Positions 1-64,000 of a DNA stretch of 64,000 bases are shown in pieces. The stretch is from Microthyrium microscopicum (Eukaryota > Ascomycota > Dothideomycetes > Microthyriales > Microthyriaceae). Under the pieces are notes generated by a model. The model was given only the letters and a program-made list of their open reading frames with translations. It made no database searches and had not been told where the DNA came from. The stretch's first letter is position 1. The number at the start of each line of letters is the position of its first letter. The stretch is taken from positions 1,104,713 through 1,168,712 of the forward strand of contig MU004239.1 of assembly GCA_010405405.1 (NCBI GenBank), in the 5' to 3' direction. The position numbers and the translations under genes are program-made.

Positions 1-1140
1 TGACGGTGGGATGAAATCATTCAAATATTGATCAATATCAAAATGGATGTTCTCAGCGGCAGGGAGCTTTGAAAAGAAAGACATCTATACAGACAACGAG
101 AACTTGAATGATGTGATGAGGACTATTGAAAAGGTATTGAATCAAGAGTATTGTGAAATGCATTCATCGCCACACCAGGGAGTGAAAGGATATAACAATT
201 CAACATTGTATTGTTTGTGCCACATAACTCTCAAAGGCAATGCAGAAAGGCCTTCGGCAAGAAAGTTGTGCATCGGTCCCATGCCATGACGAACGCAGTT
301 CACTTTCTTTTGTACAATGTGACAGAATGTGATTGTAAAGCTTCATGCGTGAAGTTGATTTTGGCATCGTAATAAGAATCATAATGAACGAATCAGAGCG
401 GTTGTAATAACGTAATGAATCCAAGGAGGCAATCCGCGCCTCATGCGTACAAATACAGAACCAAAGTCCTGGATAGTATGAAAACAGGTTGCCCGAGTTG
501 AATGTATGTTTTTCGGGCGACAATAAACTTTTCCTTAATTTTCTTGAGCGTTTGTCCTGGTGCGATCAGTTGTGAATGCCTACCGGTTCATACAGAAGTG
601 TTGCCTTTGGAGCTACAAAAAGCTTAAACTGTCCACCTTGAGGCTTTGCTAGCAATGTCTTACGGGCCAAGGGAAGAAACTTTCTTAAGAAGAAAGCGCC
701 CTTGATTTTGTCCATTCATTGTCCAGCAAGCACCTATGCTAATGATGTATAAATAATGCAACGCATACGGACTCAGGACTGATATAAAACAGACGGAACT
801 CGACTGAGATCCAAAGGAATTTCGGAACATATATATAAATTCTATTTTCCTCATGAGCACTCACTTATGGTCCATGCTAGAAGTTGATTCGACATCATAT
901 ATCGTCACCAGAGCTGCTGAATCACAAAGGAGCAATGATAACCATTCGTGGTCCATCTACATACTCATTTTGAACTTGTTGTGCTTCGGCTTTCGGGCAT
1001 TTTTTAGACATTATCGCCTCGCTTGCTTCGCCCAGCGGGCTCCCCATCTCCATCATTGATCGTCGCTTGCGCTTGGAATCTGCGATTAATGGTCTTCATC
1101 GTCATCCATCTCCAGTATCGCTTTCGTCATCTTGTACCGC
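1..1140. other. No gene recognised
   Basis: Only short open frames with no recognisable protein pattern occur here on either strand. The right part is presumably the 3' untranslated and terminator region of the F-box gene that ends at 1141 on the minus strand. No repeat or RNA gene was seen. Confidence 0.5.
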
Positions 1141-2903
1141 TCAGTCGAAGTCTTGTCTCCGCCAAGCTTGGACTCGTTGCCCCCCTTCCTCAGTCTTTGC
1201 GATGGATTGAGCCACAGACTTCTTGGGTATTTTGATGCCAGGCCAGACACGCCAAAGCCTCTTAGGGTGGATCCTAGCAATGTCGTCGAACATGCTAGAG
1301 AGGAAGTTTTTGTCTATAGCTGGCAAGTGGCCCAGACCAGGAACGTTGTTCAAAGTAAACTCATTCTTTTCTGGGATTGCAGTCATCTGAACCAGCAAAG
1401 CCAACGCGCGGGGACACTGCAGCACATGCTCCAGCGCCTTGTCTCGGTGCATCGCCTTGTCCACATTGGGTGAGACAGCTGTCTCAACACTTCCAAAGTA
1501 GGACCAAACGCCCTCCACATGCTGTGGGTATTTGTGTGCACAACAGGCACGGCACGAGTATTTATAGGTCATATCTTTGGCGCCAGCGCGGAAATCTGCA
1601 AGATTCGTCAGTACCTGATCGGTTAAGTTTGACGATGACTGAGTTTAAACTCACCAGCCGGGCTTGCGAATTCGAGCTTCGGCAGGCCAATGGTGACCTG
1701 TCGTGGCGAGATTATGCTGCCAATGTGACTAGGTGGGCGTATTTGAGTGCCAAAGGTATTGTCGAGTCTCTCAAAGCGTCTGATCCATTCCGGCGGGAAA
1801 TCACGCTTGCATTGTTTCGTAGATGTAATGATCGTAATGCCTCGAACACTTGGACAAATGGTACCGGGAAACACTTCGAAATAGCCTGGCTGAGCAGTGA
1901 TGATGGGGTCGTTTGCATATTTGGCAACGCCATATGGCTTTTTTGACTTCTGCGAGTCATTAGTATCGACATCTTTGATAGAGGGTCTAATACTGAGCTT
2001 ACAGGACGCAATGGCATGTTTTGCAAATAAGATGGATTGACAGAGATCAAGGATACATCTAGGCTGCGCTCATTCTCAGTACAGCATCGTTCTGTTCAGC
2101 ATGTTAGTGAAGTTGTTCGAGAGCTCCATTGGCCACTAGCGGACGAAAAGCTAGCATGCTCCCATCTTCGCTACTTGTAGTTGAAGAGATGGAGGCCATG
2201 AGACTCGAACATGGAAGCAGAATGTTTCGTAAGCAAACTGGCATCGGAAGAACTCACCCAAGGTCGGAAGAAACAAATAATGGCCCTCATGCTGAGTTTT
2301 ACGGAGTGGGCATGACTTGGCGACACACAAACGGCCACGCAACAAAGTAATGAGCTCATCCGGGGTGATGTTCTTGGCAGCTCCAGTACGAAGCAAAGCA
2401 CACAGCACAGATGGAGCATGCTTCTTGATGAACTCGAGCTTTGCGAATTGTCTTTGAGTCAATTAGTATTGATCAGCCGTCGGGTAATGTTCTACAACTT
2501 ACGCGGTCGATGAGATCAGCACACGAGCCTTGTTGCTGGTAAGTGAGAATGCCAGGAGTGAACCCAAGTCTAATTGCTCAATGACGATGAACTGTAGTTC
2601 AACCGACAGTCGGTCAATGTTGCCCAAAGTGGGTAGACCAGATTTGTTGGTCGCATCGGTATGGTCGTATGGCTCAAAAAGGCTACCAATGACAGTTGAA
2701 TGCTCCTCAGGATGGAAGTCTAAAACTTCGTTGAAGCGATGGCAGAATTGTAACAGAAGCTGATATATATAGCGATCTTCTTCGTACGTAGCGAACGGTT
2801 TGATTTTGGTGCCGCAATCCTCGAGTTCGAAGCCATTTGCACGCAGAGAGCTAGCGAGTTCTGCACTCAACATCGAAGGGTTTTGGGAGGCTATCTCGGA
2901 CAT
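1141..2903 (-). CDS. F-box domain protein (five exons)
   Basis: Likely a substrate adaptor of an SCF-type ubiquitin ligase; the substrate is unknown. Proposed exons, in transcript order, are 2903-2503, 2451-2258, 2091-2003, 1949-1655 and 1595-1141; they join in frame to 477 residues. The start at 2903 is the Met before SEIASQNPS; an upstream in-frame Met at 3116 is less likely. The F-box is near residues 110-135 (DRLSVELQFIVIEQLDLGSL). It is followed by a pattern common in fungal F-box proteins: LEFIKKHAPSVLCALLRTGAA, a Cys-containing stretch, FLPTL, then ERCC created exactly by the 2092-2257 splice. A CRACCAHKY motif lies further on. Splice sites have GTAAGT/GTGAGT donors and CTAAT-type branch sites. 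The 166-bp third intron is oversized. Family assignment is firm; exon ends come from splice rules and are not proven. Confidence 0.8.
2092..2257 (-). repeat. Oversized intron with introner-like block
   Basis: This is intron 2 (between exons 2 and 3) of the F-box gene, 166 bp against about 50-60 bp for its other introns. On the transcript strand, the stretch at 2214-2161 begins TTCGAGT..CATGGC..CCATC and continues into an inverted repeat (CCATCTCTTC / GAAGATGGG). By eye its first part matches the block at 13308-13340 in an intron of the Zn2Cys6 gene at about three quarters of positions, in the same sense orientation. It may be an older member of that family; the similarity is weak enough that chance is not excluded. 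Confidence 0.4.
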
Positions 2904-3372
2904 GACGAAGGGAAATCGAAAAGTGGACCGAGGGGGATCGGAGAGTAGAGAAATTTGAGCGTCTGAAATGAAGCAAAGCGCTGAATGGAGTGGCGAGAAA
3001 TCCAAGACTTGAAGAGAGTTGTGTTTGGGATCAAGGTTAGGACTGGAAATACAAAGAGGGTTCAAGCGCTGGTGGAAATGCTTTAGACCGCGCAGCAGAG
3101 TGACTGAGAAGATCATCTATTAAGTTGATCGGCACCTTGAGTTGTCGTTTAGAGGTGTATATAAGATCACTGCCAGTGACCGGCGAGTAGGTGAAGAAGC
3201 GGTACCTGAGCAGTCACCAACGTAAACATGCAGTCGCCACAAAGATTATTTGGTAGAACGGTCAGAGAACATCCATAGAATGATGAAAATCTCAAACAGA
3301 AAAGGATATGAGAAGCAAAGGGCCTTCCCGATTGAACTTCGTACCTGTCATTGCAAATGCTATATCATATCC

Positions 3373-5286
3373 CTAATCGTCCAAAGGCGTCGGTTTGCCA
3401 GCACCCTTCGGCCGCCTAGCACCGCCCTTGAAATGCTTCTTCCCATTCCGTCTCAGATCCGCTGGATCAATATCATTCTCCAGTGCCACCATCGTTCGCT
3501 GTTTGCGCCCCGTCAACTGTTTCTTTCCCTGCTCCGAGTATTGATAGCTGAAGGGCATCCGTAGATGACCTGCGTTACCCTGTCGACCAAAGAACGTCCT
3601 ATCGATTGATGCAGTCTTCTGACCTCGTAGCGGCGCATCTTGTAATGAGATCTCATCCGCATCCATCGCTACTGAATTTACATCCGAGTCTGCTACACTC
3701 TCCATCTCGGCCAGGTGACCACGGCGGCGTGCAGGTAAATGTGCATCATCGTAGAGCTCGCGGTTGAAGTGGAGAGCGTCAATTTCTGGGTCGGCGGGTG
3801 GAGGTGTGCAGAACAGGAGTTTGCCTTTGACATAGTCTTTGAGGATGTAGCGAGCAGCGCGCGACTCATCGGGTGAGCCCATGCCTTGAGTGGCGAAACC
3901 ACGGGCTGTTGCATAGGCGCGGAGAACTTCGCTGCCAGTGGGGACGCCTAGACCACCTTCTTCTTGAGCACGGATCTTGATTTTCATTCCGTAGACTGCT
4001 TCAAGAAAGCGTTTTGGGATCCGTGAGGCTACAATGCCAGCGGGGCCAGTGAATTCTCGTAGTTGATCGATGGGGAGAACGCCGTTGCATACAAGTTCAG
4101 CTTTGGTAGTTGCGAAGTTAGGAAATACTAGACCGGGACAATCGCAGAGGATGACTTCTTCGCTGAGATGAATGGTCTGAAAGTGCTTTGTTTTTCCTGG
4201 TGTTGCTGATACTGATACTTTCTTGGCGCCTATGAGAGCGTTGATTGTTGAGGACTTGCCGACGTTGGGATAACCAACTAATCCTATCGACGTCTTTCGA
4301 GGAGCTTCTCCCTCTTTAAGTTGTATCTTCGGCGCGCGCTCCAGAAATAGTGCTTCCAGTTCATCCGTGGTCAGTATTCGTGTCCTATTATCTTCAGAAT
4401 CTCGTGGCTCTGTTTCTTCCTGCGGTTCCAACTTTTTTGGTACCTCAACCTCGTCTTCATCCTCATAGGATCCTTCGCTATCGTCGGACTCTTCTGCGGC
4501 TGCTCGTGCTTCATTCATTTCCTTGGCCAGTTCTGCAGAGAAAAATGTGTAGTTGATTCCCTCATTTTCGAAATAATCCGCCCATGCTTGTCGTTGCTCC
4601 AGCGTCATCATATCGGCTTTGTTGACAAGTAGTAAGTTGTTTTTCCGTGCATCCACTTCCTTGACGTACTTGTCTAAATCGTCAGATCGAAACATGAGCG
4701 GATTCCGGGCATCGACAATTTGAACTACCAAATCCGAACGTTCAATGACTCGCCATAGTTGTCTCCATACCTCGATATTGCGTTCAAAGGGAGTAAGTAG
4801 TAAGTCGTTGATTTCTTGTAGTTCAGCCAGACCGCGTCGCCATTCCAAAAGTGAGGTTCGCTCTCGATCATCGAGTTCTTGTGGCGTTGTTTTGTCATCC
4901 CAATGAGGTCTTCGGGGGACGGTTAAGCGATTGTGGTTATCCTTGTGTCTTTTCTTGGTTGCGCGTTCCTCGGCCGCTGAAAGTAAATATGGGTTCTTCT
5001 GGTCGACATGCACGATCTTGACGTTGTTCATCTTTTCAGCAGTGAAATCTGTTCCGGCGAGCTCCGCTGTATTGAGAAATTCATCCAAAGCGCCTTGTTC
5101 TGTAACACTGCGCATCTTGACCCAAGCCGCCTCTTGTTTCTCGTTTGTGACGTATTTTTCGCCCAGCTGATTTGTACGGTGTATAGCATTTCCTCGATGC
5201 ATGTTGGAGCTTTTGTTCTTGCCGAAGCGATCGTTCATTAGGCTGTTGCCCAAACCGACCGAGTTCTTGGACTTTGGGAGCACCAT
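3373..5286 (-). CDS. LSG1: Large-subunit GTPase 1 (LSG1), 60S ribosome maturation
   Basis: Single-exon gene of 637 residues. In yeast Lsg1 is the cytoplasmic GTPase that releases the export adaptor Nmd3 from the pre-60S subunit. The G motifs are in the circularly permuted order of the YlqF/YawG family: NKAD (G4) at residues 222-225, SA (G5) near 250, GYPNVGKSS (G1) at 338-346, a switch threonine near 362 and DCPG (G3) at 382-385. The N-terminus (MVLPKSKNSVGLGN, then HRTNQLGEKY) matches the family start, which supports the chosen Met. An acidic insert lies at about 265-300. The C-terminal tail is basic (KKHFKGGARRPKG), as expected for a ribosome-binding factor. It shares a 652-bp divergent promoter region with the eEF3 gene. 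Identification is confident. Confidence 0.96.
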   Translation of the reverse strand: MVLPKSKNSVGLGNSLMNDRFGKNKSSNMHRGNAIHRTNQLGEKYVTNEKQEAAWVKMRSVTEQGALDEFLNTAELAGTDFTAEKMNNVKIVHVDQKNPYLLSAAEERATKKRHKDNHNRLTVPRRPHWDDKTTPQELDDRERTSLLEWRRGLAELQEINDLLLTPFERNIEVWRQLWRVIERSDLVVQIVDARNPLMFRSDDLDKYVKEVDARKNNLLLVNKADMMTLEQRQAWADYFENEGINYTFFSAELAKEMNEARAAAEESDDSEGSYEDEDEVEVPKKLEPQEETEPRDSEDNRTRILTTDELEALFLERAPKIQLKEGEAPRKTSIGLVGYPNVGKSSTINALIGAKKVSVSATPGKTKHFQTIHLSEEVILCDCPGLVFPNFATTKAELVCNGVLPIDQLREFTGPAGIVASRIPKRFLEAVYGMKIKIRAQEEGGLGVPTGSEVLRAYATARGFATQGMGSPDESRAARYILKDYVKGKLLFCTPPPADPEIDALHFNRELYDDAHLPARRRGHLAEMESVADSDVNSVAMDADEISLQDAPLRGQKTASIDRTFFGRQGNAGHLRMPFSYQYSEQGKKQLTGRKQRTMVALENDIDPADLRRNGKKHFKGGARRPKGAGKPTPLDD

Positions 5287-5938
5287 ATTGGCGGTTGGAA
5301 GGGATTGTGTGAGTATCAGAATGGTGTATGCGAAAAGCTGAAGTTACTCTCGATATAAGGAGTCGGGTGAGGTTTGTCAGCAAATGGGTATGGTGGTTGT
5401 TGTTGTAGAAATGTCTAGATTGGCGATGAGGTTGGCGGCGCTGAGGTCAGAATTAATTCAGAGTGACAGCAACCACCCAAAAAGTAAGTACAGTTGCCCC
5501 ACGTTCAACAATTCTTCTATGGAAGAAATTGGGTGAGGGGCAAACTAACCTACCTGTATATTGTAGGTGGTTTATCCAGGTAAGAACTGTATGTGGTATA
5601 ATGAAGGGTATAAAAGACCCCACTAAGGAAAGTGGGACTACCGCGGTTGGTTGGCTCGCGGATCCGATACCAGAAAATTTCACAGGCCTGGCTCAGCCCA
5701 ACAAGGCAAGCCTAATCTAAAATAAAATATTATCTCTGTCATTTTCGGTCAACCTGAAAATATTACAGTCCTACAACCTTCAACTTGTTTGTCGCCTACA
5801 TTCACCGCTTTCTGTGACGTCTCTATATTCTTCTCCGCTCGCTTGCGGAGCGCATTTCAGGCGCGCTTCAAGCCCATTCCCCTTTCTTCCTCAAGCGTCC
5901 CGAAATCCACCGCCTTCGTAATCTACAGCTTGTAGACG
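5287..5938. promoter_or_regulatory. Divergent intergenic region between LSG1 and eEF3
   Basis: 652 bp between two divergently transcribed translation genes, so it should hold both promoters. The last 180 bp before the eEF3 start are C/T-rich on the plus strand, typical of highly expressed fungal genes. It also contains two hairpins, near 5492-5546 and 5618-5638. No TATA box was convincingly placed. Confidence 0.5.
5492..5546. repeat. Imperfect 55-bp hairpin, possible miniature element relic
   Basis: The outer arms read AGTTGCCCC on the left and GGGGCAAACT on the right. An inner palindrome (CAATTCTTC, TAT, GGAAGAAATTG) fills most of the middle. A second short hairpin (CCCACT..AGTGGG) follows at 5618-5638. 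The structure could be a decayed miniature transposon or a transcribed hairpin in the shared promoter. No second copy was found in this window. Confidence 0.35.
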
Positions 5939-8900
5939 ATGCCACATCACGAATCACCTCCGATGGCCTCTCGAATCGCTGTCAAATCAGACAGCGCCGC
6001 GCCTTCACCGGCCGACGTTTCCGCACTTCTCACTACAATCCTCAATACCGACAAATCACAAGAATCCTTAGACGCCGCATATGCTCTCACAGATCTGTTT
6101 TTGAACACCGTAGGCTTTCGTGGACTCAACGGATATGGCATATTCGAAGAAATCCGCAAAGCATCCACAAACAAGAAGAATGCCGGCTCACGGGAGGGTG
6201 CTATGTTTGCACTCGGCGCCCTTTTTGAGCGATTCCCTCCACAGATCCCGATAAGCGAAGTTGTTTTCATGATAGAGCACGAAAATCTGGTCGCGATAAC
6301 ACTCGATGGGCTAGCGGACAAGATTCCTGCCACGAGAGAATCCGCTCAATATGCTCTGGATGCCCTCTTTGCCAACTTGAAGTGCGAGGCTCTCGCTTAC
6401 GGATTTCTCCCTGCTTTGAAGAGATATCTTGACAAATCTACCAGCAAATGGCAAGGGACTGTCGGTGCTCTGTCATTTCTTGCGAAAATGGCGGAGAAGG
6501 CCAAGATGGGTAGCGGTACCAAGGAAGAAGAAAGTCAAAAGGATTTCCTACGAGCCTCCATGGGACGTCGTCTTGATGGACTTATACCAGTCGTTGAGAA
6601 TGGAATGCACGATCTCAAATCCGAGGTTTCCAAACAAGCTATCAAGACCATGCTTTCCCTCACCACCCTTCTACAGAACGACGACGTTATTCCACGGATA
6701 CCTCAACTTCTCAAAGCTATGGAGAAACCATCAACCGAGACTCTTCAAAAAGCAATTCAGGTTCTTTCTCATACAACATTTGTTGCCGAAGTAGATTCGC
6801 CAGTGCTCGCCCTCGTCACTCCACTACTTGAACGTTCATTGAATACTCCTACCACAGCACAAGAAGTGCTTCGACAGACTGTTGTTGTCATTGAAAATCT
6901 TACAAAACTGGTTCATGATCCGATTGAGGCTCGAGCATTTTTGCCAAAGCTACAGCCTGGTGTGAATCGTGTCATTGTAGGAGCATCATTGCCAGAAGTA
7001 CGTGAACTTGCTACTCGAACCCTTGTTGTTATGGACAAGGCCATGGCAGGTGAAGGTGGTCGCAAAGGTGTCATTGAGAGAATCACCGCTGAAGACGTAC
7101 TTTCGACGTTAGATCTCATTGTCAAAAAAGACGCCAAGTTTGCCAATTATCCCGGAGATGCAGATACCTGGAAGTCAACCAGACTTTATATAACCAATAT
7201 TCTAGCTGAACTTGTTAATCAGCGCACCTTGGAACGTATACCTCTTTTCATTGCACCCTATATCAAACCACTTCTGTTTGTCGACAACTCAGACTCAATA
7301 GCTGAACAAGTTCAAAAGCACTTCGTCGCTGAAGATGAAAAGAAATTTGGAGAGCCACCGAAAGACGATGATGGCGAAACCGAAATCGTTAATGCTAATT
7401 TCTCTCTCGGTTACGGTGGTATGCTTCTTCTTTCGCACACCAATTTACGATTACTCAAAGGTCACCGATATGGTCTTTGTGGTCGAAATGGTGCTGGAAA
7501 GTCTACTCTTATGCGAAGTATTGCGGAAGGGAAACTTGAAGGGTTTCCTCCACAGGATGAAGTCCGAACATGCTTTGTCGAGCACAATCAAGGCGAAGAC
7601 GCCGATATTACCATCTTGGAATACTGTCTCAAGGATCCTAGACTAGTCGATGAAGGAAAAGATCGGATATCCAAGGTTTTGGACGAAGTAGGATTCGATG
7701 CTGGACCTGAAGGACGACAAAATCACAAAGTCGGCTCTCTATCTGGTGGTTGGAAGATGAAGTTGGCTTTGGCCAGAGCCGTACTGATGCGTGCGGATGT
7801 CTTCCTACTCGATGAACCTACAAATCATCTTGATGTCAAGAACGTTGCCTGGCTCCAGGATTATCTGAGAACACATACCGAAATCACCAGTCTCATCGTT
7901 TCTCACGACTCTGGATTTTTGGATGCTGTTTGCACTGATATCTATCACTATGAAAGCAAAAGACTTGTCCACTACAAGGGCAATCTTGCTGATTTTGTCA
8001 AAGTACGACCTGAAGGCAAGACATACTACACACTCTCTGCTAGTCAGGCTCAGCTCAAGTTCCCGGCTCCTGGTATCCTTACTGGTGTCAAATCTCACAG
8101 CAGAGCCATTCTACGAATGACCAATTGCACATTCACCTATCCTGGGACTCCCAAGCCGTCTCTTTCAGACGTAAGCTGTCATATCTCGCTTTCATCCCGT
8201 GTCGCTATCATTGGTGCCAATGGTGCCGGAAAATCAACACTTCTCAAAGTTTTGACAGGTGAAGTCATTCCTCAAGAAGGCAAGGTTGAGAAACATCCCA
8301 ATCTACGTATTGGATATATCAAACAGCACGCATTGGAGCACGTGGAAATGCACATGGAGAAAACTCCTAACCAGTATCTCCAATGGCGTTATGCGAATGG
8401 TGATGATCGCGAAGTCTTCATGAAACAAACCCGTATCTTGACAGACGAGGATAAAGCGCAAATGGAGAAGCCGATCGATCTTGGCGATGGACGTGGTGCT
8501 CGATTCCTCGAAGCCTTAATCGGAAGACAGAAATGGAAGAAGACCTTCCAATACGAAGTGTAAGTCCGCTCAACCATTCCTTAATCTCAGCAGCTAACCT
8601 GTCTCAGAAAATGGCGCCATCAATTACCAAAATACAACACCCAAGTCTCCCGTGAAACTCTCCTCGAATGGGGTTTCCAAAAACTCGTCCAAGAATTCGA
8701 CGATCACGAATCTTCCCGTGAAGGTCTAGGTTACCGTATCCTTGAGCCAAAGGTCATCGCCCAGCACTTTGAAGACTGTGGTCTCGACCAAGACATTGCC
8801 AACCACACCCTCATCTCCGGTCTATCCGGTGGTCAAAAAGTCAAAGTCGTCCTCGCTTCTTCTCTCTGGAACAACCCACATATCCTCATCCTCGACGAAC

Positions 8901-9352
8901 CTACCAACTTCATTGACCGTGAAACTCTCGGTGCGCTCTCCGTTGGTATCCGTGACTTCCGCGGCGGCGTGGTCATGATCTCGCATAGTGAAGAATTTGT
9001 TGGCGCCCTCTGTCCAGAGCAATGGCATGTTGCCGACGGCCGCGTAGCACACAAGGGCCATTTGGCCGTCGCGCTCGATCGCTTTGAAGATCGTAGTGGT
9101 GTCAGCTCAGGTGTGAGCTCCAAAGTGTCTAGTGCAGTAGCTAGTGCGGCTGCATCTGCGGCAGCAAGCGCAGCAAACTCAGAAGCGGAAGGCGGTGGAG
9201 ACATGAAGTTCCGCGCGCGTAAAAAGAAGAAGTTGACGCGTGCGCAATTGAAGGATCGGGAGGTTAGGCGGCGTTTGAGACATATCGAGTGGTTGAACTC
9301 GCCCAAGGGTACACCGGTGCCTTTGAACACGGATGATGAGGCTGATGATTGA
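5939..9352 (+). CDS. TEF3: Translation elongation factor 3 (eEF3)
   Basis: Fungal ABC-type ATPase that binds the ribosome and promotes E-site tRNA release and late translocation. Exons are 5939-8559 and 8608-9352, joined in frame to 1121 residues; the 48-bp intron has a GTAAGT donor and CTAAC branch site. HEAT-like repeats fill roughly residues 40-330. ABC1 has Walker A GRNGAGKST near 514, signature LSGGW near 600 and Walker B LLDEPTNHLD near 621. ABC2 has Walker A GANGAGKST near 758, signature LSGGQ near 944 and LILDEPTNFID near 967. The region between the two ABC2 motifs should hold the family's chromodomain-like insert. The tail is lysine-rich (RARKKKKLTRAQ). At 1121 residues it is longer than yeast eEF3 (1044), partly because of a Ser/Ala-rich stretch before the basic tail. 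A second Met at 5963 is an alternative start. Confidence 0.97.
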
Positions 9353-11049
9353 TTGCGGTGGTTGATATCAACTCATGTGGGCTTGTGGTGAAAAGTGTTT
9401 TTCTTGTCTTTTGCATGGGCGGTGTCTTTTGGCGCGTTTCGTTATGGAAAACGGGAATAGGGATTGGATACTATATAGACTTGATGATCGAACAACTACT
9501 ACTTAGAAGGATGAATGCTACGCTAGACTTTTACTGTTTTGTATGAATATCAATCGGCTCTTCTGGTAGCTGACGTGCTCTCAGTTACTATCAGCCGGAC
9601 AACTCATATCATTCGTTATTAGCGGCGGTTTGATCGTGCGTATGGTACAGGTACCTAGGTACGCTGTAAACGGGTTGACAGTACAGACATTAGGTTATAG
9701 ATGCACGTATACCTGGCCAACGGCATGGCAACATAAATGGCGTACTCCATCGACTCTGATGGCGCCCAGACACTAAGTGCTTCATTTGCGTTAATGGGTG
9801 TTCGGATTGGGAATATTTATTAGTTAAGATGGGATTTAAATCACCTTTTGGCTGGCAGCGTTGGTGGTAGCCATCAGAGTTGATAGAAGTACGCGATTTA
9901 TTTTGCCATGCCGTTGCTAGTCATCACCTTCAATGCTTGCGAGTCACTGCCAAGTTGATACCTACGGAGGATACCCATTAAGTCATCAGTGGAGTATCAA
10001 AACTCGGTTTTTCGAGCTATCTACCTAAGGTAGGGTGTAAAAAAAAGATACGACTCGGGCCAATGTCGCTGGCCAGCGAATCTCACTTGACTGCTTTTCC
10101 TTTGACCGTCGATATTCTCCGAGTATAAATGAAAGTCCTCAAATATACACCGGTGTATAACCACTTTCGTGAACAAGAACATCCAATAACTCCGCGAGTG
10201 ACATGACCCTTTGAACAATGAGAGATCAGGTCCGATAGTTGTATGGCGAGAAGCATTTCAGGCGTCATAGATCGACAGGTAAGCGGTTGGAGACTATGTT
10301 CGATCAGCTTTAATCCAGAATAATGAACAGAGAAAAAGACGCTTTATATTTGTTAGAGTTTAGCTGTCATCAGATTTAGCGTATCACACACATATTAGAT
10401 GCTATGATTCAAGGCAAGAGTTTCTAGACGCCAAACCATCTGTTTCGTGCCGTACTCACACAGGGACATGATTGCTATCTTATTGCCCATTCTAAAGTTG
10501 GAGTTTGATTTTCTGCTCTGTTTATGCTAGGATGAGTTGCTCACAGTCTCTTACAAAAGTGGCTGAATAATGTAGGTACCTTACCGAGAACAACTACCAC
10601 CATACAGCGGTCAAGAACCTAATGAGATGGCAACATCAACGAAGTGACAATCATCGACATCAATCGTAACGCGAATTATCTTGAACCATGCTCCAAGCAC
10701 GTGCTTTTTCCCATGTCTCACTCCAGAGTCTCGAGTTCTTGACTTTTAGAGGCACGGTCATTCTGCTATTGGTAAGCAAAAGCCATACGGTAACCCCGAT
10801 TTAGTTAGCAATTTAACGTCCGCCGAAATCCGAGCAAGCCGAGCCTGAAGATCTGCTCTTTTCTGAAAGAACCATTCATGTATGACACGGTGCAAGGAGT
10901 GCATAGCGCAAGATCATGACTAATTCTGAATGCTCAACATGCTGATGCTTGAACAGCTGCTCGTGTTACTGGAAGTTTTGATGCGTCTGTCACCACAATC
11001 ACCCTGAAGGACTGAAGCGCGTACAGAAGGACTGAAGCGCATACAAAGA
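9353..11049. other. Gene-free stretch holding a MITE
   Basis: About 1.7 kb without a convincing gene. It holds the 3' flank of eEF3, the MITE at 9718-9916, and the upstream region of the Zn2Cys6 gene. A short direct repeat (GAAGGACTGAAGCGC, twice, ending just before 11042) lies within 50 bp of that gene's start codon. Confidence 0.5.
9718..9916. mobile_element. MITE with about 48-bp terminal inverted repeats
   Basis: A 199-bp element without coding capacity. The left end starts CAACGGCATGGCA and the right end is its complement, TGCCATGCCGTTG. Read inward, the two ends stay alignable for about 48 bp (..ATAAAT.GCGTACT..ATC.ACTCTGATGGC), with roughly 85% identity by eye. The centre is A/T-rich and unrelated. 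This is the structure of a non-autonomous DNA transposon. A clear target-site duplication could not be read, so the superfamily is unassigned and the outer ends may be a few bases off. Partial relatives lie at 14657-14737, 55150-55230 and possibly 57670-57865. Confidence 0.75.
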
Positions 11050-14000
11050 ATGGAACGATCGCGAGATAACGACGCTAACTCGACGAGTCCGGAACCCGGT
11101 AGACCAAGGAAACTCCGAAAAGGCACTCGAAGCTGCTGGGATTGTAAAAAGCGAAAGGTTAAATGCACTTTTGAATCGTTTACAGATACAGTATGCATTT
11201 CGTGCAAGAGACGTGGAGCACAATGTATTAGCCAAGAGCACCCAGAGGAAGATTATCGAGTCGCTGAAGACAGTCGAGGTAAGAATTCGCTGTTTCTTGA
11301 CTTGGAACCAAAAAAGTCGTATTTCCCATCTTATTCGAAGGCTGCCAAAGAATGCGATGGGTGGGTTACGGTTTTGCCACGAAAAGTCAGGATGGTCTTC
11401 CGCTACATTTCTTGACGATATCCGATGAAACCAAAAATTCACATCTCTGCCATCGCATTGGATGGCTCCCATCAGATGCGATAGGAATTTCAACGATATC
11501 ATCCAAAGAGGTTGATGGTCTTTTCGAAGCGGGTCAGCTCCAATCTTGACCTTGTACTGACCATCTTCAGGCGGCCAAGTACTTGAGCGCGTGGCGAGAG
11601 TTGAATCGCTGTTAGAGAGTCTGGTAACAAAACTCGACCAACATGTCAAGTATACTGGGAACTCGAATGGATTGGAGATACCGAAGTCTGAGGGAACCGT
11701 ATCCTTGTATGATACTCGATCAAAAGACTCCATAGTGCCCTCTGTATGTGGTCCTCTTCCATGCATGCATCGTAGCTCAATTCCTAACGTTCTGTCTATA
11801 GAAACGACCCCTCCAACAAAATAAGGAGCTTAAGGTCTGTGAGCTCAAAGTCTGCGAGCAGATGCCCACCCCTGAATCTTCTATTGCAACACCAGGAATT
11901 TCGACCTCTGGAGATTTTGAATATATGAAGGTAAGGTTTCCCCTGTGGCATCACATTTCTGATCTCAAACGATGGAATCCAAAATCACAAGATCTCCCAT
12001 CGCACTCGATGCCTACCACGCAATGCGTTTCTGTATGAGTGCTATGGCTCCATCGAATGCGATGCGTGTTCCACGTTTCTGTGAAGGAAATATCGAATGG
12101 CCTGTCCAAGGCGTGTTCGTTTTAATCGCAATCTTATACTAATACATCTCAGTTATCACAAACCCTACTTGCAGCATTCCCGTCACAAAATGATATCGAC
12201 ATTCTTTGCAAGTCGGATTATCAAGCGACTTATTACTTTCACAAAATAATGACTAATGCGGACCATGGTCTCGATCACGAGGCATACAACTTCGTCGACG
12301 AGCTAGCTCAGATACCAAGTCCTTCCACACATCCAGTTATGATTGCTAAACGCATGCTGATATTTGCATCGTTCTTACAATATTTTCCACCTCACACGGT
12401 AGCAGAGCTCAGCGAACCGGCCTCAATAGTTATCAAACGACTGACTGATGCCGCTATTCAATTGGTGACCACGAATGACGATTTGGTCGACTGTATGGAG
12501 GGTTTGGAATGTATCGTTTTGGAAGCATGTTTCCAAGCCAATGCTGGCAACCTTCGGCGATCTTGGTATGCTCTGAGGCGAGCGATGTTAACAGCTCAAA
12601 TCATGAAGCTGGATAAAGAAAATCAATCGCCGAGGAGGATCGATCCGAGAACCACGGTTGATCCTAAGTTTATGTGGCTTCGTCTGGTAATCATTGATCG
12701 ATTTCTCAGCCTTATGCTTGGTCTTGCCGAAGGAAACCCGGGCAAGCTTTCATACGAAAATCTCAGCGCTGCAGATCCAAGGACACAACTGGAGTTCATG
12801 CAGGCTGAAATCATTGGCCATCTGATCAGGCGAAATGCAACTGATCCATTGGCGCAAGATGTCCGCACGACACAAGACCTCGATGCGCAGCTACTACGTG
12901 TAGCGAAAAGCATGCCTGAGGAGTTTTGGCATCCCCCAAACTTTTCTATCCTGGAAATGAATTCTCAAGATGACTTTTCGGAGACGAGGCGTCTTGGCTA
13001 TCAGCTTCATCATTTCAATCTTGTTCATTTGCTTCACCTGCCGTACTTGCTTAGTAGCAATGGCCACAGCTATGACAAATACGCAAAATTTACGTGTATC
13101 AACGCGAGCCGCGAAATTCTTAGCCGATTTGTTGACTTTCGAAACTTTCACAAGTTCACGACCTGCTGCCGGACCGGCGATTTATTTGCTTGTAAGATAT
13201 TTTCCAGTTTTAAACCCCATTTCTATACTCCGTCTGCTGGAATCAAAGACTTCTATATATATAGTATCTCCCATCGCATTTGATGGCCACCATCGAATTT
13301 GTTCCTGCTCGAGTGCTATGGCGCCCATCGCATTCGCTGGCTACCATCAAGTGCGCTTCGGATCGAATGCGTTTCGGATCAAGTGCTATGGTTTCCAATC
13401 AGCCCTTGATAAAACTCTTCTATAGTCTTACGCTAACAATTTTTAGTAATGGCAGGAATCACAATTCTCATCTCTCACATAGATGGACATCGAAATCCCA
13501 ATCCCACGGAAAATCTATTAGCGCATCAACGACTGAGCGATCGTGCTATAGTAGAGCATGTGGTTGCAAACATGAACGAAGTCGCCATGAACTCCGACGA
13601 CAAGCTCTTAGGCAGGAACGCGGATATCTTGAAAGGCTTGCTCAAATGCGAAAGAGCAGCCGTGGATGACGACTCGTATACAGCCAGTTCTGCTCTTTGT
13701 TGTTTGGAGCAAGAATTCAATGCACTCCAGACTCCGATATCTTACTTTGGAATGGCCAAAGTCCCACTACATGTGGACAATATCCCACTTCCAGTCAATA
13801 CTTCGAACGATGTCTTTTCATTTGCTGGTCCACGACAGCCCTCCAGCAATGGCTTACTCCCTATGCAATCACAGCTCAGTTATCTTCCAGCAGATCAGCA
13901 AACACTGCATCCGAGTCTAACAGATACCATGCAAGACCCAATGTTTCAAGGTGTCGATGCTATGTTTTTTGACGGCGTGACGCGGGCTGGATGGCTCTGA
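11050..14000 (+). CDS. Zn2Cys6 transcription factor with fungal TF domain
   Basis: Likely a nuclear DNA-binding regulator; targets unknown. Exons are 11050-11278, 11571-11743, 11802-11930, 12153-13191 and 13447-14000, joining in frame to 707 residues. The zinc cluster has the spacing C-x2-C-x6-C-x9-C-x2-C-x6-C at residues 29-59, with a basic lead-in (RPRKLRKGTRS). A coiled-coil-like linker follows (ERVARVESLLESLVTKLDQH). The middle part (LLAAFPSQNDIDIL.., then LEACFQANAGNLRRSWYALRRA) fits the fungal-specific transcription factor domain, and the tail is disordered. Three of four introns are 222-292 bp, far above the local norm, and two or three carry a shared repeat (see separate entries). It lies upstream of a transporter and an O-methyltransferase, but a regulatory link is only a guess. 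Family is firm; splice sites are inferred from donors, branch sites and frame. Confidence 0.85.
11279..11570 (+). repeat. Oversized intron 1 of Zn2Cys6 gene, introner-like
   Basis: 292-bp intron. It contains two palindromic units: one at about 11328-11358 (CCCATC..ATTC / GAAT..GATGGG) and one at 11449-11482 (GCCATCGCATTGGATGG with CCCATCAGATGCGAT). The second unit, in sense orientation, matches GCCATCGCACTCGATGG in the intron of the minus-strand gene at 14893-15020 at most positions. It is more diverged than introns 3 and 4. Confidence 0.5.
11931..12152 (+). repeat. Oversized intron 3 of Zn2Cys6 gene, introner-like
   Basis: 222-bp intron with the donor GTAAGG and acceptor ATCTCAG. The sense strand carries ATCTCCCATCGCACTCGATG at about 11993-12012, then GAGTGCTATGGC and CCATCGAATGCGATG at 12037-12064. 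The two CATCGCA-type segments are inverted copies of each other. The same order of blocks (ATCTCCCATCGCA.., ACCA, GAGTGCTATGGC, CCATCG) occurs in intron 4 of this gene, so the two introns look like copies of one element. Confidence 0.65.
13192..13446 (+). repeat. Oversized intron 4 of Zn2Cys6 gene, introner-like
   Basis: 255-bp intron. Its sense strand holds ATCTCCCATCGCATTTGATG near 13266, an inverted partner CCATCGAATTTG, then the block at 13308-13340 that starts CTCGAGTGCTATGGCG. That 33-base block is identical at 28 positions to the reverse complement of 14957-14989, which lies in the intron of the neighbouring minus-strand gene. Both are in the sense orientation of their own transcripts. 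Confidence 0.7.
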
Positions 14001-14159
14001 GAATAGCATAGGGAATGTCAAAATACTGTCATCAAAGCAATCAACTTAGGTAGTCGTTGGTGGGGGGTATGTTGAGATCAATAGCCAAGTTCGCAAGGCA
14101 TCGTCTGCCTCGAGGTTTGGCGGAGCCATCATGATCTTTGTTGTATGCACCTTCCCTTC

Positions 14160-14620
14160 TCGGTGGTTGTTCCTGCTATGTTTCTGTTGTCGGTTTCAGC
14201 CTAACTGGCAGTTGCTCCCAGTACGAGACGAAGTCACGATCAGACAATGGAGTCAATGTCCCACCGCACACTACCGGCCTCTTCAAACTTCCTCTTCATC
14301 TCCTCTATCTCGCTTCCCTTCGCCTCATGAGTCAACTTTATCTGGTTCAGTCAATTCTAGATAACGCTGAAATGCTGAAATTCGTTCCTGGACGAGAGCT
14401 CGAACAGGGTGACCTGCGGAAACTCTTCGACGAGCTTGCAAGCAGCAAAACCATTTCAAATCCGCAGTGCCGGTATCTCGCCCTACAATACGAATTGATA
14501 TACTGCGATTGTAACGTTTCCGCTGGACATGAACACCAAGCACAACGGCATTGCAAGTGTCGCAAGGTATCACATCCTCAAAGTCTTAACTCATTACTCG
14601 ACTTAAAGTTGTTGTAAAGT
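14160..14620 (+). pseudogene. Chimeric gene-fragment pseudogene
   Basis: The segment around 14363-14440 is a diverged copy of the start of the gene at 15870: it would encode MLKFVPGRELEQGDLRKLFD against MLKIVPGQEFEEGDPRKLFD, and the DNA is about 85% identical by eye. Similarity also appears upstream (14160-14200 against 15620-15660), so promoter sequence was copied too. After the LFDEL codons the match stops. The end of the segment (14573-14617) instead encodes SHPQSLNSLLDLKLL, which resembles the last residues SHPQSLDSLLELELA of the O-methyltransferase at 20622-22026. It therefore looks like a mosaic of two gene fragments. A MITE terminal fragment begins 37 bp downstream. It is unlikely to make a functional protein. 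Confidence 0.6.
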
Positions 14621-14656
14621 TCTATGGTACAAAATCTGGAAGGTGCTAGGTAGTCA

Positions 14657-14737
14657 CTAACGGCATGTCAAAATAAATGGCGTGCTCCCATCAACTCTGA
14701 TGGGTACCACCAGCGCTGCTAACCAAAAGCTGCTTAA
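14657..14737 (-). mobile_element. MITE terminal fragment overlapping a coding end
   Basis: This stretch aligns for about 80 bp with the right end of the MITE at 9718-9916 (reverse complement of 9842-9916), including AACGGCATG.CAAAATAAAT, ATCAACTCTGATGG and CCAAAAG; by eye about 85% of positions agree. Only one end of the element is present. The last codons and the stop codon of the minus-strand gene ending at 14691 fall inside it. Confidence 0.7.
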
Positions 14738-15421
14738 ATTCCGCTCGTTTCCACACGTCCTCATCTCCTGGATCATAGTTCACTTGGACTTCTCTCTTAA
14801 CGATTCCGTCTTGAGGAAGATAGAACTTTCGTCGAGCTGGGAGTTCGCTGTTTATCAATTCTCGCATGAGGACGGCAGGTTCTTTAAGAGGCCTATGTAA
14901 GTATTAGTGAGTGAAATGGCTACAATCGACACCTTGACTGAATAAACGGCAGCCTCCCATCGAGTGCGATGGCCGCTATGGCACTCGAGGGGAGGATGGG
15001 CAGACGGGCAGAGAACTTACGTTGGCTCGACCACCTTGATGACGCTGATTTGCTCGCGAAGAGATCGCCATTTCTCCGTGAAAACGTTCTTGGGATCTTT
15101 TTGCGGTAACTCTTCCAGCGTGTGGTCTTTTGAAACTACTGCTGGTGTCTGACGCGGTCTCGCTGCCGCGACTTTTGGCTTCGATTTCTTTTGCTTTTTG
15201 GCAACAGGCATATCCTTTTTCTTTGCTGTGGACTTTTTGCGCTTGCCACTAGGAGCATCAGACTCGCAGGACGAAGCAGAAGCAGATTTCTGGGTGTCAT
15301 CATCCTGGGCATCAGAAACTGCATCGTACTCATCGTCGCTTTCCTGCGCAGGGTTCTTTTTCGTTGCGGATCTAGTCTTTCTCCCGGCGGTCGCGGCGGT
15401 AGCCGCCTTTTTCGGCACCAT
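14691..15421 (-). CDS. Small basic nuclear-type protein, unknown function
   Basis: Not recognised as a named family. Two exons, 15421-15021 and 14892-14691, join in frame to 200 residues. The first 110 residues are low complexity: alternating Lys/Arg-rich (KKAATAATAGRKTRSATKK, GKRKKSTAKKKDMPVAKKQK) and Ser/Asp-rich stretches, which resemble nuclear localisation signals and a disordered chromatin-associated protein. The second half is more structured (FTEKWRSLREQISVIKVVEP..., RRKFYLPQDGIVKREVQVNY). The 128-bp intron (14893-15020) carries an introner-like block. The final 14 or so residues and the TGA stop lie within a MITE fragment, so the original C-terminus was probably different. It is divergent from the gene at 15870, with 448 bp between start codons. 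Confidence 0.6.
14893..15020 (-). repeat. Introner-like intron in minus-strand gene
   Basis: 128-bp intron with donor GTAAGT, branch CTAAT and acceptor ACATAG. In transcript orientation, positions 14989-14957 read CTCGAGTGCCATAGCGGCCA followed by TCGCACTCGATGG. This matches 28 of 33 bases of 13308-13340 in intron 4 of the Zn2Cys6 gene, which is on the opposite genomic strand but also in sense orientation. The two halves of the block form an imperfect palindrome. Confidence 0.7.
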
Positions 15422-15869
15422 GGTCGACTTTGATGGCAATGCGGATAGCTATGAGTGGAGGTTGAGAACTGAGGAATATGAAGATGTCGATGATAGAGTT
15501 GGAGAATTTTGCAAGTGATGGTTGTGGATTTTTGTGTGGGAGTGGCAGGCAAGGCATCATCCAGTCTGCCTCGCAAGATATGGCAGGAGCCACCGTTTGT
15601 TTTTTGAATGCGCCTACCTGTCTTGGTGGTTGCTTCCCAACTTGTTTTTGTTAGGTGTCAGGAAAGGCAAGCAAGCACTGAGCAGGCAGTCGCGACCAAA
15701 CCAAGGTGAAGTCGCGACCAGAGTTATTTTGGCATTGTGCCCACCACCCGGGTTCTCCATCTTCTTCACAACTTACTCTATACTTCATCATCATCCACCT
15801 CCCTTGAACCATATAGCCGTTGGCTCCATCACCATTTTGTTAGCTCTAACAATTTCGGATAACGTTGAA

Positions 15870-16845
15870 ATGCTGAAAATTGTTCCTGGACAAGAGTTTG
15901 AAGAGGGTGACCCGCGGAAACTCTTCGATGAGTTGTTGCTCGCAGCCTATTACCACAACGAGCATTCGAACTTCGATGCGGCGATTATGCAAGTTCAAGC
16001 AAACTTGCAAGTTCCTGGTCTTTCGACTTGGTATAAATGCGCAAATATGATCATCGGGCTCGACTCAAAGGCTGCCTGGGATGAGGAAGCAGACTATTGG
16101 TACCACGCGCTACGCGGCGCCATCGCGCGTTTCGATGTTGAGATCAAGGGAAAGCCTGAATTCACTGTGCTTCTTGATGATCTGCGCGATTGCTTGGATG
16201 ATCTCACTAAACAACGTGAAGAAGAGGGCGCTGACCAGCCTTGAATTCAAGACCCGTCGTTCGATGAAGCGTTGGCGCAGGTAAGCATTTGCCAATGACA
16301 TCTTTTCTCTATCTGGATTGACACCGCTTCAGCAAGCCTACGAGGATGAGAAGACATCGTGGGATCGCGAGGAGATGGCAGTACTTAATGAGGAGTTCGC
16401 AGAACGTCAACGCGAAAAGGCTGGTGCCAAAGCTGCTAGAACTGATCTCACCGAAGAGGAGAAGAATTATAAACCCAAGTCGCTGGCCGAGAGACTGGGC
16501 GGAAGTGCTGTGAGCGAGGGCCACAAGCCTTTCAAATCTCCGATGAAGTCCAAACCCGATCTTGACCCTCCGCCAAAATCCCCCCTCCCGACGCGACTCG
16601 TTAGCAACAAGAACGCCGTACCCAAGAGTCCCAAAACAATTGGACGTACCTCAAAGTTCGAAACCATAGATACATTGCCTGCCATCTATGACACAAAGCC
16701 CCGCAAAGGTCGCCGAGAGTTGAAGAAGAAGAAAGGCGATGCTATCGATATTCGCGAGATGTGGCACAATGATGAGTCTGGCGAGAAGGGCAAGAAGGAT
16801 GACGAGACGAGTGCGGATAGCGAGGGGACTGCAGAAGACCGGTGA
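15870..16845 (+). CDS. Unknown protein, interrupted by an in-frame TGA
   Basis: Not recognised. The first part, 124 residues from MLKIVPGQEFEEGDPRKLFD, ends at an in-frame TGA at 16242-16244. The same frame continues through DPSFDEALAQ, crosses a good 52-bp intron (16281-16332, GTAAGC..TTCAG) and reads on for 170 residues to 16845: a highly charged stretch (REEMAVLNEEFAERQREKAG), then a disordered Lys/Pro-rich tail. Frame continuity across the TGA and the clean intron suggest one original gene of about 307 codons. Explanations are a nonsense mutation, a sequencing error, or a very short 36-nt intron at 16216-16251 that would remove the TGA and has a GCTGAC-like branch site; 36 nt is below the usual minimum. 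A copy of its 5' end sits at 14.2-14.4 kb. Confidence 0.5.
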
Positions 16846-18211
16846 TCTTATATCGACGGTTGAAGAGAGTTCTCTTTCTTGGGGGATGATACAAGCGTGA
16901 GGATCATTGGTAATAGCTTTCAACAACAATCTGTTCCAATTTCTAAATGGCACGTTCCTCATCCTGAAAAATATCACTGCGGCCATATAATAATACTGCC
17001 TGATCAACACACATGCCGGTGTCATCTCATGTCTGGCGCGTGCGTGCCTGTTCTACTGGTTTTGTAGAAATCGAAAACCAGTTTCTGTCCATCAATTTTG
17101 TACTCAACAATGATAAGTTAGGTCTATTCTCATCGGAAATCTGCGGGTAAAATAGGAGCTACTTCTCGGCCATCCGCTTTGAGAACGACCTTGGTGTTAT
17201 TGTATTTGCCTGCTTAGGTAGCCTTGCAATGAGCGGTGAGTCATTGCAAGATGGTGCCCGATGCAGTAATTGACGCCGACGTGATAGTCACTCAGGGTAT
17301 GGAGAGAATGATTGAGGGGCCGAAGTCTTGGAAGCAGACAAGGCAGACTATCAAAGATATGCGCGGCAATGCTGCATGTAAGACCAGAATGTACCTTATT
17401 TTTCGAGGATATTCTCATGATTGGACAACTTGTCTCGCAGCTTTTTTGTGTCTAACTTTGATTCCAGTGGTAGGGAAAGAAAATAGGTATTGCACATGTG
17501 CACCTAAAAGGTAGCTCTAAGATATTCTCTGTGCTGAAACTTTTGGAATGTGGTTGATTTTTAGAACAGGGTGCAAGGGTCCAGAGATAGCCAGCCCAGA
17601 CAAGCCAAGCTCGTGAACCCTGCAAGCCACATGTTTCCTAGCGGTGTTAGCCCACGCTCCGCTCATATGTCCGACGTCCGTGTGGACTTGATCTGGCTGT
17701 TCTAACGTGACTCCAATCATTTGGAGCGAACGCGCCAACAACTCCTTCTCAACCATTTCGGACAATACGGAATACGGTACCTTGTGCATTGATGATATCA
17801 CCCTTTCCATCGGATCTAACCGGCTTCAATCATAACACCATCGAACCGAGTCTTGATCAAGCTTTGATGCTCTGGATGAAAGTTGCTCCGATGGATTGGT
17901 TATCCTCTTTGTCCTGGATAGGGGCATCTGCAGGAGCTTAACGTTATTGTGTCTTCCTCCGCCGAATTCGGGAAATGCCTTACTATGATTGCGGCTCTGC
18001 TTTCTTCTTTGGTTCAAGATGTGTTCGATCTACAATCTAGAAACTAGCTAAGTTTGTCATGAAAGATTTCCTTTCTTCTTATAAACTCCGCTCGATTGCC
18101 TGTTTCTTGTTGTTGTAGGTATCAAGACTTCATTTCACAAAGCCCTTTTCGGCATCAATACTTCTTTTAATACTTCAACAATTCAAAGGTCCTGCGCTAG
18201 AGTGACCCATA
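16846..18211. other. Gene-free stretch
   Basis: About 1.4 kb without a recognisable gene. A minus-strand frame at 17517-18017 is open except for one stop but matches nothing I know. The right end is the upstream region of the MFS gene. Confidence 0.4.
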
Positions 18212-20311
18212 ATGACTTCTGATCAATTGTCCAGTCATGGTCCTGGTGATACAGAGAAGCAGTTCGAAAGCGGTATCACCACACCAGATCTTGTTGGGGA
18301 CGAAAAGCTCAAGCATCATGACCAACAAAAAGAATTTGAAGATGTTCAAGTCAACGACCTCGCGGCTTCCGACGAAGAGTATCCCACCGGTAGAAGGCTC
18401 GTCCCCATCATTGTGTCCTTAGTCCTTTCAGTCTTCCTTGTTTCATTAGACATGGTAATTGTCACCCTCACTGGCCGCGAGAGGAACACTGAACTGATTG
18501 TCTTCAGACCATTGTAGGCACCGCCATTCCAAAAATCACAGATGAATTCCACGGCCTGGATCAAGTAGCCTGGGTAGGTCAGCCACTTCCTGTAACTCAG
18601 CTTCATTGCTAATCGGCGACAGTACGGTGCAGCATACTTCATGACGTTTGGTGGCTTCCAATCAGCTTCCGGGAAGTTTTTCAAGTATTTTCCGTTGAAA
18701 GCTTCCTTCATTGGCTCTATCGGCATCTTCGAGCTTGGTTCATTAATATGCGGCGTGAGTAAAAATTTCGGTGACGTTCATTGTCGGGCGCGCAGTGAGT
18801 GGTGTTGGAGCCGCTGGCATAGCGACCGGTGCCTTCACAATGATCGCGTTCGCAGCAAAACCTGCTCTTCGACCAAACATGATGGGCATTGTTGGTGCTG
18901 TCTACGGGCTTTCCAGTGTTATTGGGCCCATCCTCGGTGGTGTGTTCAGCGATAAGACAACCTGGCGTTGGTGGTATGTTTTGGATCTTACTCACCTTCG
19001 TCAACTATGTGACTGACATTTTAGCTTCTTCGTCAACCTGCCTGTCGGAGGTCTCTCTGCCATCTTGATTTTTATCTTCTTCAAGACGCCGAAACATGCC
19101 AAAGTCGTACCAGCGACTCCCAAAGAAAAGTTCTTACAGATGGATCCTGTTGGACTCATTTTGATCATGGCCGGCATCATCAGTTTCATACTCGCCATGC
19201 AGTATGGAGGACAAACACACCCATGGAAGAGCAGCGTTGTGATCGGTCTACTCGTCGGTGCAGTTCTCATTTGGGCTGTTTTCATAGCCTGGGAGTCCTG
19301 GCAGGGTGAACGCGCCATGCTGATTCCGCGTCTCATGAAACAGCATCATATGTGGCAGCCTTCCTTCTTCCAATTCTTCTTCGCCGCCGGCTACTTCGTC
19401 CTCCTATATTACCTACCGATCTACTTTCAATCAGTAGATAACGCCACACCAATCCATTCAGGCGTGCTCAACCTGCCGCTAGTGCTCGGTATTGCGCTCG
19501 GATCCACTGTGTCCGGCATCATTGTTTCTAAAACTGGACATGCTGCGCCGTTCATGATGCTCGGCGCAGTTATGGGTACTGTTGCTTCAGGTTTGATCTA
19601 CACTTTCGACATCGGCACAGGCTCTGGCAAATGGATCGGATATCAAGCCTTGTATGGCATATTCATGGGAATGGGTTTTCAAATGGCTATCAACATCGCG
19701 CAAGCTAGCTCAAAACCAGAGGATATCTCGTCAGCTACCGCGATGGTATTCTGTAAGTGCTTGTCGTGGCCGCTCAAGAAGTTTTTCCCATTACTAATAC
19801 ACCTACGTAGTTTTCCAAACAATTGGCGGTGCATTTGCTATCTCTGCTGCACAGTCAGGTTTTGTGAACAGGCTGCTCGGTGTTTTACCTACCAGCGCTC
19901 CAGGAGTGGATCCCATGAAAGTTATAGCCACAGGTAGCGATCCCCATATAACCCCATCCAAGGTTGATACAGCTCCTTTTGGCTTTGGAAAATATCTTTT
20001 CGTAACTTTATACTGACAAATTAGGTGCTACCGAAATCAGGCACGCTTTTTCGGCCGGTGATGTGGCCGGTATCGTCCAGGCATACATGGCGTACGTTTT
20101 CCTCTTATATTGTGCTTGAAGGACCATTGCGATGGTTTTTCGATTGCTCACCGCTCTCATACGCTTTGGCGATCTTACACTAACAAATCTTAGGGGAGTG
20201 AAAGTTACTTTCATTATCATGATCGCTCTATGCAGCACTACAATCATTGCCGCATGTATGGCCCCATGGAAGCGCATCAATGCCGAATCGTTGAGTGGTG
20301 GCGTTGCTTAA
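18212..20311 (+). CDS. MFS drug:H+ antiporter, 14-TM type, with a frameshift
   Basis: Probably a plasma-membrane exporter of the DHA2-like family. Exons are 18212-18454, 18508-18573, 18623-18973, 19025-19752, 19811-19933, 20025-20091 and 20194-20311. Typical motifs are DM-TIVGTAIPKITDEF at TM1, YGAAYFMTFGGFQ, GRAVSGVGAAGI, YGLSSVIGPILGGVFSDKTT (motif C and the following loop) and WRWCFFVNLPVGG; the first and last are built across splice sites. The summed exon length is one base over a multiple of three. The extra base is near 18770: reading changes from ..GVSKNF to VTFIVGRAVSG in another frame, and no intron explains it. The gene is therefore either a recent pseudogene or carries an assembly error; otherwise it would encode about 564 residues. 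The neighbouring O-methyltransferase (convergent) suggests a small metabolic group. Confidence 0.8.
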
Positions 20312-20621
20312 GTTTTGATGATATACAAATGCTTAGCCAAGGAGTTGGGGAAAGTTTAGGTAGCCGCTCTTGTGGGGCGAGTTTGTGCTTCAATATCCAG
20401 AAGTATTGTGCTCATGTAATCTTACATCCAGTAGACTTTTATTTTAATGGCAATGTCTACTTATGCATATGGAATGTCTAGGTATATTTCAAGACACGAT
20501 GTTGTTGGTGTTGGAGACTTGCACAGAGCTAGATCCTGCACGTGGAAGATCTGCGGCTAGTTCCGATTTAGACTAGCGTACCAGCCAATGGTTATCATCT
20601 TGGTCTTTTTACACTCAAAGC

Positions 20622-22026
20622 TTATGCCAACTCCAACTCCAGCAGTGAGTCAAGACTTTGGGGATGGCTCCAGATACCAACAAGCTTCAAGCCAGCGCCC
20701 TCGTACAGTGCCCGATGTTCCTGCTCGGTTCGATGGCGAGCCCCAAGACTGGCCATGAGTTCCCAGTCGAGACACGCTGCAAACAGAATGTCAGAATGCG
20801 TGCAAACCATGTTCAATCAAATCACTCACTCTGTGGCCATACTGCGCCTTGATTCGGTACGACGAAATCATTGATCAAGATCTTCGAGTACCTTGGTGTC
20901 ATTGCCACAACGATCGACTTGAGAATTTGCGTGTTCACTTCATCGTTCCAGTCCTGAATGATGGAATGAAAGTAGTATGCGCGCGCGCCTAGTGTTCAAT
21001 GTCAGCGTACGAGCAAGACAATACTACGCAACCTCACCTTTCACCGGTTGCTCTGTCAGGAAGTCATGAGCCATCCTTTCAACTTGCGGGTTGACTTGTG
21101 CAATGTCGACAATCTCTGGCCGATCCTGGAGTACAAGCTTGCCATGTATGTCACTGCCAAAATGTTCTCTCAAACCTTCAATATCGTGACCAGTTCCGCC
21201 ACCCACATCGACCAAGAATGTTTCATCCTCATTAGCACCAGCAAGAAGCCTTTCTTTGACTGGATAGTACTCCTCCTGGAACCATCTTGGTCGTCCTTTA
21301 CTCCATGCGCCCATCATGCTCGCGAACCTTTGGCCCATCAATGGCGCAGAACTTTGGAAATACTCAAACATGTGTTGGCCCTTGCATTGATACTTATGCT
21401 GAAATGGCGAATTCAAACCAGTTGTCGGTAGCTTGTAACCATTCTCCTTGAAGAATGACGGAATGCCGACGTGCACAGGCTGAAAATCGTCTTCGATGAA
21501 CAGTAGCGAGTCTCGATAGGCAGACTCCGTGAAGCTGTTAGAGAAGAGGGTAGGTGCAAAGGTGTCTGGACCGGTTTCGTGAACTGTCCCCATCGCAGCA
21601 AGGTGTCGAAGCATTCGTGCTAGCAATAGATATCAGTCAGAATGTACAGCTATCCTACGAGACTCATTTATTCTGTGTGGAGACTTCACGAGGTCCTGCG
21701 GTACAGCACTCACCAATAAGCAGCGGCTCAGCTTGAGGTTCGCATTTGGATGCGATCAGCTCGCTCTTTTGTCCCGCTTCATCCCCAGAAGCCAGCGCCT
21801 CGAACAGCTTAACGTCAATGCCAGTTCGAATGATGGAGTGATGGCATGGTTCTGCCCAGAGTAGCCTCAGCATACTTTCTGTCGGGTGACTGAGCTCGCT
21901 GATCAATTGAGAACAAACGCCCAATAGTCCTTCCCGTGATCCTGCTTCACCGGATTTGTACAAGTCGCCAAGTTTCGTCAGCTGTTCAATGAGAGCTATA
22001 CTGGCTTGCGATGCTTGTGATGCCAT
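20622..22026 (-). CDS. SAM-dependent O-methyltransferase, secondary-metabolism type
   Basis: Predicted to methylate a small-molecule hydroxyl. Exons are 22026-21714, 21619-21038, 20988-20830 and 20776-20622, joining in frame to 402 residues, the usual size. The N-terminal half is helical and dimerisation-like (KLFEALASGDEAGQKSELIA, a winged-helix pattern, then ARMLRHLAAMGTVHE). The SAM-binding glycine loop is VDVGGGTGHD near residue 235, followed by LVLQDRPEIVD. YYFHSIIQDWNDEV lies where the plant and fungal enzymes carry their catalytic His (HDW/QDW region), and DFVVPNQGAVWPQ and the C-terminus match the family. The substrate cannot be read from sequence. No polyketide or peptide synthase is present nearby. 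A diverged copy of its last codons is found at 14.57-14.62 kb. Confidence 0.9.
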
Positions 22027-23090
22027 TGTGATGGGACGACACGTTCGAGAGAAAAGCTCACGATCAGAGAGAATCAGTTGTTCTGCAAAGATAACGCAAC
22101 TTTAAGCTGGAAAAATAACATCAGCATCTAGGATCTGCACGCAAATAGTTTGAGGGGGTCCAGATGCCCCCACCCAACCTGCCTCATGCATGCCGTCAAA
22201 TTGCTTCTTCCAGAGCGACGACATCGAAGCACAACAATCGGCCCACCTTGGTTCACGCACGATTGACTTTGTCCCAAACAAACATATGAACACCTGGTGT
22301 CTGAATTCAGCTTGCAAGAACGATTCCAAGTATCTAAATTGATGAGGTAAAAAATCGAAATAGTTTCGTAAGAAACTCCATTGCTACCTAAATTTTCCAT
22401 TTTCGAAATCATAGCGCATGCATACCTGTTGGGCTACAACTCCAGATACATTTTGGGAACACTACCGCAGGTTTCACGGTCTTCAAAATTGATTGTTCAT
22501 TACGACTCATGAACAAGGTACTGTCTGGTGAAAATGAAGAAAAGTTGAGCAGCTCAATTTCTACGATACTGAAGCAAGCTCTCTATAATGTAAGCTAAGC
22601 GACAAGATATTGGTAAGCAAGGGTTGAATGATGTCCTCTTGCTCTCACACAAGAGAATCCTTTATTTTGGGCTGTGTGTACCAGTGTGGCAGGTCAGGGG
22701 TACAGGAAGACATTGCATGCCATCCTGTCAAGCCTGTGTCTTGCGTACATCTCAGCACAGCCTCAAGCATCGGTTCGCTGTAAACGTCTATAAAGTTAGG
22801 TATTATAGCTGGGGCCTGCAACTCTCAAGCGGGCTATAGACCCCCTGGAGGCCGTTCATGCAAATTACACTGCCACACATGTTGGAGATCATGCACAACG
22901 ACAGGGTGTAGCAACTGTGCCGCAATTCCTCGACCACAAAAAGGTAAAATAGACGTCGCTGAAGCGGCGTTATTTGAAGGATCCCAAGTCGGCCCCCTTC
23001 GAATAGTCATTATAAAAGAGCTTGAGATCGACTGCTTTGTTCGTTCCTATTGCTCGTTCACCTACGACACTATCGCTTAAGGTTTACATT
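22027..23090. other. Gene-free stretch with divergent promoters
   Basis: Divergent intergenic region between the O-methyltransferase and the gene at 23091. No coding signal was found apart from a TATA box at 23011. Confidence 0.5.
23011..23017 (+). promoter_or_regulatory. TATA box
   Basis: TATAAAA lies 80 bp before the ATG at 23091, a plausible distance for a fungal TATA promoter with a short leader. Confidence 0.45.
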
Positions 23091-24603
23091 ATGGATTCTT
23101 CATTCAAGATGACATCCCCTTCCAACATCCCTGGGGTCAAAGATCTTCGTGCTATTCTTCATTTGAATAATCCAAGCTCAGCTCTAACAAAAGAGTTCAA
23201 CACGCGATTCAATGCATTCAGGAGACAATATGTCACTGCCAAAGGTTTATCAGGTACCGAGTTGTACCATTGGAATTCTCCAGATCACCAACGGGACCTG
23301 TCAGTGATGATCAATCGTTTTCTGGCGACCCCTAATTGCGCCAACCGCTTCTGGGCGGACAACACGCGCGACGGCACAGTTGAAACAAACTCAGATAGGC
23401 CTATCTACACCAGGGATCGATCTGTGTAAGTTCTGATTTCTTCTCTAAGACTTGGTACTGATCAGCAGAAGCATTAAGAAAATATTGATGCAGCTTGCAT
23501 TTAAATTGAACCTATAAGATCATCGCAACTCCCAACGTAGACCAACAAAAAACAATCCGGGAGACGCCATGCGTAGGGTTGGTACTTCTTCGGCAGATCC
23601 AATTGTGTTGGATGATACTGCTGTCATAGACTTGCAAGATAATCGACAAGACTTGGGAAGCGTCCCTAGCCCTCGTGACGCGACTACTAACATTTCAGAG
23701 AAAGAAGCAGTAAGATGCCGATAGCCCCGAATGGAAAATAAATGCTATTCGGCTAATTTTTACCTTCAGCCATCACAGAATTTTAACCCAATATTGTACG
23801 AAAGTAGCTCAGAAAATGATCAGGACATCCCAGTTTTGGCGGGAAGAAGACCCAATTCCACCGCAACAATGCCTATTCCTGCGGCGAAGAAAAGAAAAGA
23901 GCGAGAAACAGATCCGCAACCTCCAGGCAAGAATCGCATCAAGCGTCCTTATAAGAGAGTAACCACGGGCCAGGATTTTGAGAAACGCACCTCTGGTAGA
24001 ATCCGCTCAAAGCCAGTCAAGACTGGATTTCTTAGCTTCGATCAGCTAAATGATGCAGATTTGGATCCCGAGCCACCCCACTCTGAGGATGTCAGGGACA
24101 CCACTGAAGTCCAGTTTGATATTGGCCGCGAAGCTACATTACTACAATCGCCAGAACCAACAGCTTCGACGTTACCTCCAAGGGCGTCATTGAAAATGCT
24201 CTACTTTGTCAAAATACGTGGATCTGTAGCCGGTTATGAAGCTTGGCACTTCGAAAATGACCGGTTAGTAGATAAAACATTGAAGGAGATACTGGAAAAC
24301 CTGCCAGCGGCCCACGTGGCCTCTGAAATATGCAGTCTGGGTTTCAAACTTTCTAAAACTGAGGCGGATCTTACCACAGCAAACGATGAGTCGTTTCAGT
24401 GTGTTGTGGGACGAGACGATGAGGATGAATTCAAGTTTCTCAAGATGAACCCAATGGTTAGCCTGATCCGAGGTTGGCTTGCAAGAGCGAACACAGCTCC
24501 GTTGAAACTAGCAATGGAAATTGTGCCTGTCTATAAAGAAGAAACCAAGCTGAACCAGCGCAAGGGGCCCTCAGGTAGCCAAGAATTTTCTTTCGACTGG
24601 TAG
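23091..24603 (+). CDS. Unknown basic protein, probably nuclear
   Basis: Not recognised. Exons 23091-23425, 23541-23709 and 23770-24603 join in frame to 445 residues. The start at MDSSFKMTSPSNI is chosen because it follows the TATA box; an in-frame Met at 23022 is also possible. Residues 15-110 are structured (VKDLRAILHLNNPSSALTKE.., WNSPDHQRDLSVMINRFLA). The middle is disordered and basic (AAKKRKERE, GKNRIKRPYKR, GRIRSKPVK), which suggests nuclear import and nucleic-acid contact. The C-terminal 130 residues look like a compact domain (MLYFVKIRGSVAGYEAWHFE .. FKFLKMNPMVSLIRGWLAR). Splicing is supported by GTAAGT and GTAAGA donors and TAG/CAG acceptors that keep one frame. Confidence 0.6.
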
Positions 24604-25156
24604 TTATTGAGGCGTTTTACATGACTTCTGTGTGGCTATTTCTAAGAAAACTTGTAGGCATTCGAGTTGTAGAAGAAGTGATGTGATTATGTTGGAAATG
24701 ATGGATAGCTATCCAGGTACCTAGAGTAATGAATATTAGACGATTTCGAAAACACCCATATCTGAACATGTGCTTATACAGACAGCAAATACATCCCAAC
24801 TTCTTTCCAAGGAAAACAATACAGTCACAATCTTCGAAAGGCTCCTTCTATTTATAACGCCACGTTTGCGGCCGGCTAGCGGGCCGAGCCTAGACTAGGC
24901 TGTTCTGGTGGGTAACTAACAGGTACCATTCGTCCAATCACGAGCAAGTACGATCACCGGCCGAACAGAAGATACCGCAGCGACGATTTGAATATTTCAT
25001 GTCCAGACGCGAAGTCTGTTTGTTTGCGTGAGAATATTGGAACTGCAGAGTAAGGCTTGAAATTTCAAATATTAAATTTACATCTTCCGCCGTAGACACG
25101 AACTACCAGCTGTCTGAATCCTTCCTAGCATCCCTTCATCCACCGCTACGACACAC
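24604..25156. other. Gene-free stretch between convergent genes
   Basis: About 550 bp between two convergent genes; it should contain both terminators. A GC-rich palindromic patch (GCGGCCGGCTAGCGGGCCG) lies near 24868. Nothing else was seen. Confidence 0.4.
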
Positions 25157-27050
25157 TTAGTAGTACACTGGGTGGTTTGGATCAGTCAAATCGAAGATAA
25201 CTGAAGAATGTGGACGCGCGCCACCCTGAAGCTGTGTTAGTGTGAGTGCTGAATGCTGTACAGGAAAACTTACACGACTGGTTGTGAAAATGGATTCAAA
25301 GTCGATTGTTCGGTTGAAGCTCACTAATTTTCAGTTAGAAATAATATCACAAGGGGTTGGGAGGATCATTTTTACAGCTTCCATCACTTCTGATATCAAT
25401 CCAATGGCCCTTGTAGTCACCGGGTGTGTTGAGGACAGAGATCTAGAGTTGAGTTAGTATGTATAAAATGGTCAAAATCGGGGTTACTCACATCGCCGGC
25501 TTGAACGAAGTAGCCGGTAACAAGCAAGTTCTTCTTGTCAGGGCTGATCTTGACGTAATGGGGTCCGATAATAGGCTGGATTTCGTTGGGGTCATCAAGA
25601 CGCTTGGGGTTGTTCAAGTCGGAGATATCAATAGCCGCGACGTGGTTACCAAGAGTGATGGTGAAGTAAGCGAATTTTCCGTCATCAGTGATATCAGAGT
25701 AGATTGCGACAGAGTTCTTGGCCTAGGAGAATAATTGTTAGTGTAGTTTCATGGTAATTGGACAGAATGTTTTATCTTACCTTATCACCAAGGTCAATGA
25801 GGAGCTCGGCAACACCTTGTTTGCCAGTGGCATCGCGTCGGAAGGGATAGATGATCCAGACTTGACCAAGACCGACTGCGGTGGCGAGAGCAGCACTTTC
25901 CTTGTTGCCAGGAATGAATTTGACATCTTGAATTCCAGCGCCATCTGGGATGGTTATGGTGGAAAGGATAGTGCGAGTGTCCAATTGCCAGAGACGAAGA
26001 GTGTTGGCCTTCTGGATTCCGGCAGTTGGCTTGAGAATGGTGATTGGGACAACAAAATCAGAGGTCAGCATGATGTTGGCGTTGAAGTCAATGCTAAGAC
26101 CGTGAGGTGAGAACTGTTCCTCAAGAACATTGAGGGTACTGTTGACATCTTCGGGCCACTCGTGAATGATGTTGTTGTTGGCATCGGTCTCAATAAGACG
26201 ACCAGGGCTTGTTCCGACAGCACTACCCATGTATGTAATGAAGAAACCGCCATCTGGCTTAGCGCGGATCTCATCAGTGATAGAGCCAAGGATACCACGG
26301 TTGGACTTGAGGAAGGTAGGACGGTAAGGGTTGGACACGTCAAAGTAATAAGCAGTGTCTTGAGTCTTGAGCAAAGACAGAAGACCTCCGCCAACTAAGG
26401 TCTTTCCATCCTTGGATGGTCCAAGATGATGGGGAGAGTTACCACTGGATGGGACATCAGTGAGGGTGATGATTTGACCAAATGTGTCCTTGTTTCAATT
26501 ATTATTTATCTCTCAAAAAGAAAATACATTGAAACTTACATCATCGAGACTGGTAGTAGCCAAGAAATCCTTGTGGATATTGTCACCAGCACCAGTCCAG
26601 AAATAACCGATCTAATAAGGATTAGCTTCATTACGAATATGGGTATTTTCAGCCGCCTACCTTCTTTGGTTTGATGTTCAGAGATGTGAAAGGTGGGCTG
26701 TCGAGAGGTGGTGTAGGAACTTGAAGGATTGGCAGTGGGGGAGCATTAGATGCCAAAGGCTGAGTAACGCCTGGAATGGATGGAATCAATGGAGGCAATG
26801 AGATATCAATGGGAACTCCAAGGAGACCTCGCTCTTTAAGTGAGCTACCAGTGGGACCAGACAAGAAGTCGCCAGAGTTGGGCAGTGGAAGTCCAGCTGG
26901 CAAGATGTTTAAGTCTGGTAGACTTGGTAGGGGAGGCTCGATAGGAAGAGCGAGTAAGTTTCTCTTCTCGGTGGAAGAAACGACTGGGCTGGCTGCAGCT
27001 GGCAAAGCCATAACTGCTGCGAGCGCAGCGTAGGTAACGAGCGGAAGCAT
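25157..27050 (-). CDS. Secreted selenium-binding-protein-like beta-propeller
   Basis: Seven exons (27050-26661, 26611-26540, 26488-25781, 25722-25492, 25442-25376, 25323-25274, 25231-25157) join in frame to 530 residues. A signal peptide is evident at the start (LVTYAALAAVMALPAAASP), followed by a Pro/Leu-rich linker to about residue 130. The rest resembles the SBP56/SELENBP1 family (methanethiol-oxidase-like seven-bladed propeller): IGYFWTGAGDNIHKDF, SPHHLGPSKDGKTLVGGGLL, FDFTD-like strands, GPHYVKISPDKKNLLVTGYF, DYKGHWIDI and the ending RPHSSVIFDLTDPNHPVYY. Conserved His positions that could bind metal are visible (PHH, PHY, GHW, RPH). Animal and plant members are cytosolic, so secretion is the odd point. 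The family call rests on motif memory, so a different secreted propeller remains possible. The two last short exons are inferred from splice rules. Confidence 0.7.
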
Positions 27051-28589
27051 ATTGAAAAGCCAAGGTATCAAAAGAACGATAAAGGCAAAAGCGAATGAAT
27101 GAGTTGATATGAGCGGTAATGAGTGAGTTTAGGATCAGCACAGCTGCCTATTTATGTATCTCAAGAACCCCTATGCTTTTCCTCAGCATCTTCCTTTACT
27201 CTCTTGATTTCAAGTCGAACCGCCTCGCGATGATGACCAAAAGCCATCTTCTTTCGCCATTCTGTCTTTCTCGTTCCAAAAGATGAAATTCTGACCTTCT
27301 TCAAATTACAACAAGCCAGAGGCTTCCTAGCCAAGACCGACGAACTGACGATGCGGGATAGAGTTGAAGCAAGAAAGAGCCAGAAAGAGCAAAGATCGAC
27401 AGGAACACATCCAACCCGGGTTGAAGTTGGAAGCTGAATTGTCCGTAAACACCAGGGGCAAGCTATACTCTGCGCCACTCTTACTACCACGGACACATAG
27501 TTTGACCAGAAATGGCATCAGGTGCCGTGAAGAAGCCAGATTCAGAAGAAACGATCTGCCGCAGTCGTCCCAAACTGGGATGACCAGGAACCCATCCAGA
27601 GATTCGGTAACAAGTGCTCATCGCCATGTTGCGCCCATCAGGCGAATAAACGTTTCGAAACTCATCATTTGCTATGCGTCAGTAATGATGGCTTGGTGGA
27701 ATTGTATACGGAGCAGTCTTGGTTTGATATGACAAGACATATAGTCTATTCAAACCCTGTTTGTGTCTACTATCTTGATTGATAGAAGGTATAACGAACT
27801 CCAATGCTTGATATTATATCATGCAGTGTCTGGAGAAGAAGCTACGCCTCCGGGTACGGCCCGCACAGATGAGGTTGTCCATCTGCAGGGTCTGATCGAT
27901 CGCCAACGCTAGAAATTCATTAGTTGACAATTGTTTTTCACATTAGATCTCACTTTACACATTTTAAGCATTATAGCCGCTATAAAGATTATGTTGCTTG
28001 GCAATAGAAGACCATTGGAGAACTGGCATGAAGTTGGCCACCAGTCTGTGCTTTCTCAGCCTTCCTGCGGGAAGAACAACGAACATCTGGGGCTGTATCA
28101 CGCCATTTTGATGCTGATGTGGTGGAAATACCAGCAACGAGAGAGCATTTAATGCCAAGTGTGCCCAGACTCAGCACGACATGCAAGCCCAATTGTGCAT
28201 TTTGATATGTTTTCGAATGAAAACTCGCATCTGAACGGCAAGGATCGCCGTAGCCTTGCCTATTTCGAAAAATGCTGTCCTCAGAAAACTCCAACCTTCA
28301 GCCTGAGAGGTCTTAATTCACGATGACCAACAACCTTCCGCGCTGGCTTGCAGCTTGTTTTCTTGGCAACTCATTGCTCACAACTGATACGAAAGGCGTC
28401 AGTAAGGATGGCGGGAAGATCTCAATATTCATGCAATTGGTGCAGGTTGGAGCGTGAACTGCAGACATTGGACAGCCTTAGCTATTGAAAATAAAGCCAG
28501 TGGTCGGACTTTGAAAAGTTTCGATTTTTCATTGCTGCTTGGTTCTTTTGCTTGCGTCTGTTCGATTTTCTCTCATTTCATCATTTGCA
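27051..28589. other. Gene-free divergent intergenic region
   Basis: About 1.5 kb between two divergent genes for secreted proteins. Short open frames occur but none has a recognisable protein pattern or splice partner. It probably holds both promoters. Confidence 0.45.
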
Positions 28590-30079
28590 ATGAAGCTCAC
28601 CACCATCGCAACCACGCTGTTGCTAAGCGTAGTACAAGCCAATGTTGTGAAGAGAGATGCTCAGTTTGCGCAGGGCGAGCCAGTCGATGCTACGGGAAAG
28701 GGTGGTCCAATTTTAGGTACGAGGAACATGGCCTCTGTATTCAATATTCAAGTAACTGATGTCCTGATAGGTGGCACCAACAAGCAGATCGATCTCCAGA
28801 ACCCTGATGGTCTAGGAGCACAATCTACTGACAACGGAATTGTGCCAAACTTGAAATGGAGCTTCTCTGATTCCAAGACTCGTCTTCTCAACGGAGGCTG
28901 GGTCCGTGAACAAGTCATCACAGATCTCCCTTCATCGCATGATATTGCCGCAGCGCAACAACATCTCAAGAAAGGAGCTCTTCGTGAACTTCATTGGCAT
29001 CGTGTGGTAAGTCCTGTACTTGAACTCATTATTCACAGTTACCTGATAGTTTAGGCCGAATGGGGATTTGTTTACAACGGATCCGTTGAGATCTCGTCAG
29101 TTGACGAGAATGGTAAATATGAAGTTGCCACTCTCAACTATGGAGATATTTGGTACTTCCCCAAAGGTGTTGCCCATACCATCCAAGGCCTTGCCGATGA
29201 GAACGAGTACCTTCTTGTCTTTGACGAATCCAACTTTGACGCTGTTGGTACAACTTTCATGGTTGATGATTGGTTAGCACATACACCAAAAGGTAAGCTT
29301 CTTCCTCTGGACTCTTCTTGAGGTTGAGTTGCAATTATCAACGAACGTTAACATTCCGAGCAGATATCATTGCCAAAAACTTTGGCGTTGACCCAAGCAC
29401 CTTCGCCAACCTGCCAACAGCTGACCCATATATCCTACCCGCCAATGTCAGCAAGAGCACTGTCAGCGGTGGAGGAGGAGAATTGACTGGCAAAGAAACA
29501 TATGTGTACAGAACTCTTAAATCGCAGCCTGAGCCGGTGCCAGGCAACGGTGGAACTTTCTACAAGATTGACAGCACGAATTTCCCTATTAGCAAGACTT
29601 TGGCTGCGACTTTTGTCACTCTAAAGCCAGGTGGACTTAGAGAGCTCCACTGGCATCCCAATGTAAGTCATCTCCCCTATATCTCAAAAGAACTCTTGAA
29701 CTAATCGGAAACAGGCTGAGGAGTGGCTATACTTCCACAAAGGTCATGCTCGTGCCACCGTCTTCATTGGAAACTCTAATGCCAGAACTTTCGACTTCCA
29801 GGCCGGTGACACTGCAGCATTCCCAGATAACTCAGGGTATATTCACATTCACATCTCGCACTGCCTTCATTTCTAACCGCTAGTAGTCATTACATTGAGA
29901 ACACCTCTGCAACCGAAGACCTCGTCTGGATTGAGATGTACAAATCAGACCGCGTCGCTGACATCTCTTTGACTCAATGGCTAGCTTTGACACCAGCTGA
30001 TATTGTGGCTCAGACCTTGAAGGTTCCACAAAGCTTCGTGGAGCAATTGAAGAAGCAGAAGCAAGTGCTTATCAAATAG
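28590..30079 (+). CDS. Oxalate decarboxylase, secreted bicupin
   Basis: Converts oxalate to formate and CO2, here outside the cell. Exons 28590-28716, 28771-29006, 29055-29292, 29364-29662, 29715-29836 and 29887-30079 join in frame to 404 residues. A signal peptide (MKLTTIATTLLLSVVQANVV) precedes a KR site. Cupin 1 has RELHWHRVAEW with the metal-binding His, His and Glu, and the fourth ligand in FPKGVAHTIQG. Cupin 2 repeats the set: RELHWHPNAEEW and FPDNSGHYIEN. Both Mn sites therefore look complete. The flexible lid region, where the decarboxylase of bacteria has SENS, reads DESNFDAVGTTF, as in fungal enzymes of this group; oxidase activity cannot be fully excluded. Several splice sites fall inside the metal motifs and restore them exactly, which supports the model. 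Confidence 0.92.
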
Positions 30080-31015
30080 ATGGAGTCATTACTTGTTCTG
30101 TAGTAGATGTTGTGGAATTGTTTGTTATATCAAGTTCAACCAGTTGTGATGGTTGATGTTTGATCATTCTTTTATACGCATTAAAATCTAATTATAATGT
30201 ATTCTCTTTTATACCAAATCCCTCGATGCAGTAGTAGGGATCTCCGAACGTGAGACACTGGTTTCGCCGGATCTATCCTGGATATGGCTCTTCATGCGAG
30301 CTCTTCATCAACATATAACTTCCGTCCATTCATATCTTCATACACTCGATACAAAGTATGTCCAGATGACTTGGCATGGTAGAATTTAAAAGGCCATCGA
30401 GGTCGCCGGATTGTTCTTGCTGTCAGCTCAACAGTGCGTCAAAATGCCCAATTCCAGTTGTTTCTGCATAGATCAAGCGCATTGGTAAAAGGTTTTGGAT
30501 TTTCACGAGGTAAAGACTGTAAATATATGGATATAAATGCAAGCAATTTCGGTTTTTTGTAATCACCACACATCCGTGGGCGCGTAAAGTAAATGTATGT
30601 CTGGCGACGTTGTTCTTCCATGCGCCCCTTATTTGCCCTTGTGTTGCTGCCCAAGCCAATTTTGCACCGGTTGAGCGGCGCCAGTCTAACGCTCTGTAGA
30701 CTTTAGTTTCACACAAGAGGTGACAGTAACTAAAAGGGGCAGCTCGAAGGTTGGCAGCTAATTCTATAAAACATGTTAGCAAAAAAACTTTAAAGAGTCG
30801 AGTGGTAGGGAAGCTGACCTATTCTCCGAATTAACAAGGCTTGTTTAAAGCCTGGGCGCGCCCGGATTCCTGATCGCCGTTGTCGTACTACTAATGGAAC
30901 CAGCAAATGCCGCTTTGCTCTGAGCTAGACCAAGTGCAAGCGGGCGCGAGACGCCGTCGGAAGGAGGTTTTCTATCCGGTGAAGGAGCCTCGCTTTCGGC
31001 GAGGTTGCGAATTTG
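30080..31015. other. Gene-free stretch between convergent genes
   Basis: About 0.9 kb between the oxalate decarboxylase and eRF1 3' ends. No gene, RNA gene or repeat was recognised. Confidence 0.45.
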
Positions 31016-32437
31016 TCAATCTGCGAGATTTATTAGCTACTTGCATTGCCCATAGCACTTCAAGAATCCTACCGTCATCATCATAGAACTCATCATCGTC
31101 GTCGAAATCAGCCAATTGCTCAAAATTGAGATTGTAGCGCAGAATGCCGCCAATACCACCGAAACCTTTGACAAACTGGTTGCCCTCGGAAGATCGATCG
31201 GAGACAAATTCCAGTGTCGCACCGAAATTTTGGTAGTTCTCTGCCAACCACTCCAAGAAGGGCATCTGCTCAACAACTTCCATTTCTTGACCACTTTCTT
31301 TGTCCATGAACTTGGTGCGATCTTGCTCATCCTGCTTGGTAGTGTTGATAATGAAATTGGTTCCAGCGGCGTTTTTCAGAGTCCAGCGAGTCATCTCCAG
31401 ATTCTCAAATACAATAAGCGTCTCGCAGGCACCAGCCTCCATTGCTTTAAGAGTATCATCGATGCCGTAACAAACTTTTCCAGTGTTCTGACTAATCTCA
31501 TCGAAATAAGCATTGATGAGCTTCTTTTCCTGGATAAACTTCACGTTACTGAGAGTCTCGCCGGACAGTTCGATTGCCTGGTTGAAACCGTTCTCGCCAC
31601 CATAGGAAACGTCGACAATTTTGATGACCTTGGATTGCAGACGGTTATCAAACAAATCGGACTGATTGAGATCGTTTTTGAAATCAGCCGATCCGGCAAG
31701 GATAAGACCAGCAACATTGACTTTATCATTGGTGATGAAATTCTGCACAGCTAGCTCTGCGACTTTTCGGACATAGTTGTGACGCTTTTCCTCTCGAAGA
31801 CGGGCGAAACGAAGGGCAGATTGACCACCACGACCGTGCTTCTTGGGCAAATCAACCGAAAACTTGTGAACAACTTCGCGAGTGTTGCCTGAAAGGGTGC
31901 CGAAGAGTGATCCGCTACCATCCATGATGATGAATCCAAACTTCTGATCAGAGTCCAACAACTCGCTCAATGCTTCAGTATGGAACTTGTTGTCGCAGAG
32001 ATATAGGGAAGTATTGATTGGCTTGAAAGGCTCAAAGTCAATGTTGATTTTTCTTTCCTTGCCTTCTGAAGTAATGATTTCACCACAGTAGACAACAAGG
32101 CCATTTGGCGGGACTTTGGAATATAGTTTCAGACGCTGCTGGGTGGAGGTGATGGCGGAGAGGACTGAAAGACGATTGACGCGAGATTTGATGTTGGAAG
32201 CTGTTCCGAACTCTTCAGCCAACATTTTGGCAGCCCGAGAGACCTGATCCTTAGGTGGAATAATGAGGGATATCATGCTTGTGCCATTACCGCGGCTAGG
32301 TAAAATAGTTAGCACTAGGCTCGAACAGTGAATGCTGGGAAAGGAAAAACGTACGCAGCCTCTAGACGCTTAATGAGCTTCTTGACCTTCCAAATCTCAA
32401 TGTTCTTCTCCGCCTCGTTGGGCTGTGGGGCACTCAT
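31016..32437 (-). CDS. SUP45: Eukaryotic peptide chain release factor 1 (eRF1)
   Basis: Recognises all three stop codons and triggers peptide release together with eRF3. Exons 32437-32355, 32295-31073 and the coding end 31020-31016 join to 436 residues. Domain 1 has NIKS at residues 62-65 and YLCDNKF (YxCxxxF) at 126-132. Domain 2 has GGQ at 184-186 within [20 protein letters not shown]. The acidic C-terminus ([13 protein letters not shown]) is usual for the family. The last intron (31021-31072, GTAGGA..CTAATAA..CGCAG) leaves only five coding bases, AT plus TGA, in the final exon. If it is retained, the frame stays open and adds about 33 mostly basic residues, so an unspliced model would look like a C-terminal extension. 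All catalytic motifs are intact. Confidence 0.96.
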
Positions 32438-33487
32438 GATGAATTATGCTTTGGGCGGCCGCGCTGAGGAGCACCCTGTGTGACGTGGAAATTGAAGGGT
32501 TTGGCAGACAGTTCTGACGGTGCGTACAGCTATCGTTGGAAGTAGGGCAGCGGAAGAATTGTTCGCAGCCTATGGGCGGTGGATGTGCCTTTTTAAGGCA
32601 CTGCGAAAGACAGTGGAGAAGCGATGAAGAAGCAAGAAAGTGTGAGATCGGGTGACGTCCAAGTTAGTGATGGCGAGAATTTATTGTTGGCTGATTAAGC
32701 GCATAGTTGAGGCCTAGCGTCACAATTTACCTACGGAGTAATGACGCCCGACCAGCCTGATTTGGTAGATAGAGTAGCTTACACCTAGGGATCAAGCTAC
32801 TATATTCCAGAGCAATAGATTACACACGGCATGCAGGACTTTTAACAGGACTTTTAGAAAGAAGATCCGAAAAGAACCGTAATTATGACATGAAAAGTCA
32901 GGTGTGGCGCGGAAGTATCACCAGCCACGAACGCCACAAGTAATCCTCATCCACCTGGGCAATGTTCGAAATATTCAGAGAGAGTCATGAGAACTCGTCG
33001 ACACTATGAACTTTCCTCAACTCCAGTACGGACCTCTGCTCACCCGTCATTGTGCAAGTAGCATGTAGGATATGCGCATTCCAGTTTCATGAAGAAGGCG
33101 CCCTCAATAGAATTTGAGACTGATAAAGGCATTTTACCAAGGACTTTTCGATAACAGTCAATGATATATGGGTACTACAGACGCGTTTGCTATGCCATTC
33201 TCTCGTCAAGAGTGCATGATCTATTTCACTGCTCCTGAAGATCCTCATTAGGACACCCATTTGACACATATGGGCCATATTAACGATGTCATGGGAGAGG
33301 CGGGAGAGGCGGCTCTTCGCATGGAGAAACCCATTCACCAGTGTTCAGCACCTTCAAGTAGGATTTGAATTTCTAGTTGAAGCTTCTTGAGCTAATCTCG
33401 AGTAGAATGTTGCCCAAAAGCGAGTTCATCTTTGCAAGGCGAGCTAAGGCACCAATCTGGCGTTAACGGAGTCTAATCTAGCAGTAG
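32438..33487. other. Gene-free divergent intergenic region
   Basis: About 1 kb upstream of both eRF1 and the MFS gene. It may hold the missing first exon of the MFS gene: a short frame starting MLPKSEFIFARRAKA at 33406 resembles the N-terminus of such proteins, but no standard donor joins it. Confidence 0.4.
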
Positions 33488-35456
33488 GTGCTTGACAGTT
33501 ATTCCTTTGATTGGCAAGTTTTTGCCGTCGCAGCCTCTGGATTCTTCACGGACAGTTATAATCTCTTCGCCACCAACGTTGTAAGGAACCTTTCCCAATG
33601 CACATGAAAACTCTATTGTTACAAGCCACGCCTCCTACGGAACATTTTACTTTCATGGATTTCCACATGAAACGCACACCCTCTCGTAGCATATCTCTCG
33701 TTGAAGTACGCTAATGAGGAGTTAGATACTTCCAGCGCTGGCCTATGTATACTGGCCAACGGCTACAAGCACTGATAGGGAAGCTACTATCAATCTAGTC
33801 ACATTAGCATCTGCCACTGTAGGGCAGCTGCTATTTGGCTACCTAGCAGATCGATACGGACGGCAGAAACTCTATGGAGTTGAGTTGATATTGGTCACCG
33901 TTTCTACACTAGGCTTGGCTCAGTGCTCTTATGGCGTGCTGAAATATGATGGCACCACCTCCATGTCCATCCTTGGTTGGATCTTGTTCTTTAGAACCAT
34001 TATGGGTTGTGGTATCGGAGCTGAATATCCTTTGAGTGCTGGAATATCTGCAGGTTTGTTTCATCAATCTGGTTTTTGGAATTTGCTAACGAATGGGTAG
34101 AATGGTCATCATCTCGATCAAGAGCGCGAATGCTAGCAGCTGTGTTCCTCATGCAACCGCTCGGTCAACTCGCGGCTTATGTTGTTGGCACAATAGTCCT
34201 TGTTATCTTGAACCGTCACTATCAACTAGACACTCTTATGGACTCCAAGGATGCAGCACCGATCATTGACGTCTTCTGGAGATGGGTGACCGGAATCGGG
34301 GCATTACCAGCACTGATCGCGTTGGGCTTTCGACTCTCCATTCCAGAGTCTGGACGCTGGCGACTTGATGTTCAAGGACAGGCTGATCGAGCTATTCTAG
34401 AAACTCATGCACACTTTGGGACGATGACAAGTTTATCGCTAGACGACGATTTAGAGCTCCGAGACAATTCGAGCGACATTAACGTCGAGCATGAGGCTTT
34501 TGGTCACTCTCCGCAACAAATATCGGGTTCATACCTAGCAAGGTACTTGTTCACGGATGGGAACTGGAGATACCTTGCGGGAACGTCATTATGCTGGTTC
34601 ATAGTGGACTTTGTGTATTATGGCCTTCAGATCAATAATCCGCGCTTTTTGGCAAAGTTGTGGAATAGCCATTTACCAAATACCAGAGTCACCACAACTC
34701 CAGCCTGGCTTCCGAATCCTCTTTACTGGGATCCAACGACGTCGCAACCAACAGTTACAATCTACCATGTCCTCATGGAAAACTCCCGGCACGCCATGAT
34801 TTCGGTGTCCATAGCTGCGGTTTTGGGCAGCCTTCTTCTGATACAAATCATCGACTATGTGTCTCGACGAAAGTTTCTCATCTGGTCGTTCCTCGGACTC
34901 GCGGTCTTAACTGCTGCTATGGGAGTGAGCTATTTGTATACATTCGGCACTTCACACTACTGGATCACGCTCACACTATTCGTACTTTGTCAGTTCTTCT
35001 TCAACCTCGGTCCAAATACTTTGACGTTCATTGTAAGTCTCAATTACACGCCACACTACCACGAGCTGACAAATACAGATCCCAGCGGAAATATTTCCCA
35101 CCCCGATCCGTTGCACCTGTCATGGTATCTCTGCTGCAGCAGGAAAGTTGAGCTCTGTGATTGTTCAATCGATGCTCATACGCTTGCAATTTGGAAACCA
35201 CTCATTACGAGACCTGGATTCGAATGGCATGGGCTGGATGCTGATCATATTTTCTACAGTACTGCTTCTTGGGGCCTTTTGTGCTTGGCTGTGGATTCCA
35301 GAAGTACAGAGCAACACGAGACTGGAAGGCAGCTGGATCCTACCATCCAAGTCTCTCGAGGAGTTGGCTGTCGGCAAGACAAGAACAGAGAGGGAGGCTA
35401 TAAACGGCCTTGACGGCTTAAGGAGGCGATTCAGAGCTGCTACTAGCCCGAACTAG
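33488..35456 (+). CDS. MFS transporter, phosphate:H+ symporter (PHS)-like
   Basis: Likely a 12-TM plasma-membrane symporter related to Pho84-type carriers; the substrate is unproven. Visible exons are 33488-33580, 33726-34053, 34101-35032 and 35079-35456, all in one frame, giving about 577 residues. Key features are FAVAASGFFTDSYNLFATNV in TM1, GQLLFGYLADRYGRQKLYG (the MFS motif A after TM2), GCGIGAEYPLSAGI (PHS-type TM4), RSRARMLAAVFLMQPLG, SIPESGRWRLD and IPAEIFPTPIRCTCHGISAAAGK. These are family signatures. The 5' end is not resolved: an in-frame TAG immediately precedes GTGCTTGAC at 33488, so an upstream exon is needed and I could not place its donor. The gene is either incompletely modelled or 5'-damaged. 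The acceptor TAG at 33485-33487 is a fair guess. Confidence 0.75.
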
Positions 35457-36211
35457 TACGCGCGCGGATGGTAGATTACGGCGGCGATTTGGTCTTACTG
35501 CCGGCTCAACTTAAGATCTTCGAATCAATCAACAAATCAATTATATCAAATGGCTTTGAACGGAGCTTCGGCCTCAATTTCAGGCACTTATTCGCCGTGC
35601 CCAATATCACTCGCGTCAATAATGATGCAGTCCCTATTTCACAGCCGCCGCAGTGCTTCCAACACAATGAGCTTGATGCGAGTGTTCTAGAAGCAAAATT
35701 ACGTCTGTTCTAGCATGCTGCATGATTATCAATCATCAATTCAAATTTTGGGGCGCCTTTTGATATTGGCCTAGCCGCCTGGAGGCCTGACCAAAGAGGC
35801 CGCTTCAAGTATCACCAGTGCCAAGACGCTAGACCTTTTCGGGAATGGCAGCTCAACCTTGAACCTCCCTCACCTCACCACTGCTAGACGTGTGCATCTG
35901 CATCGCGCAAGTGACTGACTACACCTTCACGTCACAATTCCATCGACGACGGCCCTCTTACACAATTCCTTTCTTCCTCTTCTCTGGCCATCGTTCCTCC
36001 AGCTTTGTTTCCCCCGGCACCCACCTTTTCCACTCTCTCCACATTTTCATTTCTCTTTTCATTGACTTGCTATTGTCCAACTGGTCAACTATCATCAGCC
36101 CAACTAGCCGTCCAAAGCGATCGTCTTCTCCAGTATACGAGCGCAACATCATCATTCCCCTCGCGCCCATTTGGGTCCTTCGATTTCCTTTGTCTCTAGC
36201 TGTCAGCTATC
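35457..36211. promoter_or_regulatory. Upstream region of THO2
   Basis: About 750 bp without a gene. The last 300 bp before the THO2 start are strongly C/T-rich on the plus strand, as in fungal housekeeping promoters and leaders. Confidence 0.45.
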
Positions 36212-39200
36212 ATGGCGCCGAAAAGAAAGAATAACGATTCCGCTGCTGGCTCCAATCGACCTTCTCCACATCGCCCACAAAACCTTGACCTCGCACGGCA
36301 ATCGCAAAATGATTCCAATGGTCGCAACACTCGTAGAGGAGGACCCAATCGGTCTTCGGGACGTACAGCAAATTCAGCCAAGGCCCCGACTACTTCTTCA
36401 ACTCCTACACCAACTCTACCTGCAAATACCGAAAGTCCTACCCTTCCCAAGCCTGCTACACCCTCTCTACAAAAGCCTTCCACTCAAGCTCCGGCTCCGG
36501 TAGTGAAGCCCGACACACCTGCAAACACCGCTCCGGCCGCGCCTGTATGGATCAATACCTTACCATTCTATCCCGAGTTCGTCACCAAGGAGCGCATTGC
36601 TCAATGGAAAACTTCGGGTCGCAAGTTCATTCATGAGAAAGGTGTAGAGCTGCTTGCCTCTGGTGATAACATGGATATCAATCCTCTCTTCATCGAAATC
36701 ATGCGTGCAGCTTTTCTTGAACGCTTGGATCCTGTGCTTGCCGGAGATGTCATCAAAGAAATTCTGAAAGAAGACAAAGCTCCTCGCGACTATCGTAGTC
36801 CTTCTATCTTCTTCATTGAAGTGTTCAGCAATCTCACAGAGGCCGGCTTACCAAATCCATCAAAGGTCTTCGCCTTTCTAGAAGCGACCGGCATCTCTCC
36901 ATCAGACATGCGCGAGCGGTTGGATATAAGCACGCTCACACAGCTAGGCATGGTCCGCCAGAGTTTCTCCCAGTACGGAACTCGACACTCGACCAATGTC
37001 CTATACAAGCAGACGACCTATAACATCTTGCGAGAGGACACTGAAGGTTATGCAAAACTGATAGAAGGATACTACAAGGCTGCATTGAGTGGCCCACCAA
37101 CTGCTGAACTAGTCTCGGATGCCTTCCAAAAAGTCAAATCTCTTATTGGGGCGTTCAATCTTGATTCAGGTCGGGCACTGGATATCACCTTGGATGTTTT
37201 CGGAGATCTCTTGGTCGCACGCTTCCGATTCTTCGTGCGCTATCTTCGCGCGAGTTCATTCTGGCCCCCATCCCGAACAGTGGAAGGAATTGATCGTTAC
37301 GATCCAGGATTTTCGTCCTTACCTTGGTGGTCAGCTTTAAGCTACCCAGGAGATTCGTCGACTACAGAAGAAGACAAAATCCGCCTTCAGGACCTGAAAC
37401 AAAAACGCGATGTTCATTTTTGGGATCGAGTTCGACGCTTGGGAATTCGTGCCTTCTTTGAGTTAGGTGGTCGCCAAATTGCCTCCGATTTCGAGATTCA
37501 GCAAGCTGAAATGTCCATCGACAGCCAAGATCTCGATCGCGTCTGGATAGCTAAAACCAAAACATTTCCTCCAGAGGGAAATAAAATGGCTGCGCAGTTA
37601 TTGGGCAATAAGCTTCGCGGCTATGCCTCTGGTGACCGTGAAGAAGGCGCGCAGATTCCCGATAATCTGATCTGGCTCGCTACATTACTCGTTCATATCG
37701 GATTCATCTCTCTGAGAGATCTGTATCCTCACCTCTACCCTCTTGAGGGCGATTTGGAAAAAGTCAAGGCCCTTCTTACCAAAGAAAAGAATGAGCGCGA
37801 GTTGAAGAAGCGCCCAGGCGGCGGAATGAATGCTCTTCTAATGGCTGGTGCTTTGCCTGATGACACCAACTCTGCGCCTTTGCGTCTTCGGGAGGTGGAG
37901 CGCAAGCCAGCGGCTCAAGCCGACTCTCAAGTCCCCAAGGAAGAGGCAGAGAAAATACCGGAAGAACCGCGAAATCAAAAGCTTCTTCTTCTTGAAAGCC
38001 TTCTGTTGATAGGTGCCATTCCTGATGCATTGTTCATCATTGGCGAACATCCTTGGCTTCTTGAACTCTGCCCTTCTATTATGCAGTACATACATCGCAT
38101 TCTTCACTACTCCGTTGCGAAAGTCTATGACTCAACCAAAGAAGCCTCCGAGATCAATATTTCTGAAGCTCAGAAAGACCACGTCATGTCTGAGCCATCA
38201 GCTTTCCCTCGTAATTCTCTCAAGGCTATCAGCAGTGAACCTCGACGAACCAAGAGATGGGGTAAACTCGACAGCTTCGATGCATCCAAGGAGGCCGACT
38301 ATAAGTTTTACTGGGAAGATTGGTCTGACAATGTTCCTATATGCCAGACTGTCGACGACATATTCGCTCTTTGCTCCACTTTTCTCAACTTGTCCGGTGT
38401 ACGGATTGGCGAGGATGTCGAGCTTTTGACTAAACTTGCTCGTATTGGCATCACAAGCATCAATGAAGACAATTCTGAGGCTAACGTTGAGCGCTGGGTT
38501 GATCTTTGTAAGCGCATCCTTGTTCCGGCCCTTAGTTTCACAAAAAGCAATCCTGGAGCAGTCAATCAAGTATGGGACCTTGTGCGCAACTTCCCTATTG
38601 CAGTACGCTACGGTATCTACACAGAGTGGTTTCAAGGCACAACTTCCAAGCTACCAGCGCTCAAAGATCAGTTTACTCTCGCGGAGGCAGAAACCAAAGA
38701 CATTCTGAAGCGAATCAGCAAACAAAACACAAAGGAAATGGCTCGGTCCTTGGCCAAGGTCGCCACATCTTCTCCTGGAATTGTTTTCCGCGCCACTCTC
38801 AACCAAATCGAGGCGTATGGAAATCTCATTCCTGTAGTTATTGAATGCGCCCGCTACTTCACCACCATGGGCTACGATATCTTGACTTGGTCTATTTTAA
38901 CCGCCTTGGGTGGTGGTTCTCGCAGCCGGATGCAATCTGATGGTATGCTCACGAACCCATGGCTTAGACAATTAGCGAGCTTTGCCGGAGATGTTTGCAA
39001 GCGCTACACTGTCATGAACCCGTCCCCCATTCTTCGATATGTCGCAAATCAGCTTGAGCATAAGAAGTCCGAAGACTTGGAAATCCTCCAGCAGATAATA
39101 TCTTCAATGGCAGGAATTCGACCGGAGAATCTGTTCAGCATGGAGCAGGTACAATACTTAATGGGCGGCAAAACCTTCCGAGACAAAGTACTCCAGGATC

Positions 39201-42200
39201 TACAAGACAAGCGTCATGATCCAAAGCTACCTACCAAACGTCTCATTCGATCACTCCAAGAATCCGAATTAGTCGCCCCGCTTCTCATTCTCTTGGCTCA
39301 CGAACGCGAATCTTACATCTTTCGGCCGTCAACAGAAAACATGCCAAGCAAAGTGCTGTCAAAGAACGCTGATAAACTTCATCACGCTTTTGTTCAATAT
39401 CTGGAAACCCTACAGACCAACTTGTCAATTCAAGATTTCAGTGCCACGATACCTGCTGTAGATCAATTGATCAAGCAGTATGGCATTCGTCCACCTATTG
39501 CTTTTCTCATCTCACGCGATATTCTGCGACAACGTCTAGAAGAGCATAGACAGGCTGTCAAAGCTGCCAAGCTGAATGGGAAAGTTGATACACCCAATGA
39601 TGGCGATCTTGAGATGGCAGATGGCAACAAGACCGGGCAAGAAGCTGTACCAACCGCAGCATCAGCTCAGGCCGATGACTTGGAGGCAAAAAATACCGAA
39701 ATCTCCAATGGCGACGTGACTATGAAAGACGTCTCTGCTTCAAGTGCTACCCAAACTTCTGTCACACCACCATTGCTCCGAGACCCCTCAATGACCTCCC
39801 TTATCGACAAGATGCGTGGCACCTTTGAACCCAACTATGAGGATACCATGAGTGTTGCATTTTACGTCTGGTTCTGGCAGCTCAATACTACGGACTTTTA
39901 CTGGCCACAGAAGTCTTATGACATGGAGCAAGCCAAGATCAAAGACCGAACAGATGAATTGAAAACCGAGCGACTACCTGGCACAACTAAAGCCTCCCGC
40001 GATGCAGAAATTGTCAAGCTCAACGCTCGCAATGATGTCATAATCAAAGAAAAGACGGCTCAGGCAATGCATATCACAGTCGTACGACGAGATCTGCGAA
40101 AGGAAAAGGATACATGGTTTGCTCACGTCTCCCTCAGTGATAGCAAAACCCTGTGCAACAACATCATTCAGGAGCTCATTCTTCCTCGAGCACTGCTTTC
40201 TCCTTTTGATGCTCTATATGCTTGCAAGTGGATCTTTTTGATCCATGCTCTAGGAACACCCGGCTTTCGTACCATTCACATTATTGACAAAATGTTTAAC
40301 ACGAATTTCCTCACGAGTGTTATCACCTCGTGTACAGCCCGGGAAGTCGACAATTTTGGTTGGTTTCTCAACGAACTCTTGTCAACGCTTGCAACCTGGC
40401 ACACCAAACAGAAACCAATCCGCGGCTCTAACGAAAAGCCTAAGGAACCCACCGACATATACGAGGAGCAAGCGATAGGAACCAAAAAGGATCTCTCTGG
40501 TTTCTGTACCAAAGTCAACGACGACATGTCGCCAGCAATCCATCTCTCCTGGCAAGACTATCGTCGTCTTCTTTTCAAATGGCACGGTCAGCTGCAAACC
40601 AGCTTAACGCAGCTCTTGACTGCTGGTGAATATATGGGCGTCCGAAATGCAGTTTCTGTTCTCAAGGTCGTTCAAGCACAATATCCGGCGACTGCGTATC
40701 ATTACAATAAATTGAAGGTCAACTTGGAAAGTCTTGTTGCCAATGATCATAGAGGAGATGTTCGACTGGTCTCAGACTCTTGCTTGTCCGAGCTTAAAAA
40801 ACGAGAAAAACTCATGGTCACCTCTGATTCTTTCCGCACTTTGGCTGACAACGCGAAACCTTCCAAGTCTGAATCAGCACAGCCTTCAAACACTGAGAAG
40901 AAAGACCTCAATCCCGCTGTCCCGGAGTTCAAACCTACCTCTACCATGTAAGTTCACGGGTCTTTGATTTCAATTCGCATTCTAACCTGTTCTAGTGACT
41001 CAAAAACAGCCCCGTCGAGCTCTGGAGAGGTTGAGGACGGTGAGATTGATGACGCGAAGAAGGCAGCGATTCAGGCACTAGCCAATTCGAACGCTGCAAA
41101 GCCTGATACCTCGATCCCCAAATCTGCGGACGTCAAGGATGCTCCGGTTGAACCAAAGGAAAAGCGCCCAGAAACAAAATCTAGTGAGAATACTCAGTCA
41201 GCATCTACAGCTAGACAAGAAGTGCACAAGTCACGACGAGCAGGCGACAATTCGAACTCGGTTCCAATAAATCGCCAAAATAACGGCGAAGCATCTTCTC
41301 GCAATGGAATGCGACGTCCTGGCTCTCAATTACCACCACCGCCTGCTCAGCACGCGCTGCCTCGTCGACCTGATGGCGAGATCCCCAAGGATCAAATCAC
41401 TCATCACTCCAATGAACGTAACAAAGAGAGACCCAGCTATGGAAACGATTCTAGAGGACCCGAGGCTCCACGCGATGCCCCTCGAGGTCGCATTCAAGAT
41501 CCTGCAGGACATCGGAGCCAGAATAGAACTCCTGAGCCTTCTGTCGCCCGTGGGAATCGAGATATGTTGCGCGAGCCGCCTCGAGATGCTCATCCTCCGC
41601 GAGATCCTTATCCTCGTGATCCATATCAACGAGATCCTCGGGAAACAAATCTACGAGATCCGCGAGATGCCCATGTACGCGATCCTCGAGATGCACATGT
41701 ACGGGACCCTCGAGAGACACACGTACGAGATCTTCGGGATATGCATCAGCGAGATCCGCGAGATCCTTATTCTCCACGCGATCCTCACTCATCGCGAGAA
41801 AATCATGCTATGCGCGATAACCACCCTCGAGATGTTCCCCCTCCACGAGAGACCCAAGCTTCACGCGAATCGCATGTGTCTCGAGATGGAGCTATTCCCC
41901 GTGATCCACATGCTTCACGCGACGCTCGCGAACCTCGAGGTCCCCCTCCAATGCGTGATACTCGACAGAACATTAGAGCGCCTGATCAAGTAGAATCTTC
42001 AGCGCCAAAAGACCGTGGATATGACATGTCTCGCCTACACCCTGATGGAAGTCGACCACAAGCCACAAGTCAGCGACAGCGTGATCCCCCTCCTCCTCCA
42101 CCTCGCGAACCACCAGTCAATGCTGAACGCGCCGCAATAATAGATCACGCACCATCTGGACCCCGATTGGATAGTCGCCGAGGCGATTTGTTCCAGCAGG

Positions 42201-43105
42201 CCTCCAAACCTCGGGCCCCACTGGATCCACGAGACGGACGTCTATCTGGGCAGGAATTTGCAGGACCGCCTCGCCTCCCAGCTTCCCAAGATCCCAACTA
42301 TGGACGTCTTAATCCAATTCCCGATGCCACACCTTCTGGACCGCGCTCTCGTCCAGCCCAAGGCGCTCGTGGTGGACGAGTTCCGCCATCACCAACTACA
42401 GACCGTCCTGCCTATTCTGGGCCACAAGGTCCTGAGTTGGGTGGTGGTGGAATTCATCCAAGCCGACTAGGCAACATACCAAATGACGGTCCAAATTCTC
42501 AGGCGTCGTTACCAAGTCCAGTAGGACCGCCTTCAGGACCACGTGGTGGCCGACAGCCTGCTGGCAATTTCAATTCTGGACCTGCGCCATCGGGTGGTCG
42601 TCGGACCCTCCAGAACCTGAATCAGCATTTGCAGCAGGCAGGAGGACGACCAACGGCGCCCCAGCAGCAGGTGCCACAGCCATCACGGCGACAGCGCTCG
42701 CGATCACGTAGCCCTCGCCGAGAGCGGGAGGACCATCGTGTCCGAGAAGAGTTGCCTCCAACGGATCGTGACTCCCGTCGCAACACCCGCGGAGCCACTC
42801 GAGATGGTCGGGACGACCGAGAACAAGAACCAACCTCACACCGTCGCGACAATCGACGAGGACGAGAAACTAGAAACAATGGTGACATGGCTCGCGCACC
42901 CCTTCCCCCACAGCAAGTACCACCTCCTCCCCGTGGCATGCCACCTCGAAATGGCGAAATGGATGGTCGAGGACCATCGCGTGGTAGCGGTGCAAATGAA
43001 CGACGTGATGATGGGCGAGATGGACGAGATACTCGCAAACGTACTCGCCAGGCAGGCGCCGAAGATCCGCATGCAGACAACAAGCGACCACGACGAGGGG
43101 ATTAG
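36212..43105 (+). CDS. THO2: THO complex subunit 2 (THO2)
   Basis: Largest scaffold of the THO/TREX complex, which couples transcription elongation to mRNP assembly and export in the nucleus. Exons 36212-40947 and 40996-43105 (48-bp intron, GTAAGT..CTAAC..TTCTAG) join in frame to 2281 residues. The first 110 residues are disordered (Ser/Pro/Thr-rich). The conserved helical body follows: WINTLPFYPEFVTKERIAQW, FFIEVFSNLTEAGLPNPSKV, FYVWFWQLNTTDFYWPQKSY, VRRDLRKEKDTWFAHVSLSD, ILPRALLSPFDALYACKWIF and FNTNFLTSVITSCTAREVDN, all with the THO2 pattern. The C-terminal 700 residues are disordered and very Arg/Pro-rich, with repeats of RDPR type at about residues 1777-1900 and SR-like segments (RSRSRSPRRERE). 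This tail is longer than in animal THOC2 and suggests RNA binding. Confidence 0.95.
41590..41960 (+). repeat. Coding tandem repeat (RDPR-type) in THO2
   Basis: Imperfect tandem units of 12-24 bp, built on CGAGATCC/CGCGATCC, encode repeated RDPRD-, RDPHASR- and VRDPRDAH-like peptides. Alternate charge (R/D) with Pro, His and Tyr is regular over about 120 residues. The regularity makes the other frames open as well, which produces long shadow frames. Confidence 0.75.
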
Positions 43106-44409
43106 GACTCTCCGAGCTCACCATCGCGAAAGTCTACGGATGCTGAACTGGAGCAGCCGCCTATTGATGCGCCGTCAAAGCCACAAAAGAACATGCGCAA
43201 GCGACAGCATCGTCGGCGATCATGATTTTTGAAAAATTGTAGATGAAGCATACATGCCATGGTGTTATTGGGTAGGAACAGGCATAGCCGGTGCATTGTC
43301 AAGGCGTTTGTGTTGAGCGGTGGAGATTCAACTTGTCTTTTTGTAATTATAAATACTACTTTGTGATGGAGCATTGCACAGGTGTTGGCGGATTATTTGA
43401 TGGGTTTGCATAGCTTATTGTAGGAGATACCACTCACTCTGCTTTGGAATATATGGCCTTTCTACTTCCATCTTCATGCTTCTACTTCGATGAATAGCCG
43501 GTGTCGTAAAAATGATGAAGTGTAGCAGCATATCCACTCCCGTGTAAAAAGTAACATTGATTTCAATATGCTTATGTTCTCGCAGGTACCATGTTTGGTT
43601 TCGCAACAACCAAGGAGATGGGCAGAGGCTGCCCGAACCTGTTCGCAATCCGCGATGGCTACCACCGGCTCAACTAACAAGAGCATACTTATTCCCCAAT
43701 CTTGAACGATAACAAACACTACTCAAATAGTCTATGTTCGATTTCAAGTGCGACCGTTACCTTCACAAATACAAATCGAAAGACCGGACTTGCAAGGATA
43801 TCTTATAAAGCCTCTGTCCGTCAGCACACATATTTCAGGCTTGTCAAGGATACTTACTTGTAGCTACTCTACCCTTGATAACACTGCCTTGAATCTTCGA
43901 ATACGCTCAGCCTCCAAGTTTACGTAGGTTTAGATCCGGAATTGGGGTTCCGCCTAAAATCCATGTAGCTGAGTTATAACTTCCGCTTGACCTATTCGTT
44001 CCTCTTTTCACCTGGCTCGGTCGCAGTTCCCTTGGCAAATCTTCTGCTTTTCTTTTCCGAGGATTCCTGATAACCTGAGAGAGTATATATGAGCTGGTCT
44101 TGGACAACCAAAAAATACGTGCCAGACATAGACCGCAGATATCTAACCTACAATGCTGGTGCTGTCTGGCCTATCATGGACCAAGCATGCTGTAAGCATG
44201 TACTTTAAGGCCCGCTTACCGCCGATAGATACGTGGATTGCAACATGTCTAATTCTAAGCTTGTTCTATCCTTACACCCTTCCCAGACCGAAACTCAAAT
44301 AACATTGAGACTTTGCTCTTTCTTGTTGGGTCTGTTCTGCTCGCTCTGGAATGCTCAAGCGACTCCCTCTTTCTTATTCTTCATCCTTCTTCGACAATGA
44401 TTATGTAAC
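43106..44409. other. Gene-free stretch
   Basis: About 1.3 kb between THO2 and the KNH-domain gene. No coding, RNA or repeat signal was recognised. Confidence 0.45.
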
Positions 44410-45548
44410 ATGTTGTTGCTGGCCTCTGTCTTCTTTTCTTTCATTGCAACATTTGTCAATGTCTTGGCTATCACTGTTACAGCACCATCGCCAGGCGAGC
44501 AGGTATCTCTTGCGAAACCTTTCATGATTCGATGGGCTTTGGATAGGTAAACCAGACTACCTCTTTGTTCTTCAGCATACTAAGCTCATATAGTGGTGAT
44601 CCCGCGCAAGTGAGCATCGACTTACTCAACTCATCAAATATTGTCGCAAAGCCTATCCTCGAAAATATCGCACACAGTCTGAACGCCAGCGAACTTGGAG
44701 CCAACATAACATGGCCATTCAATATTCCGAATGAGACCGCTACTTACCAGTTATACTTTATTGCTGCGGCCTCTGGTAGCGATATCGCCACATCAGGCAT
44801 CTTCAGCCTGACGCTTCCTCCTGGAGAGAACAGAACACAGGCTGCAGGAACCGTTGGACCCTACGGAACGCATCCCAGCACAGACTTTCCTCCCAGCGCG
44901 AAGGAAAGTCGTCTCAGCAGCAGAGTAATTGCAGGTATTGTGTGCAGCTTTGTAGTGCTGTTTTTGGTGGGAATATTCACAGGATGCTTCATCTATCGCA
45001 AAAGACGGCATGTGCCCGCCAAAGAAGAAGAAAACAATGAAATTGGGAAGCCGGAGCTTGACGGCAGCAGCCCCAACGAAAAGCGTGGTACTCTCGATAC
45101 CATGGCCAGTGCAGAGATTGGATCAAGCGATAAACCGTTCAACTACTTGCGATTCGAGCTTCCGTCTTCGCCTCCAATACCGCCGGTGGAACTTCCAGAC
45201 AATGAAATACCTGCCTATGAAATGTCTTCTGCGGCTGACACTTCTACAATTCCCGACACAGAAGAGAAATCTTATGAAGAGCAAGATAGGCTTGATGTTA
45301 CCCTTACAACAGAGACATCAGAAGGCATTCGAAACCACGTCCAGTCACCACAATCACGAAGTATGAGCATTAGCTCTTTGTCAAGTGGAACGAAATTTCC
45401 GTCAGTATCTCTTCTTAACAGCTCGAAACGAGCATCCTTGATTTCAACGTCACCTTCGATATTAACACCGCGAAGGGCCTCTACTTTTGCCAAAGCGTTG
45501 GAGGAGATTGTAGCAGAGGAATTCAGGAGGAAAGATTCCGATGAATGA
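44410..45548 (+). CDS. KNH/Kre9-type domain single-pass membrane protein
   Basis: Predicted cell-surface protein. Exons 44410-44546 and 44594-45548 (47-bp intron, TACTAAG branch) join in frame to 363 residues. A signal peptide (LLLASVFFSFIATFVNVLA) is followed by ITVTAPSPGEQVSLAKPFMI, RWALDSGDPAQVSIDLLNSS and ..IFSLTLPPG, which is the Ig-like N-terminal Ser-Thr-rich domain of the Kre9/Knh1 family (residues 20-125). Potential N-glycosylation sites are present (NSS, NAS, NIT, NET, NRT). A single transmembrane helix lies at about 157-180 (VIAGIVCSFVVLFLVGIFTG), followed by a basic stop-transfer RKRRH and a 180-residue acidic, Ser-rich cytoplasmic tail. This layout is like fungal wall-sensor or WSC-type receptors. 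A role in wall sensing is inference. The usual long Ser/Thr stalk is short here. Confidence 0.75.
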
Positions 45549-46058
45549 ATTAATGATGACTTGAAACTCTAGCAGAGCTTAAATGAGAATTATACGGCAG
45601 ATATGAATGAAACAAAATGCCGTGAATTTAGTGTATATGTTTTGTTAACAGCTCTAGTAGAGGCAGTGGAATGAGGTATATTTGTCTCATGCCGTCACTG
45701 AGCTTTTTCGAGACCAAATAACTGAATAATTTCTCGTTAAACTGTGCAGCTCAAGCTTGTTCTCTATAAAAGCTTTATGAAGAAACTATAGGTCTTGAAT
45801 GCATTATTTGATAGATTTCTCCCAGTATTACTTGTCTGTTAGCTGGGAGTTGAAGATCACGGAGGTCTATTTCACTGGCAACTTCAGCCCACTGGCTCGA
45901 TTGGACCAACACCAAAAATTCGACATCCATCAATTTTCTACACTTAAATTCCTTCCACACCTTTCACATTGCTAGGAATAGATAATCAGGTAGATTTCAA
46001 GAGCTTGGAAACGACATTGAGGTGCATCAGTCCACGAAAGAGGAACGCAAACTCCACC
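45549..46058. other. Gene-free stretch
   Basis: About 500 bp between tandem genes; presumed terminator of the KNH-domain gene and promoter of deoxyhypusine synthase. Nothing distinctive. Confidence 0.4.
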
Positions 46059-47243
46059 ATGGAGCAAAAAGCCTCCGTCCCAAAATCAGTCACAGAAGCC
46101 GTCCTAAAACCATCAGAAACCCTCCCCGAAGACACCCGCCAAGTCCAAGGCATTGACTTCAACAACTATGCCAACCGCTCCATCCCCGTCGACGACCTCG
46201 TCGCCAGCATGGCCAACATGGGCTTCCAAGCCACCTCTCTCGGCGAAGCGGTCCGCATAATCAACAACATGGTAAACACGATCCTCCCAAACACCCCCAA
46301 AGCCCCTCAGAAAAGACATGTAATATGTTAACAATATACATAGCGCTCCTGGCGTGATCCCGAAACAAACGCCAAAACCACCATATTTCTCGGCTACACC
46401 TCCAACATGATCTCCTCCGGACTGCGCGAAACCTTCCGCTATCTCGCGCAGCACAACCACATCAGCGCCATCGTCACCAGCGCTGGCGGCATCGAAGAAG
46501 ACTTTATCAAATGTCTCGCGCCCACCTACCTCGGCTCCTTCAGCACGCCTGGCGCCAGTCTACGGACCCGCGGCCTCAACCGCATCGGCAATCTAGTCGT
46601 GCCCAACAGCAACTACTGTGCCTTTGAAGACTGGGTCGTGCCTATCCTCGACACTATGCTCGCTGAGCAGGAAAATACTGCAAAGTCAGAGCACCCGATA
46701 CGATGGACGCCGAGCAAGGTTATTGAACGCCTGGGGAGGGAGATTGACGATGAAAGGAGTGTTTATTATTGGGCAGCGCGGAATGGCATTCCCGTGTTTT
46801 GTCCAGCCCTCACAGACGGATCGCTAGGCGATATGCTGTATTTCCATACCTTCAAATCCTCACCAGCCCAACTCCGCATCGACATTGTAGAAGATATACG
46901 GCGCATCAACACCATCGCTGTGCGCGCTAAACGCGCGGGCATGGTTATATTGGGCGGTGGCGTGGTGAAGCATCATATTGCGAATGCGTGTTTGATGCGG
47001 AATGGCGCGGAGAGTGCGGTGTATGTGAATACGGGGCAGGAGTTTGATGGTAGTGATGCGGGCGCGAGACCGGATGAGGCGGTTAGTTGGGGCAAGATTA
47101 GGATGGATGGGGAGAGTGTGAAGGTTTATGTGGAGGCGACGGTTGCGTTTCCGTTGATTGTGGCGGCGACTTTTGCGAAGGGGCAGAGTGAGGCGGCTGC
47201 GGAACCTGCGGAGCGGAAGGATGAGGAGGTTGTGCAGATGTGA
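46059..47243 (+). CDS. DYS1: Deoxyhypusine synthase
   Basis: Transfers the aminobutyl group of spermidine to one lysine of eIF5A, using NAD, the first step of hypusine formation. Exons 46059-46271 and 46344-47243 join in frame to 370 residues, the normal length. Family motifs are VQGIDFNNY near the N-terminus, [65 protein letters not shown], and the active-site segment [20 protein letters not shown], containing the lysine that forms the enzyme intermediate, followed by [20 protein letters not shown]. All are intact. The start [11 protein letters not shown] is chosen because upstream sequence in the same frame lacks family similarity. It is one of four translation genes in the window. Confidence 0.96.
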
Positions 47244-47785
47244 GATGACTGGGAATGAGATCTTGATTGTTATATGATGAGCTTTTGAAGTGATGGAGAA
47301 TGGTGATTGTTTGGTTTGCATTGTAAGCGATAACTATAGACTCATGCGGGAGAATAAAGGACCAGCGTAGCAGTGACATATAAGAACGGAAAGTGGTAAA
47401 AGAGGAGTATTTCGATCACATACGCTACTATGACTTTGTCATTGATGATGATGTATCTGCTCCTGGCTCCATAGTTTGAAAGAAAGACAAATAGGTCTTA
47501 CAGTCAAGGAGTACCAGAACAATGACCTATTGAAAGAAACAGACGACTTTTACGTATTTATATTCAACATACCACAGGTAGTAAGTATCAGAAGCAGAGA
47601 TACAAGTGAGAAGGAGAAGGTTGACGCTATCTTGCACTCACTTCCTATCGTCAGTATTTGGGGTATAAAAGGCTTTGCCCATCGCAGAAAATGCTCTTCA
47701 TTACAAGCACAATCCCATACCTAAACCATAACACTAAAAGAAAACCTGATACGCCAAGAGTACGATCAAGAACAAAAACAACAAC
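47244..47785. promoter_or_regulatory. Intergenic region with TATA box at 47664
   Basis: About 540 bp between tandem genes. TATAAAA at 47664-47670 lies 116 bp before the ATG at 47786 and is the best promoter element. No other feature was seen. Confidence 0.45.
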
Positions 47786-48787
47786 ATGTACGGCAGCTCT
47801 CGCATGTTCCCCGGCGCTCAGCGCTCCACTGGACCCGGAAACCAGTCTCTTGCTCAACTAATCACGGCAATCCACATTCGCATCAGCCAGATCGAAACGG
47901 ATTCAGAATACCTCGACTACTACCATGAAGCAAAGCAGGACTGCCACTTTGGCGGACCTAGCCCCATTGTGATCCAAGAATTACTATCAGCTGAGCGCCG
48001 ACTCATCCAAGCAGACCCAGAGCTCACAGCCATGTTGGCGGATGCCAAAACGCGCTTGACGCAGATCATCAGTTCTGGAGACACCAAGAAGATCAAGCGT
48101 GCGAAGAAGCACATGGTCTTGTTCTTTTCTGCGTTTCGCGGCCAGCCGGAGTACGGCTTTGTGGTAGATGTGCCGGAGGTTGAGGGTGCTATTCTGTATG
48201 CTGGGTTGTTGGGTATTTCGCGTGGTGAGTTTATGGATATGATGGATGGTCAGAACGAGCTCTTGGAGTTTGACGATAGTGATGATGAGGTTGCTGGAAC
48301 AGCGAGTGCCGCTGGTGGACGTGGTGCTCCTTTTGGAGATGCTGGTCGTGGTGCTGGTATGCCTCCACAAGGTATGTTTGGTGCCAGCGCTGCTCATGGT
48401 GCTGGTATACCTCCAGAAGGTATGTTCGGTGCTGGTGCTGGTGCTGGTGCTGGTATGCCTCCGCAGGGTATGTTCGGTGCTGGTGCTGCTCCTGGTGCTA
48501 GTGTGCCTTCACAAGGTATGTTCAGTACTGGCGCTGGTGCTGCTGGTGCTGGTGTGCCTCCACAAAGCATGTTCGGTGCCAGCCCTGCTCCTGGTGCTGG
48601 CATGGCACAGTCTGGCCCAGGTATCCCATCCGCTGGGCTCAATAGCTCTCGAGCTCCAATGTTTGGAACAGGAGCAGGCCGTGGAGGAGCCGGAGGTCTT
48701 GGAGGTACTGGAGCCCGCGGAGCAGGCCGTGGAGCAGCTCGTGGAGGGCGTGGCAATTTTGGTGGTTTTGGAGGTTGCGATATGTAA
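47786..48787 (+). CDS. Unknown protein with GMFG tandem repeats and RGG tail
   Basis: Not recognised. An intron-free gene of 333 residues. Residues 1-165 look folded and helical (QSLAQLITAIHIRISQIETD, ERRLIQADPELTAMLADAKT, KKIKRAKKHMVLFFSAFRG, VEGAILYAGLLGISRGEF). An acidic link (LLEFDDSDDEV) leads to a low-complexity half. This has five imperfect 16-19-residue repeats around GAGMPPQGMFGA (about residues 190-275), then a Gly/Arg-rich end with RG and RGG motifs. Such repeats are typical of disordered, phase-separating or RNA-binding segments, but no function is known. The RGG part resembles targets of arginine methylation. A TATA box stands 116 bp upstream. The ATG at 47786 is the first in frame after it. 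Confidence 0.7.
   Translation: MYGSSRMFPGAQRSTGPGNQSLAQLITAIHIRISQIETDSEYLDYYHEAKQDCHFGGPSPIVIQELLSAERRLIQADPELTAMLADAKTRLTQIISSGDTKKIKRAKKHMVLFFSAFRGQPEYGFVVDVPEVEGAILYAGLLGISRGEFMDMMDGQNELLEFDDSDDEVAGTASAAGGRGAPFGDAGRGAGMPPQGMFGASAAHGAGIPPEGMFGAGAGAGAGMPPQGMFGAGAAPGASVPSQGMFSTGAGAAGAGVPPQSMFGASPAPGAGMAQSGPGIPSAGLNSSRAPMFGTGAGRGGAGGLGGTGARGAGRGAARGGRGNFGGFGGCDM
48350..48620 (+). repeat. Coding minisatellite, 48-57 bp units
   Basis: Five head-to-tail units encoding variants of GAGMPPQGMFGA. Unit lengths differ by a multiple of three because of extra GGTGCT (Gly-Ala) codons, so the frame is kept. Such arrays commonly vary in copy number between strains. Confidence 0.75.
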
Positions 48788-50449
48788 ATCAGCTTCCTAT
48801 CGCTGGTGATTTCCTGCTGCTCCAGAGTTGGTATGCCAATGCAAACAATAAGCTGCCGTTCATGGCCTTAGCAGTAATAACAATGCCATTTGAATGACAC
48901 TAAACGGTTTCTGCCAAAATGCCATCAAGAAATCTACGTGATTTGTTAGCAGCATCATTGTTTGTCAACTCCTGTTTATCTTAATAATTCGCTCTCCCGA
49001 TCATCAAACCAGTCTACCCGGGACGTCTAATCAAGAAGAGATGCAGGTACGGCACTGAAGCAGGTGGAAATAGTGAATGGCAAAGGCACGATGCAGTTTG
49101 AGCAAGTGGCGTCCACACCGCAAAGAGGGAAAAACGTGGGAAGAAGCATCGCGATGGCCAAAATAGGAAATAGCAGGGGTTGCTAGTGGAGTTGCGGATG
49201 CAAGTGGCCGGCATCCGATGTGACAAGCGGCAGGGGCGGTGAGGGTCATTTTGCGAATGCGTTGAAGAGAATATTCTGGAAGTGGGTTGATTTGGAAGTG
49301 TCAGTTGTTATTCAAGTAAATACCTTTTATGAGCTGAGTTCATAAAGAGGATAAAAAATGAGAAGTGTTGTTTTGGTGACATGTGATTGGATCTTGTACA
49401 CGACTTTAACTGTTGTCTCCAATGAATTATGGTTTCTTGGATCGAATATTAGGCGGTACTGCAAAATTGCCTTGCTTCGAGAGACATGTTCAGGGACTAT
49501 CGGACTCGGAAGAAAAGTCTATATTAGTGTACCTAACTATTTGCATATGTCTGGTGTGGTAGAATAGTTATGATGGCAACTATCTGTTAGAAGATGAGAG
49601 ATGGCCAACTTCAGGTCAAGGAAATATACCCATACAGGGTAATGATTCGGATTTTGGTCGATATAATCTACAAGCCTTTATATTTCTTGAGAATGACTGT
49701 TCCCGTCGCGTCAAAGACTCAAAGTAAAGAGCAGACCGGAATCACGAATGTCCCAAAGTAGACAGATGCTTGAACCCTGTCAATTAATAGACGGTGCCAG
49801 CCAGCAAGAAGCTCCCACGCATTTCTTGACGCACCACTGCATCTACTGATCTCCATCACTTCCACTCACTCCATACAATTACTTATGCCATTTACTTGAT
49901 ATCACTCCAGATCAACTGCCCATGATAGCCTTCTACAACTTCATTACCAACTACCACCCCATTTCATCTTCTGCCTCATACAAAATAACCACTGGAAATA
50001 TATCCTGATCGTCCAAGGCAGCGTGAGGCCGCTTGTAACCGTTTCTACCTTTTTGTATTAGTGGACAGTAGACTGCAGGCAAAGGCCAGATCCTGGTCCC
50101 AGCCTCACCTTCTGAGTCTAACTCTACTACCTCCAAAGCCTCCAAAGCCTCCAGCCAGCAAATAATCCCCTCCAACATCCAGCAAGAGCCGCATCTGCCT
50201 TGCACTTTCTCTCCTCCAACTACAACTCTACATCTTTCCATCATTACTGCCTAATCGTTGCCTTCTACTCCATCATCCTGCCCTCCTACCTCATTTACCT
50301 ATCTACAACATCTACACCTGCTTCAACCTATCCGACTCCTCTACTTCACCACCACAAATCCCACCACATCTTCATACCCCCACTGTATCTTCCCCACCCA
50401 CCAGGGCATATCCTTCCAGTATCATCAACATCTACTGAGAACCACAACC
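48788..50449. other. Gene-free stretch
   Basis: About 1.7 kb without a recognised gene. The last 300 bp before 50450 are C/T-rich and probably the promoter and leader of the MATH/RING gene. Confidence 0.45.
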
Positions 50450-53400
50450 ATGGACGACGCCGAGCCTATGGATCTCGCCATGAGCTCCATTCTCCCTCCT
50501 CAAAACCCCACGTACGTCAGCTCGCCCCAAACCCCGTCTACTCTCATCCAGTACGATATCTACCAGCTGCTATACTCAGAATCGAATGCTTCATATATCA
50601 TAGTATGCGATGATCGGATGACTTTCTTACGCATTCTATTGGAAATGAAGCTTTCGACAGCGGAGAGTAGTAGCTGTTAGATGTCGTTCTGGATTGGAGC
50701 AAACCAGTTGCGCTATTCTGAAAGTTGGAGCTCCCAAAGCTGATCATTCCTTAGTACTACCACCGATCAACCTACACAGACTACCCCCCCTCCAGGTAAC
50801 CAGCTTCTATATCACAATATTGCCTGTGAAAGGCTAGCTAACATCATTGTAGCATCGAATCAACATGACGACGATTGGGTGGACGATGATGCTATGGACA
50901 CCACGCCCGACGGATCTCCAGGTCCCGCTCCCCAAGAACACAGCACCTCCCCTTCATCCCCTCCAGCACAAGCCCCAGCAGAAATACAAACAAATGGCCA
51001 AGCCACACAGCCTGTAGCTTCGCAAGATGGATCAACACCAAGTTCTGGCGAAAATGCTGACGAGGGTGAAGATGCGACCTCAAGTGAAGACGAAGATTAC
51101 GATGATGAATATGATGAAGAATGGCATGAGATTACCGAAGACATGTCCGTTCCTACTGAGCAGGAACTAAAAGAGCTCAAGGACGAGATCAGTGCCAAAG
51201 ATGATCCGCATTTCATGAAACTGCTCACTCAGAGCCTCGACGATCCCCAAGTTCAGCCGGGAGAGTTTGGCAAGATTGACTGGTTGATAGACCGATACAA
51301 TGGAACGCGGGAGAACCCCAACAAGGAGCTTTTAATGAGGTCTCCCGTGACACGAGTTGGAGGCTATGACTGGCAGCTCAAACTCTACCCTAGGGGTAAT
51401 GACACTGAATATCTTAGCGTCTACGTCGAGTGCGTCAGTGTCTCCAATAAAGAGAAAATGAAGGAGAAGGAGAAGGAAAAGGAAAAGACCGGCGCCAAAT
51501 CCAAGTCGAGACGAGGCTCCAAAAAAGAAACTCACCCAAAGACACAAATATCGATACCAGCTGTGACCAATCAGCACACTCCTCTACCTCTCCTGGATCC
51601 GAAACCCATCCCAAAACGACCCAGCATTGCAGCATCTGTGATTGTAGTAGTGTACAATCCAGACGAGCCTCGAGTACACCACCAACGATCGTGCCTACAT
51701 AGATTCTGCCCCAACTCATCAGATTGGGGCTGGACGAGATTTTATGGCCCCTACTATGAGATAGGGACTCGTCAGCGTGGACAGCGCACTGCTCTCTTGA
51801 GAGGTGACAAGTTGGCGGTGACTGGATTCATTCAGTTGATAGAAGATGAAACCGATGGCAAATACGAACATCAAAGCAGAGAAAATCCATGGGACTCGTT
51901 TTCAATGTGTGGTCTACAGAGCATGATCAGTGAGAGGTTGCCGCAGTCCACGGTACCGGCTCTATCTGCCTGGTTGTTGGCCAAACCTTTCCGAGAATTC
52001 CTTTACCGGACTCCGACGCCGGATCCAGACTATGACCATCATGGAAAACCAATGCCCATGGTTAGTGGTTTGAAACTACTTTTGGCCCAGCTACGAACCC
52101 CTGTGCCTATTGAGCCAGAGAGCAATTACCGTACTCCCGTGGATATGGATCCAATTCGTGTTGCACTTGAATGGTATGGGATCGAAGAAATTCTTCTCAA
52201 ATGCGATGTAATCGAACTTTGGGAGGTAATACGAGCACAATTGAAGGAAGAACTCAAAGACACGCCGTTTGAAAAGGAGCTCGACTTGCTCTTTGGCACG
52301 GAGAGAAGTCGGACAACTGACAAGGCCCACTATTCTGTTCTCGTCAAGGACGCTGGTACGATGCAAAATGCAATTGATCAGTCCCCCGATCTCATCCCGG
52401 AAGACTGCGAACCTCCTCGAATTTTGCACATTGAACTCAACCGTCAACACTTCAACGAAAAGACTCGCACCTGGCAAAAATTGTCTGACAAAGTCACTCT
52501 CGATGATCATGTTGACGTCAATGGCCAAAGCTACACCCTTTATGGTTTCATTACCCACGATCGTGACCTCCAATCATGTCTCTTTTCCACAATCGTTCGA
52601 CCAAATGGTCCAGGCACTGGTTGGTATCAATACAATGACCGAAAGAACTTGTATGACACTAGAGAAGAGCGTCTAGTGCAGCGTCTTACAAACAAGGAGG
52701 CCATTGAAGCTCACGAAGGCGGCAAACCAAAGAAAACTGACGATCCAGAACCCAACGTTGCTTACATTGCCATTTACTTCGCCGATTTCCTTGGTGAAGA
52801 CGCTTTCAATTCGAGTGAACCGCACTGGTAAGATTTCATGATCCGAATCAGTTCATGATCTGTCATTGATCCTACGCTGACAATTTTTAGGGATCCCGCT
52901 TGGATATCGCACTACCTCCCAACCGCATATGATTCTGAGACTGGTAGTCCCATACTCACAGCCGCTAAGGAGGCAGAGCTTGATAAAATCCAAGCACCAA
53001 TAAAATTGGAGGTCCTAGCCATCCATTCTAAGGCATTCCTGCGATGGCAAGGGCCTGGCATAATAGACATCTATGACGACGGACCGAACAACAAAGCGGA
53101 CATGATCAAATTCATGGTTGATGAGACCGCAAGCGCCACTGATGTCCGTGACAAAATCGCCAAACACGTCCCAGATATCAAAGACGCACGACAGGTCAAA
53201 CTCTGGCCCTTTGATCCACGCGATGGTGTCCAATTCTCACCTGTTCTGGCTCGAGATGATACTTCCAGCAAACACCCCTTTGGAATCATAAACCCTCTCA
53301 CACGCGATCCATCCCAGAAGTCAAGTCAGCGATGGGTATGGTATACTCTTTTGGATGATTCGCAATTGGAAACTATGAAAAAAGAAGAGGAAGATAGGAA

Positions 53401-54835
53401 GAAGAAGATTGCTGAAGCCAAAGCGGCGGCGGAGGCTGCTGCTGTTGCGGCTGCTATGACACCACCTCCTACTGCAGCACCGGCGCAACCGCCACAAACC
53501 AACGAAGATACTGTCATGTCGGATGGCGATGAGGCTCCGACTCATGTTATTGCTCATTTGATTCCTGCGCCTCCTCATAATGCGGGAGCTAGTAAGTTTC
53601 CCTCATATGACAAAGTCCTGACCAAGATATTGGCTACCATCACCTTTTATCGAGAGGAGACAATCAATTCTCTATTGCTTTCGCAAAGAGAGAAGGCGAT
53701 GTTAGCCAATCATCGAAGTAGATAATCATAGCTGTCGTTATTTCCTGTGGTTGATAGAATAAAATGCTAACAACACCCAGGCAGCTCTTCTCGAACACCG
53801 AACAGCAGCGTTCCACCTCCGCCATCAACTTTTGGAATCGGAGGTCTAATTCCACCTGCTCCAAGCGGCTTTCCGGTTCATGTCTCTGGCTCACTAGACC
53901 TGACGCCTGTCTTGGGAAGTGGCATGCATCTCGACCTAGGATTGGACCGTGGCTGGAAAGATTTTATGCAAATCAACCCAGAAAACCCCGAAATCTACTT
54001 CTTCCTCAAAACTTGGGATCCATACGAGCAAAAGCTCACTGCTATAGGCAGTTTCTTCGCCAAACACAAGGATCGCGTCGATCACATCATCTACAAGGCG
54101 CTGCGAGTCCACAAAGACCCTCCACTCTCCATATGGGTCGAAAAGGCCATTTGGTCCGCTGAGACCATCCGTAGACGCAAGACATTTGCAGACATGGGTT
54201 TGCGCACCGGCTGCATCATCATCGTCCAGCCCAAACCCTTTGCCGACGAAGACGAGGCGAGCCAAACTATCTTTGAAGCGGGCGGCTTCCCTGATCTCAA
54301 ATCATATCTCCGCCGCTTCGCAAAAGACGCCGCCTTTCCCACGCGTCGCGATTCAGCTGCCACATATACACTCTCCTACCTTGGCACTGAACGCTACGTT
54401 GGCCCACTCCTACATCATGAGCCGCACGGCTATGGTTCGCGCCTATACTTCTCAGGCCATCAATATGAGGGTATGCTTCACCTCGGCAAACGCCATGGTC
54501 AAGGCCGCATGACCTTTTCGAACGGCGACGTCTATGACGGCTCTTGGGCGCGCGATGAGCATTCCGGCCAAGGAACATACACCGAAGCTGCGTCCAAGAA
54601 CGTATACGAAGGAGGCTGGCTGAACGGTCGACGGCACGGCGAAGGCGTCACACGCTGGCAGCGCGCGGAAGAAGGCGATAAGATCTGCCGCGTCTGCTGG
54701 GAGGAGGTTGCTGATGCAGCGCTAAATGACTGCGGACACGTCGTTGCGTGCATAGCATGTGCGAGACGAGTGGACGTGTGTCCGGTCTGTCGACGTAAGG
54801 TGTTGAGTGCGTTGAAGTTGTGGTATGTCAACTAG
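50450..54835 (+). CDS. MATH / degenerate USP / MORN / RING protein
   Basis: Exons 50450-50511, 50755-50795, 50853-52827, 52891-53591 and 53781-54835 join in frame to 1277 residues. The N-terminal 130 residues are disordered and acidic. A MATH (TRAF-like) fold follows (VGGYDWQLKLYPRGNDTEYL, RFYGPYYEIGTRQRGQRTAL, about 165-380). Next is a USP-like region (PPRILHIELNRQHFNEKTRTW, then KLSDKVTLDDHVDVNGQSYT, then GTGWYQYNDR). It lacks the catalytic Cys box, and HDRDLQSCLFSTIVRP stands where active USPs have the GHY His box, so it is probably inactive. Four MORN repeats (HGYG, HGQGRMTFSNGDVYDGSW, SGQGTYTE, HGEGVTRW) lie near 1130-1220. A C-terminal C3HC4-like RING starts at about 1230 (CRVC, NDCGHVVACIAC, CPVC). 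The ring suggests an E3 ubiquitin ligase with MATH-mediated substrate binding. Fungal proteins annotated MATH and UCH domain are the likely relatives. Confidence 0.85.
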
Positions 54836-55659
54836 GATGGCGCGGGCTGACAGGTTGAACTGGGTGAGACTGAAGATATTGTTAGGTAGGAAACACGAAA
54901 GTAGATTGCGTACGGGTTTTGCTATGATCTTGGGAAATTCCTTTTAGTTTGGTGTTTTGAGCGTTGATGGGGGTATACCCTTGTTGAAAGTTGTTGTGTT
55001 TTCTTCCTACTGTTTGGTATTGGTAGATAGGATGAATTTATATATGATATTTTTCCATCAAATAAGATGGCTTCCACTAACCTCCTTCGGATCACTCACT
55101 GGCTGAGATCTTGCGATTTACTTTCTTACTAGTTGATTTCACACATGAAATGAGATAAGCCCACCTTTTGCTTAAGAGCGTTGATGGCAGTCATCAGAGT
55201 TGACAAGTGGATGAAGAAGGCGCGTTGATCAGATGAAGATGTACCTACATATATGAGGCTCTGCTTGAGGCGCCAAGGCGAGATTGTCACCCTAGCGCCT
55301 TGCTTCCTTAGGCGCTAATACTCCAACTTCACGGCTAGACCTCATCCACTGAGACGACGGCCTCTCACTACCCGATTAGCAGACAACCTTCTTTCATCTT
55401 CACCAACACTTATTCCCAAACTTTGGCTCTCTGCCTTTTGTTCTTCTAGCAATCGCTCACTTGATCTGCTTCTTGTTTTCTACCTCGACTCCCATCTCAC
55501 TAATTCACCCTTGAACTTGTCCACTCCTCCTCACTTACCGGCCTACCCACTTTATCGCCCAAAGTCTCACCTGTCATGCGCTACATCCACTTCTTGCCTG
55601 CTCAGCTTTATTCCCCCTCATAGTTTTCGGGGGTCAGAGAATACAGGCACCCGCTCACC
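54836..55659. other. Gene-free stretch with MITE fragment
   Basis: About 820 bp between tandem genes. It holds the MITE fragment at 55150-55230 and, from 55330 on, a C/T-rich promoter and leader for the SIZ gene. Confidence 0.45.
55150..55230 (+). mobile_element. Fragment of the 9.7-kb MITE family
   Basis: The reverse complement of this stretch contains CAACTCTGATG.CT.CC, then ATCAACGCT and GCAAAAGGTG, in the same order and spacing as the right end of the MITE at 9718-9916 (CAACTCTGATGGCTACC, ACCAACGCT, CCAAAAGGTG). About 45-50 bp align. Only one end is recognisable. Confidence 0.5.
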
Positions 55660-57643
55660 ATGGCTACGCCTTCATCGCCCTCGTTAACATTGTTGCAGGA
55701 TGAGATAAATCGACGGATCAGTAGACTTGTGAACACCGATTTACGCATACTCTGTCGCGAAGAAAAACTTACGGTCTCGGGCAAAAAAGCCGACCTCTTG
55801 GATCGCATTAGAGCCAAGGCCCAAACCTTAGTCTCCCAAGGCGATCTCAACGCTCTGAGTCTTTTAAGATTTAGATCAGAGCATCCTCAACACGCCGTGC
55901 GCAATATTGCCCCGCCTCCCATACCTTCCTATTCCAACTCCAATTCCCATTCAGACCGATACGCCCCTCATACTACCTTCAGTACTCCCACTCATACAAC
56001 CACGATGGTCGGACCCCGCCAAAACATGACTTTCAAACCATCGGCGTTCTATACGCAACAGCGTGTATTAGGACAATTCGTTCTCGCAGTGTGCCAAAAC
56101 CATAGGAACGTTATGACACACTCAATAACGCTGTCAACGTCAGACGCAAATCGAATGCTCAGCGATCAAACATGTCGAGTCTTACTGTACGGTGCGCCTA
56201 AAAACAGCTCCCAACCAGCCGACATTGCTTTTCCACAGCAGCTAGAATTGAAGGTCAACGAGCACGAAATCAAAGCCAATACTCGTGGAATCAAGGGCAA
56301 GGCGGGCTCGACCAAGCCAGTTGATATCACGGCTTTTCTGAAGAAGCGGCCAGATGGCCAAGGATCGCTGAACAATAAGATTACAGTAACCTATGCACTT
56401 ACAGAGAAGGTAAACATCCATCACTGACCTATCGGCATTTTCCTATTTCATCAATTTCCCCTTTCTTTTGGCTGTCGTGTCTCATGAACCACTTTAGGCT
56501 GTTCCGATCCCCGGCAGAAAGAGTTGCAAGTGCTCGAACAATAACGTCCAGCGTTCCTTCCTCTATATACCTACTCGGTCACTAACATCATTTAGCCGTT
56601 TCAAATGATCGTATACCTGGTGGAAAAGGCCACCATTGACTCATTGAAAGCTCAGGTCCAACTGCGCGCAATATCAAAGGACCGTGTGCTGAAAGAAAGT
56701 AAGTTGTCATAAAACTGAATACCGGATCGCCGCTAATCTGGTGCAGTGCGCTCGAAAGCAGAAGACCCCGATCTTGTTGCGACGTCATTCGTCATGTCAC
56801 TAAAAGACCCTGTGTCGTTTCAACGCATCCAAATCCCATGTCGAGGGTCGCTTTGTCATCATACACGCTGCTTTGACTTGGGTACTTATCTAGAGATGCA
56901 AGAACAGGCTCCGCAATGGGACTGTCCAATATGTTCCAAGCAGGCCGCCTTCTCGGACCTTGCAGTGGATCTGTAAGAATGTGAACTACGTGCTAGGAGT
57001 ATAAACTGACTTGTCCAGATATGTCAAGGAGATTCTCGATACTTCCAAATCGTCTGAATCTGTTACCATCGAACCTGATGGCAGATGGGCCGATGAAGTC
57101 GCTGGAAAGTCTAATCGAAATAGTTCCAATCAGGAGAAGGCCACCATGTACGATGACGATGATAGCGACGACGACCTCGTTGAAATACCTGGCCCTCGAT
57201 CGAACCTGGTGAAAGCGGAATCCCCGTATACCCCTCTGTCCCTGGACCGCACACCTGTTCCGGACCCAATACAGAGCAACAGGCCATCCAAACGCAAATC
57301 CGAGGTTATCGACCTGACCATTTCCGATGATGATGATGACGAGCCCATCGCCAAACGTCGTCAGTTCGCCAATCCTTCGGGTTCTCGCATGTCCCTACCG
57401 TACCAGCAAGTTCCTTCCAGCATCCATCGCAATCCGCCATCCATATCTTCCTATGAGCCCCTATCTTTTTCCTTTACAAATTCTAACTTGCCGCGAACCA
57501 CAGGACTCCCAAACCAGTCTAGCTTGAATCCCATGGCTCCGGACTTTCAGCGTCCCACGCTTGCCCAGAACTATCATCGGACATCTCCGTGGCAGCCGAA
57601 CAATAATACTGGCAGTAACTCTTACCCTAATGGACGGTATTGA
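55660..57643 (+). CDS. SIZ1: SIZ/PIAS-type E3 SUMO ligase
   Basis: Promotes transfer of SUMO from Ubc9 to targets, mainly in the nucleus. Exons 55660-56409, 56596-56698, 56747-56972 and 57019-57643 join in frame to 567 residues. A SAP domain (residues 10-55: LLQDEINRRISRLVNTDLRI .. GKKADLLDRI) binds DNA. The PINIT domain follows (about 125-290). The SP-RING is CRGSLCHHTRCFDLGTYLEM .. WDCPIC, with the C/H set C-x4-C-x-H-x2-C-x17-C-x2-C near residues 312-345. A SUMO-interacting motif (VIDLTISDDDDDE) lies near 450. The tail is disordered, shorter than in yeast Siz1 (904 residues). The 186-bp first intron is longer than its neighbours but lacks the introner block. Identification is confident. Confidence 0.93.
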
Positions 57644-58516
57644 TGGCAAGCGCATAACAAAGATTGATTGGCGTTCTCTCATCAACTTTGCTGGCTCCTA
57701 CAAACGCTACTACATTAAAGTCCTATAACTATAATTGCATTCAACAGAGTTTGCCAGTCTTCACGCCGTTCGTGGCACTGAGCGCACTCCATACCAAAGC
57801 GTCTTCTGTGGGAGGCATCAAAGTCGATACCAGCGCAACTTCTATGAGAGCCATCAAAGTCGGCAGTGCACAGACCATATTCTAATACCCCCTTCTTCTT
57901 TTGTTGTTATCCACTTTTATCTACTAGCATGGCGTTTCTACTCACGGTTTCTTCTATGGGAAAGCATCATTTGCATGGGAAAAAAATCCACATAGCCCTG
58001 GAGTTGGACGGTCTGCTGTTTTTCTCTCTTTCCTCAAAGCCCACGAGACAATGGCACATTGGCTCAACAGACTTTTGCACTCCCTCATTTTCTTCTGTAA
58101 ACAGATAAAAGAGGTTTGTGTGTGCGTCTGAAAAGTGCGTTGAACGAGCAAGACGGGTAATTGATGTTGGGAGAGTATATGTATTTTAGAGTGTCTGGAA
58201 GGACATACGAAGGCCTTAATGACAGATATATATTACTTCATTGGCATTCTTTTTTTGGTGTTGCTTACTACTTGTTATTATAGGCAGCTTTGAGAACGGA
58301 GCGGTTGAAGGGTGGGGACGTTCAAAGTCGTAGGACAGTTCAGGATTCCACCATATCTTGCATTCAATCGATGAAAGAGCTTGCATACGGAACTGAACTT
58401 GCAAACGATATCTGGGAGGTCCAGAAACGGAGTCAAGCAGAGACGCTCTGGGAAGTACACTTGTCTGGGATCTGAACTACCGAGGAGATCGCTGCACAGC
58501 TTCATAAGGCTAATTC
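57644..58516. other. Gene-free stretch
   Basis: About 870 bp downstream of the SIZ gene. It holds the MITE-like relic at 57670-57865; the rest shows no gene. Confidence 0.4.
57670..57865. mobile_element. Possible degraded MITE of the same family
   Basis: The left part (CTCTCATCAACTTTGCTGGC, then TCCTACAAACGCTAC) matches the internal part of the MITE end at 14685-14720 (CTCCCATCAACTCTGATGGG, then TACCACCAGCGCTGC) at about three quarters of positions. The right part contains GAGAGCCATCAAAGTCGG and AGGCATCAAAGTCGATACCAGCGC-like sequence in inverted orientation. The span of about 195 bp equals the intact MITE. Decay is advanced, so this call is tentative. Confidence 0.35.
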
Positions 58517-58902
58517 ATGGATGAGGAAGCCGTTCCAAACACCTTTGTCGAAGACTATGCTGGCTCTAGTCATGAGCGCCAGTCTGCCTATGACTGGCAG
58601 GTCGAATCTCAAGATATCTATATCGAGTGGGAAGACATTTTGCAATTATGGCTGATACGGTGGCCGAACGCGGCCTTTATTGCATACTTCCTCCGACCGC
58701 AACTAAGGATGATGTGGTATTTGTCTTATCTGGCGCTACAGTGCCAATGGTTTTCGGGCAAGAGAGCCGTATAGAATGGGATCAACGACTCTTGATCAGT
58801 CGTTGGTCGTACAGATTTATCGGAGAATGGTATGTTATTGAAAGCCCAGAAATATGTTTAGATGAGACTAATGAAGCTCTACTTATGTTCATGGCATCAT
58901 GA
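58517..58902 (+). pseudogene. Remnant of a HET-family protein C-terminus
   Basis: The frame at 58627-58902 encodes GRHFAIMADTVAERGLYCIL, VVFVLSGATVPMVFGQ and WSYRFIGEWYVIESPEI. This follows the C-terminal pattern of large fungal HET (heterokaryon incompatibility) proteins, which end with GD.V.VL.GA..P.VLR and a Y.LIGE.YV motif. The N-terminal HET domain is absent, so this is a fossil fragment of a much longer gene. Confidence 0.6.
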
Positions 58903-59379
58903 AGGGGGCAGTTTATATCGGTAGCACGTACGGTGAAGAGAAGAACATTACAATCATTTGGCCGTGGTTCTAGTCGATATTGGTCGAGGCGAAATAGTTT
59001 CAACTTATTGTAGTAGCAAACGATCAGACGGAGGTATATCTGTAGTCTTCGTCGAGCACTACTGAACTATTGGCTCATCGATGCGACTTGTCAGCAATTG
59101 ACTTGATAATCGAAATCTGGAGTGTTAACCTACCTTTACAATACATCTCAATCTTGATTTTATCTTCCATTTCGAAGTTGGGAAATGGATTTAGCAAGAT
59201 GAGGGCACTTTGGGCTTAGTGGCTGTCCCATTCACGTTTAATCTATTTTCGGGTACTATCGAAGGAATTGATTGACCTTGCTCTGATAGGACTAGCAGAC
59301 AACTTCAGCTTATATTTCAGGTACATATTGGAATGACTCGGTCACCTCCATAGGTTTTTCAAGAACGAGAGAGAAGAGA
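58903..59379. other. Gene-free stretch
   Basis: About 480 bp upstream of the tyrosinase gene. No feature was recognised. Confidence 0.4.
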
Positions 59380-60830
59380 ATGTTACTTCAGGCTAGTTTG
59401 TGTGTTGCGACGCTCGTTTTGCATACTCTTGCAGCGCCTTTGCAAGACGGACAGCAATGTACCAATCCACGGATAAGAAAAGAATGGTGACTATAGCTTT
59501 CAGTTCCATTTACAACATGTTTGCTGATTAAAACACTAGGCGATCTCTCACAGTGGATGAAAGAGTTAAATTCACTCAGGCTGTCAACTGTTTAATGTCT
59601 TCACCTGCCAAGTACAAGAATTATTGGCCAGTGATAGAGAATCGCTATGATGACTTTGTCGCTCTTCACGTCAACCAGACTGAGCAGTGTAAGCTCTCTC
59701 CTCCCTCTTTACTAAACCATATACTCATTGTCTTAGCTTCTGTCGGCTGGACAAACCCCGATGGCACACCCGGAAGCTTCACGCCAGCCCACAGCCACCA
59801 TGCACCCGGCTCGACAATGGAATCGGACGACGTCCACGGCTCAGGAAGCATCCTCCCCTGGCACCGCTACGCTATCACCGTCTATGAAGACGCACTCGTA
59901 AATGAATGCGGCTGGACAATGGGCGTTCCCTGTACACCACCCATCCCTCACACCCTTCTCATTTAACTATTCATACTAACTCTGCCGCAGACTGGAACTG
60001 GCATCTCGACACCACCCCCGCCGGCGGCTCCTGGCTACAATCGCCCATCTTCGACCCAATTTCTGGCTTCGGAGGCAACGGCGCCGTAGTTCCCAAACGC
60101 GGTGCCTCGCCCTACCCAGTGACAGGCACAGGCGGTGGTTGCGTCGCAACCGGGCCGTTTGCCAACCGCACCATCCGCGTCGGCCCATTCGGGAAGATGG
60201 TCGCTAATAATACACGCTGTTTACGGCGGGATTTCAACCCAAAGGTGGCGGAGAATGATGCGACCAAGAAAGTGCTAAGCCGCATCCTCAGGTCGAAAAA
60301 CTATGCCGAATTCTGTTTGAGACTGGGAAGTCTGCATGGGGTGGGACATAGTGGTATTGGTGGCGAGGTCAGTATTTTGCGAGGGGAGGTTTGTAAGTGA
60401 GTGAGTGCTAATAGCGTGGTAGATGGGCGATCCGTTTAATAGTCCGAATGAGCCGTTGTTCTTTTTGCATCATGCGAATCTGGACTACTTGTGGGCGCTG
60501 TGGCAGGAGCAGGATCCGAAGAGGCTGAGTGATTTCAGTAAGCAAAGAGGAGAGGAGTATGGTGCTAATACGAGGTTGGAGATGGGTGTTTTGGCACCGG
60601 TTAAGTTGGTGAAAGGTAAGGTCTCTGTGCTTTTGCTCAAGAACGATTCTGGTGTGCTGAGATAGCATCTTGATACATGGAGTCCATTCTCGCATCTGCT
60701 GGTCCGCGGGATTTTCAGGAGATGTTGTACTGACAAGTATGCAGAAGTTATGGATACCCAGAATCGCGATCAAAAAGGATCGCTTTGTTTCAAATATGAG
60801 GGTTTGTCGGTTGAAAGTTATTCTTTCTAG
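59380..60830 (+). CDS. Secreted tyrosinase-type copper oxidase
   Basis: Type 3 copper enzyme oxidising phenols or catechols outside the cell. Exons 59380-59486, 59540-59688, 59737-59931, 59991-60367, 60423-60615 and 60745-60830 join in frame to 368 residues. A signal peptide (MLLQASLCVATLVLHTLAAP) is clear. CuA ligands are H79 (ALHVNQT), H119 and H128 (LPWHRY); CuB ligands are H266 and H270 (LHGVGHSGIGGEMGDP) and one of H292/H293 (PNEPLFFLHHANLDYLWALW). GVPYWNW is restored by splicing at 59932-59990. The short ending (EVMDTQNRDQKGSLCFKYEG) is also typical, and the large C-terminal shielding domain of mushroom tyrosinases is absent, as in short secreted ascomycete enzymes. Whether it hydroxylates monophenols cannot be told. 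Confidence 0.93.
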
Positions 60831-61071
60831 GTAAACAACTGGTAGAATCGAGGTTTCTGTGCTTCCATGAGAAATTGTAACGCCCTTTTGAATTTTTGGA
60901 GATACTCTGACAAATACAATTGTTCGGAATATTGAGATGAAGTTAAGATGTTGGTGGAAGCTCCTGCATATCGAAGCGATCCTGACTTCACTTCTCACCT
61001 CTCAACTACAATCGATCCAAATCTATATTAACTCCCTATCATTAGCCCATTTCCCATCTCCTGAAGCCATA

Positions 61072-61620
61072 ATGACCTTCCTTGATAACTTACTATCCCG
61101 GAAAGGATCAAAACCCCATCTATATCTTGCGCTGTACGCCAGGCCAAAACACCCTGATGTTCATCACCAAGCACTCATCATCGCCCCCAAGAACCTCACT
61201 GCTCCATTGATTGAGATACACAAATTTCATGTGAAGAACACTTTACAGATTCAGGACAATCAGCCACTGCAGCCCTGGGTATATGAGGCATCAACGATAT
61301 CCTCTTTGGCAAATGAAGATCGACTTCTAGTTCTAGTCTGTATAGCGAAATTGAAAGGATCAATTGAAGAACTGTAACGATCGTTCTCTCAAGTACCGAT
61401 ATATCAAAAAGATGATCCAGACACCGAGAAGGCTCGCAAATTCGATTGTGCCAGTTGGGTTGCTGACGCAATTGATGAGCTTTACAAGACCGAGCCAAGG
61501 TTAATTTCGAACCTTTCCAGCCAGTATAACTTGCAAGAGAAGGCGTATAAGTTCGTGAGAGATCTCCAGGATAGAGATTACAGATATATCATTTGTTGCG
61601 GTCATCTGCGGTCACAATAG
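61072..61620 (+). pseudogene. Unknown fungal protein, broken by one in-frame stop
   Basis: Not recognised by name. The frame from MTFLDNLLSRKGSKPHLYLA runs 101 codons to TAA at 61375-61377 and then continues in the same frame for another 80 codons (RSFSQVPIYQKDDPDTEKAR .. FDCASWVADAIDELYKTEPR .. EKAYKFVRDLQDR) to 61620. The two halves look like one protein of about 182 residues: a strand-rich first half and a helical second half with a conserved-looking C-x2-W motif. No splice pair removes the TAA. It overlaps the 3' end of the minus-strand gene at 61612 by 9 bp. Confidence 0.5.
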
Positions 61621-62436
61621 AATACTGAAAAGATGAGAGAAAGTCACCTTACGCCCAACAGCCAGGTCTTTACGTGCATTTCCCTTCCACAAAACTTCAA
61701 CAGAGTGTTTCGAATGCAGGATACGGAACTTCTCAATCAAGTTGGGGAGATCCATTCCATAGCAGGTTTTCTGAAGAAGTCGAGCAGGCTCTCCAATATC
61801 AACTTCAATCCCGGGAACAAGATCTCTTGGAAGCAGTAAGCTGATCGTTATGACCGTCCCTGTTTCTGCACCCCGAGCTAACATGACAAATGTTTTCTCA
61901 ATGACTGGATTAATCATGTCAAGAAAGCCTTCCTTCTCACCTCCAAGGGGTGCTTGGAGATAAGGATGGCGAGGATATAGCACTCTCTCGTATGTGGGGT
62001 TTTTGAGAACGCGTTGTCCGTCTGCCTGCTGCTGAACCTGACAAGGCTTTGCAGCAAATATTTGAAGGTGTTTGAGGTATGTTCGATTACGTCCAATACC
62101 ATCGAGCCATGCTACTACAGTATCCCAGTCATGAAAACAATCGAAAAGAAAACGATTTTTGGAGTAGAGATACTGTTCTGCCTCTGCTGCAATCGTTTTG
62201 TTGCCGGCAATCAACAAGTCTTTGCAGACGTGCTGAAGGCTTTGGCTCGTAGAAGTGTGGTCTTGAACACGATAACGAAGTCTTGTTGCTGGACGGTCAA
62301 CATCCATTCGCATCTGGTCATTACACGGATTATCCCATGTAACGTATTCGGTGCGCAATACACCTGCCCACGAGATGATGGCCCCGGAAGATACCAGGAC
62401 AAGATGGTATATCTGGTCGCGAACCTCTCTTGGCAA
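61612..62436 (-). pseudogene. F-box-like fungal protein lacking a start
   Basis: The open frame begins LPREVRDQIYHLVLVSSGAI, the opening motif of many fungal F-box-like proteins (normally preceded by a few residues and Met). It continues with QSLQHVCKDLLIAGNKTIAA, EAEQYLYSKNRFLFDCFHDW and VVAWLDGIGRNRTYLKHLQI, typical of the same group, to a stop at 61612; about 275 residues. The codon for the first Leu is TTG, and an in-frame TAA lies two codons upstream (62440-62442), with no ATG or usable splice acceptor between. The 5' end is therefore lost, or the protein starts at an internal Met. It is convergent with, and overlaps, the broken gene at 61072. Confidence 0.55.
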
Positions 62437-63282
62437 TGATTAAAAGGTAATCCGAGGGATGTACAGCATCAGGGCGTGATAATGATTAATGCCCACCATG
62501 TTTATTGGAACTATATAGTGAGCTGAGAGTGGTTCAAATCCTGCTGATAATTAGAACATATGCTCTTCGAGTACCTTAACTGTTACGATGGTTAATATGG
62601 TGGCAGATGGAGCATCCCAGGCTTGTCAATACGCGTTGAGTTCGAACTGTACAGTCTTGTAGCTCCCGTTGATATGTATTAAATTTAGTGAAAAGTCAAG
62701 GACTTGAAAAGCACCGTGGACGTTGAAACTGAAGCCCGAAAGAGCAAAAAGATGCCAACTCCCGACGTCGGAAATCTTCAAGGTCCAACGCCACCAAATC
62801 TCCCCCTTCAGAACTGACAGGTCTAAAGATGTTATGATTGGAAGAAATGGTTTGGCGCTTGGTCTTCAGGTACGCCAGGGGTTGGCTAAGCACCAGTAGC
62901 ACCGTAACGGTCTTCATGCTAGTTGCCGATCACCATTCAGCCAATTATATTCCCACAAAATCTCCTGAATGGTAAAATCCGGTCCCCTAAAACGCATCAT
63001 CACCACCAAGTGGCTACCAGCCTTTCCTAAAAGGGCGATTAGTCTCGTGTAAGTACGGTGTAACGTTGTAAAGGGATCGGTGGGATGTATTTTTGGCAGG
63101 CAGCCTTGTCTAGCGCCTAGAAAAGCGTCGAGTCTATCATTTCTTAAAGAAGATGTCCTTTCTCTTTTCTTGACATATTTTTTCAGCAAACAAATTCAAT
63201 TCAGTTCCAACTCAGTCACTCATTCAACCCATAGTTTCAATCTTAATCGATTTCCAGCCTTAAAACAACGAAAACTATCATC
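62437..63282. other. Gene-free stretch
   Basis: About 850 bp upstream of the secreted-protein gene at 63283. No feature was recognised beyond a presumed promoter. Confidence 0.4.
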
Positions 63283-64000
63283 ATGTTCACCAAATCTATC
63301 GTTGTTGCTGCCATTGTCGGCTCAGCGTTTGCCGCTCCTCAGCCAGTTGCGGATCCTATGCCTGACTATCACATTCTTGAAATCCGTCAGGGTAAGTCTT
63401 CTCGAGAGATAAATCATTCGTTCCTCTTTCGATCACCAAAACTGACAACTCCTAGTGGCCTCTTCCGCAACAGCCCTCGCCGGCTCCGCCGCGTCTGCCT
63501 GTGTAGTCCCCAACTCCATCCTCTCCCTCATCACCAGTGTCCCAACCGCACCTGCCGACCTTACAGACGCCATCCTTTCGCAAACCAACGCTTGCAAGCT
63601 CAGCTTCACCGGCTCTCTTAGCTCCGAGTACAAGAGCTATAGCAGCGAGGCCGTCAGCTGGTTCAACGCCAACAGCGCGGCTTTGTATGGATGGGAATCC
63701 AGCTTCATGGCCAACTGCCCCATGGCCACTAGCCTGATTGGCACATCCACCGGTGTTGCTGGTGTATGCTCGACTGCTATTGCCTCAGGTGCCAGTGCTG
63801 GTTCCAGTGCTAGTTCAACTGCGAGTGGAAAGGCTAGTGGAAGTGCGACTGGCACCTCCGCATCCGGAATGGCTTCAGGTACTGCGTCTGGTAGTGGAAG
63901 TGCGGCTTCTGCCTCGGCAGGCTCATCAAGCAGCAATGTTACTACCAGCAACGGTGCTGCTGGAAAGGCCGGAGATGCCAACTCGGCTGTTGCGGTTGGT
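63283..64000 (+). CDS. Secreted Ser/Ala-rich surface protein, 3' end outside window
   Basis: Partial gene. Exon 1 is 63283-63391; the intron 63392-63455 has GTAAGT, CTGAC and CTAG signals; exon 2 runs off the window, giving 218 visible residues. A signal peptide (MFTKSIVVAAIVGSAFAAPQ) is followed by a short linker and a domain of about 110 residues with spaced cysteines (SACVVPNS, TNACKLSF, NCPMATS, GVCSTAIAS). From about residue 155 it becomes a Ser/Ala/Gly/Thr-rich stretch (SGASAGSSASSTASGKASGS), as in GPI-anchored fungal wall proteins. An anchor signal would lie beyond 64000. Function unknown; a wall or adhesion role is inference. Confidence 0.75.

What the first reader, a model, noticed from the sequence alone, without database searches (positions are those of the whole stretch)
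11279..15020. Introner-like elements shared by introns of two neighbouring genes
Intron 4 of the Zn2Cys6 gene (13192-13446) and the only intron of the opposite-strand gene (14893-15020) share a 33-base block at 28 positions (13308-13340 against the reverse complement of 14957-14989). Intron 3 (11931-12152) has the same ordered blocks as intron 4, and intron 1 (11279-11570) has a weaker palindromic version. The hosts are on opposite strands, yet every copy is in sense orientation to its own transcript. These introns are 128-292 bp where most introns here are 45-70 bp. Introner-like elements, known in several Dothideomycetes and other eukaryotes, show this pattern of near-identical, oriented, structured introns. 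Sharing between unrelated genes cannot come from gene duplication.
Basis: partly seen in the sequence, partly recalled or inferred. Interest (0 to 1): 0.8.

Follow-up and report, generated by a model that had tools for sequence, protein, structure and literature searches.

The report
Old introner family, hairpin resembles transposon
These introns are old copies of a mobile intron that spread through many genes of this fungus, and its hairpin centre resembles the ends of a DNA transposon in the same genome, which bears on the open question of where new introns come from.

Summary
In detail: the four window introns belong to a dispersed family of introner-like spliceosomal introns. The consensus is 223 nt, from GTAAGATTTCCCCGTG to TACTAACAAATTCCAG, with a long hairpin core. 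A whole-genome consensus search gave 53 matches (145 candidates, 40 scored). Of 41 copies covering the whole profile, 40 are GT..AG. After removal in silico, both flanks stay open for at least 90 nt in 40 of 49 curated introns in sense and 9 of 49 in antisense. There is no target-site duplication; sites prefer G|GY.

Corrections: copies are not near-identical (best pair 84%); intron 1 is a two-module form; some copies lie outside coding sequence.

New point: the hairpin core resembles the inverted repeats of a younger MITE in the same genome, with 50/52-nt TIRs and 6-bp target duplications. Of 48 introners 28 score above 0 against the MITE profile, 0.45 on average after shuffling.

Verdict: a new member of a known kind, with a possible DNA-transposon relative. 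How it spreads is inferred. No RNA-seq, related genome or species name was available.

The parts
11050..14000 (+). Host gene 1, fungal Zn2Cys6 regulator (start and stop by my reading)
   Evidence: Zn_clus PF00172, E 1.6e-5, in the spliced first exons
11279..11570 (+). Intron 1: two-module introner (modules 11295-11399 and 11404-11569)
   Evidence: R1 matches E 4e-9 and 3.5e-16; spliced frame open 271 and 251 nt
11744..11801 (+). Intron 2: ordinary 58-nt intron, no family match
   Evidence: My reading; no R1 match
11931..12152 (+). Intron 3: full-length introner
   Evidence: R1 positions 1-223, E 1.7e-42, but a member of the model's own alignment; independently matched by intron 4 and by the genome copies
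13192..13446 (+). Intron 4: introner with an enlarged, repeated hairpin core
   Evidence: R1 E 3.5e-21; genome matches; spliced frame open 1066 and 551 nt
13308..13340 (+). The 33-base block named in the finding (partner: reverse complement of 14957-14989)
   Evidence: 28 of 33 identical
14691..15421 (-). Host gene 2, unknown lysine-rich protein (ends by my reading)
   Evidence: Spliced frame open 428 and 199 nt; no Pfam match
14893..15020 (-). Intron of host gene 2: short, diverged introner
   Evidence: R1 match 14923-14989, E 1.5e-4; score against intron 4 41, shuffle maximum 31; no other genome match
9718..9916 (+). MITE copy whose inverted repeats resemble the introner core
   Evidence: MITE family; consensus TIR 50 of 52; 6-bp duplication in the family, decayed in this copy
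14659..14751 (-). Partial MITE over the 3' end of host gene 2
   Evidence: MITE profile positions 120-212, E 1e-24

Best explanation
The four introns are old members of a dispersed introner (introner-like element) family. Shown by computation: one intron sequence with both splice sites at its exact ends sits in many unrelated genes, mostly in sense, without target duplication, with a G|GY site preference, and in various stages of decay. Its centre (about consensus 45-153) is a long inverted repeat that can fold into a hairpin and resembles the inverted repeats of a younger MITE of the same genome. Inferred: copies spread by a transcription-linked seamless process, most simply re-insertion of the excised intron (reverse splicing) or its capture at breaks, and splicing of the new copy spares the host gene. 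The hairpin was probably shared with or taken from the MITE lineage, and may protect the excised RNA or mark it for copying.
For: Family: 53 matches to the consensus; donor word 60 places against 8 for the reversed control. Introns in sense: 40 of 41 GT..AG, and 240 nt of joined flank without stops in 28 of 41 sense against 3 of 41 antisense; 40 of 49 against 9 of 49 in the curated set; a Pfam domain spans the junction in 9 of 10 selected peptides. No duplication, site bias. Old and decaying. Hairpin: fold z median -1.99, 24 of 48 below -2; inverted repeat 45-153. MITE relation.
Against: No RNA-seq. Base pairs show almost no compensatory change (1 of 16 and 0 of 17 pairs), so a role of the hairpin as RNA is not shown. 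At least five copies look non-genic or spliceless, which strict transcription-linked insertion does not predict unless they are decayed. 14 of 43 fetched donor-word places were not recognised as introners. The MITE was chosen after its shared word was noticed. No related genome was available to show an empty site.
Confidence: 0.85

Rival explanations
1. Introner mobilised as a DNA transposon: a transposase cuts and pastes the element and splicing later removes it.
For: The core resembles the inverted repeats of a TIR/TSD-bearing MITE, and most introner families outside ascomycetes show such marks (PMC9860276, Results).
Against: No target duplication in 48 introns, while a flank comparison finds a clear 6-bp duplication in 13 MITE copies. 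The inverted repeat is internal (45-153), not at the intron ends. The outermost 11 bases of the MITE are not part of the match.
Confidence: 0.2
2. Ordinary pre-existing introns into which a hairpin transposon inserted many times, so that only the interior is shared.
For: The hairpin word also occurs outside introners, and some introns contain further hairpin insertions. The opposite-strand intron matches the profile only in its interior, positions 106-180.
Against: Whole copies match from the first to the last base: consensus identity 83-84% at positions 1-16 and 79-81% at 196-223, higher than the spacers; 41 copies cover the whole profile.
Confidence: 0.05
3. The likeness of introner core and MITE is convergence on a simple palindrome, not common origin.
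For: Both contain CCATC..GATGG. With that box shuffled the number of introners scoring above 0 falls from 28 to 8.5 of 48. In one scoring scheme 1 of 2000 shuffles equals the observed score. The two MITE halves share their TIR, so they are not independent.
Against: 8.5 of 48 is still far above 0.45 for shuffled introns; the 12 best matches are all plus-strand and collinear; in the second scheme 0 of 2000 shuffles reach the score; the match runs 80-86 aligned bases with 63 and 61 identities.
Confidence: 0.28
4. Gene or exon duplication, or a shared regulatory palindrome, explains the likeness.
For: The palindrome CCATCGNANNNGATGG is common (286 strand-wise places against 3 in the control).
Against: Intron-bounded, collinear similarity over about 223 nt in genes of different Pfam families.
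Confidence: 0.02

Closest known systems
Introner-like elements of Dothideomycetes (van der Burgt 2012, recalled and cited in papers read; Collemare 2015, PMC4457414)
   Same: Similar introns in unrelated genes, ends at the splice sites, structured, seamless, decay towards regular introns; an AG/GY site preference is ascribed to them in a passage of PMC8469720, here G|GY
   Different: This family is old (best pair 84%) whereas active ILEs reach 98-99% (PMC4457414); its core resembles a MITE with TIRs and duplications; sequence was not compared with the published families
Sister stwintrons of Hypoxylaceae and Xylariaceae (PMC8469720, PMC12403724; passages)
   Same: Proliferating symmetrical introns, seamless insertion, no target duplication
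   Different: Those have terminal or near-terminal inverted repeats, a nested donor and no site bias; here the symmetry is internal and sites are biased
DNA-transposon introners of algae and other aquatic eukaryotes (PMC9860276)
   Same: A transposon-like inverted-repeat module inside an intron-making element
   Different: No target duplication and no terminal inverted repeats here
MITEs (non-autonomous DNA transposons)
   Same: Core resembles the inverted repeats of a MITE in this genome
   Different: Introner ends are splice sites; no duplication; mainly genic and in sense

Membership tests
Introner-like elements (ILE) | Similar introns in unrelated genes, similarity reaching both splice sites | tested here: met
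   41 whole-profile copies, 40 GT..AG; hosts of different Pfam families
Introner-like elements (ILE) | In sense within genes | tested here: met
   40 of 49 sense against 9 of 49 antisense with both flanks open at least 90 nt; exceptions
Introner-like elements (ILE) | Longer than regular introns | tested here: met
   Curated introns 128-392 nt against a median of 56 nt in 16 background introns
Introner-like elements (ILE) | Predicted stable secondary structure | tested here: met
   z median -1.99, 24 of 48 below -2; covariation does not support it
Introner-like elements (ILE) | Seamless insertion without target duplication | tested here: met
   No excess identity at k 2-8, p 0.23-1.0, 48 introns; empty sites in relatives not available
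Introner-like elements (ILE) | Near-identical recent copies (typical, not required: D. septosporum ILEs are much less alike, PMC4457414) | tested here: not met
   Best pair 84%, median pair 64%
Introner-like elements (ILE) | Spliced in transcripts | not testable with these tools
   No RNA-seq held
Introner-like elements (ILE) | Sequence homology to a described ILE family | not tested
   Published family sequences not held; family words in no held paper
DNA-transposon introners | Target-site duplication | tested here: not met
DNA-transposon introners | Terminal inverted repeats | tested here: not met
   Best self-complementary alignment of the consensus covers 45-153 only
MITE (element 9718-9916, not the introner) | TIRs, fixed-length duplication, short, many copies | tested here: met
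   213 bp, TIR 50 of 52; 6 bp, 58 of 78 positions; 202 TIR ends against 0
[D1,2] stwintrons | Donor split by a nested intron | not tested
   The consensus has one plain donor and acceptor by eye; no formal test

The most novel reading that the evidence does not exclude
The introner family descends from a DNA transposon: a MITE-like palindrome was captured between splice signals, gave up duplication-making transposition and spread as a seamless, sense-oriented intron, while a sister MITE lineage kept jumping as DNA until recently. It would give an ascomycete introner family, a group reported without transposon marks, a transposon relative inside one genome.
Probability: 0.5. Interest if true: 0.78.

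Novelty: new member of a known kind. Interest (0 to 1): 0.57.

Why it matters
How introner families arise and spread in ascomycetes is unresolved; [quoted passage not shown] Here one genome holds an introner family and a MITE that seem to share an inverted-repeat module but carry opposite insertion signatures (none against 6 bp). That makes direct tests possible: which module is older, whether one enzyme acts on both, and whether the hairpin is what makes an intron copyable.

Tried and rejected
Recent activity: rejected (best pair 84%). RIP: no CpA excess. Conserved RNA structure by covariation: not supported (1 of 16 and 0 of 17 pairs with a two-sided change). Known RNA family: none at E up to 1 in 10900-15500. 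One origin of the two-module form: second modules cluster (4 changes, shuffled mean 8.5, 0 of 500 as low) but branches are weakly supported and first modules do not cluster; undecided. AG|GY in full: the A at -2 is not enriched (20 of 48 against 8 of 16 background), only G|GY. Copy number: capture-recapture gives 159 with 5 shared places; counting two further two-module introns found by both routes gives 119 by hand; 17 of 60 donor places were not fetched, so both are rough. Species: no 5.8S match, no fungal database; unnamed. Literature: six family words in no held paper. Listings for introner-like elements/Dothideomycetes, introners/intron gain/fungi, secondary structure/reverse splicing, Zymoseptoria, introners/MITE/fungal and introner/horizontal transmission showed me no ascomycete introner with a MITE relative; I read only the papers named in the report, van der Burgt 2012 was not seen and Collemare 2013 is not held.
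Full report
1. Setting. The window is contig 10, 1104713-1168712, of an unnamed 36.9-Mb genome in 20 contigs. Host gene 1 has a fungal Zn2Cys6 domain; that the organism is a filamentous ascomycete is my judgement. The 33-base block agrees at 28 of 33 positions. Five of the six intron pairs beat all of 1000 shuffles; intron 1 against the opposite intron does not (10 of 1000 as high). Sense beats antisense in all six.

2. The family. Searches with parts of introns 4 and 3 and with intron 1 gave 24, 26 and 14 matches, self and palindromic antisense matches included; the opposite intron found only itself. A consensus query found 53 matches, from 40 scored of 145 candidates. The donor word GTAAGATTTCCCCGTG with up to two mismatches occurs 60 times against 8 for the reversed control. 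Of the 60, 29 were recognised as introners, 14 were fetched but not recognised, and 17 were not fetched. In 64 merged stretches (234 kb) there are 121 non-overlapping profile matches at E 0.001. These include partial copies, single modules and cross-matches to MITEs and palindromes, so 121 is not a copy count.

3. Introns, in sense. Of the 121, 41 cover the whole profile; the other 80 were left out of this test. 40 of 41 begin GT and end AG. Removed, they leave 240 nt of joined flank without stops in 28 of 41 in sense and 3 of 41 in antisense; the codon score is higher in sense in 34 of 41. The curated set of 49 is the 40, three more found by their donors, and six composite or window introns. 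In it both flanks are open for at least 90 nt in 40 of 49 in sense and 9 of 49 in antisense; at 60 nt, 45 and 16. Phases of the 40 are 18, 13 and 9. I submitted 10 of the 49 spliced peptides, chosen because a domain seemed likely. In 9 a Pfam domain spans the junction: FAD_binding_4, AA_permease, MFS/UNC-93, ADH_zinc_N, kinase, Pyr_redox_2, adh_short (by a few residues), Acyl-CoA_dh_1 and MFS. In the tenth it does not (junctions, shifted by hand for trimmed peptides).

4. Exceptions. I read 15 incomplete or doubtful copies. At least five (C1:880136, C6:746357-746730, C7:1451390, C3:863228, C6:747174) seem to lack coding flanks or usable splice sites. Others sit in what I recognise as genes, such as C7:383565 in an amino-acid permease. 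The family is mainly, not strictly, genic.

5. Insertion signature. For 2, 3, 4, 6 and 8 bases, exon ends against intron ends and flank against flank give no more identity than shuffled pairings (p 0.23-1.0, 48 introns). G stands at -1 in 43 of 48, G at +1 in 37 and C or T at +2 in 34. Sixteen background introns show 8, 7 and 6 of 16 (a small sample). A at -2 is not enriched (20 of 48 against 8 of 16). A passage of PMC8469720 ascribes an AG/GY preference to Dothideomycete ILEs.

6. Age. In 42 single-module copies the best pair is 84% identical, the median pair 64%, and the median identity to consensus 78.5% (63-88%); transitions 1147, transversions 887; no CpA excess. Two donor-found introns of 85 and 90 nt look like shortened members that keep the family ends; profile support for them is weak (E 0.1 and 0.011) and the assignment is by eye.

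7. Structure. The consensus contains a long inverted repeat, 45-153; its 83-nt core folds at -38.4 kcal/mol. Whole introns have a median fold z of -1.99; 24 of 48 lie below -2. Alignment folding found a two-sided change in 1 of 16 and 0 of 17 pairs. In 18 copies selected by their donor the core is 81% identical to consensus and the two spacers 74 and 73% (76, 73 and 63% if gaps count as differences). A two-module junction near profile positions 180 and 22 recurs at six places.

8. The MITE. The element at 9718-9916 belongs to a family with 40 scored of 106 candidate places and 202 TIR ends within three mismatches against 0 in the control. I aligned 13 copies: the window copy and the 12 ranking next of the 40, so the sample favours intact ones. 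The consensus is 213 bp, its TIRs agree at 50 of 52 positions; 11 copies are 94.8-99.5% identical to it and two, the window copy included, 89%. Six flanking bases are duplicated: 58 of 78 positions, shuffled mean 22.9, maximum 45 in 2000, 7 of 13 exact. On this sample the MITE is younger than the introners and moves as DNA.

9. The link. Against a MITE profile 28 of 48 introners score above 0, 21 above 5 and 8 above 10; shuffled sets average 0.45, 0 and 0. The 12 best are plus-strand and collinear. With the palindromic box shuffled, 8.5 of 48 still score above 0. Consensus against consensus, 1 of 2000 shuffles equals the score in one scheme and 0 of 2000 in another. The MITE's left half aligns with introner 51-138 (63 of 86 aligned bases identical) and its right half, reversed, with 51-135 (61 of 80), both from MITE position 12; the halves share their TIR and are not independent. 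I chose the MITE after noticing the shared word. I put common origin at about 0.7; direction is open.

10. Mechanism. Computed: splice-site-bounded, mostly sense copies, no duplication, G|GY. Inferred: copying from the excised intron, by reverse splicing or capture at a break, with splicing making insertions nearly harmless. The hairpin may stabilise the excised RNA, as PMC8469720 suggests for symmetrical introns. A transposase route is less likely because the introners show no duplication where the MITE shows one.

11. Known or new. Seen: PMC4457414 (abstract, Introduction, first of two parts of Results), PMC9860276 (abstract, Results and Discussion), passages of PMC8469720, PMC12403724 and PMC3443670; other papers only as listings. 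[quoted passage not shown] The family is a new member of that kind as far as I could test; it was not compared with published ILE sequences. A MITE relative of an ascomycete introner did not appear in the searches named in Tried and rejected.

Noticed in passing
9718-9916; 14659-14751; 55160-55204; 57652-57830: MITE family with 52-nt TIRs and 6-bp duplications, one copy and several partial or diverged matches in the window.
   Followed up: yes
14691-14751: A partial MITE appears to supply the last codons and the stop of host gene 2 (reading; expression unknown).
   Followed up: partly
G000 C13:775889-776224 and C4:97651-98068: Pairs of introners lie back to back with no exon base between them (AG|GTAAG).
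   Followed up: partly
G000 C3:1079000-1081885: Seven plus-strand profile matches within 2.9 kb, several of them in what seems one transporter gene.
   Followed up: no
G000 C1:1883917 and C7:383565: Two amino-acid permease genes carry introners about two codons apart by eye, a possible parallel gain.
   Followed up: no
G000 C3:694800-699600, 714200-718600, 736000-736900; C1:1523300-1523600: The palindrome CCATCG..CGATGG recurs outside introners, in clusters and in another hairpin element, part of which also seems inserted in the intron at C1:1366431.
   Followed up: partly
14352-14434 and 15850-15932: An 83-nt direct repeat, 86% identical, at the start of two short open frames on either side of host gene 2.
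   Followed up: no
whole genome: No 5.8S rRNA match in the assembly; the rDNA is probably missing from it.
   Followed up: no
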